Shown: positions 1-64,000 of the stretch, piece after piece
Layout: each line of letters opens with the position of its first letter
Position numbering within the stretch: position 1 is the first letter of the stretch
Assembly: GCF_005849285.1 (NCBI RefSeq)
Contig: NZ_CP040517.1
Location: 564,501 to 628,500, forward strand
DNA: 64,000 nt
Origin: Luteithermobacter gelatinilyticus
GTDB taxonomy: Bacteria; Pseudomonadota; Alphaproteobacteria; Sphingomonadales; Emcibacteraceae
Reading direction: 5' to 3'
Notes under the pieces: generated by a model
The model's input: the letters and a program-made list of their open reading frames with translations, nothing else
Databases searched by the model: none
What the model was told of the DNA's origin: nothing
Position numbers and translations under genes: made by a program

Positions 1-770
1 CAAAAAAGCGCGTTGACCAGTTGCTGGTAGAGCGGGGGCTGGCGGAAAGCCGGTCCCGCGCGCAGGCCTATATCATGGCCGGGGCCGTATTTAGCGGAAC
101 ACAAAAAATCACCAAGGCCGGACAGCAGCTTGCCGAAGATTGTGCGCTGGAAGTCAGGACAAAAGACCATCCCTGGGTCAGTCGGGGCGGTCTGAAACTT
201 GCCAAGGGGCTTGAAGAATTTTCCATTTCTCCTGAAGGGCGGATCGTGGTGGATGTAGGGGCATCCACGGGCGGGTTTACGGATGTCTGTCTGACCCACG
301 GGGCCAGAAAAGTTTATGCCGTGGATGTGGGACATGGCCAGCTTGCCTGGAAACTGCGTCAGGACGACCGGGTTGTGGTACTGGAAAAAACCAATGCCCG
401 TTATCTCAGCCGCGAACAGATCCCGGATCCGGTGGACCTGATTGTGTGTGATGCAAGTTTTATCGGCCTGCAAACAGTCCTGCCGGCAGTGCTTGCCCTG
501 GCGGCGCCGGGCTGTTTTCTGATTGCGCTGATCAAACCCCAGTTCGAGGTCGGCAAAGGCAAGGTGGGTAAGGGCGGCGTGGTGCGCGATCCGGCCCTGC
601 ACAAGGAAGTGTGTGAGCGGATCACAGGCTGGCTGCAGGGGCTTTCTGGCTGGACGGTGCTGGGGCTTACTGAAAGCCCCATCAAAGGGCCGGAAGGTAA
701 TGTGGAATTTTTGATCGCCGCCCGTTTTGACGGGATCCCGGACGGGGGCAGTGACGGAAGGGGCTCATGA
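1..770 (+). CDS. tlyA: TlyA family rRNA 2'-O-methyltransferase (5' end cut by window)
   Basis: S-adenosylmethionine-dependent RNA ribose methyltransferase of the TlyA/hemolysin A family; family members methylate 16S and/or 23S rRNA in the cytoplasm. The reading frame is open from base 3 (KKRVDQLLVERG...), so the true start is a few codons before the window; the first internal start-like codon, a TTG at 21, would delete part of the S4 domain. An S4 RNA-binding domain (RVDQLLVERGLAESRSRAQ) is followed by a Rossmann methyltransferase domain with the SAM motif DVGASTGGFTD, then VCDASFIGL and the IKPQFE motif. Its stop overlaps the next gene by ATGA (767-770), indicating translational coupling with a second RNA methyltransferase. 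The family assignment is secure; the exact rRNA target is not visible. Confidence 0.93.
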   Translation, partial: KKRVDQLLVERGLAESRSRAQAYIMAGAVFSGTQKITKAGQQLAEDCALEVRTKDHPWVSRGGLKLAKGLEEFSISPEGRIVVDVGASTGGFTDVCLTHGARKVYAVDVGHGQLAWKLRQDDRVVVLEKTNARYLSREQIPDPVDLIVCDASFIGLQTVLPAVLALAAPGCFLIALIKPQFEVGKGKVGKGGVVRDPALHKEVCERITGWLQGLSGWTVLGLTESPIKGPEGNVEFLIAARFDGIPDGGSDGRGS

Positions 771-2032
771 AAGTGACGGTGGACCATATTGGCGGCCGTG
801 GTGACGGTGTCGCCGGGCGGGAAGGGCAGGAAATTTACGTGCCCTATGCGGCGCCCGGTGATGTTCTTGACGTCACGCTGACGGGAAAACAGGCACGCAT
901 TAAGAAAATTCTGACCCCGTCTTCCCTGCGGGTGCCTCCTGTCTGCCGGCATTTTACCCGTTGTGGCGGTTGCGCCCTGCAACATGTGCAGTCTTCTGCC
1001 TATGCCCGCTGGAAGCAGGATCAGCTGCGTCTGGCGCTGTCCCGTCGGGGGTTTGGGGAGGTTGAGATTGCCGCGCCTGAGATCAGCCCAAAGGCAAGCC
1101 GTCGCCGGGCCCGCTTGCAGGCGGTAGGGCGCGGTGCGGGAAAAGCGGTGTTGGGTTTTGCGGAACGCGGCAGTCATCATCTTGTCGATCTTGAGGAATG
1201 TCCGGTCATGGTGGCGGAAATCGTTGCTCTTGTGCCGCCACTCAGGGCATTTTTGGGCCGGATTCTGGAGAAAAGACAGAAAATGGCCGTGGAAGTTACC
1301 CGGGCGGAAAATGGCCTTGATCTGGTTTTTGAGACTGCGGGGGACCCTTCATTGGAGCTGCGGATGGAAATAGCAGCCTTTGCCGAGGCGCAGGATATTG
1401 CCCGGATCAGTTGGAAGGATACCACCCTGAAACAAGGGGGGTATGAACTTCTGCTGGAACGTCGTCGACCCTATGTCCTGTTCGGGTCTGGCGCCGTGGA
1501 ACGACGGCGGGTGCTGATCCCGCCGGGCAGCTTTCTGCAAGCCACCCGGGAGGGAGAGCAGGCGCTGGTCCGGATCATGATGCAGGTTTTGCCGGAAAGC
1601 GGAAAATTGGTGGACATTTTTGCCGGAGCTGGAACATTCACAGTGCCCGCTCTTGAGCGGCTGGCGGTTCATGCGGTGGAAGGCAGCGCGGATATGGTCG
1701 AAGCGCTCAGCCGCAGCATTCATCTTCAGCCACCGGGACGGGAGTTCAGCGCCGAGCAACGGGATCTGTTCCTCCGGCCCCTGTTGCGGCACGAACTGAA
1801 AGAATATGATGTGGCGGTAATCGACCCGCCACGGGCCGGGGCGCGGGAACAGGTTATGGAATTGGCTGCATCTGATATTCCCGTGATTGTCATGATCAGC
1901 TGCAATCCCGGCACCTTTGCCCGCGACGCCCGCACACTGGTGAATGGCGGGTACCGGATGGGGGCGGTTACGCCTGTGGATCAGTTTTTATATTCGCCTC
2001 ACCTTGAAGTGGTTGCGGTCTTTTCAAAATAA
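767..2032 (+). CDS. TrmA/RlmD-family RNA (uracil-5-)-methyltransferase
   Basis: Class I SAM-dependent RNA m5U methyltransferase, 421 residues. An N-terminal TRAM-like beta-barrel (MKVTVDHIGGRGDGVAGREG) is followed by an Fe-S cluster motif CRHFTRCGGCALQH with a further Cys in LEECPVM, a SAM-binding segment LVDIFAGAGTFTVPAL, the DPPRAG motif, and the catalytic Cys in MISCNPGTFARDA. This architecture is that of RlmD/RumA, which methylates 23S rRNA, but alphaproteobacterial homologues are not well enough characterised to fix the target base, so no symbol is given. The ATG overlaps the tlyA stop by four bases, so the two form an RNA-modification operon. Confidence 0.88.
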   Translation: MKVTVDHIGGRGDGVAGREGQEIYVPYAAPGDVLDVTLTGKQARIKKILTPSSLRVPPVCRHFTRCGGCALQHVQSSAYARWKQDQLRLALSRRGFGEVEIAAPEISPKASRRRARLQAVGRGAGKAVLGFAERGSHHLVDLEECPVMVAEIVALVPPLRAFLGRILEKRQKMAVEVTRAENGLDLVFETAGDPSLELRMEIAAFAEAQDIARISWKDTTLKQGGYELLLERRRPYVLFGSGAVERRRVLIPPGSFLQATREGEQALVRIMMQVLPESGKLVDIFAGAGTFTVPALERLAVHAVEGSADMVEALSRSIHLQPPGREFSAEQRDLFLRPLLRHELKEYDVAVIDPPRAGAREQVMELAASDIPVIVMISCNPGTFARDARTLVNGGYRMGAVTPVDQFLYSPHLEVVAVFSK

Positions 2033-2298
2033 TCCCATATTTTTGCCATAACTGGCATATACCATTTTTTTTGCGAACGGCTCCCGCGGTTCACCGACTG
2101 TTAACAAAATGAGGCATATAATTCCGGGTATGCAAGGCAGAAATTTCCACAGTCTGAAAGGTCATAAGGGCCTGATCCCATAATATTAACTTTCTATTAG
2201 TAAATGGGTCAGCATTTCCGCAAGACTTGGGAGATCAAGGGTTTGGCACGGGAGTTGCTGTGTAAGGCAGCATATTTAATGTTGCAAGAGTATGTGTT

Positions 2299-2772
2299 AT
2301 GAAAGTAGAAAATTTGGCCTACCATTCCGTTGACCCGAACCAGATCCCCGATCAGGGGGCTGTGGAAACGTCCCCTCAGGACGTGCGCCCGAAAGCGCGC
2401 CCGGCGCCTGAGCCGCGAGATGTGAAGCCTCCTCTGTCGGAAGATCAACTGTCTGTTTCTCCTGTGTGGCAGCAGGTGGCGGACAGGATCACGGTGCGCC
2501 ATGCAACGCCGGTGGAAATGATTGACCTGAGCCGGACGCTCTACAACACCGGCACCATTTCCTTTGAGGATCATGTAAATCTGAGTTTCCAGCCGGAAAT
2601 CAATGCGGATGCGGATAATGATCCTGCGGCGCATGAAAAGAAGGATTTTATCGCACTTTGGGAGAAAAAACTGGAAACCGCCGTTCGTCAGGGGGCTGAC
2701 CGGGAAGAACTGGAAACCATTCAGCGCATTCAGGGCATTCTGGGGTATCTCGACAGCCTGAATCCTGAATAA
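2299..2772 (+). CDS. Hypothetical protein, 157 aa
   Basis: I do not recognise this family. The protein is soluble, with a Pro-rich, probably disordered first third (about residues 10-55) and a compact C-terminal part that looks helical (WEKKLETAVRQGADREELETIQRIQ). No signal peptide, membrane segment, Cys pair or catalytic motif is visible. The ATG is preceded only by a weak GCAAGAG. It stands alone, 266 bp after the methyltransferase and before a repeat-rich spacer. Codon use matches its neighbours, which supports a real gene. Confidence 0.6.
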   Translation: MKVENLAYHSVDPNQIPDQGAVETSPQDVRPKARPAPEPRDVKPPLSEDQLSVSPVWQQVADRITVRHATPVEMIDLSRTLYNTGTISFEDHVNLSFQPEINADADNDPAAHEKKDFIALWEKKLETAVRQGADREELETIQRIQGILGYLDSLNPE

Positions 2773-3165
2773 TGACGGCTGATAGAGGGGCCGGCGATCC
2801 ATAATATTATATGGCCATAATATTATATGGATGGCGTCGTCGCTAAGGCGTTTCGCCATGACGACAAAGAGCACAATGTCATGCGACCTCCCGAAGCCCC
2901 CGTCCGTCGCTCCCGCGCAGGCGGGAGCCCAGTGTTCGTTAAAAGCCCCTCCCAAAAACCGGGGGGACGCTTTCGGTGAGGGGCTGGATTGCCGCCTTCG
3001 CGGCAATGACGAAAGAGAAGCGGCAATGACGGTGAAGCTGTGCCGTCACCGTGCCCCCCGAAAGGGGGTGTGGCGCTCCATGGAACTGTGGATGGCGTCG
3101 TCGCTAAGGCGTTTCGCCATGACGACAAAAACAACGCATCGCGATCCAGAAAAGCCGGATCAGGT
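2773..3165. repeat. Intergenic mosaic of dispersed repeats
   Basis: A 393-bp gene-free stretch. It holds a tandem 16-bp unit CCATAATATTATATGG (2799-2814 and 2815-2830), then two identical 40-bp direct repeats at 2829-2868 and 3090-3129 (core GTCGTCGCTAAGGCGTTTCG). Between them lie two other commonplace palindromic repeats: one with GCTCCCGCGCAGGCGGGAGC (about 2909-2928) and one with TTGCCGCCTTCGCGGCAATG (about 2990-3009). Short ORFs here are translations of the repeats, not genes. Confidence 0.8.
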
Positions 3166-4242
3166 CTATTCCCCGCATTGGGCGCGGTGGCGCATCTTGT
3201 GATCGGCCAGCACGCAGGCCATCATCGCTTCGCCCACCGGGACGGCGCGAATGCCGACACAGGGATCATGTCGGCCCTTGGTGACGATTTCGGTTTCACG
3301 GCCGTGGCGGTCTATGGTTCGGCGCGGGGTGAGGATGGAGCTGGTGGGTTTGACGGCAAATCGCACCACGATGTCCTCGCCTGTGGAAATTCCGCCCAAA
3401 ATGCCGCCGGCATGATTGCTGTGAAAGGCGGGATACCCGTCCTCATCCATATACATTTCGTCGGCATTTTCTTCGCCACTGAGACGGGCGGCATTCATGC
3501 CTTCGCCGATTTCCACGCCCTTGACGGCATTGATGGTCATCATGGCATTGGCCAACTCGCTGTCCAGCTTGCCATAAACCGGGGCGCCCAGGCCGGCGGG
3601 CACGCCCATGGCGCGGACCTCTATCACCGCGCCGATGGAACTGCCCTTCTTGCGGATTCCGTCAAGGTATTTTTCCCACACCGGCACCATTTCCGCATCC
3701 GGGCACCAGAAGGGATTGCGGTCCACCTCGTCCCAGTCCCAGTTGTCGCGGTTGATTTTATGATCGCCGATCTGGACCAGCGCGCCCTTGATCTGTATGC
3801 CGACTCCCAGCACCTTGCGCGCCAGGGCGCCTGCGGCCACCCGTGAGGCGGTTTCCCGGGCCGAGGAGCGCCCGCCGCCCCGATAGTCGCGAATGCCGTA
3901 TTTTTCCATATAGGTGTAATCGGCGTGTCCTGGACGGAACTTGTCCTTGATGTCGCCATAATCCTTGGACCGCTGGTCCATATTTTCGATCATCAGACAG
4001 ACCGGCGTGCCGGTGGTCATCCCTTCAAACACTCCGGACAGGATTTTGACCTTGTCTGGTTCCTTGCGCTGGGTGGTAAAGCGGGTCTGGCCTGGTTTAC
4101 GTTTGTCCAGAAAATGCTGGATGTCTTCTTCGCAAAGCGGTAGGCGCGGGGGCATACCGTCCACCACACAGCCAATGGCCGGGCCGTGGCTTTCGCCCCA
4201 GGTTGTGACACGAAACAGATGACCAAAGCTGTTATGTGACAT
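3166..4242 (-). CDS. aroC: Chorismate synthase
   Basis: Converts 5-enolpyruvylshikimate-3-phosphate to chorismate, the last common step to aromatic amino acids, using reduced FMN. At 358 residues it is the usual length. Family signatures include the N-terminal [19 protein letters not shown], the central [20 protein letters not shown] and the C-terminal [13 protein letters not shown] with [13 protein letters not shown]. The start ATG overlaps the fabI stop by one base (TAATG at 4240-4244), so it is translated as the second gene of a fabI-aroC unit. Downstream is the repeat-rich spacer; no clear terminator was seen. Confidence 0.97.
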
Positions 4243-5063
4243 TAGTCGTCCTTGTTCAGGGTCAGATCCGGCGCGTCTTCGCGCTTCATACCCATAATGT
4301 TATACCCGCAGTCCACATGATGATTTTCGCCGGTCACGGCGCTGGCCAGGTCGCTGAGCAGATAAAGCCCGGCATTCCCCACCTCTTCAATGGTAACGTT
4401 GCGGCCCAACGGGGAATTCAGTTCATTCCATTTCAGGATATAACGAAAATCCCCGATACCGGAAGCGGCCAGGGTCTTGATCGGGCCGGCGGAAATGCTG
4501 TTGACCCGGATGCCTTTGGACCCCAGGTCGCGCGCCATATATTTGACGCTGGCTTCAAGGGCGGCTTTGGCCACCCCCATGACATTGTAATGTGGCAGGA
4601 CTTTTTCGGCACCGTAATAGCTGAGCGTGAGCAGGCTGCCGCCATTGGTCATGAGTTTTTCAGCCCGTTGGGCGATGGCGGTAAAGCTGTAACAGGAAAT
4701 GCTCAGGCTTCTGGCGAAATTATCCGGGGTGGTGTCCACATAGCGGCCCTTGAGTTCTTCCTTGTCCGAATAGGCAATGGCATGTACCACAAAATCCAGT
4801 TCGCCCCATTTTTCGCCAAGCGTATTGAACACCTCGTCAATGGACGCGGCGTCGGTGACATCACACGGCAAAACAATGTCTGACCCGACACTTTCCGCCA
4901 GCGGGCGCACCCGCCGCTCCAGGGCCTCGCCCTGATAGGTAAAAGCCAGTTCCGCGCCCTGTTCATAGGCTTTCTGGGCAATTCCCCAGGCAATAGAGCG
5001 ATTGTTGGCCACCCCCATGATCACGCCCTTTTTTCCGGCGAGAAGTCCCGTTTTTTCTGTCAT
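4242..5063 (-). CDS. fabI: Enoyl-[acyl-carrier-protein] reductase (NADH), FabI type
   Basis: Catalyses the last reduction of each cycle of type II fatty-acid synthesis. It is 273 residues long, with the divergent glycine motif of FabI ([13 protein letters not shown]) and the Y-x6-K catalytic pair in [15 protein letters not shown]. The downstream [11 protein letters not shown] and the substrate-binding loop GIGDFRYI are also typical. The gene begins the fabI-aroC pair. Upstream, 5064-5180 is a short AT-rich spacer separating it from the YihY gene. Confidence 0.96.
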
Positions 5064-5180
5064 GATCCTTCCTTACAGTGCTTTACCATAATACAAGCGA
5101 TGCATCCTACACGTTCACCATAATTAATCAATCTTTGAACGATAATTCTCTGAACGATATCTCAGGGCGCCTCATGCGGG

Positions 5181-6068
5181 TTATTGTCGGGAAACCTGTT
5201 GGTTCTGCTTCCTGATCCGTTTGTGATACAGCGCCGCGTTGATTTCCGCTCCCAGGATAAAAGCAGCGCTGATAAAATAAAAAAACATCAGGGCGATGAT
5301 CGCGCCGGCGAGGCTGCCATAGGTCACGTCATAGCGGGCAAAATGTTTCAGGTAAAGAGAAAAAGAACTGCCGATCCCCATCCACAGGATGAGCGCCGCC
5401 AGCGCCCCCGGCGCGAGTGGCGGACGGATTTTCAGCCGTCGTGGCCGGAGCACGTAATAGACCAGGCACAGCGCACCGAAAACCAGCGTGATGCTGAGGG
5501 TAAAGCGCACCGCGTTCCAGATCAGTTTCCAGTCGGTATCGACGGGGATGTAACTGATGATGATGTTCCAGGCGACGGGGCCCAGAACCAGTATGGACAT
5601 GCCGACAATAATGCCGCTGGCCGACAATATCACAAGCAGAAGCCCCTCCGCCCGGCGGCGGATATAGGGGCGACGGGTGACCGAGGCAAAGGAGCGCACA
5701 ATTGCCAGTCGCGCCGCATCAATGGCCGAGGCACTGACCCAGATGGCGCCCAGAATACTGAAGGTCATGATACTGCCGCTGGTGGTTTGGATCATCTTTT
5801 CGATAGGGGCTCTCAGCACCCTTACCACATCCGGCGGGATATTATTGAACAGAATTTCGAGCGCCTCATGTCCCGCCTCGCTCTGGCCGAAAAATCCGGC
5901 GAGCGAGACCAGGAAGATAATGAACGGAAACAGAGCTAGCAGCGTGAGAAAAGCCAAATAGCCGGCCATCACCATCCCGTCATGCCGGTTAAAATTGATG
6001 ACCGCCTCAACCAGAAAGCTGACACGGTCATAATACGGCCTGAGGGTCTGTTTCACGCGTTCGATCAT
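5181..6068 (-). CDS. YihY/BrkB-family inner-membrane protein
   Basis: Integral membrane protein of 295 residues. About six hydrophobic segments are visible, including YLAFLTLLALFPFIIFLVSLAG, ILGAIWVSASAIDAARLAIV and GALAALILWMGIGSSFSLYL, with the family's conserved GAIIALMFFYFISAAFILGAEINA near the C-terminus. Older annotations call this family ribonuclease BN, which was later shown to be a misassignment; the function is unknown. The start overlaps the stop of the DnaJ-like gene by ATGA (6065-6068), so the two are co-translated. Confidence 0.9.
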   Translation of the reverse strand: MIERVKQTLRPYYDRVSFLVEAVINFNRHDGMVMAGYLAFLTLLALFPFIIFLVSLAGFFGQSEAGHEALEILFNNIPPDVVRVLRAPIEKMIQTTSGSIMTFSILGAIWVSASAIDAARLAIVRSFASVTRRPYIRRRAEGLLLVILSASGIIVGMSILVLGPVAWNIIISYIPVDTDWKLIWNAVRFTLSITLVFGALCLVYYVLRPRRLKIRPPLAPGALAALILWMGIGSSFSLYLKHFARYDVTYGSLAGAIIALMFFYFISAAFILGAEINAALYHKRIRKQNQQVSRQ

Positions 6069-6961
6069 TTCAGTTTTGATCGTACTTCATAATTTTTGCC
6101 CTTGCCCCATTTTTTGATGGCGTCTTGCAGTTCGCTATCAATTTTGTCCGGCAGTACAATCATCACCTTTACATACTGATCTCCCTTCTGCCCGGTTTTG
6201 CTGTCCTGTGCGCCCTTGCCTTTCAGGCGCAGGACTTTGCCGGAACTGGTGCCGGGGGGAATGTTGAGCGACACGGAGCCGTCAATGGTCGGCACCGTGA
6301 CCTTGCCGCCAAGCACCGCTTCGTGCAAGGTGATGGGCAGATCGAGGTGGATATCATTGCCCTGTCGCGTGAAATAGGGGTGGGGCGTGATGTGTATTTC
6401 CACAAGCGCGTCCCCCGCCGGGCCACCGGCAATTCCAGGGCCGCCCTGTCCTTTCAGGCGAATTTGCTGCCCTTCCTTCACATTGGGAGGAATGGTCACA
6501 TTCAGGGTTTTGTTGTTTTCCAGGGTGAGTCTTTTCTTGCTGCCCTTAACGGCATCAAGAAAGTCGATGTTCACCCGGTAAATGCGGTCGTTGCCTTTTT
6601 GGGGGCGCGGGCCGCGCCGGCCACGCATCCCGCCTCCGAAAAAGGTGGAAAAAATTTCTTCCGGATCGAAACTATCTCCAAACGGGCTGAAGCCGCCGGT
6701 TTCTGCACCGGCGTGCTGATACCGGGCAAAACCTTTTTCGGAACCGTCGGCGTTGATTTCGCCGCGGTCATACCGGGCCCGCATTTCCTTGTTGCTGAGC
6801 AAGGCATAGGCCGCCGAAACCTCCTTGAATTTTTCGGCGACTTTTTCATCTCCGGGGTTGGCGTCGGGATGTAGTTCCTTGGCCAGCTTGCGATAGGCTT
6901 TTTTGATTTCCGCGTCGCTGGCCGTTTTGGAGAGGCCTAGGACACTGTATGGATCTCTCAT
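6065..6961 (-). CDS. DnaJ-class co-chaperone (CbpA-like, no zinc finger)
   Basis: Hsp70 co-chaperone of 298 residues. An N-terminal J domain (DPYSVLGLSKTASDAEIKKAY, with HPD at LHPDANPGDEK) is followed by a Gly/Phe-rich linker with FSPFGDSFDPEEIFSTFFGGG, then two DnaJ C-terminal beta domains. The four CxxCxGxG zinc repeats of true DnaJ are absent, so it is CbpA-like rather than DnaJ. It is the first gene of a two-gene unit with the YihY protein. Confidence 0.93.
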   Translation of the reverse strand: MRDPYSVLGLSKTASDAEIKKAYRKLAKELHPDANPGDEKVAEKFKEVSAAYALLSNKEMRARYDRGEINADGSEKGFARYQHAGAETGGFSPFGDSFDPEEIFSTFFGGGMRGRRGPRPQKGNDRIYRVNIDFLDAVKGSKKRLTLENNKTLNVTIPPNVKEGQQIRLKGQGGPGIAGGPAGDALVEIHITPHPYFTRQGNDIHLDLPITLHEAVLGGKVTVPTIDGSVSLNIPPGTSSGKVLRLKGKGAQDSKTGQKGDQYVKVMIVLPDKIDSELQDAIKKWGKGKNYEVRSKLK

Positions 6962-7043
6962 CGTGAATTAATCACCCTCATCAATAAATGAACTCTGCCA
7001 TCTATAGCACTTAACAGTCATTCGTTGATGATTTATTTAGGGA

Positions 7044-7520
7044 TTAATTGATGATTTTCCAAGTCCCGTCCGGTTGACGGCAGGCGGTGCCATAGGCGGT
7101 TTCGGTTTTACCACCCACGGTGATGGTCTGCTGATACTCCCGGCAATATTTGCCAGGTTCGGGTTCATAGGCCGGTTGCGGGGTGACAGAACCGTAATTG
7201 CCGCTGTCCGGATTATGCCAGGTGACCTGCTCGCCGGAGCGACCGGTTTCAAGCGCGGTCTGCGCGGTCTGGCGCATCCTCAGGCGGTCGGCTTCATCCA
7301 GGCTTTTGCCGATTTCACTGCCGACCACGGCACCAGCCATGGCCCCTACGGCAATGGCGAAAGCCTTGCCGCCGCCGTCACCGCCTACGCTGTTCCCAAG
7401 AAGGCCGCCGACAACCGCCCCGATGGCGGCGCCGCTTTGCTGTTTGGATTCACAAGCGGCCAGAGAGAGGGAAAGCGCCGCAATCAGGCCTGCGGTCATA
7501 AAACCTTTTGAGATTTGCAT
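7044..7520 (-). CDS. Glycine-zipper lipoprotein, 17 kDa surface antigen family
   Basis: Probable outer-membrane lipoprotein related to the rickettsial 17 kDa antigen. The start used here (MQISKGFM) has an AAGGGG ribosome site six bases upstream; an ATG 18 bases earlier has none. The signal peptide ends in a lipobox LSLAAC, so Cys is the lipidated residue. A glycine zipper follows (GAAIGAVVGGLLGNSVGGDG... AVGAMAGAVVGSEIG). The C-terminal domain carries two Cys (KYCREYQ, GTACRQPDG) and ends in WKIIN. Such proteins are thought to stabilise the envelope; the exact role is unknown. Confidence 0.87.
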   Translation of the reverse strand: MQISKGFMTAGLIAALSLSLAACESKQQSGAAIGAVVGGLLGNSVGGDGGGKAFAIAVGAMAGAVVGSEIGKSLDEADRLRMRQTAQTALETGRSGEQVTWHNPDSGNYGSVTPQPAYEPEPGKYCREYQQTITVGGKTETAYGTACRQPDGTWKIIN

Positions 7521-7640
7521 GATAAACCCCTTAACCATAACAAATTAAAAAAACATCCCAGTAAAACCACGTCGTTGTCAAACGGTAGTCCCTGAACTAT
7601 ATATTAATCCATTCATTTTAAAAATCAGTTTGGCAAATTT

Positions 7641-8231
7641 ATGGCGCAGTTAACAGATCAGAACCCTCTGGACCTTTTTGCAAAATGGTTTGAAGAGGCC
7701 AACAAAAACGAAGACCTGGCCGAGGCGATGGCATTGGCGACCGCCGACAGCCGGGGGACTCCTTCCGTCCGTATGGTATTGCTCAAATCCTTCGGGCCCG
7801 AGGGGTTTGTTTTTTATACCAATCTGGAGAGCAGAAAAGGCCGCGAAATCCGGGAAAATCCCCGGGCGGCGCTGTGTCTGCACTGGAAAAGCCTGAAACG
7901 TCAGGTGCGTATCGAGGGGCCGCTGGAACAGGTCCCGGACGAGGTGGCGGATGCCTATTTCGCCAGCCGGCCCCGGGACAGCCGTATCGGCACCTGGGCC
8001 TCGAAACAGAGTCGGCCCATGGAAGGCCGTTTTGAGTTCGAGACGGCAATTGCCAAATATGCCGCCAAATACGCCTTCGGAGATATTCCGCGTCCGCCCT
8101 TTTGGTCGGGATTCTATGTTCGGCCGGAAATGATCGAATTCTGGGAAGAGCGGGCGTTTCGCCTTCATGACCGGTCGCTGTTCCGCCGGCAGGAGGACGG
8201 GAACTGGACTCTGGAGAAACTCTATCCCTGA
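7641..8231 (+). CDS. pdxH: Pyridoxamine 5'-phosphate oxidase
   Basis: FMN enzyme that oxidises pyridoxamine or pyridoxine 5'-phosphate to pyridoxal 5'-phosphate. It is 196 residues long and matches the family throughout: [52 protein letters not shown] and a C-terminal region with [14 protein letters not shown]. The gene is monocistronic or leads into the cation transporter 66 bp downstream. The family is secure. Confidence 0.96.
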
Positions 8232-8297
8232 ACCGGTCGGAAACCACACTTGATCCGGCCTGACCCCCACTTTAAACCCGCAAAAATTGGATGGCTG

Positions 8298-9239
8298 ATG
8301 CTCATGGGGCATGAACTCACAGAAAAACAACAGAATTCCGATCTGATGCTCAAGGCCGCGCGGGCGTCCCTGCTGGTCGCCCTGTGCCTGATTGGCGCGA
8401 AGACCTGGGCCTGGATGGCCAGCGGATCCGTAGCGCTGCTGGGATCTCTGGTGGACAGCATCATGGACCTGCTGGCCTCGACCGTAAATTTTGTTGCCGT
8501 GCGTTTTGCGATTGCCCCTGCTGATGAAGACCATCGCTTCGGCCACGGCAAGGCAGAAGCGATTGCCGGATTATTACAGGCGGTGGTGGTGACCCTGTCG
8601 GCTCTGCTGCTGATGGCGGAGGCGGTCAGACATTTGATGACGCCGGAACCGCTGCGCAACACGCCATTGGGCATTGCGGTGATTGTTTTTTCAATTGGAT
8701 TGACCTTTTTATTGGTGGCGTATCAGCGGCATGTGGTGCGTAAAACCAATTCGGTCGCCATCTCTGCCGACAGCCTGCATTATGCCGGGGACTTGTTGAT
8801 GAATGTGGCGGTACTGGTGGCGCTGGCCCTTGGGGGGTATCTGGGCTGGCGTTATGCAGATCCCCTGTTCGGTCTGGGGATTGGCCTGTATCTGCTGTAT
8901 AATGTGTATCTCATTGCCCGCAACAGCATCAATATCCTGATGGACCGGGAAATGGAGGAAGAGGAGCGGGAAAAAATCATTCGCATTGTCCAGGCCCATG
9001 ACGAGGTGAAAGGGCTGCATGACATGAAAACCCGCCGGACAGGCCTGGAAGTCTTTATCCAGTTTCACATTGAACTGGAAAGCGATATTTCCCTCAAAGA
9101 GGCCCATAACATCTGTGACGAGGTAGAGGCGGAACTGAAAGAAGAATTTCCGATGGCGGAAATCATTATTCATGCGGACCCGGAAGATGCGGTTGAGGAG
9201 GAAAATGTGCAGTTTACTGAACCGGAGGTGGCAACGTGA
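8298..9239 (+). CDS. Cation diffusion facilitator (FieF-like metal efflux)
   Basis: Inner-membrane divalent metal/proton antiporter of the CDF family. Six transmembrane helices are predicted. The metal-site residues are in TM2 (LVDSIMDLLAS) and TM5 (HYAGDLLMN), and a cytoplasmic C-terminal domain carries HDEVKGLHDMKTRR. The frame is open upstream to a TTG at 8250, but the two ATGs at 8298 and 8304 are more likely starts; the ribosome site is weak (GGATGG), so the choice between them is uncertain. The last four bases overlap the next gene (GTGA). The metal specificity cannot be read from the sequence. Confidence 0.9.
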   Translation: MLMGHELTEKQQNSDLMLKAARASLLVALCLIGAKTWAWMASGSVALLGSLVDSIMDLLASTVNFVAVRFAIAPADEDHRFGHGKAEAIAGLLQAVVVTLSALLLMAEAVRHLMTPEPLRNTPLGIAVIVFSIGLTFLLVAYQRHVVRKTNSVAISADSLHYAGDLLMNVAVLVALALGGYLGWRYADPLFGLGIGLYLLYNVYLIARNSINILMDREMEEEEREKIIRIVQAHDEVKGLHDMKTRRTGLEVFIQFHIELESDISLKEAHNICDEVEAELKEEFPMAEIIIHADPEDAVEEENVQFTEPEVAT

Positions 9240-9592
9240 TAACCGTTTACGGCATTAAAAACTGCGACACTGTCAAAAAAGCGCTGAAATGGCTTGAGGC
9301 GGAGGGTGTGGCCCATCAGTTTCATGATTACCGCAAGGATGGCTTGGACCGGCAGAGACTTGCCGGATGGGTTCGGGAACTGGGCTGGGAGGTCCTGCTG
9401 AACCGTCGGGGAACCACCTGGCGCAAGCTGCCGGATGAGGTGCGGGGCCCTCTTGACGAAGCCGCTGCAATCGCGTTGATGCTGGAGCATCCGGCCCTGA
9501 TCAAGCGGCCTTTGTTTGACTTGGGGACACAACGCCGGGTAGGATTTACGGCAAAAGACCAGGATGACTTGAAAAAGCTGCTGGCCGCATAG
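9236..9592 (+). CDS. ArsC/Spx-family reductase (YffB-like)
   Basis: Small thioredoxin-fold protein of 118 residues in the ArsC family. A single N-terminal Cys lies in YGIKNCDTVKKA, followed by the family's LNRRGTTWRKL and ALIKRPLFD. There is no evidence that it reduces arsenate: no arsenic genes are nearby, and YffB-type members have other or unknown redox roles. It starts with GTG inside the end of the cation transporter gene, so it is co-translated with it. Confidence 0.88.
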   Translation: MITVYGIKNCDTVKKALKWLEAEGVAHQFHDYRKDGLDRQRLAGWVRELGWEVLLNRRGTTWRKLPDEVRGPLDEAAAIALMLEHPALIKRPLFDLGTQRRVGFTAKDQDDLKKLLAA

Positions 9593-9643
9593 AGGCGGCG
9601 GGCAGGCCAGCCCGGGCGATGTCGCCCCAACAGGAATGGACAG

Positions 9644-10402
9644 ATGACAACACAGTCAAACTCTCAGGTAAATTCACGGCGCACGCTGGTGCTCACCGGC
9701 GCCAGCCGAGGCATCGGTCATGCCACAGTCAAACGGTTCTCCAGTGCGGGCTGGCGGGTGATCACCCTGTCCCGTCACGGTTTTCCAGAAAACTGTCCTT
9801 GGGAAATGGGACCGGAGGATCATGTGCAGATCGACCTGGGCGATCCGGAAGACCGCGTCCGGGGGGTGGAGGAAATTCGCAAGCGCTTGGGCGGTGGGCC
9901 GCTCCATGCGCTGGTCAATAATGCAGGCATTTCCCCCAAGGCAGAGGATGGCGGCCGCCTCAATACCCTGAATACGGATGAGGCGGACTGGAAAAAAGTG
10001 TTCGAGGTGAATTTTTTCGCTCCCGTGGTGCTGGCCCGAGGATTGCTGGATGAACTGATCCTGGGCAAGGGGGCCATTGTCAATGTGACCTCCATCGCCG
10101 GCAGTCGGGTTCATCCTTTTGCAGGGGCAGCCTATGGCACTTCCAAGGCGGCGCTGGCGGCGCTTACTCGGGAAATGGCTGCCGATTTCGGCCCGCACGG
10201 TATCCGCGTTAACGCCATTGCGCCGGGAGAAATCGACACCGCGATCCTTTCCCCGGGAACCGAAGAGATTGTCAAAAACATTCCGCTTCGCCGTCTCGGC
10301 AAACCGGAAGAAGTGGCCAAAACCATTTATTATCTGTGTACCGAGGCGTCGGACTATGTAACGGGGGCGGAAATCCACATCAATGGCGGCCAGCACGTTT
10401 AA
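9644..10402 (+). CDS. Short-chain dehydrogenase/reductase
   Basis: NAD(P)-dependent classical SDR of 252 residues. Features are the cofactor motif TGASRGIGHATV, the NNAG motif (LVNNAGISPKA), the catalytic Ser (NVTSIAGSRVH) and Tyr/Lys (YGTSKAALAAL). The C-terminal INGGQHV is typical. The substrate cannot be inferred, because the neighbours are a reductase and the low-GC insert. It lies 51 bp after the ArsC-like gene on the same strand. Confidence 0.9.
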   Translation: MTTQSNSQVNSRRTLVLTGASRGIGHATVKRFSSAGWRVITLSRHGFPENCPWEMGPEDHVQIDLGDPEDRVRGVEEIRKRLGGGPLHALVNNAGISPKAEDGGRLNTLNTDEADWKKVFEVNFFAPVVLARGLLDELILGKGAIVNVTSIAGSRVHPFAGAAYGTSKAALAALTREMAADFGPHGIRVNAIAPGEIDTAILSPGTEEIVKNIPLRRLGKPEEVAKTIYYLCTEASDYVTGAEIHINGGQHV

Positions 10403-10557
10403 CTTTAGAGAAAATTAAATATTAAATATCTCCGTTTAAAAGTTGTAGATGTACAATTTTTTCGAGCGTTTTTTCTTTTGTGTAAACGATTTGGTGTGTA
10501 TTATGGGGTCTTGAAAATAGGGCTTCATAAATTATTTATTTTTATGTGTTGACATAT

Positions 10558-11025
10558 ATGGCAACAATAGAAGAATTATACACTCTTGGAAAAATTGAAA
10601 AGTATGTTCCTGATCTTGGGCCTGACCAACATATCGAGAGGGTTTTATATCTTTCGTTGGAGCTTGTGGAGTGGATCAACACGACATTGTCAGGTATGCC
10701 GCGAAGGGCAGGAAGGGACCTTACCCCTTTGGAACAAGTGGATAATATTTTTTCAAACTATATATCTGGGAAAAAAATGGTTGGGGAATACCAAAAACTT
10801 ATGCCCCAGAAATATGCAGTTTGGGAGTTGAAAACTGCTGATATCAGAATATTTGGTTGGTTTGTCCGACAAAGAGTTTTTATTGCAACCCATGCGGATA
10901 CTGCAACAAATATTAAGGGCCAAAAACTGTATAGGAAGTATATTAAAAAGGTTCGGGATTATCGAAAAAGAATAAATTTAACTAATCCAAAATATACGAC
11001 AAAAGGTTTAGGTGATGTCCTTTAA
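10558..11025 (+). CDS. Probable HigB/RelE-like toxin of a toxin-antitoxin pair
   Basis: A 155-residue basic protein from a clearly lower-GC stretch than its surroundings. The C-terminal half has WELKTADIRIFGWFVRQRVFI, which resembles the RelE/HigB (Gp49-like) mRNA-interferase core, followed by a Lys/Arg-rich tail (KKVRDYRKRINL). The frame extends to a GTG at 10546, but the ATG at 10558 is the more natural start; no good ribosome site is seen for either. It overlaps the HTH gene by 11 bases. Toxin-first order with an XRE partner fits HigBA. The assignment is by pattern only. Confidence 0.6.
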   Translation: MATIEELYTLGKIEKYVPDLGPDQHIERVLYLSLELVEWINTTLSGMPRRAGRDLTPLEQVDNIFSNYISGKKMVGEYQKLMPQKYAVWELKTADIRIFGWFVRQRVFIATHADTATNIKGQKLYRKYIKKVRDYRKRINLTNPKYTTKGLGDVL

Positions 11026-11410
11026 GATTAATATTTCCGGTAAAAGGAAAGTTTTTGCAAATCTGTTAGCAGAATTGCATGAGGAGCTTTATGACATTTA
11101 CCAGAAACGCAACGAAGAAACCGGTTTAACTAAAGCAGATATAGCTGAGCGACTGGAAGTTCATAGGTCTTTGATTACAAAAAAATTTGGCGGTACGTCC
11201 AATTTGACTTTAGAAAGTGTTGCTTATTTGGCGTGGGCGCTTGATTGCAAGCCTCGGGTTGAACTAATTCCCTTAGAAGATTTAAATAATAACCGTAAAA
11301 CATACACGGAATATTATTTAAGTGGTTCTAAGGAAGATAAGATAACACGAACAACCTCAACCAGTTCAACAACTACCTTTTTTAATACTGTTAATCTGAA
11401 AAGAGCCTAG
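11015..11410 (+). CDS. XRE-type helix-turn-helix protein, probable antitoxin
   Basis: A DNA-binding protein of 131 residues. The helix-turn-helix is TKADIAERLEVHRSLITKKF followed by GGTSNLTLESVAYLAWALD, the layout of XRE/HigA antitoxins. A polar Thr/Ser-rich tail (TRTTSTSSTTTFF) follows. The ATG at 11015 is preferred over an adjacent GTG at 11012. It overlaps the upstream toxin-like gene, as is usual for HigBA pairs, and would be expected to autorepress the operon. GC is low, like the genes on both sides. Confidence 0.75.
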   Translation: MSFKINISGKRKVFANLLAELHEELYDIYQKRNEETGLTKADIAERLEVHRSLITKKFGGTSNLTLESVAYLAWALDCKPRVELIPLEDLNNNRKTYTEYYLSGSKEDKITRTTSTSSTTTFFNTVNLKRA

Positions 11411-11419
11411 GACCTTGAT

Positions 11420-11830
11420 ATGACAGGGTTTGCTTATACGATTTTTTGCGATGATGTTCGGCAAGAAATTAACAACAAACAATCTTTTATTGGGACTTAC
11501 GGGCAAGATATCGTCGTTCCGGACAAAGAGCAGTTTACATTACTGAAGTTTTTTATCGTTCTAAACTACTGTGTAACGAAGGGGGTGCCGTTTAAGGAGA
11601 TTGAGTTTGTCGTGGAGCTTCCCGATCAGGATGATATCAGATTGCGAGCGGATGATGTGAATATTGTTCCAGATGATAATACTTCCAGGTTACGTTTTAG
11701 TGCTGTTTTCGGTGTTAATAATTTAGTTGTTAAACCGGGAACTAGAATCATGACGTACGTTCTTGTTGATGGGGTAAAGGTTGAGGGGGATAAAATCCAC
11801 ATCAAATCCTCTGGAGACCTACCTCAATAA
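11420..11830 (+). CDS. Small conserved protein, DUF6941-like
   Basis: A 136-residue soluble protein. The N-terminus (IFCDDVRQEINNKQSFIGTYG) resembles the DUF6941 family, whose members begin with a similar CD-x-R-x-E...IG-x-YG motif; this is recalled by eye, not searched. The rest is predicted beta-rich (two-layer or immunoglobulin-like). No catalytic motif is visible. It starts 9 bp after the antitoxin-like gene with an AGGA ribosome site, so it is the third gene of the low-GC insert. Its function is unknown. Confidence 0.65.
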   Translation: MTGFAYTIFCDDVRQEINNKQSFIGTYGQDIVVPDKEQFTLLKFFIVLNYCVTKGVPFKEIEFVVELPDQDDIRLRADDVNIVPDDNTSRLRFSAVFGVNNLVVKPGTRIMTYVLVDGVKVEGDKIHIKSSGDLPQ

Positions 11831-11847
11831 AATTTTCGGGCGGTTTT

Positions 11848-13323
11848 CTAATGCCGCCAGAAGGCGGGGGTGAACAGGACCACCACCGCAAGAATTTCCA
11901 GACGGCCGAGCAGCATGCCGAGACTGAACAGCCATTTGGCGGCGTCAGGGACGCTGGCGAAATTATGGTCAGGGCCGATCATCGGTCCGAATCCGGGGCC
12001 TACATTGGTCAGTGTGGTCAAGGCGCCGCTCAGCGCCGTCAAAAGATCCAGTCCGGTCAGTGACACGGCAATGGTCAGGGCCACCAGCGTGGTCAGGAAC
12101 GCGCCGACGAAAACCAGGACAGAATACAGAATGGAGCCGTCGATGGCTTCGCGGCCGTATTTGATGATTGCCACCTTGTTGGGTGACAGCAATTGCTGAA
12201 GGCTCGTTCGGAAGGCGGTGATCACCACCAGAAGACGATAGACCTTGAGACCGCCGGCGGTGGAGCCGGAACAGCCGCCAAAAAAAGTGATCACGAAAAA
12301 CGTTGCCACGGCAAATCCGCCCCAGGTGAGGTAGTTTTCCGACGCGAAACCGGTAGTGGAAATGATGGAAATCACGTTGAACGCCGTCGAGCTCAGGACA
12401 TGAAAGAAACTTTCATTTTCCGTAAACAGATAATGCCAGGCGGTGGTGGCGCTGATCACGACGCCCAGGATAATCAGAAAGGCGGGAATCTGGGGGTCTT
12501 CCATCAGGTTATAATCCCGATGGATCAGGGCCTTGACATAAACCGCGAAGGGCAGGGAGCCCAACACCATGAACAGGCAACCGGTCCACAGAACCCCATC
12601 GCTGTGGAAATACCCCACAGAAGCGTCATGGGTGGAATATCCGCCGGTGGAGATGGTGGTCATGGCGTGATTGATGGCGTCAAAGCCGGACATGCCGGAC
12701 AGGTAAAACATCAGGCCGCACAACAGGGTAAGCCCCACATAAATGCCCAGCAGCCACAAGGAGTATTTGTAAAATTGCGGCACCGGTTTGTTGCCGGTAT
12801 CGGAGGATTCAATGGTGAAAATCTGCATCCCGCCGATTTTCAGAAACGGCATCAGCATCAGCCCGATGCCGATAATGCCGATGCCGCCCAGCCATTGGGT
12901 CAGCGAGCGCCACAACAATAGCCCGGGGGGCATGCCGTCCAGGCCGGACAACACCGTCGAGCCGGTGGTGGTCAGACCGGAAATGGCTTCGAAAAAGGCA
13001 TCGGTGAAGGACAGGCCCGCAGCGGAAAGATAAAGCGGCAATGCGGCCACCACCGCCGTTGACAGCCACAACATATTGACCAGGAAAAACCCGAATCTCA
13101 GGGTAAAGGCGGGGATGTCGTCGCGGGTGGCAATCAGCATCAGCAGCGCCGGCACGCCTGTCAATATGGAGGAGCCCAGAAAAACCTGCCAGTCGGAATT
13201 GTGGTTGAGATAATCCACGCTGGCCGGAACGAGCATGGCCAGCGCCAGATAGAGACAGAAATAACTCACTACATAGGCCGTGGGTTTGAAAATCTGGGCA
13301 TATATACCGGTGGCGTTGACCAT
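11848..13323 (-). CDS. trkH: TrkH-family potassium uptake protein
   Basis: Potassium-translocating membrane subunit of a Trk/Ktr system, 491 residues with about ten membrane segments. The four pore repeats can be seen: SGLTTTGSTV, TISTGGYST, SIISTTGFAS and TTLTNVGPGFG, each with the selectivity Gly. The conserved GGCSGSTAGGLKVYR also fits. It normally works with the cytoplasmic gating subunit TrkA, which is not in this window. It runs convergently with the low-GC insert, and its upstream region is occupied by the 203-bp repeat element. Confidence 0.95.
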   Translation of the reverse strand: MVNATGIYAQIFKPTAYVVSYFCLYLALAMLVPASVDYLNHNSDWQVFLGSSILTGVPALLMLIATRDDIPAFTLRFGFFLVNMLWLSTAVVAALPLYLSAAGLSFTDAFFEAISGLTTTGSTVLSGLDGMPPGLLLWRSLTQWLGGIGIIGIGLMLMPFLKIGGMQIFTIESSDTGNKPVPQFYKYSLWLLGIYVGLTLLCGLMFYLSGMSGFDAINHAMTTISTGGYSTHDASVGYFHSDGVLWTGCLFMVLGSLPFAVYVKALIHRDYNLMEDPQIPAFLIILGVVISATTAWHYLFTENESFFHVLSSTAFNVISIISTTGFASENYLTWGGFAVATFFVITFFGGCSGSTAGGLKVYRLLVVITAFRTSLQQLLSPNKVAIIKYGREAIDGSILYSVLVFVGAFLTTLVALTIAVSLTGLDLLTALSGALTTLTNVGPGFGPMIGPDHNFASVPDAAKWLFSLGMLLGRLEILAVVVLFTPAFWRH

Positions 13324-13357
13324 ATGTTATTCCGCAAATTCATGCCTTGATACGGGC

Positions 13358-13560
13358 CTAGTGTGGTGAATTTGAAGTTCCTGTTATTGATTATGTCATA
13401 CGACTTAAGAACTTCAAATTCAGAAACCACACTAGAGTCAAATAATTAACCAGTCTTCTTGTTGACTCTGAAATTCGAATAGCCTGCTACAAATATGATA
13501 CGAATTTCAGAGTCAGAAGACTAGAGTGAATTGTGAAGAGGTTGGCTCAATTCCCTCTAG
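13358..13560. repeat. 203-bp composite palindromic element, copy 1
   Basis: Three palindromic modules share CTAG junctions. Module A (13358-13435) has arms CTAGTGTGGTG...CACACTAG and inner AATTTGAAGTTC/GAACTTCAAATT. Module B (13432-13524) has arms GACTCTGAAATTCG/CGAATTTCAGAGTC. Module C (13521-13560) is CTAGAGTGAATTG...CAATTCCCTCTAG. A second copy of identical length is at 21461-21663, with seven differences by eye (about 96-97% identity). It has no ORF. It sits just upstream of trkH. Confidence 0.9.
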
Positions 13561-13885
13561 AACGCCGTCTCCTTCTGAGAGGCGGCAGATGACGATATAT
13601 TGGGGAATGAGATATATCAGGAAATGAGAGTCTGGGGAAGTTTTCCGTTTGATCCCGGTACATGATCCGGACGCGCTGTCCCGCCGAGAAGGGCTACAGT
13701 TTTGTCTGCATCTGTTCTGTCCTGGTTCCGATCCTACAGTAAAATTTCCGGTCCTAAGTGTCGGAAAACTTTACATCTGTTTCTTGGAAAAAATTATAAC
13801 CATTTGTTTTTCTTGGTTTTTTATTGTGGCATGGGTTTTGCTTAGTGTCGATCAGTTTGTAAAAGTTTTTTTGAGGAAATAAATA
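13561..13885. other. Intergenic region upstream of the PEP-CTERM gene
   Basis: The 325 bp between the repeat and the PEP-CTERM gene hold no credible gene; a 77-codon ORF (13649-13882) lacks a ribosome site and any familiar composition. The last 100 bases are AT-rich and probably contain the promoter. The ribosome site GAGGAAATAAATA precedes the ATG at 13886. Confidence 0.5.
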
Positions 13886-14488
13886 ATGAAACACATTGCT
13901 ACTTTTTTTCTGGCCTCAGTATGTCTGTTGTTTTCAAGCCTGAGTGCCCATGCCACCCTGATTTTTGACAATGCAGATGTTGGGCGCGCGTCCAACAGAG
14001 GGGCGCAATCGAGTCCAGGCGCCCTGGTTACGGTTTCTGCCAACGTGACGATCAGCAATATTGCGGTCCGGAATGACCTGAATCAGGACGGCAATCTGAA
14101 GTTTGTTATTTTTGACCACGACACTCATGATCTGCTGTATAGCAGCGCGGCAAAAGCTTTCGTCGATGATGGCGTTTCCTGGAAAATCTCTGACATGTTC
14201 AGCTTCACGCTCCTGGCTGGCAAAAGCTATGACATCGGCGCGATTGCCGATGTGGGCGGGCTTTGGCATTATGATAGCACAAGCAACAGCATGAACGGAA
14301 TCACATCTATTGTATCGAACCCGAATTTCGGGAATTTCGGTTCACCGGCCCAAGTTGGTCATGCTAGTGCTGATGCGCACATCCGTCTGTATGCCGAGGA
14401 AAGTGTCGATGTTCCCGAACCGGCCCCGCTTGCCCTGCTGGGTCTTGGGCTTTTGGGGCTTGGGATGGCGCGGCTGCGGCACCATTAA
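13886..14488 (+). CDS. Secreted PEP-CTERM sorting-domain protein
   Basis: Exported protein of 200 residues. A signal peptide (MKHIATFFLASVCLLFSSLS, cleaved near AHA-T) precedes a beta-rich ectodomain. The C-terminus is the PEP-CTERM signal: VPEPAPLALLGLGLLGLGM followed by ARLRHH. Such proteins are processed by an exosortase and delivered to the cell surface or extracellular matrix. No exosortase gene is in this window. The role of the ectodomain is unknown. A rho-independent terminator follows at 14579-14607. Confidence 0.9.
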   Translation: MKHIATFFLASVCLLFSSLSAHATLIFDNADVGRASNRGAQSSPGALVTVSANVTISNIAVRNDLNQDGNLKFVIFDHDTHDLLYSSAAKAFVDDGVSWKISDMFSFTLLAGKSYDIGAIADVGGLWHYDSTSNSMNGITSIVSNPNFGNFGSPAQVGHASADAHIRLYAEESVDVPEPAPLALLGLGLLGLGMARLRHH

Positions 14489-14578
14489 ATATCATATAAA
14501 CATCATAGCCTCAATTTACCCAATATATTCCAATACATCCAATATATTCCAATACATAATGTATGAAGTAGAGTGAAT

Positions 14579-14607
14579 AAAGGGGAGGGCAACCTCCCCC
14601 TTTTTTA
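14579..14607 (+). terminator. Rho-independent terminator after the PEP-CTERM gene
   Basis: Stem GGGGAGG, loop GCAA, stem CCTCCCC, followed by a run of T. It lies about 90 bp after the stop and also faces the end of the convergent GFA gene. Confidence 0.85.
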
Positions 14608-14642
14608 TGCTGATTTTTTGCTGGTCCGCTGGGCGGGCGGGA

Positions 14643-15044
14643 TCAAGCGCCAGGGTTGCTGTGCAGGCGGGCGATATTGTCTTCCCAGTTACGGCCGTCA
14701 AAATCCGTATAGTCGATGGCCTCGACCGTTCCGGTGTCAAGGCAGCTCACGTTGACGCTGATTCCGTCCGGATGGGAGCGGGGCGTATAAAAGCTTTTCA
14801 CACCGCAAATCTTGCAGAAAGTATGTTTGGCGGTATGGGTGTTAAAGCTGTAGGTGGTGAGGCTGTCCGCTCCTTGAAGAAGGTGGAATTTTTCTTTTTC
14901 CACAATCAGATGCACAAACCCGGTCATGCGGCACATGGAACAGTTGCAACGAGTGGCCTTGAGCCGGGCGGGGGCTTCCACTTCAAAACGCACCGCGCCG
15001 CAATGACAGCCGCCCTGGTGGGTGAGATTCTTGTGTAACGTCAT
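14643..15044 (-). CDS. GFA/CENP-V domain zinc protein
   Basis: A 133-residue protein of the GFA (glutathione-dependent formaldehyde-activating-like) family. Zinc ligands are visible in order: GGCHCGAVRFE, CNCSMCRMTG and FCKICGVKSFY. The family name comes from one enzyme; most members have no known activity, so no reaction is claimed. The start is the second of two adjacent ATGs (MTLHKN). It stands alone between the PEP-CTERM gene and the iron receptor. Confidence 0.9.
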   Translation of the reverse strand: MTLHKNLTHQGGCHCGAVRFEVEAPARLKATRCNCSMCRMTGFVHLIVEKEKFHLLQGADSLTTYSFNTHTAKHTFCKICGVKSFYTPRSHPDGISVNVSCLDTGTVEAIDYTDFDGRNWEDNIARLHSNPGA

Positions 15045-15066
15045 CAATCGTTGCTCCCCATGAAAT

Positions 15067-15188
15067 CCCGCTTCCCTATGCCCGCTTCCCTATGCCTGCT
15101 TCCTTATGAATGTCTGTTAAATGTCTGTTGCTGGCACGGAAATGTCAATCCATTACAGACGATCATCAGGCCATTACAGACGATCATC
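15067..15188. repeat. Short tandem repeats upstream of the TonB receptor
   Basis: Three 14-bp units related to CCCGCTTCCCTATG run from 15067 to 15108. Two copies of AATGTCTGTT follow, then two 18-bp copies of CCATTACAGACGATCATC at 15150-15167 and 15171-15188. Nothing coding is seen here. Confidence 0.85.
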
Positions 15189-15210
15189 GGGGCGCGGAGA
15201 AGTATTGCTA

Positions 15211-15269
15211 TTGACAATGAATATTAATGTAAGTATGACCGTTATCAATTAATAATAATTATTATTAAT
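15211..15269 (+). promoter_or_regulatory. Promoter and Fur-box-like palindrome for the TonB receptor
   Basis: TTGACA (15211-15216), 17 bases, then TATGAC (15234-15239) make a sigma-70-like promoter. Just downstream is a perfect 22-bp palindrome at 15248-15269 (half ATTAATAATAA), which resembles AT-rich Fur-family iron boxes. Iron control is inferred from this and from the receptor it precedes. Confidence 0.5.
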
Positions 15270-15290
15270 ATCAATCTATGAGGAAGTTCC

Positions 15291-17435
15291 ATGATTTATC
15301 CCCCCAAGGCGGCTTTGCTCGCCTCCGTTTCCCTGTCTTTATCCCTAAGCCCCGGTCTGTTACTGGCGGATGCCGAGGAGGCGGCGCTGGAGGAGATTGT
15401 CGTGACCACGACGGCGGGATTGCAGATTCCCGTTTCCTCCATTCCGGGGGCGGTGCAAATTCTGGACCGGGAAGACCTCGATATTCAGAACGCCATTTCC
15501 CAGGACCTGGCCGATACGCTGGCCAATCTCTTGCCGGGCTATTCGCCAAGCAACCAGCTGGCCTCCAATTTCGGCCAGACCTTCCGCGGCAAGAAGGCCG
15601 TGGTGCTCATTGACGGAGTGTTGCAGACCACACCGATTCGCAACGCTTCGCGGGAGTTTCGGACCATTTCCCAAGAGGCCATCGAGCGGGTCGAGGTGAT
15701 CAAGGGTGCCAGCGCGCTCTATGGCAACGGCTATGCGGGCGGCGTGATCAATATCGTCACCAAACAGGCCACGGAAGACTTCCAGGGCTGGGCCAGCGGC
15801 GAATATAATTTCCAGCCTGAGGACTGGGGTGCCACGGACGGCTATGCGCTGAATGCGGGATTTTCCGGCACGACGGGCGGGCAACTGGAAGTTGTGCTAA
15901 GCGCCTCTTACGTCAAAACGGGCCATTTTGTCGATGCGCACGGGGAGATTCTGCCGGACGACCAGAACGGTCAGGGTGGCACCGCCAACGGCAATCAATA
16001 CGATGTTTTGCTGAAACTGGGTCGCCAGTTTGACACGCACCGGCTGGAGATAAGCGGCCATTATTATTACATGGACAACCGGCCCAGCTTCAACCGCATC
16101 GTCAATCCGCTTACCGGCTTCACCGAAATCGACGTGACCCGGCCCTACAGCAGCGGCGATCCGAAAAACGAAAGCTTCTTCACCAGGCTGCAATGGCAGA
16201 GTGACGACCTGTTCGGCCAGGAATTCGCCCTGCATCTCTCCTTTGGCAAGAATGACTATTTGTTCGCCACCACCAAGGTGGAGTCCCGCAAAATCAAGAT
16301 CTCGCCCTCCCTGCGCAGCAGCCTTGCCGAAGGGGACCTGCAACTGATTTACGGGCTCGACATGGAATGGGACACCACCAGCCAGAGCTATCGGGCGGAT
16401 TTCGTGCCGGACAATATTCCCGCCGGAATCGAACCTTGCTGGATCTGTGATGTGGACAAGCAGCAGATCTCCCCCTATCTTCAGGCCAATTACACCCTGA
16501 CCGAGAGGTTGGAGATGCAGGCTGGGGTGCGCTATGAAAATTATCGCTTCGAGGTGCCGGATTTCGTGCCGATTCGCGGGCCGTTGTTCGGCGTTCCCGT
16601 GGCCGGCGGGACCCTGAATTATAACGAGCCGGTCTTTAACATTGGCGCCGTTTATCAGCTTGCCCCGGCGACCGAACTCTACGGCGGCTATTCCGAAGGC
16701 TATGCGGTGGATGACCTGCGGCGCTTGCGGGGCATCACGACGCCGACCGTCGCGGCCTTCAAGGACCAGGTGCCGGCCACCAAGTCGCATAATTTCGAAC
16801 TGGGTATCCGCTCCCTGGTCGGGGATGACCTGAATCTGTCCGCAACCGCCTATTATACCAAAAATACGGACGCCTCCCATTACGGCCAGGAATCCGACGG
16901 CGCCTTCCCGCTGGAATTCCTGGTTTATGCTGATGAAAAAATCTATGGGGTGGAATTGACGGCGGATTATCGGTTCACTGACCGGCTGAGTGCGGGCGGC
17001 ACCTATTCCTGGAGCGAGGGCGAATACCTCGATTCCGTAGCCGGTGACTACCGGTATCTCAACGGCACCAGGATCACGCCGGCGAAGATCACCGCCTATG
17101 TGGAAGGCCGGCCGCTGGATAACCTGTTTGCTCGCCTGCAGATGCTGCATGTGGCGGGCCGGGACAAATTCCCGGACCTCGAAATGGGCGGCCTTGTCGG
17201 CAATCTGTATTACGAGAGCGAGATTGACGGCTATACCCTGCTGGACTTTACCATGTCCTATAGTTTCGAGACCCGGGGTAAACTTACCCTGTCCGTGCGC
17301 AACCTGCTGAACAATCACTATGCGCCGGCCTCGTCGCAGGTCAATAAAGATCTTCTGACGACCAGCGCCGCCAGCCGGGCGGTGTATGCCGGACAGGGAC
17401 GCGCCATCAGCCTGAAATACAGCATCACCTATTAA
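15291..17435 (+). CDS. TonB-dependent outer-membrane receptor, siderophore/iron type
   Basis: Outer-membrane transporter of 714 residues. A signal peptide (to LLLADA) and a TonB box EEIVVTTT precede the plug domain, which has the motif IEVIKGASALYGNGYAGGVIN-like in ERVEVIKGASALYGNGYAGG. A 22-strand barrel ends in the C-terminal aromatic ISLKYSITY. The AGGAAG ribosome site supports the ATG at 15291. The gene is followed 11 bp later by a PepSY membrane protein, the usual partner of ferric-siderophore receptors. The ligand is not identifiable from sequence alone. Confidence 0.92.
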   Translation: MIYPPKAALLASVSLSLSLSPGLLLADAEEAALEEIVVTTTAGLQIPVSSIPGAVQILDREDLDIQNAISQDLADTLANLLPGYSPSNQLASNFGQTFRGKKAVVLIDGVLQTTPIRNASREFRTISQEAIERVEVIKGASALYGNGYAGGVINIVTKQATEDFQGWASGEYNFQPEDWGATDGYALNAGFSGTTGGQLEVVLSASYVKTGHFVDAHGEILPDDQNGQGGTANGNQYDVLLKLGRQFDTHRLEISGHYYYMDNRPSFNRIVNPLTGFTEIDVTRPYSSGDPKNESFFTRLQWQSDDLFGQEFALHLSFGKNDYLFATTKVESRKIKISPSLRSSLAEGDLQLIYGLDMEWDTTSQSYRADFVPDNIPAGIEPCWICDVDKQQISPYLQANYTLTERLEMQAGVRYENYRFEVPDFVPIRGPLFGVPVAGGTLNYNEPVFNIGAVYQLAPATELYGGYSEGYAVDDLRRLRGITTPTVAAFKDQVPATKSHNFELGIRSLVGDDLNLSATAYYTKNTDASHYGQESDGAFPLEFLVYADEKIYGVELTADYRFTDRLSAGGTYSWSEGEYLDSVAGDYRYLNGTRITPAKITAYVEGRPLDNLFARLQMLHVAGRDKFPDLEMGGLVGNLYYESEIDGYTLLDFTMSYSFETRGKLTLSVRNLLNNHYAPASSQVNKDLLTTSAASRAVYAGQGRAISLKYSITY

Positions 17436-17446
17436 AGGAGCCGCGC

Positions 17447-18556
17447 ATGATCTGGTTCAGAAAGCTGCATAAATGGTTGGGGGTGGGCGCCGGACTGCTG
17501 ATGATACTGGTGACGTTAAGCGGTCTGGCCGTGGTGTTCGAACCGGATTACCGGCGGCTCGCGCATCCGGAATTGGCGACGCCGGCACGGCCGCTCGATG
17601 CGGCGCAACTGGATCGGGATTACGCGGTCATGCAGCATTTGTTTGCCCCGGCGGATATCCGTTTCCTGGGCCTGCCGACAGATGGCATGAATGCCTATAA
17701 GGTCTATCTCAGTGATCGGAGCCTTGCCTATGTCCAGCCGCAAACGGTCCGGGTTATTGATCATTTCGGGATGTTGTCCTCGCCGATGCAGTTGCTGATC
17801 CGGTTTCACCATGACCTGCTGATGGGCAAGACGGGGCGGTTGGTGCTCGGCATCCTGTCCTGCGTTCTGCTGTTTATGATGGTGAGCGGGCTCTGGATCT
17901 GGTGGCCGGGGCGCAAGGGGTACCGCCTTAAACATATGAAGCCCGGAAAAACCCGGGCGCAACTGATCCGGTCGCACCGAACGACCGGGGCGACCACGGT
18001 CCTGATCCTGCTGTTTTTTGCGGTGACTGGTGCATATTTTTCCTTTCATGATGGCTTTCAGAAGGTCATGGCGGCGCTGGACGGAGAGGAGGCGGATATG
18101 GAACTGCCTCGGCTCGCGCCGCAGCCAGGGCGGGACGCTCTCTCGCCTGGTCGCCTTTATGACCTGGCTCGCGCGGCGCTGCCCGCAGGCCAGGTGACTT
18201 TTTTCAGTCCGGCCGGAAAAGAGAACGCCGCCGCCCGGTTCCGCATCCGGCTGCCCGGGGAATTGCACCAGAACGGGCGCAGCGGTGTGGTTCTCAACCC
18301 CTATGACGGCGCGGTGATGAAGGTGGTGGACGCCACCCGTGTCCCGGCTTTTCAGCGCTCCCTGCAGTATTATTTTCCGCTCCATTCCGGACGGACGGCC
18401 GGCTGGGGCATCGGCTACCGGATTGTGGTTTTCGTGGCCGGTTGCAGCCTGCTTTTGCTCAGCCTGACCAGTATCTTGAGCTGGGTCAGGGGACGCAAAA
18501 AGAAACGTTCAGGTCGGGGGGCGATGTCGATGCGCCGGACAGCGAAAACATCTTGA
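17447..18556 (+). CDS. PepSY-associated inner-membrane protein
   Basis: Membrane protein of 369 residues with four or so transmembrane segments (LHKWLGVGAGLLMILVTLSG, LGILSCVLLFMMVSGLWIWW, TTVLILLFFAVTGAYFSFHD and IVVFVAGCSLLLLSLTSILS). The conserved RxxHKWLG start and the WWPGRKGYR and RSHRTTGA motifs are those of PepSY-TM proteins found beside siderophore receptors. Some members reduce ferric siderophores in the periplasm; whether this one does is inference. It forms an operon with the receptor gene. Confidence 0.88.
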   Translation: MIWFRKLHKWLGVGAGLLMILVTLSGLAVVFEPDYRRLAHPELATPARPLDAAQLDRDYAVMQHLFAPADIRFLGLPTDGMNAYKVYLSDRSLAYVQPQTVRVIDHFGMLSSPMQLLIRFHHDLLMGKTGRLVLGILSCVLLFMMVSGLWIWWPGRKGYRLKHMKPGKTRAQLIRSHRTTGATTVLILLFFAVTGAYFSFHDGFQKVMAALDGEEADMELPRLAPQPGRDALSPGRLYDLARAALPAGQVTFFSPAGKENAAARFRIRLPGELHQNGRSGVVLNPYDGAVMKVVDATRVPAFQRSLQYYFPLHSGRTAGWGIGYRIVVFVAGCSLLLLSLTSILSWVRGRKKKRSGRGAMSMRRTAKTS

Positions 18557-18566
18557 GTCATCCGGT

Positions 18567-19175
18567 TCAGAAATTCTGTCGGGCGTTTAAGGCTGCGGTG
18601 AGGGTGCCGTCATCAAGGTAATCCAGTTCGCCGCCCACTGGCACGCCATGAGCCAGGCGGGTAATCCGCACATTTGCCCCTTTCAGTCGGTCGGCGATGT
18701 AATGGGCCGTGGTCTGCCCGTCCACGGTGGCGTTGGTGGCGATGATGACTTCGCTGACTTCATCTTCCATGGCGCGTTCAATCAGGCCGTTGATATTCAG
18801 GTCGTCAGGACCGATGCCATCCAGCGCCGATAGCGTACCGCCAATCACATGATACAAACCCCGGAAACTTCCGGCCCGCTCCAGCGCCCAAAGATCTGCA
18901 ACATCCTCAATAGCGCAGATGGTGCCCCGGTCCCGCCGCTCATCCTCACAGATATGGCAGGGATCGGAAATGTCCAGATTGCCGCAGGTGGTGCAGGGGT
19001 GCACATGTTCCGCCACCGTGGCCAGTGAAGTGGCCAGCGGCCTCATCAGCACGTCTTTTTTCTTGATCAGATGCAGCACCGCCCGCCGTGCGGAGCGCGG
19101 GCCAAGCCCTGGCAGGCGGGACAAAAGCTGGATCAGCTGATCAAGGTCATTATTGGTGGTGCGGGTGCGGTACAT
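18567..19175 (-). CDS. recR: Recombination mediator RecR
   Basis: Acts with RecF/RecO in loading RecA at gaps. It is 202 residues long, with an N-terminal helix-hairpin-helix ([16 protein letters not shown]), a Cys4 zinc motif ([18 protein letters not shown]) and a Toprim domain ([15 protein letters not shown] ... [18 protein letters not shown]). The order dnaX-ybaB-recR on one strand is conserved in many bacteria. The intergenic gap to ybaB is 12 bp. Confidence 0.97.
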
Positions 19176-19187
19176 GGAAACCGGGCA

Positions 19188-19511
19188 TTAAAACGGCAGG
19201 TTGAACCCTTCCGGCAATTGCAGGCCGCCGGTGAGTTTTTTCATTTCTTCCCGGGCATGTTCTTCCACCTTGACTTTGGCGTCATGGAACGCAGCCACAA
19301 TCAGATCCTCGACCACTTCCACGTCATCGCCATTAAACAGGCTGGGGTCGATTTTGACTTTTTTGACGTCATTCTTGCCGTTCAGGGTTACACTCACCAG
19401 CCCGGCGCCGGCACTACCGGAAATTTCGGTTTGCTCCAGGGCTTGCTGCATTTCCTGCATGCGGGCTTGCACTTCCTGGGCCTGTTTCATCATTTTGCCA
19501 AGGTTTTTCAT
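19188..19511 (-). CDS. YbaB/EbfC-family nucleoid-associated protein
   Basis: A 107-residue DNA-binding dimer of the YbaB/EbfC family. An N-terminal coiled helix (MMKQAQEVQARMQEMQQALE) precedes the conserved VSVTLNGKNDVKKVKIDPSL and LIVAAFHDAKVKVEEHA. It lies between dnaX and recR in the standard operon. Confidence 0.94.
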   Translation of the reverse strand: MKNLGKMMKQAQEVQARMQEMQQALEQTEISGSAGAGLVSVTLNGKNDVKKVKIDPSLFNGDDVEVVEDLIVAAFHDAKVKVEEHAREEMKKLTGGLQLPEGFNLPF

Positions 19512-19583
19512 GGAAACTCCTTAAAGCTCTTGCGTCGTCACGTGATATGTAAGGCATGGGACGGCGCGGTTCAATCTCTGATG

Positions 19584-21410
19584 TCAGAAATCATTCGCGT
19601 CAAGCCCGAATTCTTCGGCGTCAACCATAAATTCCGTATCGTTGTCGGCAGTGCCATCCATCAGGTCGGGGGTGAAAAGCTCCACTTTTTTGCGAATATC
19701 GGTAATTTGCGCGCCGGGGAAGGTCTCCAGGACCGTTTTGACCAGCGGGTTTTGCGACAACCGTTCTTTCAGGGCCTGGGCTTCGACCAGTTCCTTTTGG
19801 TACAGGCTGTCTTCGCCGCGTTGCTGGCTGAGGGAGACGATCCAGCGCTGGCCGGTAAACTCACGCAGCTTTTCCGATACTTTGCTGACCAGGTCCCGTG
19901 GGGCCTTGTTGTTGAGCCGTATGTCAATCCGGCCGGTATCGAAACTCACCAGATGAGTGTTTTCTTTCAGGTGGAAGGCGATCTGGGCCTCTTGCCGCTC
20001 TTCGAACAGTCGGACCACTTCCTCAAAGGAATCTGGAGGAGGCAGGGGGGCGTCGGCTGATTGGGGCAGAGGATCTCCGGCACACAGGGTGGACTGGCCG
20101 GTGGCGCCCTGAATGATTCGAAATGCCTGTGGCCCACTGCCGGGGGCGGTGCCGGCAGGAAAGCCGGCCGTCTGAGCTGATGGCGTCGCAGAGGGGGGGC
20201 CGCTGCCCTGTGACCCGGCGGCGGTTTGTTCGGCAGAGTGTGGATTGGCCTTAAGCTGTTTGACCAGATCGCCGGGGGTGGGCAGGTTGGCCACATGGGT
20301 CAGGCGCACCAGTACCATTTCCGCCGCCAGCAGTGGCGCCGGCGCGAGGCGCACTTCCTCAAGCCCTTTCAGCAACATCTGCCAGGCGCGGGTCAACACG
20401 GGTATGCTTAATGCCTGGGCCATGTCCTGGCCCAGCTTGCGTTCCGCCTCCGACGTGACCACTTCCTCGCCCGCATCGGGCACCACCTTGAGTCGGGTCA
20501 GCCAGTGGGTCAGTTCCAGCATGTCCTGGAAAATGACCACCGGGTCTGCCCCGTGATCATATTGATGGCGCAACATGGTGAGCGCTGCCGCCACATCCCC
20601 TTTCATGCAGGCCTGATACAGATCGAGGATTTGCGCCCGGTCCGCAAGACCCAGCATATCGCGCACCTGTTCTTCGGTGACTTTGCCGGCGCCGTGGGCA
20701 AAAGCCTGATCCAGCAGACTGAGGCCATCCCGCACGGAGCCTTCCGCCGCGCGGGCGATCATGGCCAGGGCCACGTCTTCGATTTCGCACCCCTCCTTGT
20801 CTGCAATGGTTTTGAAATGGCGTGACAGTTCCTCGATGGACACGCGTCTGAGATCAAACCGCTGGCAGCGGCTGAGCACGGTGACCGGGACCTTGCGAAT
20901 CTCGGTGGTGGCGAAAATGAATTTCACATGTTCCGGTGGTTCTTCGAGGGTTTTCAGCAGGGCATTGAAGGCATTGCGGGAGAGCATATGCACTTCGTCG
21001 ATGATATAGATCTTATAGCGCGCATTGGTGGAGGCATAACGCACCCCGTCAATGATTTCGCGAATGTCGTCCACCCCGGTGCGGCTGGCGGCGTCCATTT
21101 CCATCACATCCACATGACGGCTTTCGGCAATGGCCTTGCAGTTTTCACACACCCCGCAAGGGGTGATGGTGGGGCCGCCCTGGCCATCAGGGCCGGTACA
21201 GTTCAGCGCCTTGGCGATAATCCGGGCGGTGGTGGTCTTGCCCACCCCGCGCACTCCGGTCAAGATAAAGGCATGCGCCAGCCGCCCGGTTTCAATGGCG
21301 TTGGACAGGGTGCGGACCATGGCTTCCTGACCGATCAGCTCATCAAAATTTGTCGGGCGGTATTTTCGCGCAAGAACACGGTAATGGGTATCTGACAGAA
21401 CCTCGGACAT
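19584..21410 (-). CDS. dnaX: DNA polymerase III subunit gamma/tau
   Basis: Clamp-loader ATPase of 608 residues. The AAA+ domain has Walker A GVRGVGKTTTARI, a zinc module with CTGPDG...CGVCENC, Walker B in YIIDEVHMLS and the SRC motif (VLSRCQRFDLRR). A Pro/Gly/Ala-rich linker (about residues 390-465) leads to the C-terminal tau region. No obvious programmed-frameshift slip site was noted. It is the first gene of dnaX-ybaB-recR; the promoter region upstream carries the 203-bp element and the SRP RNA gene. Confidence 0.97.
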   Translation of the reverse strand: MSEVLSDTHYRVLARKYRPTNFDELIGQEAMVRTLSNAIETGRLAHAFILTGVRGVGKTTTARIIAKALNCTGPDGQGGPTITPCGVCENCKAIAESRHVDVMEMDAASRTGVDDIREIIDGVRYASTNARYKIYIIDEVHMLSRNAFNALLKTLEEPPEHVKFIFATTEIRKVPVTVLSRCQRFDLRRVSIEELSRHFKTIADKEGCEIEDVALAMIARAAEGSVRDGLSLLDQAFAHGAGKVTEEQVRDMLGLADRAQILDLYQACMKGDVAAALTMLRHQYDHGADPVVIFQDMLELTHWLTRLKVVPDAGEEVVTSEAERKLGQDMAQALSIPVLTRAWQMLLKGLEEVRLAPAPLLAAEMVLVRLTHVANLPTPGDLVKQLKANPHSAEQTAAGSQGSGPPSATPSAQTAGFPAGTAPGSGPQAFRIIQGATGQSTLCAGDPLPQSADAPLPPPDSFEEVVRLFEERQEAQIAFHLKENTHLVSFDTGRIDIRLNNKAPRDLVSKVSEKLREFTGQRWIVSLSQQRGEDSLYQKELVEAQALKERLSQNPLVKTVLETFPGAQITDIRKKVELFTPDLMDGTADNDTEFMVDAEEFGLDANDF

Positions 21411-21460
21411 CGGGGTTGTTTGACCTTATGTTGTATAACGATAAACAAATATTTTGAATG

Positions 21461-21663
21461 CTAGCGTGGTGAATTTGAAGTTCCTGTTATTGATTATGTC
21501 ATACGACTTAGGAACTTCAAATTCAGAAACCACACTAGAGTCAAATAATTAACCAGTCTTCTTGTTGACTCTGAAATTCGAATAGCCTGCTACACATATG
21601 ATACGAATTTCAGAGTCAGAAGACTAGAGCGAATTGTGAATAGGCTGGCTCAATTCACTCTAG
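21461..21663. repeat. 203-bp composite palindromic element, copy 2
   Basis: Same three-module structure, length and orientation as the copy at 13358-13560, with seven base differences counted by eye. The final module here (CTAGAGCGAATTG...CAATTCACTCTAG) has one arm closer to the dispersed palindrome family. It lies 50 bp upstream of the dnaX start. Confidence 0.9.
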
Positions 21664-21709
21664 ACCTTTTCCCCTCACTATAAAACCAGCGAGGCGGGAT
21701 TGCCATAGC

Positions 21710-21753
21710 GGAGTTGCGATTTTCATATATTGGAGTTGCGATTTTCATATATT
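21710..21753. repeat. 22-bp perfect tandem duplication
   Basis: Two adjacent copies beginning GGAGTTGCGATTTTC (21710-21731 and 21732-21753) lie in the spacer between the 203-bp element and the SRP RNA gene. No function is visible. Confidence 0.9.
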
Positions 21754-21858
21754 TCTGTGGGGAAAAACGCAAAATTGCTGGCGACGCAAGTTGCCGGTTT
21801 CTGTTTCGTAACAGAGCTGAGTCGGGGAGGAGCGTATTAAGAGAGGGAGGCGATAAGT

Positions 21859-21952
21859 GAGAGATTGAACGACCCGAGTTGTCTCGTTACGGCTGCTCCC
21901 TTCCGGGCCTGACCGGGTTGGCGAGCGTACCCGTCCGCCAATCTCTCGGGGC
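21859..21952 (-). ncRNA. ffs: Signal recognition particle RNA, small bacterial type (4.5S)
   Basis: On the minus strand the conserved apical loop GGTCAGGCCCGGAAGGGAGC is present, followed by AGCCG. The ends pair as GAGAGATTG (5') with CAATCTCTC (3'). Length is about 94 nt; the ends are set by the pairing and are approximate. Location beside dnaX-ybaB-recR is common in alphaproteobacteria. Confidence 0.93.
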
Positions 21953-22063
21953 TTTATATGGTCCTTTTTATATCATAATTCAAGAAGAAATTCAGAACGT
22001 TCTGCTGGGTGCTGGAAAACCGTCCGGTGTTGTGGCAGTGTGACAGCTGTCAAGGAGAGCATC

Positions 22064-23011
22064 ATGTCAAACCGTCGCCTTTATATCGAACCCTGTGCCT
22101 TTTCGGGGTTTCCGCTGGATCCCGCAGATCATTTGCGGGGCGATGAGGCCTGGATCAAAGCCCGCAAACAAGACCCGACCAGCCTTTATCTTCTGTTTCA
22201 TGATCTGCGCCCCCTGATGGATGTCAGCCGGCCGGAGGGGCTTATGCCGGGGTTTTTAGAGGTGAAAGACGTCCCCAAAGCGGCTCTGGATGCAGCGGTG
22301 TTTCTGGGGCTCATGGGGGAAATGGCGATTTTTGCAGTGGATGTGACAGGGGAGGTCAAAAAGGAAGAAGCGGAAAGCAAGGCCGCGAAATTCATTGACG
22401 TGCGTTCCGTGGCCTTACAGATGATTGCCCAGAACTATTCCCCGGTGCCGGCACTTTTGGGCAAGGCCAAGTCCCTTCTGGACTGGCATGCCCGGCATCG
22501 TTTTTGTGCCAATTGCGGGGCGCCAACCCGGATGGTACAGGCGGGCTATGTGCGTCGGTGCCCGGCCTGCGCGGCTCAGCATTTTCCGCGCACCGATCCG
22601 GTGGTGATCATGTTGGTCTACAGGGAGGATAAGATGCTGGTGGGCCGCAGTCCAGGCTGGCCGGAAGGAAATTTTTCGGCGCTGGCCGGATTTGTGGAAC
22701 CGGGAGAAACCCTGGAAGATGCCTGCCGCCGTGAAGTCCTGGAGGAAGTGGGGATAAGGGTGGGCAAGGTGGAATATGTCAAAAGCCAGCCCTGGCCGTT
22801 TCCGTCCAGCCTGATGGTCGGTTTGTTTGCTGAAGCGCAAAGCGAGGACATCATCCTGAATTCCGGCGAACTGGAACAGGCCATTTGGGTCAGTCGCGAT
22901 CAGGCGCGGCATCTGTTGATCACCGGGGGGACGGATAAACTGCGTCTGGTCCCTTACCCCATCGCTATTGCTCGCCATCTGATTGAAAAATGGGTGGAGG
23001 AAGGGCGGTGA
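22064..23011 (+). CDS. nudC: NAD(+) diphosphatase (NADH pyrophosphatase)
   Basis: Nudix hydrolase that cleaves NAD(H), and in some bacteria removes NAD caps from RNA. The product is 315 residues from the ATG at 22064, chosen because AAGGAGAG lies just upstream; an ORF start 24 bases earlier has none. A Cys4 zinc ribbon (FCANCGAPTRM ... RRCPACAAQHFPR) is followed by the Nudix box GFVEPGETLEDACRREVLEE-VG and then SQPWPFPSSLM, the motif that distinguishes NudC. It is monocistronic. Confidence 0.95.
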   Translation: MSNRRLYIEPCAFSGFPLDPADHLRGDEAWIKARKQDPTSLYLLFHDLRPLMDVSRPEGLMPGFLEVKDVPKAALDAAVFLGLMGEMAIFAVDVTGEVKKEEAESKAAKFIDVRSVALQMIAQNYSPVPALLGKAKSLLDWHARHRFCANCGAPTRMVQAGYVRRCPACAAQHFPRTDPVVIMLVYREDKMLVGRSPGWPEGNFSALAGFVEPGETLEDACRREVLEEVGIRVGKVEYVKSQPWPFPSSLMVGLFAEAQSEDIILNSGELEQAIWVSRDQARHLLITGGTDKLRLVPYPIAIARHLIEKWVEEGR

Positions 23012-23022
23012 TCTTCTTCTTC

Positions 23023-23052
23023 TTGACTTATGATGCAAGTGTTGCCTAATAG
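23023..23052 (+). promoter_or_regulatory. Possible ilvD promoter
   Basis: TTGACT at 23023-23028 is followed 17-18 bases later by CTAATA/TAATAG, about 45 bp before the ilvD start. It is a plausible sigma-70 promoter; no leader peptide or attenuator was seen. Confidence 0.35.
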
Positions 23053-23097
23053 GCTATAGCCACCTGAGAACCAAGAAACCACCAAAAGGACCAAATC

Positions 23098-24948
23098 ATG
23101 CCGGATTATCGTTCGAAAACCTCTACTCACGGCCGCAATATGGCCGGCGCGCGGGCTTTGTGGCGCGCCACGGGCGTTAAGGAAAAGGATTTCGGAAAGC
23201 CCATCATCGCGGTGGTCAACAGTTTCACCCAGTTTGTGCCCGGGCATGTGCATCTGAAGGATCTGGGCCAGATGGTGGCGCGGGAAATCGAAGCACATGG
23301 CGGGATCGCCAAGGAGTTTAACACCATTGCCGTGGATGACGGTATCGCTATGGGGCATGACGGCATGTTGTATTCCCTGCCGAGCCGGGAGATTATCGCC
23401 GATAGCGTGGAATATATGGTCGAGGCCCATTGCGCCGACGCCATGGTGTGTATTTCCAACTGTGACAAGATCACCCCCGGTATGCTGATGGCGGCCCTGC
23501 GCCTTAACATTCCGGCGATTTTTGTGTCCGGCGGGCCCATGGAGGCGGGCAAGGCGGAAGGCATCGACCATGGTCTTGACCTGGTGGACGCCATCGTCAT
23601 GGGTTCCGACCCCAATGTCAGCGATGAGGAGGTGGCCCGGGTGGAACGCTCCGCTTGTCCCACCTGCGGGTCCTGTTCCGGCATGTTCACCGCCAACAGC
23701 ATGAACTGCCTGACCGAGGCGCTGGGGCTTAGCCTGCCCGGCAACGGCACGGTGCTGGCCACCCATGCGGATCGCAGGGATCTGTTTCTGGAAGCGGCGC
23801 GGCGTATTGTGGACAACTGCAAGAAATATTATCTGGAAAATGACGAGCGTGTCCTGCCGCGCGCTGTGGCCAATTTCAAGGCGTTCGAAAATGCCATGAC
23901 GCTGGACATTGCCATGGGCGGGTCCACCAATACGGTATTGCATATTCTGGCTGCCGCGCAGGAGGCCGAAGTGGACTTCACCATGGCGGATATTGACCGG
24001 CTGAGCCGTAAGGTGCCCAATATCTGTAAAGTGGCGCCGATGAGTGAAAAATACCATATTGAGGATGTCCATCGGGCGGGGGGCATCATGGGCATTCTGG
24101 GTGAACTGGCGCGCGCCGGGCTGATTCACCGGAACACGCCGACCGTTTACGCCGACAGTCTGGGCGAAGCCATCGACTATTTTGATGTCATGACGTCACC
24201 GGATGAGAAGATCAAGGAATTTTACCGGGCCGCGCCCGGGGGAGTGCCGACCCAGACCGCCTTTTCCCAGAATAAACGTTTCCCTGATCTTGACCTGGAC
24301 CGGGAAGAAGGCTGTATTCGTGCTGTGGACCACGCCTACAGCAAGGATGGCGGCCTCGCGGTGTTGTATGGAAATCTGGCCGAAGACGGCTGTATTGTGA
24401 AAACGGCGGGCGTTGATGAAAGCATCCTGAAATTTTCCGGCCCGGCCCGGATTTTTGAAAGTCAGGACAGTGCCGTGAAAGCCATTACCGGCGGCGAGAT
24501 CAAGGAAGGCGATGTAGTGCTGATCCGTTATGAAGGTCCCAAAGGCGGCCCCGGTATGCAGGAAATGCTTTATCCCACGTCGTTCCTGAAAAGCATGGGG
24601 CTTGGCAAGGCCTGCGCCCTGATCACCGACGGGCGGTTTTCCGGAGGCACCTCGGGCCTTAGCATCGGCCATGTAAGCCCCGAAGCTGCCGCCGGCGGCA
24701 CCATTGCGCTGGTGGAAGAAGGAGACCGGATCGACATTGATATTCCCGCCCGCTCTATTCGGCTGGCCGTAACGGACGAGGAACTGGCCCGTCGCCGGGC
24801 GAAAATGGAAACCAAAGGCGACGCCGCCTGGCGGCCCACGGAACATCGTGAACGCAAGGTCAGCAAGGCACTCAAGGCGTATGCGTTGATGGCGACTTCC
24901 GCCGATAAGGGGGCCGTGCGGGATGTTTCAGGGCTCACGCGTAAATAA
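23098..24948 (+). CDS. ilvD: Dihydroxy-acid dehydratase
   Basis: Fe-S enzyme of branched-chain amino-acid synthesis, converting 2,3-dihydroxy acids to 2-keto acids. It is 616 residues long, the E. coli type. Cluster Cys ligands lie in [11 protein letters not shown] and [19 protein letters not shown]; other signatures are [14 protein letters not shown] and [20 protein letters not shown]. It is a single gene here; the palindrome at 25016-25053 lies after its end. Confidence 0.98.
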
Positions 24949-25015
24949 CGGGGCCTTCTTGTTTTGTTTGCCCGGGCATGTGGCCGGACACGGGGGCGGA
25001 CATGTGGTATGTCTA

Positions 25016-25053
25016 TAGAGTGAATTGTGCCAATCTATGCACAATTCACTCTA
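25016..25053. repeat. Dispersed 38-bp palindrome, copy between ilvD and pheA
   Basis: Perfect 15-bp arms TAGAGTGAATTGTGC and GCACAATTCACTCTA around an 8-base loop. It sits between convergent genes and could end transcription from both sides, but there is no strong T run. Confidence 0.9.
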
Positions 25054-25082
25054 AAACAGAGTAGAGGGCCGTTTTCTTTTCC

Positions 25083-25949
25083 TTACGCCCTGTCTTTCTG
25101 TCTTAGCCTGTACTCGGCCATGGGGTAGGTGCCCAGCACCCGGATCTCGTTGGTGAAAAAGTCCAGTTCCTCCATGGCGAGCTGTACGCTCGGATCATCT
25201 ATATGCCCTTCGATATCAGCATAGAACTGGGAGGCGTTGAAACTGCCTTCCAATTGATAGCTTTCCAGTTTGGTCATATTGATGCCATTGGTGGCGAAAC
25301 CACCGAGCGCTTTATACAGCGCGGCGGGCACGTTGCGCACCTGAAACAGGAAACTGGTCATGGAGGGCACATCGCGGGGGGCAGGGCGGGGTGTGCGGGA
25401 GAAGACCACAAATCGGGTGGTGTTGTGGGAGGCGTCCTCCACATCTTCGCGCAGGCTTTTCAAGCCGTAAATTTCCCCTGCTAGGGAGGAAGCGATGGCG
25501 GCGACGGATTTGTCGTTCAGGTCTGCCACCAGCTTCGCCGCCCCCGCGGTATCCGTATAGGCGACGGATTCCAGGCCCCAGTTCTGCAAATTACGGCGGC
25601 ATTGTCCCAGCGCCTGTTCATGGCTTCTGACCACTTTCAGGTCATGCATTTCCGCTTCCGGCAGCACCAGAAGATGGTGATTGATACGCTGAAAATGTTC
25701 GCCGATAATATAAAGCGCCGCATGGGGCATTAACTGGTGAATATCGGCCACGCGTCCGGCCACTGAATTTTCGATAGGAATCATGGCTAATTCGGCTTGG
25801 CCGTCTTCCACAGCGGCAAAAGCGGCCTCGAATGTGGGGCAAGGCAGCGGTTCCATGTCCGGAAATCTGGTGCGACAGGCCAGATGGGAATAAGCGCCGG
25901 GTTCTCCCTGAAAAGCGATGATATTCTTATTGTTTTTGCTGTTTGGCAT
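25083..25949 (-). CDS. pheA: Prephenate dehydratase
   Basis: Converts prephenate to phenylpyruvate in phenylalanine synthesis. The product is 288 residues from the ATG chosen (MPNSKNNKN), because homologues begin shortly before IAFQGEPGAYSHLACR; the frame is open a further 24 codons upstream. The catalytic domain has IPIENSVAGRV and the Thr-containing NTTRFVVFSR; the C-terminal ACT domain has TSFLFQVRNVPAALYKALGG and KLESYQLEGSF, the Phe-feedback site. Confidence 0.94.
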   Translation of the reverse strand: MPNSKNNKNIIAFQGEPGAYSHLACRTRFPDMEPLPCPTFEAAFAAVEDGQAELAMIPIENSVAGRVADIHQLMPHAALYIIGEHFQRINHHLLVLPEAEMHDLKVVRSHEQALGQCRRNLQNWGLESVAYTDTAGAAKLVADLNDKSVAAIASSLAGEIYGLKSLREDVEDASHNTTRFVVFSRTPRPAPRDVPSMTSFLFQVRNVPAALYKALGGFATNGINMTKLESYQLEGSFNASQFYADIEGHIDDPSVQLAMEELDFFTNEIRVLGTYPMAEYRLRQKDRA

Positions 25950-26203
25950 GTGCTGTCTCTGTTTCCTGATTTCGTCCTGTATGGCGCGACATTTCCCTTT
26001 CGTTCCTATGGCCGCAGACATACAGCCCTAAAGACACCATATGAAGGGTATTTTGCAACAAGAATCTCTTGTCACTCCCTAAAAACATCTGTACAAGGAC
26101 AGCGTGAGGGTGGAATAGGGTTTATCTGAGTTGGCGTTTACTGGCGCCGGAAGACCATATTTCCAAATGAGATGTTAGATTTTTAAAGCCACGGGGAAGA
26201 GCC

Positions 26204-26806
26204 TTGGATTCCTTTGAGTTAAACAAAATCGCACTGGCTGTGTTGGTGACATTGCTGGTGATCATTGGTTTCAATAATCTTGGGGACATTATTTTCCACG
26301 AAGAACCGCTGGAAAAGCACGCCTATCCGATCGAAGTGGAAATGGCGGCTGTAGATACTGGTGGTGAGGCTGTGGAAGAGGAAGGTCCGTCTCTGGCCCA
26401 GCTTCTGGCAGAGGCGTCTGTTGAGAAAGGGCAAAAGGTCTTCAAGAAATGTCAGGCCTGTCACACTGTGGAAGAGGGCGGCCGGAACGGCACGGGTCCT
26501 AATCTCTGGAATGTGGTGGGCCGTCCCAAAGGAGCGGTTGCCGGTTTTGGTTATTCCGACGCTCTTCTGGCCACTGGCGGCAACTGGACCTATGAAGACC
26601 TGGATCGTTTCCTAGCGAAACCGCGGGACTTCATCCCGGGGACCAAGATGGCTTTTGCCGGTCTGAAACGGGATAGCGACCGGGCTGATGTCATTCTGTA
26701 TCTGCGCTCCCTGAGCCATGATCAACTGGCCCTGCCTGAAGTGGGGGAAACCGCTGAAGCCGCTGCGGAGGGTGCGGCGGCAGCCAGCGAAGAGGCAACC
26801 CAGTAA
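26204..26806 (+). CDS. Membrane-anchored cytochrome c (CycM-like)
   Basis: Class I c-type cytochrome of 200 residues, held in the inner membrane by an uncleaved N-terminal helix (KIALAVLVTLLVIIGFNNLG) and facing the periplasm. One haem is bound at CQACH, with the axial Met in PGTKMAFAG. A TTG start at 26204 is preferred because homologues begin MDSFELNKIA and GGGGAAGAG lies just upstream. Such proteins carry electrons from the bc1 complex to terminal oxidases. An Ala/Glu-rich tail follows the haem domain. A terminator lies at 26836-26862. Confidence 0.93.
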   Translation: MDSFELNKIALAVLVTLLVIIGFNNLGDIIFHEEPLEKHAYPIEVEMAAVDTGGEAVEEEGPSLAQLLAEASVEKGQKVFKKCQACHTVEEGGRNGTGPNLWNVVGRPKGAVAGFGYSDALLATGGNWTYEDLDRFLAKPRDFIPGTKMAFAGLKRDSDRADVILYLRSLSHDQLALPEVGETAEAAAEGAAAASEEATQ

Positions 26807-26835
26807 GTCTCAAGGTTTTTATAGAAATTTGGAAG

Positions 26836-26862
26836 AGCCGCTGGTTGTCAGCGGCTTTTTTA
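26836..26862 (+). terminator. Rho-independent terminator after the cytochrome c gene
   Basis: Stem GCCGCTG, loop GTTGT, stem CAGCGGC, then six or more T. Confidence 0.9.
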
Positions 26863-26883
26863 TGATCCGCCGTGACCACGGGT

Positions 26884-26917
26884 TAGAGTGAATTGTGAAG
26901 AGGTTGACCCATTCAGT
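26884..26917. repeat. Half copy of the dispersed palindrome
   Basis: TAGAGTGAATTGTGAAGAGG followed by TTGACCCATTC matches the left end of the 296-bp element at 61289, but no right arm is found nearby. It lies between the cytochrome c terminator and the end of the peptidase gene. Confidence 0.75.
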
Positions 26918-26960
26918 CATGGAGTGCGTCGTCGACCCATGGAAACAAGCCGTGCTGTTC

Positions 26961-27827
26961 TCAAGGCTGGAGTGGCAGCATCCGCCGGATGGAACTGAGC
27001 GGTGGTTTGTCCGTTTGCAGCCGAACGATGTCAATGACTTCCTTGAGCGGGTCGATGCTGACCCGCATATGATGGGCGTTGGCGTGCAGCAGATGCATAT
27101 CATCCAGCATGAACCCCACATGACCCGGAAAAAAGGCCAGGTCGCCCCGCTGGGGGACGTCATCATCGTCCAATACACGGCCGAGGGCGGCTTCCTGCAT
27201 GTCGCTGTCGCGGGGAACGGCAAGGCCGGCCGTGGCAAACGCCAGCTGTATCAGCCCCGAACAATCAATACCGGCACAGCTTTTTCCGCCCCACAGATAG
27301 GGGGCGTAGAGAAGCTTGAGGGCTTCGGACACGGGATCAGTGCCGAAATGGTTGCTGATATGGGTGGCATAAATCCAGCCGCCATCGGCCAGCTGAACGA
27401 ATCCTCCCTGTGGTGTCGGATCGACCACGCTCACCTCGGACATGAGATAAATCTGTCGCAAAGCGTGGCTTTTGGGATCCGGGGCCGAATAAATATGGGT
27501 GCTGAGCGCCTCCACATGATGGGTGGATGGAAAAATATCCGGGCTCAGATCCCCCAGTAGGCAATAGCCGACATAACCGTCTTTTTCCGCTTGGCCCCAG
27601 GCCCAGCCGTCCTTTTCCTCATAAACGGTAAAGAGTTCACCAAACAGAAGCTGGCTGCAGAGCGGCGCTGTCCTGTCCGGCCTGGCATACAGGGGAGCCA
27701 GCCCCGCGGCAACCTGATACCGCTGCCCTTTCACGAACCGGGCAGAGCTCACCTGACCTTCCAGATGCGCCGCTGCGATATCCTGCCGCCACGGCGTGAT
27801 CCTGGGATCATGGCTGGTTTCGGTCAT
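26961..27827 (-). CDS. NlpC/P60 (C40) peptidase with SH3-like domains
   Basis: Cell-wall endopeptidase of 288 residues. Two N-terminal SH3b-like domains (residues about 35-160) are followed by the C40 catalytic domain: Cys in GGKSCAGIDCSGLIQLAF, His in FFPGHVGFMLDD and a polar third residue in LLHANAHHMRV. The layout fits the family of gamma-D-Glu-diaminopimelate peptidases. No signal peptide is visible, so it is cytoplasmic or exported by another route. The ATG at 27827 has GGGGAGAATAG upstream. Confidence 0.9.
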   Translation of the reverse strand: MTETSHDPRITPWRQDIAAAHLEGQVSSARFVKGQRYQVAAGLAPLYARPDRTAPLCSQLLFGELFTVYEEKDGWAWGQAEKDGYVGYCLLGDLSPDIFPSTHHVEALSTHIYSAPDPKSHALRQIYLMSEVSVVDPTPQGGFVQLADGGWIYATHISNHFGTDPVSEALKLLYAPYLWGGKSCAGIDCSGLIQLAFATAGLAVPRDSDMQEAALGRVLDDDDVPQRGDLAFFPGHVGFMLDDMHLLHANAHHMRVSIDPLKEVIDIVRLQTDKPPLSSIRRMLPLQP

Positions 27828-27949
27828 TCTATTCTCCCCATATGCCCTTCTCGTCTTAGGATGTTACCGCCCGGGTATCCGGGTTATGAAAAAGTCTGAC
27901 TGTGTTATCGGTTTCCCTGTCGGATCAGGCCATTTTCTGCTTTTCCGGG

Positions 27950-28300
27950 TCAATGATTGGCGACCTGATTGGCTTTTTCCATCATTTCCGCAAAATCGGT
28001 GAGGAACACCGCCCCCTTGACGGTGCGCTGAATCAGAACATTGCGTTTGTCTTTTTCATCGCGGACCCTTTTGACAAACCCCAGGGCGCTTAAGGTATCA
28101 ATGGCACGGGTGATGACGGGTTTGGAAACCCCCAGACTAGCGGCAAGGCCCCGCACGGTATGCGGTTGTGCCTCAAGATAAACCCGCATCAGCACGGCCA
28201 TTTGCCGGGACGTAATATCCGGCAGTTTGTCGGTGACCGCATAGGTCAGGGTTTGCATCCACAGGCGCAGGCCCTTATGGCCGCTCAGTTCAAACTCCAT
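27950..28300 (-). CDS. MarR-type winged-helix regulator
   Basis: A 116-residue transcription factor with a winged helix: ITSRQMAVLMRVYLE, then VRGLAASLGVSKPVITRAID as the recognition helix and LSALGFVKRVRDEKDKRNV as the wing. The longer ORF upstream runs into the neighbouring aminopeptidase gene; the ATG at 28300 has AAGGGGGA six bases upstream and is the start used. It could regulate the adjacent peptidase genes, but nothing in the sequence proves it. Confidence 0.85.
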   Translation of the reverse strand: MEFELSGHKGLRLWMQTLTYAVTDKLPDITSRQMAVLMRVYLEAQPHTVRGLAASLGVSKPVITRAIDTLSALGFVKRVRDEKDKRNVLIQRTVKGAVFLTDFAEMMEKANQVANH

Positions 28301-28373
28301 GATGTCCCCCTTACTTATAGCCCGTGCCGGAGTGTGCCAAGGAATCGGCTTTTTCGCAACCGCTTTTGCGTTT

Positions 28374-29798
28374 TCACTTTTTGAATCTTTCGTGAAGATA
28401 GCTGTAAACCGTGCGCAGGGCCATGGCCTCGCCGCCTTTGGGGCGGCCGGGACGGTTCGCTTGATTCCAGGCATAGACATCCAGGTGCACCCAGTCTTTT
28501 GCCCCTTCAGTAAACTCCTTGAGAAACAGGGCCGCGGTGATGGCTCCGGCGAACGAGCTGCTGCCGTTGTTGTTGAGATCGGCAATGGGGCTTTTCATGT
28601 CCTCAAGATAAGGCGCATATAGCGGCAGTCGCCAAACGGGGTCCCCCTCGCGGACGGCATGCCGGGCCAAGGCGTCGGCAATCTGTTGGCTGTCAGTAAA
28701 AAAGGGCGGGATGTCAGCGCCCAGCGCCACGCGGGCCGCTCCGGTGAGCGTGGCGAAGTCGATCAGCAGATCGGGGGTTTCTTCTGCCGCCAGGGCCAGC
28801 GCGTCAGACAGCACAAGACGTCCTTCCGCGTCCGTATTGCCCACTTCCACGGTGAGGCCCTTATAGGTGCGGATAATGTCGCCGGGCCGGAAGGCGTTGC
28901 CTGAAACGTTGTTTTCCACCGCCGGGATAAGCACTCTGAGGCGAAGATTCAGTTTCTGTTCCATAATCATTTGCGCCAGGCCCAGAACATGGGCCGCTCC
29001 GCCCATATCTTTTTTCATCAGCAGCATAGCGCTGGACGGTTTCAGGTCCAGCCCGCCGGTATCGAAACAGACGCCCTTGCCCACCAGAGTGACTTTCGGA
29101 GCGTCTGGGTTGCCCCAGCAGAAATCAATCAGCCGCGGGGCCTTCTCCGCTGCCCGCCCCACGGTGTGGATGGCGTTATAGCCCTTGTTCAGCAATGCTT
29201 CTCCGACCGTTACGTCATAAGCCGCCCCGAACCGTCCGGCGATTTCTTCGGCCACGGCCGCCAGGTCGTCCGGTCCCATATCACAAGTGGGGGTGTTGAC
29301 CAGATCCCGGACCAGAAAGGTGCCGCGCACCACACTGGCGATCCGCCCTGTATCGGTAGCCTCCGGAAGCACAAGGCGTACACTTTCGGCGGGTTTTTCC
29401 GGCAGATAACGGTTAAATTGATACCGTCCCAGGGCCCAGCCGAGGGCGGCATGATACAGGGCATGTTCATCAGGCGCTTGGTTGAGGTGGGACGCCAGAT
29501 GATAATCCCCCGCCGGCAGGGCAGCGGACAGGGCGCCAAAGGCCCAGGGGTCGGCGCTTTCTTTTCCTTCGCCCAGTCCCAGGACAACCCCGTCGATACG
29601 GCCGTCCGGCCCGGCAAATTTTAGGACCGCATAGCGGCTGGCAGTAAAGTCGTTGGCGGTGACCCAGTTCTGCCGCTCTGCCGGCAGGGCGGCAAACCAC
29701 GCCTTGAAGGTGCTTTTGCTGACGGTGGTGATGGGAATGCTTTTCCCGGTGGCCTGGGTGAACAAGGAGGATAACTCTTCTAGATGCGCGTTGACCAC
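28374..29798 (-). CDS. Leucyl aminopeptidase family (M17) metallopeptidase
   Basis: Cytosolic dinuclear-metal aminopeptidase of 474 residues. The metal-site motifs are VGKGVCFDTGGLDLKPSS, MKKDMGGAAHVLGLA and the family signature NTDAEGRLVLSDAL, followed by DFATLTGAARVALG. The N-terminal domain differs from that of PepA, as in the PepB-like group. It begins with GTG at 29798 (GAGG upstream). It is on the same strand as the MarR-type gene, 73 bp downstream. Confidence 0.93.
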   Translation of the reverse strand: MVNAHLEELSSLFTQATGKSIPITTVSKSTFKAWFAALPAERQNWVTANDFTASRYAVLKFAGPDGRIDGVVLGLGEGKESADPWAFGALSAALPAGDYHLASHLNQAPDEHALYHAALGWALGRYQFNRYLPEKPAESVRLVLPEATDTGRIASVVRGTFLVRDLVNTPTCDMGPDDLAAVAEEIAGRFGAAYDVTVGEALLNKGYNAIHTVGRAAEKAPRLIDFCWGNPDAPKVTLVGKGVCFDTGGLDLKPSSAMLLMKKDMGGAAHVLGLAQMIMEQKLNLRLRVLIPAVENNVSGNAFRPGDIIRTYKGLTVEVGNTDAEGRLVLSDALALAAEETPDLLIDFATLTGAARVALGADIPPFFTDSQQIADALARHAVREGDPVWRLPLYAPYLEDMKSPIADLNNNGSSSFAGAITAALFLKEFTEGAKDWVHLDVYAWNQANRPGRPKGGEAMALRTVYSYLHERFKK

Positions 29799-29856
29799 GA
29801 CAGTGACCTCATTTTGTTTTAGCTGAAGGAATAAGTGTCGTCATGTTTTTCGTATT

Positions 29857-29895
29857 TAGGAGTGAATTGCGTCGATCTCATCACAATTCACTCTA
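29857..29895. repeat. Dispersed palindrome, divergent copy
   Basis: TAGGAGTGAATTGCG...CACAATTCACTCTA, 39 bp, with one inserted G in the left arm. It is followed by two degenerate ACAACTTACTCT copies (to about 29925). Confidence 0.8.
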
Positions 29896-29934
29896 TCACC
29901 ACAACTTACTCTACAACTTACTCTGGCTCTTCGC

Positions 29935-30636
29935 TCACTTTACATCACAAACCAGCAATGACACGTCGGCGAAGCTGCGGCGGCCTTCGATAATGCTGAA
30001 CCGGTATTCCTTGTCTCCGAGCACCAGGCTGTGAAAAATCGGCAGCACGCCGCTGGCGTCTTGGCTTTCTCCGCCGGGCAGGGTAAAGGTTACGGTCACC
30101 GGTTTTGTGGGATCATACCAGGCTTCCGGGTTTCCGTCTTCATTGAGGGTCGGGCTGCCGCTGCCGTTAATGGTGATCAGGCCGCGTTCAAAGCTGATGC
30201 TGCTGGCGTCTGCGGGACTGACAATGGTGCCGATGCGAAAGCGTTTGGCTTCGGATTGCGTGCCGCAACTTTGTTTTGCGGTGAGGCCGCCGATGAGACG
30301 TGCCATGCGGGCCACGTCCACCCCATCTGCGGATTTCTGATTGACCACTTCGAGAAGGTCCCGCACGTCCTGGTCGGGAATCAGATCTTGCAATTGTTGC
30401 AGCATGGCAGTGGTTGTGCCCAGTTGTTTGCGCAGGTCTTCATTTTCTGCCAGCACCTGGTCATGTTTGGACTGAAGAAAATGGAAATTCTGTGCCGCTA
30501 TTTCCTGCCCCGTGTCAAAAGAAAGATACCCTACGCCACTGATCACGGCAATGAACAGAACCAGTTTGATCATCGCCCACATGCGGGCGGCGCGTCGTTT
30601 TTGCAGTTCTTTTTTGCGGGCCAGACCTAAAGACAT
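29935..30636 (-). CDS. Hypothetical protein with membrane anchor and coiled coil
   Basis: I do not recognise the family. The 233-residue protein has a basic N-terminus (ARKKELQKRRAARMW), one transmembrane helix (MIKLVLFIAVISGVGYLSF), a coiled coil (about residues 50-85, with KHDQVLAENEDLRKQLG) and a beta-rich C-terminal domain that would lie in the periplasm. Two Cys are present (QSCGTQ, LLVCDVK). It stands alone between two copies of the dispersed palindrome. Confidence 0.65.
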   Translation of the reverse strand: MSLGLARKKELQKRRAARMWAMIKLVLFIAVISGVGYLSFDTGQEIAAQNFHFLQSKHDQVLAENEDLRKQLGTTTAMLQQLQDLIPDQDVRDLLEVVNQKSADGVDVARMARLIGGLTAKQSCGTQSEAKRFRIGTIVSPADASSISFERGLITINGSGSPTLNEDGNPEAWYDPTKPVTVTFTLPGGESQDASGVLPIFHSLVLGDKEYRFSIIEGRRSFADVSLLVCDVK

Positions 30637-30790
30637 TTTGATGGTATGCTCCGGTTTTCTTGAAAATGTGCCCTAATGTGAAAAAACTGACCGGGGGATG
30701 CAAGTTTTTTTATGAGGGGCAAAGATTTTTAAGCTCCTAATAAAGCTTTTTAAGCTCTTAATAGAGAAAATAACGGGAAAGAGGGGTAGA

Positions 30791-30827
30791 AATGTCATTG
30801 CGAGACGCGTCCGCGACGAAGCAGGCT
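30791..30827. repeat. Widespread palindromic repeat
   Basis: GTCATTGCGAGACGCGTCCG continuing to CGACGAAGCAGG resembles the very common intergenic repeat with TCATTGCGAG...CGACGAAGCAATC seen in many proteobacteria. It lies between the hypothetical gene and paaE, next to the palindrome at 30844. Confidence 0.75.
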
Positions 30828-30843
30828 ACCCTGAATGAAAACC

Positions 30844-30881
30844 TAGAGTGAATTGGGCCACCCTATGCGCAATTCACTCTA
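30844..30881. repeat. Dispersed 38-bp palindrome, copy after paaE
   Basis: TAGAGTGAATTGGGC...GCGCAATTCACTCTA. It starts 15 bp beyond the paaE stop, at the end of the paa operon. Confidence 0.88.
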
Positions 30882-30896
30882 AAGTATAAGTATCGT

Positions 30897-31979
30897 TTAG
30901 CGGTGATCGAAATCCACCACCACCTTGTCGGTCAGCGGATGGGACTGGCAGGTCAGAATGAACCCAGCTTCCAGTTCGTCTTCCTCCAGGGAATAGTTCA
31001 CATCCATATTGACCTTGCCTTCGACCAGTTTGGCCCGGCAGGTACAGCACACCCCGCCCTTGCAGGCATAAGGCAGGTCCGCGCCCTGTTCAAGGGCGGC
31101 ATCCAGGATGTTGGTTCCGTCCATCTCCAGTTCAAATTCGGTGCTGTCCCCATCGAGAATGATGGTGACCTGGGCTTTTTGCCCGGACAGATCCTCCGCC
31201 CCTTCTTCATGGGCTTTCTGGGTGCCTTTCTTGACGGATGGCGAGGTGAACAGTTCGAAATGAATGTGTTTTTTGTCAACGCCCCGGCTTTGCAGCATGT
31301 CGGAAATCTCGTGGATCATGGTTTCGGGGCCACAGATATAATATTCATCCGCACCGCCGGCAGGGATCAGCTTGTCCATGATGGTGGCCGCCTTTTCCTT
31401 ATCAATGCGGCCCTGGAACAGCTCGACTTCGCTGTCTTCGCGGCTGAGGATGTTGATCAGGTTAAAACGTCCGATATAGGTGTTTTTCAGGTCCACCAGG
31501 TCTTCACGGAAGATAATGTCCTTGCGGGTTTTGTTGCCATAAACCAGGGTAAAGGTGCTTTGGGGTTCATAGGCCAGGATGGTCCGGATGATGGACATCA
31601 GCGGCGTAATGCCGGAACCGGCTGCAAACCCCACATAATGGTTTTCATGTTCCGGATCCAGTTCCGTGTAGAAATTGCCCATGGGGGTCATGACGTCAAT
31701 TTCGTCGCCTTCCTGCAGCGTTTCATTGGCGAAGCAGGAAAACATGCCGCCTTTGACTTTTTTAACTGCCACGCGCAGCTCGTTGTCAAATAGGCCGGAA
31801 CAGATGGAATAGGAGCGGCGGACATCCTCGCCGTTGATCAGGGTCTTAAGTGTCAGATATTGGCCCTGGATATAACGATATTCTTCGCGAAGGTGTTCCG
31901 GCACGTCAAAGGCGATGGACACGGTGTCTTCGGTTTCCCGCCGGATATTGGCGATCTTGAGTTTATGAAATGTCGGCAT
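30897..31979 (-). CDS. paaE: Phenylacetyl-CoA epoxidase reductase subunit PaaE
   Basis: Passes electrons from NAD(P)H to the di-iron epoxidase PaaABC. It is 360 residues long: an FAD domain (EDVRRSYSICS), an NAD(P) domain (AAGSGITPLMSII ... YICGPETMIHEI) and a C-terminal 2Fe-2S ferredoxin domain (CKGGVCCTCRAKLVEGKVN, with the last Cys in LTCQSHP). It is the last gene of paaABCDE and the numbering follows the usual operon. Confidence 0.95.
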   Translation of the reverse strand: MPTFHKLKIANIRRETEDTVSIAFDVPEHLREEYRYIQGQYLTLKTLINGEDVRRSYSICSGLFDNELRVAVKKVKGGMFSCFANETLQEGDEIDVMTPMGNFYTELDPEHENHYVGFAAGSGITPLMSIIRTILAYEPQSTFTLVYGNKTRKDIIFREDLVDLKNTYIGRFNLINILSREDSEVELFQGRIDKEKAATIMDKLIPAGGADEYYICGPETMIHEISDMLQSRGVDKKHIHFELFTSPSVKKGTQKAHEEGAEDLSGQKAQVTIILDGDSTEFELEMDGTNILDAALEQGADLPYACKGGVCCTCRAKLVEGKVNMDVNYSLEEDELEAGFILTCQSHPLTDKVVVDFDHR

Positions 31980-32044
31980 AACAGAATCCCTGAGCTTGAT
32001 GTTCAGACGTCAGTTCCGGCGCCGCCCATGGGCGCCGACGCATC

Positions 32045-32072
32045 CTTATACATTATGGCTTATACATTATGG
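32045..32072. repeat. 14-bp tandem duplication between paaD and paaE
   Basis: CTTATACATTATGG occurs twice in a row (32045-32058, 32059-32072) just after the paaD stop. A GC-rich palindrome (GGCGCC...GGCGCC) lies nearby at about 32017-32036. Confidence 0.8.
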
Positions 32073-32075
32073 GTT

Positions 32076-32594
32076 TTATATACATTTGAAATAATCGAAC
32101 GGTTCCTTGCAGTCGAGACACCGGTACAGCGCCTTGCAGGCGGTGGAGCCGAACTCGCTGATCTGTTCGGTGTGATTTGATCCGCAATGAGGGCAGTCCA
32201 CTTCCTTCTGGCCGCCGAACAGAACCTTTTTATTGCTGGTGCTTTTTTCTGGCGGGGCAATGCCAAACTGGCGCAGTTTTTCGCGGCCGCTTTCGGTCAT
32301 CCAGTCGGTGGTCCAGGCGGGCGCAAGCACGGTCTTGATCCGGTGATTTTTCAGGCCATGATTGTTGAGTGTGGCGCGGATCTCTTCCTCCAGCATATAC
32401 ATGGCGGGGCAGCCGGAATAGGTGGGGGTGATGGTGACGACCAGTGTGCCGTCATCTTCAAAGCTCACCTCCCGGGCAATACCCAGATCAACAATGGATA
32501 ATACCGGAATTTCCGGGTCCTTCACTTCTTCGAGAAGGGCCCAGATTTCCTTTTCCGTCTTCGGGGAACCGTGATGGGCTTGCGGGGTGGTCAT
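32076..32594 (-). CDS. paaD: Phenylacetyl-CoA epoxidase assembly protein PaaD
   Basis: Supports maturation of the phenylacetyl-CoA epoxidase. The product is 172 residues: a DUF59/MIP18-like domain (VKDPEIPVLSIVDLGIARE ... PTYSGCPAMYMLEEEI) and a C-terminal zinc ribbon (CPHCGSNHTEQIS ... CKALYRCLDCKEPFDYFK). The ATG at 32594 lies six bases after the paaC stop; the frame also has an upstream GTG overlapping paaC. Confidence 0.93.
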   Translation of the reverse strand: MTTPQAHHGSPKTEKEIWALLEEVKDPEIPVLSIVDLGIAREVSFEDDGTLVVTITPTYSGCPAMYMLEEEIRATLNNHGLKNHRIKTVLAPAWTTDWMTESGREKLRQFGIAPPEKSTSNKKVLFGGQKEVDCPHCGSNHTEQISEFGSTACKALYRCLDCKEPFDYFKCI

Positions 32595-32599
32595 GGCGT

Positions 32600-33364
32600 T
32601 TACCACTTGCACCCTGGATAGCGCCGCTGCATATATTGCAGTTCGCTGAGGATGTAGCCCATATATTCGCTGTGGCGGCCTTCTTTGCCCCCGGACTGCA
32701 TCCAGTTGTTTTCTGGCCGTTTGAGCGTAGCTTCAGCGAGCACTTCGTCCACGATGTCATCCCAGTCCGCCTTGAGCGCCTCGGTGTCCACGGCCACGCC
32801 GCTTTCTAGCAAACGTTTTTCTACATCGGTCATGGTGAACATTTCACCGGTGAACATCCAGACATCATTCACGGCTTTCTGGGCCCGTTCATGGCTTTCT
32901 TCGGTGCCGTCGCCCAGTCGGATCAGCCATTCACTGCTGAACCGCAGATGATATTTGACTTCTTTCAGCGACTTGGCGCCGATGGCGGCCAGTGTTTCGT
33001 CACTGGACTCGCTGAGTTTTTCATAAAACAGCTTGGCGAAGGCGCTGTAGAAAAACAGTTTCGCCATGCTATAGCCCCAGTCTTTGTTGGGCATTTCGGT
33101 AATCAGCACATTGCGGTAGTCCATTTCATCGCGCAGGTAAGCCACATCGTCTTCGGTTTTCCCTTCACCTTCCACTTCGGCGGCATAGGTGAACAGCTCC
33201 CGGGCCTGGCCGATATAGTCCAGCGCGCAGTTGGACATGGCGACATCCAGTTCCAGGGTTGGCGCCTTGTAACACCATTCAGAAAGCCGGTGTCCCATAA
33301 TTAGCGCATTATCCCCCAGATGGGTGGCGTATTTGACAAGATCTGTTTTGGCTGCTTCAGTCAT
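32600..33364 (-). CDS. paaC: Phenylacetyl-CoA epoxidase structural subunit PaaC
   Basis: Non-catalytic ferritin-like partner of PaaA, 254 residues. It has LVKYATHLGDNALIMGHRLS, LDVAMSNCALDYIGQARELF and EVKYHLRFSSEWLIRLGDGT. The ATG at 33364 is chosen because GGGAGA lies eight bases upstream; the longer frame overlaps paaB. Confidence 0.94.
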   Translation of the reverse strand: MTEAAKTDLVKYATHLGDNALIMGHRLSEWCYKAPTLELDVAMSNCALDYIGQARELFTYAAEVEGEGKTEDDVAYLRDEMDYRNVLITEMPNKDWGYSMAKLFFYSAFAKLFYEKLSESSDETLAAIGAKSLKEVKYHLRFSSEWLIRLGDGTEESHERAQKAVNDVWMFTGEMFTMTDVEKRLLESGVAVDTEALKADWDDIVDEVLAEATLKRPENNWMQSGGKEGRHSEYMGYILSELQYMQRRYPGCKW

Positions 33365-33411
33365 TTCACTATCTCCCGATATATCCGCATCAAGGTTTAT
33401 ATTGTGCGGGC

Positions 33412-33717
33412 TCACATTTTGCCCACTTCCTTGGGGATGTCGTAAAAGGTCGGATGACGGTAAATTTTGTCGTCAGCCGGTTCAAACAGACTGTCCTTGT
33501 CTTCCGGTTTGGATGCCGTGATGGCCTTGGAAGGCACAACCCAGATGCTCACCCCTTCGTTACGACGGGTATAGACGTCGCGGGCGGCTTCGATGGCTGT
33601 TTCCGGGTCCGTCGCATGGATGCTGCCCACATGTTTGTGGTCCAGACCGGCCTTGCTGCGGATGAATACTTCATAAAGGGGCCATTCCTTGTCATGGGAA
33701 TTCGGTTTTGTCGTCAT
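33412..33717 (-). CDS. paaB: Phenylacetyl-CoA epoxidase subunit PaaB
   Basis: A 101-residue subunit that bridges the PaaAC heterodimers. The family pattern WPLYEVFIRSKAGLDHKHVG, then HATDPETAIEAARDVYTRR and EGVSIWVVPS is clear. It lies between paaA and paaC in the usual order. The 109-bp gap to paaA contains a perfect 12-bp tandem duplication (33785-33808). Confidence 0.95.
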   Translation of the reverse strand: MTTKPNSHDKEWPLYEVFIRSKAGLDHKHVGSIHATDPETAIEAARDVYTRRNEGVSIWVVPSKAITASKPEDKDSLFEPADDKIYRHPTFYDIPKEVGKM

Positions 33718-33826
33718 GATCTTAGATCCTTAATCCTGTGTCAGTCTCGTTGCGCTTACTTGCCGCGATACCGGGCGTTACTGGGGCCCTTTCTCAGGCC
33801 CTTTCTCAGGCCCGTCTGAGGTATAT

Positions 33827-34822
33827 TCAGGCGGCTTCGCGTTTCTTTTTCTGTTTTTCGGCATAGGCGAGGGCGGCTTCGCGCACCCAGGCGCCTTCTT
33901 CATGAGCGCGGATGTGGTTTTCCATGCGCTGTTTGTTACAGATGCCGTTGCCGTTGATCACATTCATAAATTCTTCCCAGTCAATCTCGCCGTGATCATA
34001 ATGGCCGGTTTCTTCGTTCCATTTCAGGTCCGGATCCGGCAGGGTAATGCCCAGATATTCGGCCTGGGGCACGGTGGCGTCGATGAATTCCTGACGCAGC
34101 CGGTCATTGGATTTGCGTTTGATTTTCCATTTCATAGACTGGGCGGAATGTTGTGAATCCTTGTCGCTGGGGCCAAACATCATCAGGGCCGGCCACCAGA
34201 ACCGGTTGACGGATTCCTGAACCATGGCTTTTTGTTCGTCGCTGCCGCGGACCAGGGACAGCAGAAGTTCATATCCCTGGCGCTGATGGAAACTTTCTTC
34301 CTTACAGATGCGGATCATGGCCCGGCTGTAGGGGCCATAGGAGCACCGGCTTAAGGAGACCTGGTTGGTGATGGCCGCGCCATCCACCAGCCAGCCGATG
34401 GTGCCTATATCGGCCCAGGTGAGCGCCGGATAGTTGAAGATGGAGGAATATTTGGCTTTGCCTTCATGCAGTTGCCGGATCATCTCGTCCCGCGAGATGC
34501 CAAGGGTTTCCGCCGCGCTATAGATATACAGACCGTGACCGCCTTCATCCTGAATTTTGGCCAGCAGAATCGCCTTGCGCCGCAAGGACGGGGCCCGGGT
34601 CAGCCAGTTGCCTTCCGGCTGCATGCCGATGACTTCGGAATGGGCATGCTGGGACATCTGCCGGATCAGGGTTTTCCGATAGGCTTCAGGCATCCAGTCC
34701 TGGGGTTCAATCTTGATGTCGTCGTCGATCTTTTTCTGAAACAGTTCCTCCAGTTTGGCTTCGTCCTCGCTGGTGGGGTCAGCCAGTTTGATCGGCTTCT
34801 GAATGGAAGTATCTCCGTACAT
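33827..34822 (-). CDS. paaA: Phenylacetyl-CoA epoxidase catalytic subunit PaaA
   Basis: Di-iron monooxygenase that makes the ring 1,2-epoxide of phenylacetyl-CoA, the entry step of aerobic phenylacetate degradation. The product is 331 residues from the ATG at 34822, chosen over one 18 bases upstream because GGAGAGG precedes it. Strong matches include [19 protein letters not shown], the ligand helix [20 protein letters not shown] and [16 protein letters not shown]. It is the first gene of paaABCDE and the likely target of PaaX. Confidence 0.97.
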
Positions 34823-34915
34823 TTTTGGTGGCCTCTCCATAAGAATTTAAACAATCCGGTGATCGGGGTGTCGGTGTTTAATATGTTACATAAAATTATA
34901 AAAATCAATACAAAA

Positions 34916-34927
34916 TGTATCACTTTG
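34916..34927. promoter_or_regulatory. Candidate PaaX operator upstream of paaA
   Basis: TGTATCACTTTG occurs here in the paaX-paaA gap and again at 35937-35948 in the paaX-paaI gap, the only two copies I noticed. PaaX of E. coli binds sites containing a TGATACA-type core, the complement of TGTATCA, so control by PaaX is a reasonable inference. Confidence 0.5.
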
Positions 34928-34959
34928 ACATATGATTGATTCTAAAAGGAAAATGTTTC

Positions 34960-35880
34960 CTATATGCCGCCAAAACGACGGAAAAACTCAGCCCCCGGGG
35001 CGGGAAGCGGGCCGTCGGCGGTTTCCAGAGTCGCAGAAAAATATTGTTCCGAGGCGCTCAGCAGCAGCCGGTAGATATTGCGGCACAGCTGATGGGCGGC
35101 GGTGCCTTCCCAGTGTGCCGGCAGCAGTTGCGTGGGCAGCAGCGGGTCTTTGAGCAGGATTTTCCGGTATTCGTGAATCATGAGGATCCTGAGCAGCGCG
35201 CATTCTTCATCCCGCGGCAGCGGTCCCTTGCGCAGGGCGTGATAGACGGGCCGGTAACGACTCAGAAAATCCTGATACAGCTGTCCCAGTTCCTCAAGGT
35301 CCCAGCATTCATGCACCAGGGTTTCCAGTGCCCGGCCGGACGTCATGTCATGCCGCGCCTTGGTCAGCAGAATCACGTCCTCATGAATATCGAGCAATTC
35401 GAGGGTCTGTTTCAGGGCCGGGAAATCCGGCAGGGGATGGGCCATCAGGCCGGAGGAGACAGTACCGAACCCCAGCCAGCCCAGTTCCTTGCGGGCCGCA
35501 TCCCGCTTTTGTTTCAGGTGTTGGGGCAGGATCACCAGACACCAACTGCCGTCCCAGTCGATAAGCGGGCCGGCATAAATGCGCGGCGTGGCGTTCTGAA
35601 ACCGGCGCCGGCCGCTGTCAGTTAGGCTGTAATAACTTTTTCGCCCGATCTGGGTGGCGCTGAGCCAGCTGTCCTTACTGAGGCGCGAGATGGTGGTTCG
35701 CACCAGTCGATCGCTGAGCCCCAGCGGCTCCAGGAAACTGATCAGGCTGCCCAGCCACACGGTGCCGCCACGAGGGGCGATGACATCTCCGTAAACCGTG
35801 ATGATCAGTGATCCGGCGCGGATCGGTTGCTGGCGGTGAAAGTCATCAATCAGTTTTTTTAATTGCGGGTTGCCTGACAT
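34960..35880 (-). CDS. paaX: Phenylacetate operon repressor PaaX
   Basis: Transcription repressor that responds to phenylacetyl-CoA, 306 residues. It has an N-terminal winged helix (SLISFLEPLGLSDRLVRTTI then SRLSKDSWLSATQIGRKSYY), a central domain and the conserved C-terminal HEYRKILLKDPLLPTQLLP. It lies just upstream of paaA on the same strand and divergent from paaI, with candidate operators in both gaps. Confidence 0.94.
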   Translation of the reverse strand: MSGNPQLKKLIDDFHRQQPIRAGSLIITVYGDVIAPRGGTVWLGSLISFLEPLGLSDRLVRTTISRLSKDSWLSATQIGRKSYYSLTDSGRRRFQNATPRIYAGPLIDWDGSWCLVILPQHLKQKRDAARKELGWLGFGTVSSGLMAHPLPDFPALKQTLELLDIHEDVILLTKARHDMTSGRALETLVHECWDLEELGQLYQDFLSRYRPVYHALRKGPLPRDEECALLRILMIHEYRKILLKDPLLPTQLLPAHWEGTAAHQLCRNIYRLLLSASEQYFSATLETADGPLPAPGAEFFRRFGGI

Positions 35881-35936
35881 GTTTTTATTCTTATCTGGGT
35901 AAATATATACATTTATTTTTTTATGAAACGATATTT

Positions 35937-35948
35937 TGTATCACTTTG
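35937..35948. promoter_or_regulatory. Candidate PaaX operator upstream of paaI
   Basis: Second exact copy of TGTATCACTTTG, in the divergent paaX-paaI gap and 14 bp before the paaI ATG, where a bound repressor would block transcription. Confidence 0.5.
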
Positions 35949-35962
35949 CGTGGGGGTGCACA

Positions 35963-36526
35963 ATGGCGGAACAGAACACGGGGGCGGAACAGAACACGGG
36001 GGCGGAACAGAACACGGGGGCGGAACAGAACACGGGGGCGGAACAGAACACGGAAGCAACGATGAAAGAGGATGCACAGCCGACGCAGGATGCCTTGGCC
36101 TTTGCCCGGCAGGTGGCGGAGGCCATGTATGAAAAGGATATCGCCGCCCAGAAGATGGGCATCAAACTGACCAAAGTCGGTCCCGGTTACGCGGTCATGA
36201 CCATGCCGATCCATGAGGATATGCTGAACGGCCACAGCATTTGCCATGGGGGGTATATCTTCTCCCTGGCGGACACGGCCTTCGCCTTTGCCTGCAATAC
36301 ATCCAATATTACGACCGTATCTTTGGGGTGCAATATTACGTTTCTGGCGCCGGCGCGGGCGGGGGATCTGCTGACCGCTGTGGCGGAAGTGCAGAGTCAG
36401 GCCGGGCGCACCGGAATCTGCGATGTGACCATCACCAATCAGGACGGCGAGCGGGTCGCCCTGTATCGCGGCAATAGTTACCGGGTGAACAGCAAGATTG
36501 TGGACGATCTGCCGGAAAGGCGATGA
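35963..36526 (+). CDS. paaI: Hydroxyphenylacetyl-CoA thioesterase PaaI
   Basis: Hotdog-fold thioesterase that rescues CoA from dead-end intermediates of phenylacetate degradation. The product is 187 residues from the ATG at 35963 (GGGGGTG upstream). The enzyme proper begins near DALAFARQVAEAMYEKDIAA, with the catalytic-site helix NGHSICHGGYIFSLADTAFA and SLGCNITFLAPARAGDLL. The N-terminus is extended by five six-residue repeats (AEQNTG x4, then AEQNTE), encoded by an 18-bp minisatellite. A second ATG at 36062 would bypass the repeats and give a normal-length protein. Confidence 0.93.
   Translation: MAEQNTGAEQNTGAEQNTGAEQNTGAEQNTEATMKEDAQPTQDALAFARQVAEAMYEKDIAAQKMGIKLTKVGPGYAVMTMPIHEDMLNGHSICHGGYIFSLADTAFAFACNTSNITTVSLGCNITFLAPARAGDLLTAVAEVQSQAGRTGICDVTITNQDGERVALYRGNSYRVNSKIVDDLPERR
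35966..36055 (+). repeat. In-frame 18-bp minisatellite in paaI
   Basis: Five tandem copies of an 18-bp unit beginning GCGGAACAGAACACG, the last ending GGAA. It encodes AEQNTG repeats. Copy-number change would keep the frame, because the unit is a multiple of three. Confidence 0.95.
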
Positions 36527-36604
36527 TACAGGACCGGACGGAGGGAGCTTTCGCTGAATGTGTTTTCTTTGATCCTTGTTACCGATTTTGAAGGATAAAA
36601 ACAG

Positions 36605-37588
36605 ATGTTGCAGCCTCCCTGTACCACTAATTTTGAAAATAAACCACGGCGTATCGGGCTGGAGATTGAATATATCGGTCTTGACCTAGAGGAGTCCGCG
36701 GCTTTCATCCAGGACCTGTTTTCCGGCGAAATCAGAACGCGGCACAAAAATGCCCTTGAGGTGGATAGTGAGGCGCTGGGTGTTTTCAGGGTGGAGCTGG
36801 ATGTGCAGCTGTTGCAGAAGCTGGCCGAAGCTTCCCGTAAAAATGAAGGCCGGGAGGGTCTTGACCTGGAAGGCCGCCTTGAAGAATTGATTTCCCCATT
36901 AATCAAGACCCTGGCCCCCAATGAGATTGTCACGCCGCCCTTGCCTCTGGATCGGCTTGAGGATATGGAACAGCTCATTACTGTGCTCCGGCAAAAGGGA
37001 GCCAAGGGCACAGGAGACTCCATCAGTTATGCCTTTGGGCTGCATCTCAATCCGGAGGTCTGTTCGTTTGAGGCGGAGTATATCCTTGCGCATTTGCAGG
37101 CTTTTGTTCTGCTTTATGATTGGCTCAAGGACCAGATCAGCATGGATTTCACGCGCCTGGCCAGCGCTTATGCCGGAGGCTTCCCTGCGGAATATGCCCG
37201 TCTGATTCTCTCGGAAAGATACGCCCCGGACCTGTCCCGGCTCATCGACGATTATCTCCAGTATAATCCCAGTCGTAACCGGGCCCTGGATATGTTGCCG
37301 CTGATGGCTTGTCTTGACGAGGCGCGCGTGCGCAAGGTGGTGAAAAGCGAGTTGGTGAAAAAGCGTCCGACCTTTCATTTTCGCATGCCCAATTGCAAGA
37401 TCGAGGATCCGTCCTGGTCCATTACCGTGGAATGGAACCGTTGGGTCATGGTGGAGAAGCTGGCCGCCAATGAGGATCTCAGGCGAAAAATGGCTGATCA
37501 CAGGATCCGGCTGATGGACAGATTCATTGACCCTGTGACCTCTGACTGGCTGGTGGCCGCCAAAAACTATGTCGAGGGGATGCGATAG
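36605..37588 (+). CDS. Amidoligase-family protein
   Basis: A 327-residue protein of the putative amidoligase family (ATP-grasp-like/GCS-related fold). Matches include RIGLEIEYIGLDLEESA near the N-terminus, the family's ALEVDSEALG...FRVELDVQ and SYAFGLHLNPEV, with FEAEYILAHLQAFVLLYDWL later. Such proteins are often paired with a glutamine amidotransferase; here the next gene is TerC on the other strand, so the partner is missing or elsewhere. The substrate is unknown. Confidence 0.8.
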   Translation: MLQPPCTTNFENKPRRIGLEIEYIGLDLEESAAFIQDLFSGEIRTRHKNALEVDSEALGVFRVELDVQLLQKLAEASRKNEGREGLDLEGRLEELISPLIKTLAPNEIVTPPLPLDRLEDMEQLITVLRQKGAKGTGDSISYAFGLHLNPEVCSFEAEYILAHLQAFVLLYDWLKDQISMDFTRLASAYAGGFPAEYARLILSERYAPDLSRLIDDYLQYNPSRNRALDMLPLMACLDEARVRKVVKSELVKKRPTFHFRMPNCKIEDPSWSITVEWNRWVMVEKLAANEDLRRKMADHRIRLMDRFIDPVTSDWLVAAKNYVEGMR

Positions 37589-37594
37589 ACGATC

Positions 37595-39169
37595 CTACGG
37601 CGCTGTCAAATCGGCTTGTGGGGTAGTGGTGCGGATGCGGACCTTGTCGATATTGCGTTTGTCCATGGCTACCACTTCAAAAATCAGGCCGTTTGCCTCG
37701 ATTGTCTCGCCTGGTTCCGGGAGATGGCCGATCTGCCATAATAGATAGCCGGCCAAAGTGGAATAGCGGTCGGCCCGGTCGGTGAGGTCGACCTCCAGCA
37801 GGCTGGATACCTTGCGGATGTCGATCCCGCCATCGACCAGCCAGGTCTTATCATCAATATGTTCCGCCACCATTTGTTCCTCGTGTTCATCGGGAAAGTC
37901 GCCGGCGATGGCTTCCAGAATATCTGTCGGAGTGACAATGCCCTCAATTGAGCCGTATTCATCAACCAGCAGGGCCAGTTGCAGCGGTGATCTCCGCAAC
38001 TGTTCCATCAGCCGCAGCACATTGACACTTTCATGTACCACCAGCGGCTGGCGTATCGACCGTTCGGGATTGATCCGGCCTTCTTCCAGAAGGTCGCGCA
38101 ATAGCTCCCGGGTGAAAGCTACCCCGAGAAGATTGTCGAGGCTGCCACGTGCCATGAGGAACCGGGAATGGCCAAGACCAAGAATTTTTCGGCGCAACGC
38201 CTCCTGGTCTTCGTCAAGATCGAGCCAGTCGATGTCCTTGCGCGGCGTCATGATGGAGCTGGCCGGCCGTTCGGCAAGTGTCAGGACCCCCTGAATCATT
38301 TCCTTTTCCTGCGGTGCAAAGACATCTTGCTCGGCGGCCTTTTCAGCCATCGCTTCTGCCGGGCCGCCCAGTCGCACTTCCAGGGGTCTGCCGCCCAGCA
38401 ACCGCAGCACCGCCGTAGCTGTACGATTGCGCAAGTTGCCCCTGAGTGCCAGTTTCTCGCGGTTGCGCTGCCCGACCTGATTGAAGGTTTCGATCAGGAT
38501 GGAAAAGCTGATGGCGGCATAAAGATAACCTTTGGGGATATGCAGGCCGAATCCCTCCACAACCAGCAGGAAGCCGATCATCAGCAAAAAGCCGAGACAT
38601 AGAATGACTACCGTCGGGTGTCTGGAGACAAAGGTCATGAGCGGTTTCGAGGAAATAATCATCACGCCGATCGCGATGATCACGGCAATCATCATGATCG
38701 ACAGTTCGTCGACCATGCCCACGGCGGTGATCACGCTGTCGAGTGAAAAAATGGCGTCAAAAATGACAATTTGGGCAATCACCTGCCAGAATACGGCATG
38801 CAGGGGCCGATCCGGGCCATGGGCGATCTGGCCCTCCAGCCGCTCATGCAGTTCCATGGTGCCCTTGAACAGCAAAAACAGCCCGCCAGAGATCAGGATC
38901 AGGTCGCGGCCGGAAAACTCAAGGTCCATGATTGTAAAAAGTGGCTGGGTCAGTGTCACAACCCAGGCAATCGACGCCAGCAGCACCAGCCGCATGGCCA
39001 AGGCCAGCAACAGCCCCACTAGGCGCGCCTTTTCCCGCTGATGTTCCGGCAGTCTGTTCGCAAGAATGGCGATAAAAACCAGATTGTCGATGCCCAAAAC
39101 GATTTCCAGCACCACCAGGGTCGCCAGTCCCGCCCAGGCCGCCGGGTCGCTCATCCATTCAAAAATCAT
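37595..39169 (-). CDS. TerC-family membrane protein with CBS and CorC/HlyC domains
   Basis: Integral membrane protein of 524 residues. The TerC part (about residues 1-230) has [20 protein letters not shown] and [20 protein letters not shown], including the acidic residues thought to bind metal. The C-terminal half has two CBS motifs ([39 protein letters not shown]) and a CorC/HlyC transporter-associated domain. This YoaE-like layout suggests a metal-related transporter; the substrate is unknown. It converges with the amidoligase gene, six bases between stops. Confidence 0.92.
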
Positions 39170-39608
39170 CGTTTAGCCTTCTCGTGAACAATAGCAAACA
39201 AGCAGGAGGAAACAAGTAAGAGGAAACAATCAGGGGCTTCGCAGACGGGCAGACAAGGCCGGACGGGAGTGTCGGAATCCTCGGAGACTCTGTAAAACAT
39301 GGGATTGCTGCAGGAATGTGTTATCTCTCGACCATGATAGTGAAAATCCGGTATAGATATAATATTCATATAATATTCCGGCGCTTCCGGCAATTATTTC
39401 CGGCAGCAATTATTTCCGGAGGAGGAGTTCGTTATTGCAGGGGGACGGGCAGAGCGTATAAAGTCTGAACCGGATCGATGGACGGGGGCATTCTGGTGGG
39501 GCCAGCCATAGGGGGCGGGCCACATTAAGGTCACATATTCCCGCCAGATTGATACACAGCGGCGGGAAGTTCAGTCCATATGATTTCGTGCCGATAAGGG
39601 CCCGATGC
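39170..39608. other. Intergenic region upstream of tamA
   Basis: The 439 bp between divergent TerC and tamA hold no credible gene. An AT-rich patch near 39355-39380 repeats ATAATATTC. A 13-bp direct repeat CAATTATTTCCGG occurs at 39391-39403 and 39407-39419. Promoters for both genes presumably lie here but none is clear. Confidence 0.5.
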
Positions 39609-41471
39609 GTGGTGAGTATAGTGAAGGTTTCAGCAGGAAAAATTCCGACAAGAATAATATTGCCAGTCCTCCGCCTGGTCTTGCTGGCGGGTTTTTTCCT
39701 GCTCCCTGGGGGGCAGGCTCTGGCAGCACCCCCGACGGGGGCCCCGGCGATACCCAGAACGATGGAAATGCGTTACAGCCTTGATGTTGCAGGATTTAAT
39801 GCGGGAGTTCCGGACCGCGTGAAGGAGGATTTTGAGGCCCATTCCGTTCTGAAAAAACATCAGGGAGAACCGTTACTTTTGGTGGCGAATCTCAGGGCCC
39901 GTGTCAACCAGGATGTGGATCTGCTGCGCCGAATTCTGCGGGCGGAAGGGTATTATGATTCGGTCATCCGCCAGCGGATTTCCCGCCGCAACAACCGGTT
40001 CGAGGTGCAGATCCACTTTGATCCCGGCCCGCGATATGTTCTTGCGGACATCAGAATCGTTTATGAGGGGAAGGCCCCGCCGGCAGATGTTCACCGCAAC
40101 GCCTATGATCGTCTGAACCTCTCACCGGGCGAGCCCCTGCGGGCAGAAGCGGTGAGTGCGGCCCAAACTTATCTGTATCTTGCTTATCCTGAACGAGGGT
40201 ATCCTCAGGCTCGGGTCACCGATCGGGAAATCATTGTGGATCACGCCACCCGTCAGGCCACTGTGACCTACCGGGTCAACCCCGGTCCCCTGGTGCGGCT
40301 GGGACCAGCCCGGTTTCAAGGGGCCCCTCACGTGCGGGAAAATTATCTGTACCGCTTTGTCACCTGGAGCCGGGGCGATATTTATGACCAGAGGCAACTG
40401 GACCAGTTCCGGCGACGGCTGTATAAAACCGGACTGTTTCGGAGTATCCATATTGAACCTGATCCGCAGGCTATTGGTGAAGAACGCCCCGTTCTTGTCC
40501 GGCTTCAACAAGCGGAACATCGCACCCTGAGCGTGGCGGCCGGTTATGCTACAGACGAAGGGGCGAGCGGGGATCTCTCTTGGGAACATCGCAACTGGCG
40601 CGGCTGGGGAGAACGCCTGTTCTTTGGTGCTCATCTGGCGGAAATTGAACAGTCCCTGAAAGGGCGTCTGGAAAAGCCCAATCATCACCGGCTGGACCAG
40701 ACTTTGTCGTTTGAGACAGAACTGGCGCGGGAAAACACCGATGCCTTTGAAGCGCACACCATCGAAGCACGGGCGGCGCTGGAACGGGTGCTCAATGATC
40801 GTATTGCGGTTTCCGCCGCGGCGGAGCTGCAATACAGCGATGTAACCGAGACGACAACGGACCGGAAATTCCTGCTGGCTTCGCTGCCGTTGGGGGTGCG
40901 TTGGGACAGCTCCAATGATCTGCTCAATCCGGTGAGGGGACTACGTGCGTCCCTCATTATAGCGCCCAGTCTGATCAGGAATGGCGGCACCTTTAGCTAT
41001 CTGCGCAGTGAAGTTATGCTCAGCGGGTATTATCCTCTGGCCAGAGATGGCGGTTTGGTTCTGGCTGGTCGAGCCCGGCTGGGGGCGATTGTGGGCATTG
41101 ACGAGTTGTCCCTGCCCGCCAATGAGCGGTTCTATACCGGCGGTGGCGGGTCCGTGCGGGGATATGGGTTTCAGGGGATCGGGCCCCAGGACAATGAAGG
41201 CGACCCTCTGGGCGGCCGCTCAGTGGCCGAATTGGGTGGGGAATTGCGCTGGCGTCTGTCCAGAACCATCGGCATTGTGCCGTTTCTCGAAGGCGGTAAT
41301 GTTTATGAAGACAATCTGCCGCAGTTCAAGGGGTTCCGCTGGGGCGCGGGGCTGGGCTTGCGTTATTATACCGGGTTCGGGCCAATCCGGCTGGATGTGG
41401 CAACGCCGCTCGACCGTCGGGATGGGGAAAGCCGGATACAGCTTTATGTCAGTCTGGGGCAGGCATTTTAA
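39609..41471 (+). CDS. tamA: Translocation and assembly module TamA (Omp85 family)
   Basis: Outer-membrane Omp85 protein that works with TamB in assembling membrane proteins. The product is 620 residues from the GTG at 39609, chosen because AAGGG lies eight bases upstream and the encoded N-terminus is a signal peptide (VLRLVLLAGFFLLPGGQALA); the frame is open to a TTG at 39549. POTRA domains follow (about residues 60-320), then the barrel with the conserved GGGGSVRGYGFQG and GGRSVAELGGELR, ending in a Phe (SLGQAF). The stop overlaps tamB by TAATG. Confidence 0.9.
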   Translation: MVSIVKVSAGKIPTRIILPVLRLVLLAGFFLLPGGQALAAPPTGAPAIPRTMEMRYSLDVAGFNAGVPDRVKEDFEAHSVLKKHQGEPLLLVANLRARVNQDVDLLRRILRAEGYYDSVIRQRISRRNNRFEVQIHFDPGPRYVLADIRIVYEGKAPPADVHRNAYDRLNLSPGEPLRAEAVSAAQTYLYLAYPERGYPQARVTDREIIVDHATRQATVTYRVNPGPLVRLGPARFQGAPHVRENYLYRFVTWSRGDIYDQRQLDQFRRRLYKTGLFRSIHIEPDPQAIGEERPVLVRLQQAEHRTLSVAAGYATDEGASGDLSWEHRNWRGWGERLFFGAHLAEIEQSLKGRLEKPNHHRLDQTLSFETELARENTDAFEAHTIEARAALERVLNDRIAVSAAAELQYSDVTETTTDRKFLLASLPLGVRWDSSNDLLNPVRGLRASLIIAPSLIRNGGTFSYLRSEVMLSGYYPLARDGGLVLAGRARLGAIVGIDELSLPANERFYTGGGGSVRGYGFQGIGPQDNEGDPLGGRSVAELGGELRWRLSRTIGIVPFLEGGNVYEDNLPQFKGFRWGAGLGLRYYTGFGPIRLDVATPLDRRDGESRIQLYVSLGQAF

Positions 41472-44400
41472 TGGCACAGGAGACACAGGATAAACAGAAA
41501 CCGGCCCTGTGGAGGCGTTTGGCCCTTTGGGCGCTGATCGGGGGAACGGTCTTGTTTGGACTGGCGAGTGCGGCGGTGCTGTATCTTGACAGTGCGGCGG
41601 GGCAGCGTCGTCTGGTGGCCTGGATCGAGGCGGAGACGGCGGGCGGGCCGGCGGCCGTGCAGGTGTCCGGCCTCAAAGGATCCCTGTTGGGCCGGTTAAG
41701 GGTTGATAAGGTAACGGTTTCTGATGCGCGGGGGCTCTGGGCCGAGGCCCGGGATATCCGTGTTGCGTGGCGTCCCTGGGCCCTGATCCGAAAACGCCTT
41801 TCGGTCTCAGAGGTCACGGCAGGGGCCGTGCGGCTGCATCGTCTTCCTGAAACGGTTCCGGAACAAGCCGGCACGGCCCCCTCTGCTCCTTTGGCAGTGC
41901 CGGAACTGCCGGTGGATATTGTGCTGGATAGATTTCGTTTGGCAGAAATTGATCTGGGGGCGGCCCTGCTGGGGCGCGCGGAGCGATTTCACAGCGCAGG
42001 GCGGCTGAATATATTGCGAGAGCAGGATCTTGACGTGTCCTTTCTGTTGGGACGCCTGCAAGGGGACGGAGACCGTCTCAGTCTGGATATTGCCTATCAG
42101 GAAAATCGTCGCCATTTACATCTTGATGGCATCATGAAGGCGCCGCGCGGCGGTGTTTTTGCCAAAATTCTGGGCCGGGACGACCTGCCGGATCTGGAAC
42201 TGCGCCTGCACGGCGATGGCCCCTTGCGGGACTGGAGCGGCACCCTCTTGGCCCAAACAGAAAATGATGTTTTGGGACAGGCGGATATTTTTTATAAAAA
42301 CCGCGTTTTCTCCCTGACTTCTGGTTTTGATCTTGATCGTTTTCTGGGAACCGATCTGGCGCAAAAGACCGGTCACAGGCTGGATTTGGCCCTTGAACTG
42401 CGTCCATCAGAAGACGTCCAGGGCCGGGAACTGGAATTCCGCCTTGAAACAGACGTTCTGAACTTTAGGATTATGGGGCCTGTGCGCCGGACGGATTTGC
42501 TGCAATTCCACGATCTTCAGGTCCGGCTGGATCTCACGGAACGTTTTGTGTTGGGGCGCGGGTCTGAGGCACTGAGCATAAAACCGGCCCGTCTTTCGGG
42601 CCGTCTGACCGGCAGTCTCGAAACGCCCCGTTTCCGATTTAACATTCCGGCCCTTGACCTGACACAGGGCGAACAATTGTCTCTTGCCACATCCCTTTCC
42701 GGCACCCTTGCGGGAGAAGCAGCGCAGATTTCCTATGATTTATCGGGGGCAGTCACAACGGTCGGGGGCAAGGTTCTCGCTTCGCTAAAACCACTTTTGG
42801 GCCCGGCGGTAAACTGGCGCCTTGCGGGACGTTATGATCCGGCGCATTTGCGTCTTGCGGCGGAGATCATCCGACTTGACGGCAAGCTGCTGAACCTGCA
42901 CGGGGGTGGTGATATGACGGGTGCGGGGGACATTTTCACCGGCAGGGTTGATCTGCGGCTGAACAATCTTCGCCCGCTTGTCCCGGCAGCAGCAGGGGCA
43001 CTCAGGGCGGCAGTTGATATCTATCGTAATGGCGTGGATGAACCGGTGCGGCTTTCCCTGGAAGCCGCCAGTGAGAATCTGAATTTTGACGATGCTGTTC
43101 TCAGGCAGATTGTGGGGCCGGCGGTGACACTGAACTCACGCCTGACGGTATCTCCTGCGGGGGATGTAACTTTGGAAAACCTTGATCTCAATGCCCGTCA
43201 CGTGACGGCGCAGGCGGAACTTGCGATAAAAGGGGAAGCGCAGGCCGTGCAGGGCACGTATCAGATTGCCCTGCGGGATCTGGAGCAGGCAAATCTTCCG
43301 GGCGGCCTTCGTTTTAAAGGCGGGCTTGCCATGTCAGGAACATTTGATGGCACGATTTTGGCGCCGGCGCTGTCAATGCGCAGTCGTCTTGGTGCCCTGG
43401 ATCTTCAGGGGGTGAGTTTTGAAGATGTGGTGGTGGCCGCCAGGGCGGAAAGTCTTCTGAGTGTACCGCGTCTACGCCTTGACCTGTCGGGGGGGTCCGC
43501 TCTGGGCCCGCTCCGCGGACATCTTCAGATCGAGGGCGCCCCGAAAGGGGGAATGAAGGTGCCGGAGTTTATCGTCACAATGGGCATGTTTAGGGCAGAA
43601 GGACAGTTTGAGCGGCGTTCAGCCGCCGCCCCGGTTCTGGGTCGGCTCCGCCTCAACCTTGTAGAAGGAGGGGAAATTCCGGCGGACAGGCCGGTTCTTG
43701 ACGCGGAACATTTGGAAATGACCGCGCTTTTTTCAGCGGCAGGAGCCGCCCGGACCGAGGATCAAAAGATTGATATAAGCGGCCAGATTGGCCGGTTGCG
43801 CCATGTCCTGCCCGGGGGCGATCTTTTCCTTCTGGAGCGGGGCATGCTGGAAGGCCGTATGGTGTTTGGCCCGTCAGGGCCGGCCATTACGGCGTCCGGG
43901 CGTCTGGAGAACCTGTCACATCCGCGCCTGGAGCTCAGCCGCTTGAGCCTCGAACTAAAACAGGAGCATCAGGCCATTCGCTATCACGTGTCGGCCCGGG
44001 GCACACCGGCATTGCCGATGGATCTTGTTCTGGATGGGCAGGTTGCCCCCGGGCTAGAAAACGAATGGCGGCTTATGGCGGAAATTTTCGGAACGCTCAA
44101 TGAGCAACCGCTCCTGTTCCAGAACCCTCTGGTATTTTCCTGGAAGGGGGAGAATATGGCTTTACAGCCCCTGGCGGTACAATTTGGCAAGGGGCAGCTT
44201 ATAACCGCCTTTACCAAAACGGCCCAACTTCTGGACACACGCCTTGAGGCCAAGGCATTGGACCTGCGGCCCCTGCACCGGTTTTTCCCCGACATGCCCC
44301 TAAGTGGCGTGATCAACGGGAGACTGGAATTTTCCGCCACCCCCGACAGGAGCACCGGACAGCTGAAGTTTCAGCTTCATGATCTGACCTCACCACAACA

Positions 44401-45874
44401 TCTGTTTGCCGTCGATCCGGCGTTGCATCTTGATTTTGAGGGCCGTCTTAGGGACCGGCGGATCACCCTTGAGAGTCGTCTTGAGTTGCCTGAAACCTTT
44501 AGGACCACGCTGTCTGTCCGCCTTCCCGGCCTGTTTGACTTTACGCAGTTGAAACTGGACATTCCCGATGATCAGCCATTGCAGGGACGGGTGTCGCTGA
44601 GCGGCGATGTGGGGGCGGTTTGGCCGGTGTTGAATCTGTATCATCATGATGTATCGGGCAGGGTGGACGGCCAGTTCGCTCTGTCGGGCAGTCTGGACGA
44701 GCCGGAGGTGTCAGGCCGTGTGGAGATGAAGAAGGGGCGTTATGAAAACACCCAGATTGGTTTTGTGGCGCAGGACATCTCTTTGCAGGCCGAAATGCAG
44801 GACCGGCAACTGAGAATCAGGGATCTGAGGGCCACGGACGGCGCCGCGGGACGCATCAGGGCGGCGGGCACGGTGCAGATCCTTGAGGATTATCGCTATG
44901 ACCTGGCTTTGGCGCTCAAGGCGGAACAGACCCGCATTGTTCGTCAACCCACCCTTGAGCTGATGGCATCGGCGGATCTGGCCCTGCGTAAGACGGGGCG
45001 GGATATCCGTCTTAACGGCGAGGTAACAGTGGATCGGGGAGATATCAGTCTGGCGCTTCGGGGTTCCAGCGATATCATCGAGGCGGATGTGATCGAAATT
45101 AACGGCACCGGGGAGGCACAGGCTCTGCAAGACGCCGGACGGCGGCGTCTCGGGCCGCTTCTGCTGGATGTTGATCTGAAGGCCCCGGGAAAGATTTTTA
45201 TCCGGGGGCGGGGGCTGGACTCGGAGTGGCGCGGAGATCTGGATATCACCGGAACCTCGGACCGGCCAGTGGTGGAGGGGAGTATTTCCCTGGTGCGGGG
45301 ATTTTTTGATTTTTCCGGGAAACGTTTTGCCCTCAGCCGCGGAGAGATTACTTTTCCGGGGGATGGCAGCAACGATCCCCGCCTGGATATCACGGCGGAA
45401 CTGGCGCTGTCTGATCTTGTGGCCATGATTCACATTGGCGGGCGGGCCAGTCAGCCGGATCTGACGGTAACCTCCACCCCCGAGCTGCCGCAGGAAGAGG
45501 TATTGGCTCGCATTCTCTTCGGTACCAGTGTCACGGAGCTTTCCCCGCTGGAAGCCCTGCAACTGGCGTCCTCCATCCAGGCCCTGTCCGGGGACGGAGG
45601 GCCGGGGGTGGTGGATCAGTTGCGCGGCAGCATCGGCTTTGACCGTCTGATATTCGGGTCGGCAGGAACCGCAGACGATCGGGAGTACGGCACAACGGTG
45701 TCCGGCGGGAAATATCTGACCAACAATATTTATGTGGAAGTGACCACATCCCCGGCAACAGGGGCAATGGCGCAGAGTGTGGAGGTGGAGCTCAGCGACA
45801 ACCTTTCCCTGATCACCCGTCGCGGTCTGGACCGGGAAAACAGTCTGGCGATCCGCTGGTCCTGGGATTATTAG
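41471..45874 (+). CDS. tamB: Translocation/assembly module protein TamB
   Basis: A 1467-residue periplasm-spanning lipid-bridge protein of the TamB/AsmA-like group. An N-terminal membrane anchor (LALWALIGGTVLFGLASAAV) leads to a very long repetitive beta-rich body and the C-terminal DUF490 domain (FDFSGKRFALSRGEITFPGD ... QPDLTVTSTPELPQEEVLAR ... NNIYVEVTTS). The last residues SLAIRWSWDY fit the usual aromatic end. The gene starts by TAATG coupling to tamA. Its stop codon TAG is also the first three bases of the palindrome at 45872-45909. Confidence 0.94.
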   Translation: MAQETQDKQKPALWRRLALWALIGGTVLFGLASAAVLYLDSAAGQRRLVAWIEAETAGGPAAVQVSGLKGSLLGRLRVDKVTVSDARGLWAEARDIRVAWRPWALIRKRLSVSEVTAGAVRLHRLPETVPEQAGTAPSAPLAVPELPVDIVLDRFRLAEIDLGAALLGRAERFHSAGRLNILREQDLDVSFLLGRLQGDGDRLSLDIAYQENRRHLHLDGIMKAPRGGVFAKILGRDDLPDLELRLHGDGPLRDWSGTLLAQTENDVLGQADIFYKNRVFSLTSGFDLDRFLGTDLAQKTGHRLDLALELRPSEDVQGRELEFRLETDVLNFRIMGPVRRTDLLQFHDLQVRLDLTERFVLGRGSEALSIKPARLSGRLTGSLETPRFRFNIPALDLTQGEQLSLATSLSGTLAGEAAQISYDLSGAVTTVGGKVLASLKPLLGPAVNWRLAGRYDPAHLRLAAEIIRLDGKLLNLHGGGDMTGAGDIFTGRVDLRLNNLRPLVPAAAGALRAAVDIYRNGVDEPVRLSLEAASENLNFDDAVLRQIVGPAVTLNSRLTVSPAGDVTLENLDLNARHVTAQAELAIKGEAQAVQGTYQIALRDLEQANLPGGLRFKGGLAMSGTFDGTILAPALSMRSRLGALDLQGVSFEDVVVAARAESLLSVPRLRLDLSGGSALGPLRGHLQIEGAPKGGMKVPEFIVTMGMFRAEGQFERRSAAAPVLGRLRLNLVEGGEIPADRPVLDAEHLEMTALFSAAGAARTEDQKIDISGQIGRLRHVLPGGDLFLLERGMLEGRMVFGPSGPAITASGRLENLSHPRLELSRLSLELKQEHQAIRYHVSARGTPALPMDLVLDGQVAPGLENEWRLMAEIFGTLNEQPLLFQNPLVFSWKGENMALQPLAVQFGKGQLITAFTKTAQLLDTRLEAKALDLRPLHRFFPDMPLSGVINGRLEFSATPDRSTGQLKFQLHDLTSPQHLFAVDPALHLDFEGRLRDRRITLESRLELPETFRTTLSVRLPGLFDFTQLKLDIPDDQPLQGRVSLSGDVGAVWPVLNLYHHDVSGRVDGQFALSGSLDEPEVSGRVEMKKGRYENTQIGFVAQDISLQAEMQDRQLRIRDLRATDGAAGRIRAAGTVQILEDYRYDLALALKAEQTRIVRQPTLELMASADLALRKTGRDIRLNGEVTVDRGDISLALRGSSDIIEADVIEINGTGEAQALQDAGRRRLGPLLLDVDLKAPGKIFIRGRGLDSEWRGDLDITGTSDRPVVEGSISLVRGFFDFSGKRFALSRGEITFPGDGSNDPRLDITAELALSDLVAMIHIGGRASQPDLTVTSTPELPQEEVLARILFGTSVTELSPLEALQLASSIQALSGDGGPGVVDQLRGSIGFDRLIFGSAGTADDREYGTTVSGGKYLTNNIYVEVTTSPATGAMAQSVEVELSDNLSLITRRGLDRENSLAIRWSWDY

Positions 45875-45909
45875 AGTGAATTGTGAATAGGTTGACCCAA
45901 TTCACGCTA
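45872..45909. repeat. Dispersed 38-bp palindrome at the tamB stop
   Basis: TAGAGTGAATTGTGAATAGG then TTGACCCAATTCACGCTA, one mismatch between arms. Its first three bases are the tamB stop codon. The left arm is the same as that of the 296-bp element at 61289. Confidence 0.88.
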
Positions 45910-46024
45910 AATCTGACAAGGTTGTGCGCCGTTTCAGTTCATTAATTCTTCTTGCGCCCGGCTGGAAACTCCGGTTATGTAAAAAAGAAAAACAGAAAAA
46001 GAACGGGGGGCTTGGGATGGGCGC

Positions 46025-48829
46025 ATGGCAATGGACCTGATCATAACAAAATTATTCCCGCCGGTAAGCAAGCCTTCCCGGGTGGTCCGGCCACATCTTG
46101 AAAAACTTCTAAATAAAAATGCCCTGCGCCGGGTTACTCTGATTTCCGCCGGAGCGGGGTTTGGCAAATCCACACTGATGACCGAATGGTACCGCACCCT
46201 ACAGGGCCAGGGGGTGGCGGTAGCATGGATTTCTTTGGACGTCCGGGATCAGGATCAGGGACAATTGCTGAGCTATCTCATCGAAGCCCTGAGAATGGCC
46301 GGGGCCGTAGAAGGCAAAACCGCTGAAAATTTGTTGCAGAACAAACGCGAAAACCGCTTTTTTTCGGTTCTGGGGGCATTAATTAACGAGATGGCCGCCT
46401 TACAGGGAACAGTGGTTCTGTTTCTGGATGATTATCATTTTGCCGATTGTGCAGAAACCAGCCGGATCATGGTAAACTTTATCAGTCTGGCCCCGCCCAA
46501 CGTTCATTTTGTCATAGCCAGCCGCAGTCGACCGCAATTGCCGCTGGCGACCCTGAAGGTTCATGAGGACCTGATGGTTCTTTCGGAAAAGGAGTTGCGC
46601 TTTTCGGACCGGGAAGCGGCTGAATTTATGCAGGATCGCAGGGGGCTGAACATTTCCGAACACAGTCTGCGTCGCCTGATCCAGTCCACGGAAGGGTGGG
46701 TGGCAGGGTTGCAATTGATCTCGCTTGCGGTGCGGGACAAGCGAATGGATGAACATCTGCTTCGGCAGTTTTCCGGCAGCAGCCGGGATGTGGTGGACTT
46801 TCTGGCCCATAATGTTTTTTCCCATCAGCCGGAACATATACGGACGTTCATGATGCGCACTGCCGTGCCGGAACGGTTTAACGCGGAACTCTGCGAATGC
46901 CTGACCGGCGAGACAGACGCGCAGGATGCCCTGGAATATCTTGAGGATAATAATCTGTTTATTATTCCGCTGGATGAAGGCCGCGGCTGGTACAGATATC
47001 ATCATTTGTACCGGGAGTTTCTGCTCACTCAGTTAAAACGTTATCACAAGGAAGAACTGGCTTCCCTCCAGCGTACCGCCAGCCAGTGGTTTGCCGATGC
47101 CGGCCTGATTGTGGAGGCCGTTTCCCTGGCCGATGAAAGCGGGGATTACGATTATCTGGCAACTCTTGTGGGACAGCATGCGGAAAACATTCTGATCCGC
47201 GGGCATATGCCGCTGCTGCTGGACTGGGTGAGGAAAATTCCCGAAAATATCGCCCGCACCAAACCGCTGATTTCGGTTTATGAGGGATACGCCTTGTTCC
47301 ACATGCGCCGTCCGGTCGAAGCGGCCAGTGCGGGTTATCGGGCCGAGGAAATTATCCGGGAAGCGGAAAAAGCCGGCAGTATTCCTGTGGAAGAACTTGT
47401 GCGGCTCAAGCAGGAAGTCAAGGTGATCAAGGCCGGGGTGGCTATTGCCTCGGACGATGTGGAGCAGGCGAAAAAATATGCTTCCGTGCCGCTGCAGACC
47501 ACGGTGGAAAAAAGCGGTTTCATGGTGGGGGCCATGAAAAATATGCTGGGATATGCCTGTGCGTCCCTGAACAAATTTGATGCGGCGCGCGAGGCCCTGC
47601 TTGAGGCACGAAAAGCACATGAACAGGTCAATTCGGTTTATGGCGTGGTATATGCGGACTGTTTTCTGGGAATGGCCGAGATGGCGATGGGACATCTGCA
47701 GGATGCCTATGAGCTGTTTTTGCATGCCGAGAAAGTTTCCCGCGGGGACAGGTTGCCCAATTCTCCGGCCATCGCTGTGAGCCGATTGTATCAGGGGCTG
47801 GTATGTTATGAATGGGGCGATCTGGGAAAAGCTCTCAATTTGATCACGGAAAATATCGAACTTGTGGATGAGTGCGGACAGGCAGAGGCGCCGATCACGG
47901 GCTATATCGTTCTGGCCCGTTTGTACCGGGCGTTGGGACAACCGGAAAAGGTGTATGAGCCGCTGGAGGCCGCATCCCGGATTTGCCGTGAGGATGAACT
48001 GCATCGCCTTCATGTGCTGACGGAATATGAATATATCCGCCAGCTTCTTGTGGATGGTTTTCTGCCCGAGGCGCAGGATCGGGCGCGGCTGGCTGGTGTA
48101 ATGCCGGATGATATTGACGCGGACCTGAAAACGGCGGAATGGGACAGGGTTAAATGTGTCCGTTTCCTGATCAAATCCAGATTGTTGCTGGCGCTCGGGC
48201 GGGAAGATCAGGCCATTTCTTTGTTGCAGCATCTGAAAACGCTGGCCCTGGCGGTTCGTCGCCGTCGGCGCGCACTTGAGATCATGGCGCTGCTGGCCCG
48301 GGCCTATTTGCAGAAAGGCGAACGGGCAGAGGCGTTGAATATGCTGGATCACGCCCTGCGGTTGGCCCGTCCGGAGAAATATATCCGGCTGTTTGCGGAT
48401 GAGGGACAGGAAATCGGCAGGCTGCTGGCTATGTGGCTGGCGGCGCCGACCTTGCGGGAGCCGGAGCTGCACGCCACTGGCGCGCAGATACTGGCGGCGT
48501 TTGAGGGAGAACATCCCAGGGGCCAGGGAACGGTCATATCCCCGCCCCAGCCCATAAAAACACAGCCCATAAAAACACAGCCCATAAAAACACTGCCTGG
48601 GAAAATACTGTCTGGAGAAACGGGGCATGTTCTGCTTGAGCCGCTGAGTGAGCGGGAAGTGCAGGTTCTGACCCTCTTATCCAAGGGATATTCCAACCAG
48701 AAAATCGGCCAAAGTCTGTCCATTGCCGAAAATACGGTCAAATGGCATATCCGGAATCTGTTTGAAAAACTGGGGGTCAAGAACCGCACCTCCGCCGTTC
48801 TGGCGGCCCAGAACCTCAACCTGATCTGA
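46025..48829 (+). CDS. MalT/LAL-type LuxR-family ATP-binding regulator
   Basis: Large regulator of 934 residues. The N-terminal STAND-type NTPase has Walker A ISAGAGFGKSTLMTE and Walker B VVLFLDDYHFAD; a TPR-like helical sensor occupies roughly residues 340-790. The C-terminal LuxR helix-turn-helix is PLSEREVQVLTLLSKGYSN followed by IGQSLSIAENTVKWHIRNLF. A linker just before it carries PIKTQPIKTQPIKT, encoded by 15-bp tandem repeats. In this family a bound small-molecule inducer plus ATP drives activation. It sits upstream of the amidase locus and may control it. A terminator follows. Confidence 0.92.
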   Translation: MAMDLIITKLFPPVSKPSRVVRPHLEKLLNKNALRRVTLISAGAGFGKSTLMTEWYRTLQGQGVAVAWISLDVRDQDQGQLLSYLIEALRMAGAVEGKTAENLLQNKRENRFFSVLGALINEMAALQGTVVLFLDDYHFADCAETSRIMVNFISLAPPNVHFVIASRSRPQLPLATLKVHEDLMVLSEKELRFSDREAAEFMQDRRGLNISEHSLRRLIQSTEGWVAGLQLISLAVRDKRMDEHLLRQFSGSSRDVVDFLAHNVFSHQPEHIRTFMMRTAVPERFNAELCECLTGETDAQDALEYLEDNNLFIIPLDEGRGWYRYHHLYREFLLTQLKRYHKEELASLQRTASQWFADAGLIVEAVSLADESGDYDYLATLVGQHAENILIRGHMPLLLDWVRKIPENIARTKPLISVYEGYALFHMRRPVEAASAGYRAEEIIREAEKAGSIPVEELVRLKQEVKVIKAGVAIASDDVEQAKKYASVPLQTTVEKSGFMVGAMKNMLGYACASLNKFDAAREALLEARKAHEQVNSVYGVVYADCFLGMAEMAMGHLQDAYELFLHAEKVSRGDRLPNSPAIAVSRLYQGLVCYEWGDLGKALNLITENIELVDECGQAEAPITGYIVLARLYRALGQPEKVYEPLEAASRICREDELHRLHVLTEYEYIRQLLVDGFLPEAQDRARLAGVMPDDIDADLKTAEWDRVKCVRFLIKSRLLLALGREDQAISLLQHLKTLALAVRRRRRALEIMALLARAYLQKGERAEALNMLDHALRLARPEKYIRLFADEGQEIGRLLAMWLAAPTLREPELHATGAQILAAFEGEHPRGQGTVISPPQPIKTQPIKTQPIKTLPGKILSGETGHVLLEPLSEREVQVLTLLSKGYSNQKIGQSLSIAENTVKWHIRNLFEKLGVKNRTSAVLAAQNLNLI
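48551..48595 (+). repeat. In-frame 15-bp tandem repeat in the MalT-type gene
   Basis: Three copies of CCCATAAAAACACAG (the last ending CTG) encode PIKTQ-PIKTQ-PIKTL in the linker before the DNA-binding domain. Confidence 0.92.
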
Positions 48830-48835
48830 AATTCG

Positions 48836-48868
48836 ATTCCCACACTTTCGGGTGGGGGGATTTTTTTT
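48836..48868 (+). terminator. Rho-independent terminator after the MalT-type gene
   Basis: An imperfect stem ATTCCCAC / GTGGGGGGAT around ACTTTCGG is followed by eight T. Confidence 0.75.
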
Positions 48869-48991
48869 ATCCTTCCCTACTTTTGTGTCGGGTGAACAAG
48901 GCCACGCCGGTTTACCTTTTCCACAAATTAATTCCACAACTTAAAGTTCCGGCGGACTTTGACGCCGGATGGTATAGGGAAAAGGGATCTG

Positions 48992-50437
48992 ATGAAACTT
49001 ACAGAATATGCCGAATATGACGGGCTGGGCCTGGCGGAACTGGTCAGAAGCGGTCAGGTTTCCGTTCGGGAACTGACGCAGACGGCCCTTGAGGCCATCC
49101 ATGCCTTGAACCCTCAGCTGAATGCCGTGATTGAAACTTTTGACGAGAGTCCCGACAATCCGGACGGGCAAGGGAGCGGGCCGTTCCAGGGCGTACCTTT
49201 CCTGATCAAGGATGTGGTGCTGCATTGTGAAGGGCGCAAATGTGAAATGGGGTCGCGCCTGGCCAAGGGGCTGGTGGCGCCGCATGACACGGATCTGATG
49301 AAACGCTTTCGGGCGGCGGGGTTTGTCACTCTGGGGCGGACAGCGGTGCCGGAAATGGCTTTTAATGTGGCCACTGAATCCCTGCTGACGGGGCCGAGCC
49401 GCAACCCATGGGACACAACACGCATGACCGGTGGATCCAGTGGCGGGGCGGCGGCGGCCGTGGCGGCAGGCATGGTGCCGATCGCCCATGCCAATGATGG
49501 TGGGGGCTCGACCCGGATTCCGGCGGCCTGTTGTGGCCTTGTGGGGCTGAAACCCACCCGCGGGCGTACCCCTATTGGACCGGATGCGGCCGATGGTCTC
49601 AATGGCCTGGGCATTGAACATGTGGTCACGCGTAGCGTGCGGGATTGCGCGGCCGTGTTGGACGCCACGGAAGGGCCGGGGTGCGGGGATCCGTATCAAA
49701 TCCCGCGTCCTCAGCGGCCGTATCAGGACGAAGTGGGTACGGCTAGGAATCCTCTGAAAATCGCTTATACCGCCACATCCTTTTCCGGGGACAAGGTAGA
49801 CCCGGAGATGGCCGAAAGCCTGAAAAAGACCGCAGTGACCTGCGCGGCGCTGGGCCATCATGTGGAAGAGGCCCAGCCGGTCATCCACTATGACGCCTTT
49901 TTTGACGCCACCATGAAAATCTGGTGCGCCAATATCGCAAGCTGGATTGATCAGCTCGTGGCGCTGACCGGGCGGACGGCCTCCTCTGATTATCTCGAGA
50001 GTGCAACGCTCGCCTGTTACGATTATGGCAAGTCCCTAACGGCGGGGGATCTTCTGGAGGCGTTTGCCGTCATGAATCAGATAAGCCGCACGGTGGCGCC
50101 GTTTTTTGACCAATATGATTTGTTGCTCACCCCGACCACCGGTCTGTTAACACAGCCGATCGGGACGTATAACGCCAATGCCCCCGGCTGGACGGCGCAG
50201 GATTGGGGCGAAAAAATCTTTTCTTTCGGGGCTTTTACGCCGTTATTCAACATGACGGGACAGCCGGCCATTTCCCTGCCGTTACAGATGAGCGCTTCCG
50301 GTCTGCCGATCGGGCATCAGTTTGTGGCGCCCTTTGGACGGGAGGACTTGTTGTTCCGCCTGGCCGGACAGTTGGAGCAGGAATTGCCCTGGATTGGCCG
50401 GAAACCAGCCTGCGGCCTCTGGACTATGGAGGAATAA
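48992..50437 (+). CDS. Amidase (amidase-signature family)
   Basis: Hydrolyses a carboxylic amide to acid and amine or ammonia; 481 residues. The Ser-cisSer-Lys triad is visible: Lys in FLIKDVVLHCEG, the Ser pair in MTGGSSGGAAAAVAAG and DGGGSTRIPAACCGLVGLKP. The ATG at 48992 is used because AAAAGGGATCTG precedes it; an upstream TTG start is unlikely. The stop is followed directly by the ATG of the next gene, so the two are co-translated. The natural amide is unknown. Confidence 0.9.
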   Translation: MKLTEYAEYDGLGLAELVRSGQVSVRELTQTALEAIHALNPQLNAVIETFDESPDNPDGQGSGPFQGVPFLIKDVVLHCEGRKCEMGSRLAKGLVAPHDTDLMKRFRAAGFVTLGRTAVPEMAFNVATESLLTGPSRNPWDTTRMTGGSSGGAAAAVAAGMVPIAHANDGGGSTRIPAACCGLVGLKPTRGRTPIGPDAADGLNGLGIEHVVTRSVRDCAAVLDATEGPGCGDPYQIPRPQRPYQDEVGTARNPLKIAYTATSFSGDKVDPEMAESLKKTAVTCAALGHHVEEAQPVIHYDAFFDATMKIWCANIASWIDQLVALTGRTASSDYLESATLACYDYGKSLTAGDLLEAFAVMNQISRTVAPFFDQYDLLLTPTTGLLTQPIGTYNANAPGWTAQDWGEKIFSFGAFTPLFNMTGQPAISLPLQMSASGLPIGHQFVAPFGREDLLFRLAGQLEQELPWIGRKPACGLWTMEE

Positions 50438-51544
50438 ATGACACGAAAAACCGGAATTGTCTGGCAGGAAATTTATATGTGGCACGATACCGGTACCCAT
50501 GCCGGGGTATTGCCGGCAGGATATCCGATACAACCGGGCACCCATGCGGAAAACCCTGAAACCAAACGGCGGTTCAAAAACCTTTTGGAAGTTAGCGGCC
50601 TGTATGAACAACTGGTGCAGATCAAGGCACGCAAAGCCACGGAAGAACAGATCCTGCGGGTGCATGTGCCGGACTACATTAATCGGCTGAAAGAGTTGAG
50701 CGCCACCACCGGTGGCGATGCCGGCATGCTGACCCCTTTCGGCCCCGGAGGTTATGATATTGCCAGACTGTCCGCCGGCGGAGTCATCGCGGCGATGGAC
50801 GCGGTGCTGGCGGGCACGGTGGACAATGCCTATGCCCTGGTGCGGCCGCCGGGCCATCATGCGGAACCGGATATGGGCAAGGGGTTTTGCCTGCTGGCCA
50901 ATGCCGCCATCGCTGGCCGCCATGCGCTTGAGGGGCATGGGCTGGAGCGTATCGCTTTTGTGGACTGGGACGTGCATCATGGCAACGGCACCGAACGCAT
51001 TTTCTGGGAGGACCCTCGGGCGCTGACCATTTCCATCCATCAAGACCGTAACTTTCCCCCGGATACGGGCGACATGAGGGATATCGGCGAGGGGGCCGGG
51101 GAAGGATTTAATATCAATGTCCCGCTGCCGGCAGGCAGTGGAGTTGGCGCTTATGAAGCGGTGTATGACCGGGTGGTCCTGCCGGCGCTCAGGGCTTACA
51201 GACCTGATCTGATCATCGTGCCGTCCGGTTTTGATGCTGGGGCCCATGACCCGCTGGGGCGGATGATGATGCATAGTGACGGATATCGTTCCCTTACCCG
51301 AAAATTGCTGAGTGTCGCAGACGAGGTGTGTGCGGGACGCCTCGTTATGTGTCATGAGGGCGGTTACAACGCCCCGACCGTGCCATTCTATGGTCTCGCG
51401 GTCATGGAGGAACTCAGCGGGATCAGAACCGATGTGGACGATCCGTTCCTAGCGTTGTTTGCGGGCATGGCCGGACAGGAATTGCAGCCGCATCAGGACG
51501 AGGTGGTCCGCGCGGCCGAGCAACTTCTGGGGCAAATAAAGTAA
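50438..51544 (+). CDS. Histone-deacetylase-family amidohydrolase
   Basis: Zinc deacetylase-like enzyme of 368 residues. The class II HDAC pattern is present: RPPGHHAEPDMGKGFCLLAN (catalytic His pair), VDWDVHHGNGTERIF (zinc Asp and His) and PSGFDAGAHDPLGRM (zinc Asp), with GGYN near the C-terminus. Bacterial members deacylate small molecules such as acetylpolyamines or amides. It directly follows the amidase with no gap, suggesting they act on the same compound. Confidence 0.9.
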   Translation: MTRKTGIVWQEIYMWHDTGTHAGVLPAGYPIQPGTHAENPETKRRFKNLLEVSGLYEQLVQIKARKATEEQILRVHVPDYINRLKELSATTGGDAGMLTPFGPGGYDIARLSAGGVIAAMDAVLAGTVDNAYALVRPPGHHAEPDMGKGFCLLANAAIAGRHALEGHGLERIAFVDWDVHHGNGTERIFWEDPRALTISIHQDRNFPPDTGDMRDIGEGAGEGFNINVPLPAGSGVGAYEAVYDRVVLPALRAYRPDLIIVPSGFDAGAHDPLGRMMMHSDGYRSLTRKLLSVADEVCAGRLVMCHEGGYNAPTVPFYGLAVMEELSGIRTDVDDPFLALFAGMAGQELQPHQDEVVRAAEQLLGQIK

Positions 51545-51548
51545 TCCT

Positions 51549-51708
51549 TGTATACACAAAATCCGAGTTTTCCATATGAAGGATAATGAAAAACTGACCA
51601 ATATATATATCACTTAGGGATATTAAGAGAAAACCCTGTCGCTCTGTATCAAGTTTCAAGGCGTTAAAATACAAGAAATGTATACATATAATGATATATA
51701 TGTATACA
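51549..51708. promoter_or_regulatory. Three TGTATACA boxes upstream of the TonB receptor (GntR-type operator)
   Basis: The palindrome TGTATACA is found at 51549-51556, 51679-51686 and 51701-51708. The last two are 22 bp apart centre to centre, about two helix turns. FCD-type GntR regulators typically bind TTGTATACAA-like sites, and one is encoded at 56041. The rest of the 249-bp gap is very AT-rich. Confidence 0.6.
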
Positions 51709-51793
51709 TAAAATAATCCATAATTTCCTGCCTGAGAGCCGGAAAACAAATATCGAAAAATAAAGGAATGGTTCACGAGAAAGGGACAAAGAC

Positions 51794-54148
51794 ATGATCA
51801 TGCCAAAAACAAAAAGATTGCGGGGTCGTTGGGCCCTGCTGCTGTCCACGGCTTTTTGTGCCGGGACGCTGGTTCAGACAGGGCCGGCGGCGGCGCAGAT
51901 GATGCTGGAGGAAATCACAGTTACGGCTCAGAAGCGCGAACAGGGCATTAATGATGTGGGCATCACGGTAAATGCGTTCACTGCCGACATGCTGGATAAT
52001 ATGGGGGTCAATTCCGCAGAAGACATGGCGCTGATGACCCCGGGCCTGACCATCACCAATACGGCGGCCACCGGGGTGCCGATCTACACCATTCGCGGGG
52101 TCGGGTTTTCGGATTATTCCACCGCCGCGTCCAGCACCGTCGGGCTGTATTTTGACGAGGTGGCGATTCCTTATGCGGTGATGAGCCGGGGCGTGTTGTT
52201 TGATGTGGAGCGGGTCGAGGTGCTGAAAGGGCCGCAGGGGGATCTTTATGGCCGCAACACCACGGCGGGGCAGATCAATTTCATCAGCCGCAAACCGACC
52301 GAAGAATTCGAGGCCGGCATGACGGTGGAATTCAGCCGTTTCAACTTGCTGGATGTGGAAGGGTATGTGAGCGGCCCGGTGGCGGATACGGTGCAGGCAC
52401 GACTGGCGACCAAGGTGGTGCAGTCCAATCAGGGCTGGCAGCAAAGCCTGACCCGGGATTGGGATACGCTGGGGCGCAAGGACGAAGTAGCGGTGCGCGG
52501 GCTGGTCAATATGGATATGAGCGAGCAGGCGTCCCTGCTGCTAAATTTACACTGGATTCGGGATAAATCCGACAATGTGGCGCCTACGGCCTATGACGGC
52601 CGGGATGTGGGCTTTGAGACTGCGCAGCAGCGGCCTACTCTGGGTGAGGTGATCTATTCCCTGGGCGATAACCGTCTGGCGGACTGGACCACGGGGGAAT
52701 TCCGCCCGCGGCGCGATAATGAACTGAAGGGCGTGTCCGCCAAACTGGACTGGGATTTTGACGGGATCAGCCTGACAGCCATCAGCGCTTATGACAAGTT
52801 CGAGCGGGAAGAGGCCAACGACTGGGACGGCGCCGCGATCCGGGATTCCAACAACATCAACGTGACGGACATCGAGGTATTTTCCCAGGAAATCCGCCTG
52901 TCGTCCAACAATGATTCCAATTTCAGCTGGATTGCCGGAGTGTATTATTCCTGGGACGAAATGAGTGAAGACTATAATTATTTCATGAATGATTCCTTCT
53001 TTGCCCTGGCGCTCGGTATTACCGAACTGGATACCCGGTATGACCAGACTACGGAATCCATGGCGGCTTTCGGGCATGTGGAATGGCAGTTCGCGGAACA
53101 GTTCCGCCTGACCGTGGGGGCCCGGTATACGGAAGAGGACCGGGAATGGTCCGGCTGTACCTATGACCGCAATGGCACGCTGGCGGCGGCGGGAAATAAT
53201 ATCCTCACTCCTTTCCTGATCATTCCGGCCGGTCTGCCGGCACCTGACCCGGTCGCCCCGGGGGATTGTGTGGTGTATAACGACATACCGGGCAGCGAGA
53301 ATTTTGGCCAATATGCAGTCTTCAGTGACGCTATTTCCACCAATAAATGGATGTGGAAAGCCACGCTGGATTACACCCCGACCGATGATCTTCTGGTGTA
53401 CGGCACGGTCTCCAAAGGGTTTAAGTCCGGTGGTTTTAACGGCGCCAATGCCAATACCCACAGCCAGCTGGTGCCGTATGGTCCGGAAGATCTGCTGTCC
53501 TTCGAACTGGGGGTGAAGTCCACCCTTGATGAAGGCCGCATGCAGCTGAATGCCGCGCTGTTCTATTATGATTATGAAGACAAACAGGAACAGGGCACAG
53601 CGGTGACCTTTGTGGGCAATATTTCCGGCCTGACCAATGTGCCGCAATCCAAAATCAAGGGCGGCGAGGTTGAAATGCGCTGGTTGGTGGCGGATGGCCT
53701 GACCCTTGATTTCGGGGCGGCCTATCTGGATACGGAAATCACCGAATGGGAAGCGGTCAGCACCGACAGTGTGTTTCCCGACGTCATCACCTTTGATGCG
53801 TCCGGGCTGGAGCTGGCCAATGCCCCCGAATGGCAGTTTAACGGGACGGCCACCTATGAATGGACGCTCAATGACAATTTGCTGATGATGATTGCCGCCG
53901 ATCTGATCTATAAGGATAAAACCAGCGGCGGGGCCCGCGGGGAACCTTATGCCACGGAGGACTATCTCCTGGCCAATGCCCGGATCGGGATCAGTAATAT
54001 GAACCGGGACTGGAGTGTCAAGCTCTGGGGACGGAATATTTTCGATAAATATTATTATCCGGCGGCCTTTATCGGCGGCAACGGCCCCTTTGTTCGCATG
54101 GTTGGCCTGCCGGCCACCTATGGCATTACCATTTCCTATAATTTCTAG
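51794..54148 (+). CDS. TonB-dependent outer-membrane receptor
   Basis: Outer-membrane transporter of 784 residues. A signal peptide (LLLSTAFCAGTLVQTGPAAA) is followed by a TonB box EEITVTAQKR, a plug with VERVEVLKGPQGDLYGRNTT and a barrel ending in the aromatic GITISYNF. The type is the large group that takes up small organic compounds and plant- or sterol-like molecules; the ligand is unknown. AAGGGACAAAGAC precedes the ATG. The GntR-type boxes lie upstream and a terminator follows. Confidence 0.92.
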   Translation: MIMPKTKRLRGRWALLLSTAFCAGTLVQTGPAAAQMMLEEITVTAQKREQGINDVGITVNAFTADMLDNMGVNSAEDMALMTPGLTITNTAATGVPIYTIRGVGFSDYSTAASSTVGLYFDEVAIPYAVMSRGVLFDVERVEVLKGPQGDLYGRNTTAGQINFISRKPTEEFEAGMTVEFSRFNLLDVEGYVSGPVADTVQARLATKVVQSNQGWQQSLTRDWDTLGRKDEVAVRGLVNMDMSEQASLLLNLHWIRDKSDNVAPTAYDGRDVGFETAQQRPTLGEVIYSLGDNRLADWTTGEFRPRRDNELKGVSAKLDWDFDGISLTAISAYDKFEREEANDWDGAAIRDSNNINVTDIEVFSQEIRLSSNNDSNFSWIAGVYYSWDEMSEDYNYFMNDSFFALALGITELDTRYDQTTESMAAFGHVEWQFAEQFRLTVGARYTEEDREWSGCTYDRNGTLAAAGNNILTPFLIIPAGLPAPDPVAPGDCVVYNDIPGSENFGQYAVFSDAISTNKWMWKATLDYTPTDDLLVYGTVSKGFKSGGFNGANANTHSQLVPYGPEDLLSFELGVKSTLDEGRMQLNAALFYYDYEDKQEQGTAVTFVGNISGLTNVPQSKIKGGEVEMRWLVADGLTLDFGAAYLDTEITEWEAVSTDSVFPDVITFDASGLELANAPEWQFNGTATYEWTLNDNLLMMIAADLIYKDKTSGGARGEPYATEDYLLANARIGISNMNRDWSVKLWGRNIFDKYYYPAAFIGGNGPFVRMVGLPATYGITISYNF

Positions 54149-54166
54149 AACCTCTCTGGATGACCT

Positions 54167-54198
54167 GGGCCATGCCATTATGTCATGGCCCTTTTTTC
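54167..54198 (+). terminator. Rho-independent terminator after the TonB receptor
   Basis: Stem GGGCCATG, loop of nine bases, stem CATGGCCC, then six T. It lies just upstream of the amidohydrolase start, so read-through would be partial. Confidence 0.88.
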
Positions 54199-54214
54199 TT
54201 TACGGGATAAGAAC

Positions 54215-55969
54215 ATGATCACATCATTCACGAAATCATTGGGCCTGAAATTATTGCAATTGGGCGGCCTGGCGCTGGTTTTCGGGGCAAACGGGATGAA
54301 TTTGGCGGTTGCCGGGGATGACCTCCGAACTGCCGACAAGATCCTGTATAACGGCCAGATCTATACCATGGAAACGGACCAGCCCCAGGTCGAGGCGGTG
54401 GCCATTCGGGACGGGAAGTTTCTGGCGCTCGGCGCAACGGAAGAGATGCAGAAACTTGCCGGGGCCAACACCGTGTTGATTGACCTGAAAGGGCGTATGG
54501 CCTTACCGGGACTCAATGACGGCCACAGTCATCCGACCGACGGGGCCATCGCTGATCTGTTCAGCTGCAAATTCGAATTCTCGGCCACGCCGAAAGAGAT
54601 CGCCCGGAGTCTCACCGACTGTGTGAAGAAAAATCCTGAAAGCGACTGGATCATCGGCGGGCGCTGGGACAGCAATTTCTTTGAAAATCACGACATTGCC
54701 TCGCCCCGGGAATGGCTGGATCAGTATTCAGGGGACAAGGCGGTCTATTTCAGTGACGATTCCGGCCATAACGGCTGGGCCAATACAAAAGCCTTGGAAC
54801 TGGTGGGCATCACGGCCGACACCCCGGACCCGACAGGGGGCAAGATTGTTCGTGATCCCGAAACAGGGATGCCCAATGGGCTTTTGCTGGAAGAAGCCCA
54901 GACCCTGATGGAAAGCCGCCTGCCGGACTGGACGGATGCCCAATATCAGGCCGCTGTGCGGGAAATGGTGCGCCTGGCCAACAGGTATGGCATCACCGGC
55001 ATTAAGGACGCCAACGCCCGGGATCCGATCCTCAAGGCGTATCAGGCGGTGGATCAGGCCGGGGACCTGAGCCTGCATGTGGCCGCCTCTATTTCCACGC
55101 CTTACGGTCATCGGGAGGTGCCGCTGGATTATGACCGGATTGAAACATTGCGGGATCAATATGCTTCGGATCATGTGGATACGCGGTTTGTCAAGATTTT
55201 TGACGATGGGGTGCCCACCGCGTCCCGCACCGCGGCCATGCTGGCCCCCTATTTGCCGCATGATCATTTCCCGGACGATTTCAGGGGGCTGTTGCATGTG
55301 GATGAAGCGACCCTGGCACAGGATCTGACCGAACTGGAAAAGCGTGGATTTACCGTCAAGATCCATACCGCCGGCGATCGGTCGGTGCGGGTAGCACTGA
55401 ACGCCATTGAAAAGGCACATCACGCCACGGGACGGTTCGACCTGCGACATGAATTGGCCCATGCGGGTTATATAGACCCCGCCGATATCCCCCGTTTCAG
55501 GGAACTGAATGCGGTGGCGGACCTGTCGCCTTATCTCTGGCATCCCTCGCCGATTATTCAGTCGGTATTGGATGCTGTGGGCGAGCGCGGCAAGTATTAT
55601 TGGCCGATCCGCGACCTGCTGGCGGCGGGTGCGCCGGTGCTTGCAGGATCGGACTGGCCGGCGGCGGTGCCGTCGCTTAATCCTTGGATCGGGATTGAGG
55701 CCATGGTGACCCGCCGGGACCCTTATGGCAAAACCCCGGGAGCGTTATGGCCGGAACAGGCTATTTCCCTGGATCAGGCCCTGCGGATTTTCACGGTTGA
55801 AGGCGCTAAAGCCCTGCGCCGTGAGACACTTACCGGATCCATCAGGGTCGGCAAATCCGCCGATATGATTGTGCTGGACCGCAATCTTTATGCCATCAGT
55901 CCTGAGGATATTGCCGAAACGACGGTCGAAATGACCCTGTTTGCTGGGGAAGTCGTACATCAGCAATAG
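54215..55969 (+). CDS. Exported amidohydrolase, YtcJ-like (amidohydrolase family 3)
   Basis: Metal-dependent hydrolase of 584 residues. A signal peptide runs to about LAVAG, so it acts in the periplasm. The metal motif is LPGLNDGHSHP; further matches are IIGGRWDSNFF, FTVKIHTAGDRSVRVALNAI and GAPVLAGSDWPAAVPSLNP, with the domain closing in SIRVGKSADMIVLDRNL. The ATG at 54215 is used because GGGATAAGAAC precedes it; an upstream ATG lies inside the terminator. The substrate is unknown but the fold acts on amide or imide bonds. Confidence 0.9.
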   Translation: MITSFTKSLGLKLLQLGGLALVFGANGMNLAVAGDDLRTADKILYNGQIYTMETDQPQVEAVAIRDGKFLALGATEEMQKLAGANTVLIDLKGRMALPGLNDGHSHPTDGAIADLFSCKFEFSATPKEIARSLTDCVKKNPESDWIIGGRWDSNFFENHDIASPREWLDQYSGDKAVYFSDDSGHNGWANTKALELVGITADTPDPTGGKIVRDPETGMPNGLLLEEAQTLMESRLPDWTDAQYQAAVREMVRLANRYGITGIKDANARDPILKAYQAVDQAGDLSLHVAASISTPYGHREVPLDYDRIETLRDQYASDHVDTRFVKIFDDGVPTASRTAAMLAPYLPHDHFPDDFRGLLHVDEATLAQDLTELEKRGFTVKIHTAGDRSVRVALNAIEKAHHATGRFDLRHELAHAGYIDPADIPRFRELNAVADLSPYLWHPSPIIQSVLDAVGERGKYYWPIRDLLAAGAPVLAGSDWPAAVPSLNPWIGIEAMVTRRDPYGKTPGALWPEQAISLDQALRIFTVEGAKALRRETLTGSIRVGKSADMIVLDRNLYAISPEDIAETTVEMTLFAGEVVHQQ

Positions 55970-56040
55970 GGGCCTTAAAAAAGTTGTCGCTGTGGGTTTC
56001 AGGCGATAAGTTAGACCTGTCGGCAGCGAAAAGGACAAAA

Positions 56041-56685
56041 ATGAGACAGGCCACCAGACTGAAACAGACCCTTGAACGGCAAATTGTTACGGGCGAGATC
56101 CGCCCCGGCGAACGGCTGGAGGAACTGGATATTGCCCAGCGTTTCGGAGTATCCCGTACCCCGGTGCGGGAGGCGCTGATGATGCTGGAAGCCATAGGTC
56201 TGGTGGATCGTCGTCCTCGTCAGGGAGCAGTGGTTCGGGGGATGACCTTGAAAACCCTGGTGCAGATGCTGGAATATTTTGCGGCACTGGAAGGTTTTGC
56301 CGGACGGTTGGCGGCAAAACGTCTGAGGGATCCGGAAGCAGAAGGGTTAAGGGCCGCACAGGACGCCTGCCGCCAGGCCGCCGCCACTGGTGATGCGGAC
56401 GACTATTACAACCGTAACATCGCCTTCCATCGGGCGATTTATGCGGCAAGTTACAATCAGGTGCTGATAGATCAACTGGAACATTTTGGGCAGCGGCTGG
56501 AACCTTTCCTGCGCTCACAGCACCATCAGCCGGGATGGATTGAAAAATCCGTTGCTGAACATGACGGGATTGCCATGGCAATCCTTTCGGGGGATGGGGA
56601 AACGGCGGACCGGCTTTTGCGGCAGCATGTGAACTTTGACAGCCAGCTTTTTGCCGAATTTGCCTCGCAAGCTGCGGCGGGTTGA
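56041..56685 (+). CDS. GntR-family (FCD) transcription regulator
   Basis: A 214-residue regulator. A winged helix is followed by an all-helical FCD ligand domain: [39 protein letters not shown], then [15 protein letters not shown] and [15 protein letters not shown] with metal-type His. AAAAGGACAAAA precedes the ATG. Such proteins repress catabolic genes until an acid ligand binds. The TGTATACA boxes upstream of the TonB receptor are likely targets. Confidence 0.92.
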
Positions 56686-56783
56686 GCCGGATAAGGATCC
56701 ATCTGGGAACAGACTTTGGTATAATTGCCAAAAAGAGCCTATCCCGCCAAGATGAAATGATAAGGACCATACGGGAGGCCAGG

Positions 56784-58478
56784 ATGCAGAAACTGTCGAA
56801 AAGTTATGTGAACGGGGTGTCGGACACCCCTTTGAGGTATCAGACCATTGGAGAGGCGCTGGAAGAGGCCGTGGCCCGGTATGGGGACCGCGAAGCGCTG
56901 GTGGTGCGACATCAGGATATTCGCTGGACTTATGCGGAATTTGCCGAACAGGTGGAGGCTTTCGCCGCCGGGCTGGTGGCGCTGGGGCTTGAACCCGGGG
57001 AGCGGGTCGGGGTCTGGGCGCCCAATTGTGTGGAATGGGTGATCGCCCAATTCGCCACCGCTAGGGCGGGGCTTATTCAGGTGAACGTCAATCCGGCCTA
57101 TCGGCGGGCGGAACTGGACTACGCCCTGAACAAGGTGGGATGCCGGGCGTTGATCACGGCGGATCGTTTTAAGTCCAGCGATTATATTTCCATGCTGCGG
57201 GATCTGGCGCCAGAATTGGACCGTTGCGCGCCGGGAGCCTTGCGGTCTGAACGTCTGCCGGATCTGGAAATTGTGATCCGGCTGGGCCAAGAAAAAACCC
57301 ACGGATTTTATAACTTCTCTGACATTCCCGCTCTGGCCCGGGACAAGGATTTTGCCCGGCTCAAGGAAGTGCAGGCCGGTCTGTCGCCGGATGACGCCAT
57401 TAATATCCAGTTTACCAGCGGTACCACGGGGTCTCCCAAGGGGGCGACACTGACCCATTTCAATATTCTCAATAATGGGTTCTTCGTGGGACAAGCCATG
57501 AATTTCACCGAACAGGACCGGTTGTGCATTCCCGTGCCGCTCTATCACTGTTTCGGTATGGTCATGAGCAATCTGGCCTGTATCACCCACGGAGCCTGTA
57601 TGGTCTTTCCGGGTGACAGCTTTGACCCGCTGGCCACCCTCCAGACGGTGGAAGAGGAAAACTGCACGGCCTTGCAGGGGGTGCCGACCATGTTTATTGC
57701 CGAATTGGACCATCCGGAATTTGATCGGTTTGACCTCAGTAGCCTGCGGACCGGGATCATGGCGGGGGCGGCCTGTCCCATCGAGGTGATGAAAAAGGTT
57801 GTTTCCAAAATGCATATGGATGAGGTGACCATCGCCTATGGCATGACCGAAACCAGTCCGGTCAGCTTTCAGAGCAACCCTTCGGACAGTCTGGAAAAAA
57901 GGGTGTCCACAGTGGGTCGCATTCATCCCCATGTGGAGGTTAAAATTGTGGACGAGACCGGACGGGTTGTGCCGATAGGTGAGAAAGGCGAACTGTGCAC
58001 CCGGGGCTATTCGGTGATGAAAGGCTATTGGGGGGATGCGGAAAAGACCGCCGAAGCCATCGACGAAGCAGGCTGGATGCATACCGGCGATCTGGCAATT
58101 TTGGACGAAGACGGGTTTTGCAACATTGTCGGGCGGGTCAAGGATATGCTGATCCGCGGCGGGGAGAATATTTATCCGCGTGAAATCGAGGAATTTCTGT
58201 ACCGCTATGAAAAAATCATGGATGTGCAGGTCTTCGGTGTCCCGGATGAAAAATATGGCGAGGAAATCTGTGCCTGGATCCGCCTGCACGAGGGCTGTGA
58301 GGCCAGCGCCGAGGAAATCCGGGATTTTTGCCGGGGCGAGATTGCCCATTATAAGATTCCCCGCCATATCCGCTTTGTCACGGACTACCCTATGACGGTC
58401 ACCGGCAAGATCCAGAAATTCGTGATGCGGGAGCAGATGATCAAGGAACTGGGCCTGGAGGAGCAGGAAACCGCCTGA
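56784..58478 (+). CDS. AMP-dependent acyl-CoA ligase
   Basis: Activates a carboxylic acid to its CoA thioester; 564 residues. The AMP-binding motif is [19 protein letters not shown], followed by [17 protein letters not shown], the hinge [20 protein letters not shown] and the catalytic Lys in [10 protein letters not shown]. The group (ACSF2-like) takes medium-chain or aromatic acids. The ATG at 56784 follows GGGAGG; longer starts overlap the GntR gene. It probably activates the acid released by the amidase/amidohydrolase genes upstream. Confidence 0.92.
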
Positions 58479-58611
58479 AATGGCCCCGCGTTCCATCACA
58501 CAGGCCTTTGGAACTTGTGATGACGTTGTTTTTTGTCATGGCAAGCGAGAGCGGCGCCATCCAATACACCGAAAACGGACTCCTGATTTCCCTTCCCGGT
58601 TTCCGCCGGAA

Positions 58612-59745
58612 TTATCCGGCGAGATCGCGGGCGATGATCATTTTCTGGATGTCCGAAGTGCCTTCGTAAATCTGGCAGACCCGTACGTCCCGGTAGATGC
58701 GTTCTACCGGGAAATCCTGCAAATAGCCATAGCCGCCGAGCGTCTGAATCGCGGCGGAACAGACCGCCTCTGCGGTCTCCGACGCAAACAGCTTCGCCAT
58801 GCAGGCCTCCTTGAGGCAGGGGCGGCCGGCCTCGCGCAACGCCGCCGCATGCAGCACCAGCTGGCGGGCGGCTTCGAGCCGGGTTTCCATCTCCGCAAGC
58901 CGGAAGCCGACGGCCTGATGGCCGATGATCGTTTTGCCAAACGCCGTGCGCTCATTGGCATACTGGATGGCGTGGTCCAGCGCCGCCCGGGCCATACCCA
59001 CTGACTGAGCGGCGATGCCAATGCGGCCCGCTTCCAGATTGGCAAGTGCCACCTTGTATCCTTCACCCACCCGGCCCAGGACCATATCGTCGCTGACCTG
59101 CATGTTGTCAAAATGCAAGGTGCAGGTATCAGATGCCTTCTGGCCGAGCTTCTTTTCCACGCTGGCGACAGTATATCCTGGCAGGTCGGTGGGTACGAGA
59201 AAGGCGGTGATGCCCTTCTTCCCGGCTTCCGGATCGGTGACGGCAAAAATAATGCAGGCCCCACCGATTTTGCCCGAGGTGATGAATTGTTTTGAGCCAT
59301 TGATCAGCCAGCCCTGACCGTTTTTCACCGCCCGGGTTTTCAGCATGCTGGCGTCGGAGCCGGCCTGCGGTTCGGTCAGACCGAAGGCGCCGATGATTTC
59401 GCCTTGGGCCAGGGGTTTCAGGAATCGTTCTTTCTGGGCGTCCGTGCCCTCCTTGAGGATGGCGGCGCAGACCGGGGCGTTGTTCACGCTCATCACAGTG
59501 CTGACGGCGCCGTCCCCGGCGGCAATCTCCATCAGCGCCAGGGCGTAGGACACATAATCAGCGCCCGCCCCGCCCCATTCTTCGGGGACGGTCATGCCCA
59601 TCAGACCTAATGCGCCCATCTGGCGCAGCACATCCAGGGGAATTTCTCCTGCCTTTTCCCATTCCGCGGCATGGGGGGCCAGTTCGTTTTGGGCAAAATC
59701 CCGGGCCATATCCCGGATCATGCGCTGTTCTTCGCTCAAAATCAT
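58612..59745 (-). CDS. Acyl-CoA dehydrogenase (short/branched-chain type)
   Basis: FAD enzyme that introduces the 2,3 double bond in acyl-CoA; 377 residues. Matches include AFGLTEPQAGSDASMLKTRA, the substrate-binding KQFITSGKIGGACIIFAVTD and the catalytic Glu in CQIYEGTSDIQKMIIA. The ATG at 59745 follows AAAGGAAG; the frame extends further upstream without a ribosome site. It converges with the acyl-CoA ligase and would be the next enzyme in that pathway. Its exact acyl group is unknown. Confidence 0.93.
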   Translation of the reverse strand: MILSEEQRMIRDMARDFAQNELAPHAAEWEKAGEIPLDVLRQMGALGLMGMTVPEEWGGAGADYVSYALALMEIAAGDGAVSTVMSVNNAPVCAAILKEGTDAQKERFLKPLAQGEIIGAFGLTEPQAGSDASMLKTRAVKNGQGWLINGSKQFITSGKIGGACIIFAVTDPEAGKKGITAFLVPTDLPGYTVASVEKKLGQKASDTCTLHFDNMQVSDDMVLGRVGEGYKVALANLEAGRIGIAAQSVGMARAALDHAIQYANERTAFGKTIIGHQAVGFRLAEMETRLEAARQLVLHAAALREAGRPCLKEACMAKLFASETAEAVCSAAIQTLGGYGYLQDFPVERIYRDVRVCQIYEGTSDIQKMIIARDLAG

Positions 59746-60091
59746 GGCTTGTCTTCCTTTGTCGGCGGTCCGTCGCGGGCCTTTTTCGGCACATAGGGTC
59801 CAGGGCAGGATGTCCCAGACATATGTTTCGGCCATGACGGTTTTCTGGCCTGTTTTTCTGGGGATGGGAAAGGCGAACTCCACCGATCACCCGCCCAACG
59901 TTACTCATCGGTAACACTATACCAGCTGCGGACTTTGGTCAAGGTTTCTGATCGGCGGAATAGGTGCTGTCAACCCCTCAGAATAAAGTCTGTCGATCGG
60001 GGGATGGCTTTTCATAATAAGGGACAGATCTCCTCTTATGACATTTCACTTCATGTGAATCGCGGGACTACAGCGGGACCACATATATGAT
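59746..60091. other. Intergenic region between acyl-CoA dehydrogenase and luxR-type gene
   Basis: A 346-bp divergent gap with no credible gene. A small dyad TTCAC-TTCAT-GTGAA (60045-60059) lies about 33 bp before the LuxR-type start, a possible self-regulation site. The LuxR gene has only a weak ribosome site. Confidence 0.4.
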
Positions 60092-60862
60092 ATGCCGATT
60101 TCTGAATTTATAGATCAAAGCCTGAAGGCCGTCACGATTTCTGAACTACTGTCTTTTTTCAGACAGGCGCTAGGCGAACTGGGATATCCCTATATCATGC
60201 TGGCCGCCTTGGGGGAAGGATGGCGGGATGCGGATATTTTTGCCCGGCAGGAGCGTTCCCTGCCGCCGCCTCTGCTGTGGAGCAGTTTTCCACGCCTTTG
60301 GCAGGATTATTATTACGGTCGTAACGCCCAGCATCATGACCCGGTGCTGTTGTACGGACCGAGGTGTGTCCGGCCGTTTTTCTGGCACGAATTGCCGGCA
60401 AAGTTTGCATTGACCCGACCGCAACAAACGATCCTCAGGGCGGCGGAAACCTACGGACTGCGCCAGGGTGTGGGGGTGCCTATTCATGGGCCGGGCCGTT
60501 CGGTTTTTCTGGTTTCTTGTGCCGGTAAAGGGGGGGAAGAAAAGGCGCAAGGGAGGAGCAGGGAGGCGCCGGAAGAGAGGGTGTTAAGTCGGCTGTATCT
60601 GCTGACGGTTCAGTTTCACCGGGTTTTGCGGATATTGCATCCGATCGAGCCGCCGCCGCAGCCGGTGCCTGATTTGACATCCCGGGAGCGGGAATGTCTG
60701 GAATGGATCGCGCGGGGCAAGTCCACATGGGGCATCGGGGTGGTGCTGGGCATCAGCGAACATACTGCCAAGTGCCATATCCGCAATGCCTTGCGCAAAC
60801 TCGCCGCGACCAACCGCACGGAAGGGGTGATCAAGGCCCTGCATCTTGGCCTGTTGGAGTAA
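60092..60862 (+). CDS. LuxR-type regulator with autoinducer-binding domain
   Basis: A 256-residue quorum-sensing-type regulator. In the N-terminal domain Trp70, Tyr74, Asp83 and Trp98 have the same spacing (4, 9, 15) as the ligand-pocket residues Trp57, Tyr61, Asp70 and Trp85 of TraR, and GLRQGVGVPIHGPG supplies the later conserved Gly. The C-terminal LuxR helix-turn-helix is DLTSRERECLEWIARGKST followed by VLGISEHTAKCHIRNALRKL. No luxI synthase is in this window, so it may be a solo receptor. It lies 115 bp upstream of the first lasso precursor and is a likely regulator of that cluster. Confidence 0.92.
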   Translation: MPISEFIDQSLKAVTISELLSFFRQALGELGYPYIMLAALGEGWRDADIFARQERSLPPPLLWSSFPRLWQDYYYGRNAQHHDPVLLYGPRCVRPFFWHELPAKFALTRPQQTILRAAETYGLRQGVGVPIHGPGRSVFLVSCAGKGGEEKAQGRSREAPEERVLSRLYLLTVQFHRVLRILHPIEPPPQPVPDLTSRERECLEWIARGKSTWGIGVVLGISEHTAKCHIRNALRKLAATNRTEGVIKALHLGLLE

Positions 60863-60880
60863 AGATATCAATTTAAAGTT

Positions 60881-60903
60881 GTTTATATATTATAAATATA
60901 TAC
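60881..60903. promoter_or_regulatory. AT-rich dyad upstream of the lasso precursors
   Basis: GTTTATATATTATAAATATA ending TAC is an imperfect 23-bp inverted repeat between the LuxR-type gene and the first precursor. It may be a regulator site or simply part of an AT-rich promoter. Confidence 0.35.
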
Positions 60904-60977
60904 TTGTGATTGATTTTAAGGGAGTGTTAAATTTAAATACCGGAGAAATTCGGCAACATTCTTAAAAGGAGAACAAT

Positions 60978-61094
60978 ATGCTTAAGAAAATCGGTGCGGT
61001 TTCAGAAGAAACAAGGGGCTTTGACGGCAATTACCTGGAAATTCCCGCCAACCCTACCAATCTGCGTCGGACACCTATGTCGTCAGATGATTAA
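60978..61094 (+). CDS. Lasso peptide precursor 1 (38 aa)
   Basis: Precursor of a ribosomally made lasso peptide. The leader is only 13 residues, MLKKIGAVSEETR, with Thr at -2 as required by this class and the ETR-G junction seen in astexin-type precursors. The core has 25 residues: ring segment GFDGNYLE, in which Gly1 would be joined to Glu8, then a tail IPANPTNLRRTP with a final MSSDD. The start is certain: AAGGAG lies six bases upstream and an in-frame TAA at 60963-60965 rules out a longer leader. The gene is too short for most ORF callers. Confidence 0.92.
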   Translation: MLKKIGAVSEETRGFDGNYLEIPANPTNLRRTPMSSDD

Positions 61095-61119
61095 AAATTC
61101 CACATCAAAGGAGAGAGCA

Positions 61120-61236
61120 ATGTTGAAAAAGCATGGGTTTGTTTCGAAGGAAACAAGGGGAATTGAAGGGAATTTCCTTGAAGTTCCCGCTAATCCGACC
61201 AATTTGCGCCGGACGCCTTTACCGCCGAACGATTAA
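61120..61236 (+). CDS. Lasso peptide precursor 2 (38 aa)
   Basis: Tandem paralogue of precursor 1, 26 bp further on. The leader is MLKKHGFVSKETR and the 25-residue core has the ring segment GIEGNFLE (Gly1 to Glu8), then VPANPTNLRRTP and a final LPPND. Gly1, Gly4, Asn5, Leu7, Glu8 and the whole PANPTNLRRTP stretch are shared with precursor 1, while positions 2, 3, 6, 9 and the last five vary. GGAG lies six bases upstream of the ATG. The frame is open further upstream, but the match to precursor 1 supports this start. Confidence 0.92.
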   Translation: MLKKHGFVSKETRGIEGNFLEVPANPTNLRRTPLPPND

Positions 61237-61254
61237 TCGGCGAAGCCCTCCTCG

Positions 61255-61281
61255 GCGTGCAGCAAATGCTGCACGCTGTTT
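61255..61281 (+). terminator. Hairpin terminator or attenuator after the lasso precursors
   Basis: A perfect 10-bp stem GCGTGCAGCA / TGCTGCACGC with a two-base loop (AA), followed by TGTTTTC. It would reduce transcription into the B and C genes so that the precursors are made in excess. Confidence 0.8.
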
Positions 61282-61288
61282 TCATGTT

Positions 61289-61584
61289 TAGAGTGAATTG
61301 TGAATAGGTTGACCCATTCTGCCGGGCCGGTCTGGTTCAGGAGCCAGGGGTTTGGCGCAGGCCATACTGGCGGTACGGCCCAGCCAAACCCCGCCGGAAC
61401 TGGACCAGATCGGCCCGGCCCTTCGGGTTGGCGGCTTGGGGCCGCTCACTTTGTCAGACGCCTGGGTCAGACGCCTGGGTCAGACGCCTGGCCCGATGCC
61501 CCGCATCGCCCGGCGCCGTCTTCCGCGTGAGGCGGGCCACAATCCGCCAACAGAATTGAGCCAACCTCTTCACAATTCACTCTA
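61289..61584. mobile_element. 296-bp MITE-like element with terminal inverted repeats
   Basis: The left end TAGAGTGAATTGTGAATAGG (then TTGACCCATTCTG) and the right end, read inward, TAGAGTGAATTGTGAAGAGG (then TTGGCTCAATTCTG) form inverted repeats of about 33 bp. The interior is GC-rich and has three 13-bp tandem units GTCAGACGCCTGG (61453-61491). It has no convincing gene. The ends are the same as the dispersed palindrome family. It separates the lasso precursors from the B gene. Confidence 0.8.
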
Positions 61585-61633
61585 GGCAACGTGGCTCCCT
61601 ATGACGGCTTTCAAGAGCCTGTGAGGTAACTGG

Positions 61634-62359
61634 ATGACAGGGTATCGTTTAAACAGGGATGTTTATATGTGTCAGGTAGACGGACATGCAATGTTTCTGA
61701 ACCTGCGCAACGACGAATATCTGTCCTTGCCGCCGGATCAGAGCCGGAAGCTCGCTATCTTCCTCAAGGGAGAATTATTACCTGCGGATGAAACGGGGGA
61801 TAATACCGTGCAGGCCCTGCTTGCCGAGATGCAGGAAGCCGGTCTGCTGACCCGTCATCCGAAGGAGGGAAAAATGATAGCGCCTATGGAAATGAATCTG
61901 GCCGGTCGGGACCTTGGGGGATATCGACCGGGGGAAGAACCCCGGGTAAGGGTGGGGCATGTAGTGCATTTTTTTAGGGCGGCGTTTATCTCCCTGTGCC
62001 GGTTACGATGGGAACCGCTGCATCGGACGGTTCACCGGTTGCGCAAGCATAAACATAAATGGCTTGGGTTGCGAGTTTTATCCTCCCCCGGCCCGCAAGA
62101 TTGCGAACTTGAACAAATTCGGGAGCTGGTGGAAATTTTTAATTTCCTGCAACCGCTGCTTTTCACGGGTCGGAATCGGTGCCTGTTTCAATCCCTGGCC
62201 CTGCTAGAGTTTCTGGCCGGTTACGGGATTTTTCCCGACTGGGTTTTCGGGGTCAAAATGAAACCTTTCGTTGCCCATTGCTGGCTGCAGACGCATGGGG
62301 TGGTTCTCAACGATACGGTGGATCATGTAAGCCTTTACACGCCCATCATGATCGTTTGA
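61634..62359 (+). CDS. Lasso peptide maturation protein B (RRE-transglutaminase-like fusion)
   Basis: A 241-residue protein combining the two B functions. The first 80 or so residues are a PqqD-like RRE domain that binds the leader (GHAMFLNLRNDEYLSLPPDQ ... AGLLTRHP). The rest is the B2 leader peptidase: catalytic Cys in RNRCLFQSLALLEFL, His in FVAHCWLQTHG and Asp in VLNDTVDHV, the Cys-His-Asp order of McjB. GAGGTAACTGG precedes the ATG. It is followed 12 bp later by the C gene. Confidence 0.92.
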   Translation: MTGYRLNRDVYMCQVDGHAMFLNLRNDEYLSLPPDQSRKLAIFLKGELLPADETGDNTVQALLAEMQEAGLLTRHPKEGKMIAPMEMNLAGRDLGGYRPGEEPRVRVGHVVHFFRAAFISLCRLRWEPLHRTVHRLRKHKHKWLGLRVLSSPGPQDCELEQIRELVEIFNFLQPLLFTGRNRCLFQSLALLEFLAGYGIFPDWVFGVKMKPFVAHCWLQTHGVVLNDTVDHVSLYTPIMIV

Positions 62360-62371
62360 AAGGGGGAATTC

Positions 62372-64000
62372 ATGTATAGATATGTTGCCTTGACTTGGGA
62401 TCAGGAGAATGCCCAGGCAAGGGAAGCCGTGCGTGACCTGATCGCAGCAATGGAGGGGGAGGCCGAGGGCTGGCGGAAGGTTCTAGCGGTGGACGGTTTC
62501 ATGGTCTGGCATGTCGGGGAAAGAGAGGGCCGGATGCAAACCTATCTGATCCGGAATGACGCTGGCCTGGCAGAAGGTGGCGTCGTTTTGGGAAAACTCT
62601 TCAAAAGAGCGACGGCCCAACATTTGGTTCCGACATGTCTGGACGGGCCGGAAAGCCATTCTATTATCCATACAAAGGGACGACATCTCACCACAAATTA
62701 TTGGGGGCGCTATGTGGCCTTTATCCGGGATGAGAAAGGAGATGGGCTGAATATTTTGCGCGATCCCATCGGCTCCTTCCCCTGTTACTATATGCGCTAC
62801 CGGATGGTGGAGATCTATTTTTCCTATATGCCGGATATCCGGAAAATTACAGGAATGTCTTTTTCCATAAACTGGGATCATGTGGCCCATTTTATGGCTT
62901 ATGGTCCCCAGAAAACGGAACAGACCGGCCTCGGGGAAGTCTCGGAACTGTTACCCGGCCAATGTCTGGAAACGCCTTTTCCGGACAATGATCCGTCCTT
63001 TTACTGGTCTCCGGCGGATATTGCCCGGAACGATCCGTTAGAGGATATCGAGCAGGCAGCAAGGGAACTGCGGCAAACGACCCGCCATTGCGTGGCGGCC
63101 TGGGCGGCTTGTTATAACAATGTTTTTCACAACCTGTCCGGGGGGCTGGATTCCGCTATTGTGCTGAATTGCCTGAAACAGGCGGCTGTGCCGCCGCGCA
63201 TCAGTTGCATAAATTACTTTACCGAGGAGCGACAGGGGGATGAACGCTGTTACGCCCGGCTTGCTGCGGAGCAGGCCAGTGTACCGCTTTATGAAACCTG
63301 CCTGAGCAGTGCAAATATCAGCCTGAGAAGGGTTCTGCGTCTCATAAAAGAAGCCAAGCCGGGCAATTATCTTTATGAGCGGGCCCGGGATCATTTTGAG
63401 CCCACTTGGATCAGGGAAATCGGGGCGGAGGCCTGTTTTTATGGTTCGGGCGGCGATAATGTATTTTTCCAACCGGAAACGCATCTCGGCGCCGTTGACT
63501 TTGTGCAGTCCCACGGGCTGAGGTCGCTTTTATGGCGGGTTGCGCTGGAAGCGGCCCGGCTGGACCGGCGCTCCGTCTGGTCAGTTCTCACCATCCTGTT
63601 GAAGCAATGTTTCCTGAAATCCTATGATCGCATGAAATACATACGCAATGGTTACAAGACATCCCTGATGGCCCCGGATCTTATAGAAACGCTTGATCCG
63701 TCAAGGGTTTTGCATCCCGTTTTACGAATGGAGGAGCATATCCCGCCCGGCAAGTTTTTTCATATTTTTATTGCCACGAGTTGTCCGGACTATTACGAAC
63801 CGCTGGAACGGAAAGAAGATTTCCTGGAGCCGGTGTTGCCGCTGTTTTCACAGCCTCTTGTAGAGTTGTGCCTGAGAATCCCGACCTGGATCATGACCGC
63901 GGGCGGGCGCGAGCGCGGGCTGGCGCGTCGGGCGTTTTCCGATCATATTCCGCAGGAAATTGTCCGGCGGGAAGCAAAGGGCGGGGCGGACATTCTGTAT
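62372..64000 (+). CDS. Lasso peptide macrolactam synthetase C (3' end cut by window)
   Basis: Asparagine-synthetase-like enzyme that activates the Asp/Glu side chain with ATP so that the core N-terminus closes the ring. The frame is open for 543 codons from the ATG at 62372 (AGGGGGAATTC upstream) to the last base, with no stop, so the gene continues beyond the window. The N-terminal domain begins MYRYVALTWD without the Cys2 nucleophile of glutamine-dependent enzymes, as is usual for this class. The ATP pyrophosphatase loop is LSGGLDSAIVLN (Ser256 to Ser261), followed by FYGSGGDNVFFQ. Confidence 0.93.
   Translation, partial: MYRYVALTWDQENAQAREAVRDLIAAMEGEAEGWRKVLAVDGFMVWHVGEREGRMQTYLIRNDAGLAEGGVVLGKLFKRATAQHLVPTCLDGPESHSIIHTKGRHLTTNYWGRYVAFIRDEKGDGLNILRDPIGSFPCYYMRYRMVEIYFSYMPDIRKITGMSFSINWDHVAHFMAYGPQKTEQTGLGEVSELLPGQCLETPFPDNDPSFYWSPADIARNDPLEDIEQAARELRQTTRHCVAAWAACYNNVFHNLSGGLDSAIVLNCLKQAAVPPRISCINYFTEERQGDERCYARLAAEQASVPLYETCLSSANISLRRVLRLIKEAKPGNYLYERARDHFEPTWIREIGAEACFYGSGGDNVFFQPETHLGAVDFVQSHGLRSLLWRVALEAARLDRRSVWSVLTILLKQCFLKSYDRMKYIRNGYKTSLMAPDLIETLDPSRVLHPVLRMEEHIPPGKFFHIFIATSCPDYYEPLERKEDFLEPVLPLFSQPLVELCLRIPTWIMTAGGRERGLARRAFSDHIPQEIVRREAKGGADILY

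Follow-up and report, generated by a model that had tools for sequence, protein, structure and literature searches.

Lasso peptides are knot-shaped, and the described clusters nearest to the one treated here are those of the astexin, sphingopyxin and caulosegnin type, which have in common with it the A-B-C gene order, a fused B protein, an AtxE2-like isopeptidase, a TonB receptor, a FecR protein and a sigma factor, along with precursors that carry Thr-2, Gly1 and an acid at core position 8. The usual lasso leader has 20-40 residues, as a 2026 review puts it (PMC13352647), which bears out the claim of the original prediction that most described leaders are longer than the 13 residues found here.

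Microcin J25 comes close in another way. Like our locus it has a fused B protein (McjB), and the passages of PMC11420955 that deal with the leader report that McjA leaders shortened by up to 28 N-terminal residues still yielded product, the last eight residues sufficing for product to be detected. Unlike ours, however, the natural microcin leader has about 37 residues, with -37 to -9 described as dispensable, and its short form was engineered; the same passages describe a modelled pocket for Thr-2 that is formed by both halves of McjB. The TfuB1 and TbiB1 structures with bound leader (6jx3, 5v1u/5v1v) have an RRE fold that our B protein shares, but they are separate B1 proteins, and the RRE-leader contacts reported in PMC10368454, Tyr-17 and Pro-14 (Leu-12 is the third of the set), are absent from a 13-residue leader. 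Metanodin, from a Steroidobacteraceae metagenome, likewise combines ABC genes with an isopeptidase, and its family also supplies three loci of the branch described below (L017, L019 and L034); it differs in its Asn1 ring and is a lead only (PMC12670498). No described lasso class with leaders of 12-15 residues turned up in the literature searched, which covered few subscription papers and no large mining tables. What, then, is one to make of a cluster in which the whole of the leader comes to 13 residues?

The cluster and its two precursor genes

The window (the whole stretch of 64,000 nucleotides that was analysed) belongs to a genome of 3.15 Mb in a single contig, with one B match found in the whole of it. 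Its genes run in the order A-A-B-C, that is, two precursors (P1 and P2), then B, then C (Table 1). By its NF033537 score B is a B2-type leader peptidase. For C, the 543 residues that lie within the window score 54.4 against the NF033535 lasso cyclase model, far below the cut-off of 525, so that the cyclase call rests on the Pfam domain and on the position beside B. An AtxE2-like isopeptidase follows C on the opposite strand, which places the cluster in the isopeptidase subtype, and beyond the window, on that other strand, there are a TonB receptor, a FecR protein, a sigma factor and a second LuxR protein of the autoinducer-binding kind. Judged from its genes, the locus is an isopeptidase-type proteobacterial lasso cluster of ordinary arrangement.

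Table 1. Features of the lasso locus, in window coordinates except where L002 is named
Feature	Position	Strand	Basis or remark
LuxR-type regulator with autoinducer-binding domain	60092..60862	+	PF03472 78.4 bits, PF00196 62.6 bits; both above cut-off
In-frame TAA bounding the P1 leader	60963..60965	+	sequence; frame check
P1 ribosome site AAGGAG	60966..60971	+	6 bases before ATG; sequence
P1 precursor gene	60978..61094	+	38 residues; 13-residue leader and 25-residue core
P1 leader, 13 residues (MLKKIGAVSEETR)	60978..61016	+	sole in-frame start; register via Thr-2/Gly+1/Glu+8 and family motif
P1 core, 25 residues and stop	61017..61094	+	sequence; 8-residue Gly1-Glu8 ring predicted from family rules
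P2 ribosome site AAGGAG	61108..61113	+	6 bases before ATG; sequence
P2 precursor gene	61120..61236	+	38 residues; 13-residue leader and 25-residue core
P2 leader, 13 residues (MLKKHGFVSKETR)	61120..61158	+	ribosome site and homology to P1
P2 core, 25 residues and stop	61159..61236	+	sequence; Gly1-Glu8 ring predicted
Strong hairpin and short T run after P2	61253..61278	+	61237-61290 folds at -23.6 kcal/mol, z -3.99; terminator-like pattern
MITE-like element, 296 bp, 28-bp terminal inverted repeats, TA ends	61289..61584	.	between P2 and B; many same-genome copies
Lasso B protein, RRE (about residues 1-78) fused to cysteine peptidase	61634..62359	+	NF033537 67.3 bits (cut-off 33), PF13471, model, RRE match
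Lasso cyclase C, asparagine synthetase-like	62372..64000, on to L002:4198 past the window	+	PF00733 60.2 bits (cut-off 21); full ORF 608 residues
Intact S9 peptidase, isopeptidase-like	L002:5962-8139	-	top match among solved structures: AtxE2, a lasso isopeptidase (E 2.7e-97)

Several neighbouring elements deserve a word of their own. The two autoinducer-binding LuxR-type genes flank the cluster, the one listed in Table 1 and another at L002:13602-14300 (-). An S9 peptidase gene next to the intact AtxE2-like one, just past the window at L002:4153-6017 (-), is broken into two ORFs and seems degraded or shortened. Terminator-like patterns number 2 in the region, against 1.1 expected; the hairpin after P2 may be a partial terminator or an mRNA-stability element, and lying as it does between P2 and the MITE-like element, it possibly lowers the expression of B and C relative to the precursors. 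As for that element, 26 of 93 same-genome matches, the window copy included, cover query bases 6-300 or more (from 271 first-look candidates, 40 had been scored).

The precursors themselves are short and much alike. P1 consists of its leader followed by the core GFDGNYLEIPANPTNLRRTPMSSDD, and P2 of its leader followed by the core GIEGNFLEVPANPTNLRRTPLPPND; the cores are strongly alike, with PANPTNLRRTP common to both. Each precursor has Thr-2, Gly1 and Glu8, which agrees with what we took to define a lasso precursor, namely Thr-2, a small residue at +1 and an acid at +7 to +9. The two copies form a direct tandem repeat of 130 nt at 70% identity that spans ribosome site, ATG, leader and core. 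Between them the differences at codon positions 1, 2 and 3 number 11, 3 and 20, and the codon changes are 14 synonymous and 11 non-synonymous, a pattern expected of coding sequence. The leader motif at a threshold of 14 has no match in window positions 1-59000, and since the repeat is of the coding type and lasso B and C genes lie downstream, the pair is not a product of chance. The observation of two tandem genes with 13-residue leaders, both of the form LKKxGxVSxETR, is therefore confirmed, for P1 directly and for P2 by way of its ribosome site and the repeat.

Could the true leader nevertheless be longer, either from a start further upstream or, for P2, as part of a longer reading frame? 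For P1 the original prediction had held that it could not, and rightly: an in-frame TAA stands five codons before the ATG, only four codons lie between the two, and a search of the frame for a further ATG, GTG or TTG found none besides the ATG at 60978, so that the leader cannot exceed 13 residues. The P2 frame does stand open for 61 codons, as far as a TAA at 60934-60936, and offers three in-frame starts before the ATG at 61120 (60994, 61021 and 61087), but all three lie inside P1 and score lower for a ribosome site (0, 4 and 0, where that ATG has 6), and the repeat takes in both the ribosome site and the ATG of each copy. A longer leader is thus hardly credible. The TTG at 61123, the codon directly after the P2 ATG, also has a ribosome-site score of 6, and would give a leader of 12 residues.

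A second doubt is whether the cluster is decaying, with the short leader as a relic of something once longer. The split and seemingly shortened S9 peptidase and the MITE-like element that parts the precursors from B might invite such a thought, but P1, P2, B and C are all open, third codon positions account for most of the differences between P1 and P2, the cluster has an intact AtxE2-like peptidase, and the leaders of relatives are of similar length. We regard decay as improbable.

Leader lengths among relatives and the branch to which B belongs

How short is 13 residues among relatives? Two sets of loci, which share some genomes, were surveyed. The named set comprises B loci from the best 80 of 144 relatives, and for that reason leans to kin of the window; the order-wide sample comprises 106 B places in the 84 of 396 genomes with a match, three family places of that survey being counted as the named loci L011, L012 and L016. 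Precursors were sought by scanning as much as 4 kb of the DNA before B with a motif of ten positions (-9 to +1) and were kept at a score of at least 13 and a ribosome-site score of at least 4, within 620 bases of B. Seven candidates scoring at least 13 were lost in this way, one of them the second 12-residue leader of L012, which has no ribosome site; in L013 and L014, too, the second candidates with 12 residues are without one. Leaders of 10-11 residues would have been detected, and those below 10 less surely, since the motif itself spans -9 to -1.

In the order sample this upstream scan yielded 108 precursors, spread over 93 loci, with a median leader of 21 residues (two of at most 13 and three of at most 15), and in the named set it yielded 85 precursors in 65 loci, with a median of 26 (13 of at most 13, one of them an artefact, and 17 of at most 15). 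The artefact is the 10-residue leader of L074, which we rejected as a start-call error because an in-frame ATG gives a 28-residue leader identical to that of a sister strain, although it stays in these raw counts; leaders of 70 residues (L088) and 41 residues (L030), probably over-called starts, were also kept. A second scan covered the whole of the named loci and L216-L218 on both strands, with the first core residue left free, and brought in 14 more precursors from 11 loci, each with a leader of 12-13 residues and a score of at least 20.0; a control on the reversed named loci (779,108 bp) returned four weak chance matches, the top one at 16.4. Those added by this second scan lie downstream of C in L013 (Kordiimonas), L014 (Eilatimonas), L016 (Emcibacter), L021, L022/L218, L216 and L217, and upstream of B on the other strand in L029, L032 and L037. 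In the order sample the scan went no further than 4 kb upstream of B, so that precursors downstream of C were missed there, L216-L218 excepted. In 8 of the 80 named loci the whole-locus scan found no precursor (L017 is one, with a 30-residue leader by the upstream scan), and a search for other small ORFs in precursor-less loci gave nothing convincing. A side observation is that the first core residue of the downstream precursors in L013, L014, L016, L216 and L217 is predicted to be Ile, Val or Phe, and that each of them has an acid at core position 8 or 9.

Put together, the list of short leaders comprises 36 precursors in 30 loci, window and L074 included, which becomes 35 in 29, all of 12-15 residues, without L074, 33 in 28 other loci once the window's two are also set aside, and 32 in 27 if the contig common to L218 and L022 is counted once. 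For 20 of the precursors, in 17 of the 30 loci (P1 and the repeat contig included), no start codon in frame could extend the leader beyond 15 residues. Among 398 genomes sampled across the phylum, 10 had a match at 1e-12, and none of nine precursor candidates with a scored start, which came from eight of these ten loci with short flanks, had a short leader; the short leader is on that account uncommon overall. A plasmid search with B found matches in 24 records, all below 60% identity.

Where, then, do the short leaders fall? A maximum-likelihood tree of B proteins was built from 79 rows, that is, the window, 70 of the 80 named B proteins (a fragment, L050, and nine near-copies being left out) and eight hand-chosen rows from the 106 order-sample places, two of which (L118 and L158) had been picked for their short leaders; a careful version has 75 rows, without L121, L119, L033 and L055. 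The careful tree has two sides, split with support of 100/100. On the window's side, leaders of at most 15 residues belong to 28 of the 39 rows with a readable leader, two of which are not independent because L216 and L216b, B genes of one genome, share a precursor set; on the other side it is one of 31 rows, L158, which was added by hand. Short leaders turn up repeatedly in one of the two branches of these fused B proteins, and the window, with its B on that side and a leader within 12-15 residues, belongs to it. In the other branch (Asticcacaulis, Sphingopyxis, Xanthomonas and others) leaders span 18-29 residues, except one of 14, and the RRE wing is shorter.

That last difference could suggest that a longer wing compensates for a short leader, an idea that we rejected because wing length does not track leader length inside the window's branch (44.6 residues with short leaders and 45.2 with long ones, against 31.9 in the other branch). 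Leader length is labile, changing at least nine times on the B tree, and the nearest relative of the window's B, L011 (39-40% identity), has a 23-residue leader; both facts count against the reading that we favour below.

Leaders of 12-15 residues are thus short but not exceptional, being common in the window's B branch and uncommon overall. The original prediction had called them unusually short, which stands beside the usual range and fails beside these relatives: the comparison of lengths that it had itself proposed gives many such leaders in genome data and none in the literature searched, and with 33 precursors in 28 other loci, the finding that it had named as telling against it has largely materialised in genomes. 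Its interpretation is, on the whole, partly supported.

Position -12, the RRE and the limits of the leader

If length does not set these leaders apart, their residues may still explain how so little suffices. Conservation at -9 to -1 is partly circular, since those positions were used to find the precursors; conservation at -12, -11 and -10 is independent of the search, since these lie outside the motif, and in 146 distinct leaders of at least 18 residues it amounts to a relative entropy of 1.73, 2.18 and 1.31 bits. Further out, the same leaders fall to 0.87, 0.48, 0.26 and 0.21 bits at -13 to -16 and stay low through -21; in those that reach further, two outer positions are high again, -23 with 1.72 bits (53 leaders) and -25 with 1.43 (44 leaders). 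A hydrophobic residue occupies -12 in 177 of 191 distinct precursors and -13 in 5 of 162, and none of the 191 has a leader of fewer than 12 residues. All 13 leaders of 13-15 residues have a hydrophobic -12; so do all 21 of the 12-residue leaders, necessarily, as there the residue is the initiator Met. In the window it is Leu.

The common pattern of these precursors is an aliphatic -12, Gly-8, Ala or Val at -6, Ser-5, mostly Glu or Asp at -3, and Thr-2, and the window's leaders retain it as Leu-12, Gly-8, Val-6, Ser-5, Glu-3 and Thr-2. The motif to which the original prediction had pointed is in the main, then, that common pattern, and its odd part is Lys-11/Lys-10, where most relatives have Ile or Val and Asp, Glu or Val; position -9 (Ile or His) is unusual as well. 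YxxP is indeed missing, as had been said. Of the YxxPxL set (Tyr-17, Pro-14, Leu-12), a leader that starts at -13 has Leu-12 alone. Yet we do not accept this as a meaningful absence: Tyr-17 together with Pro-14 occurs in 1 of 104 leaders of at least 17 residues in the order sample and in 0 of 66 in the named loci (the sets overlap in part), so the lack is a trait of the surveyed group and uninformative about the window.

Does B have an RRE to read such a leader? A profile of 63 aligned B proteins matches TfuB1 (6jx3) in the PDB at E 1.9e-4, with a weak match to TbiB1 (5v1u, E 0.057) and one unrelated match at E 0.22. An AlphaFold2 model of the window's B (pLDDT 91.9) has an RRE fold at residues 2-76, and its best structural matches are leader-bound lasso B1 proteins, at Z 9.4, 8.6 and 8.2 over 72-75 residues, the first two values being those of the TfuB1 and TbiB1 structures; Foldseek alone, run with this model against the PDB, gave no match at E of at most 0.001 (the best was 0.014). 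The claim of an RRE rests on the profile match and the Z-score match, and on those grounds the window's B is taken to contain an RRE domain, the fold being that of the model. The original prediction, in which an RRE-bearing B must act on a minimal leader, would accordingly seem sound. All 63 aligned proteins have Tyr29, Cys183 and His215. The family as a whole does not always have Cys183: a further copy from outside the 63, the second B copy of G003 (L010:1501-2196, -), has Ser at that position and is possibly inactive. The RRE tyrosine of FusE, Tyr33, is suspected to engage Thr-2 (PMC10368454), and Tyr29 of the window's B would be its counterpart.

One might argue instead that the core compensates, B and C also reading conserved core residues so that the leader adds little beyond Thr-2. 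The close likeness of the P1 and P2 cores would fit, as would the eight leader residues that McjA needs for detectable product in the passages cited above (PMC11420955). By eye, however, the cores of most other short-leader loci differ from those of the window, and a hydrophobic -12 in every short leader (all 13 of those in which the initiator Met does not supply it) together with a floor of 12 residues would be unexpected if the leader barely mattered. We consider core compensation unlikely, although less so than either decay or a hidden longer leader.

The 13-mer is instead best read, from its sequence and those of its relatives, as the recognition segment and no more, with Leu in position -12; this reading follows from the onset of conservation at -12, from the want of any leader below 12 residues and from the hydrophobic -12.

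A leader probably reduced to its recognition segment

How might so small a leader work? The RRE half of the fused B would hold it as a short strand, from -12 to about -8, by way of the hydrophobic -12 and Gly-8; the RRE and peptidase halves would jointly seat Thr-2; B would cleave after Arg-1; and C would join Gly1 to Glu8 of the 25-residue core. That is, we hold it to be very probable that this isopeptidase-type cluster has, as its 13-residue leader, the C-terminal recognition segment (-12 to -1) that its relatives share, without their variable N-terminal extension, and that the segment is read in the manner just proposed. We take the window to contain a known type of lasso cluster, with a variant leader that it shares with an apparently undescribed branch.

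We lean, with rather less assurance, to a broader view, in which the branch uses naturally minimal leaders that start at the outermost RRE contact, with the initiator Met itself serving as -12 in the 12-mers and with 12 residues as a natural floor, and in which such leaders offer a ready-made handle for engineering. Since wide conservation reaches no further out than -12, twelve looks like a natural minimum.

What had been an engineered truncation in microcin J25 would, then, be a natural and recurrent state, and one that indicates which residues a lasso RRE requires. The prediction is a simple one: loss of the hydrophobic -12 should hurt, and an N-terminal extension should not help. There is also a practical side, in that gene finders easily miss precursors of some 30-40 codons with 12-residue leaders, which sometimes lie downstream of C and have a first core residue other than glycine.
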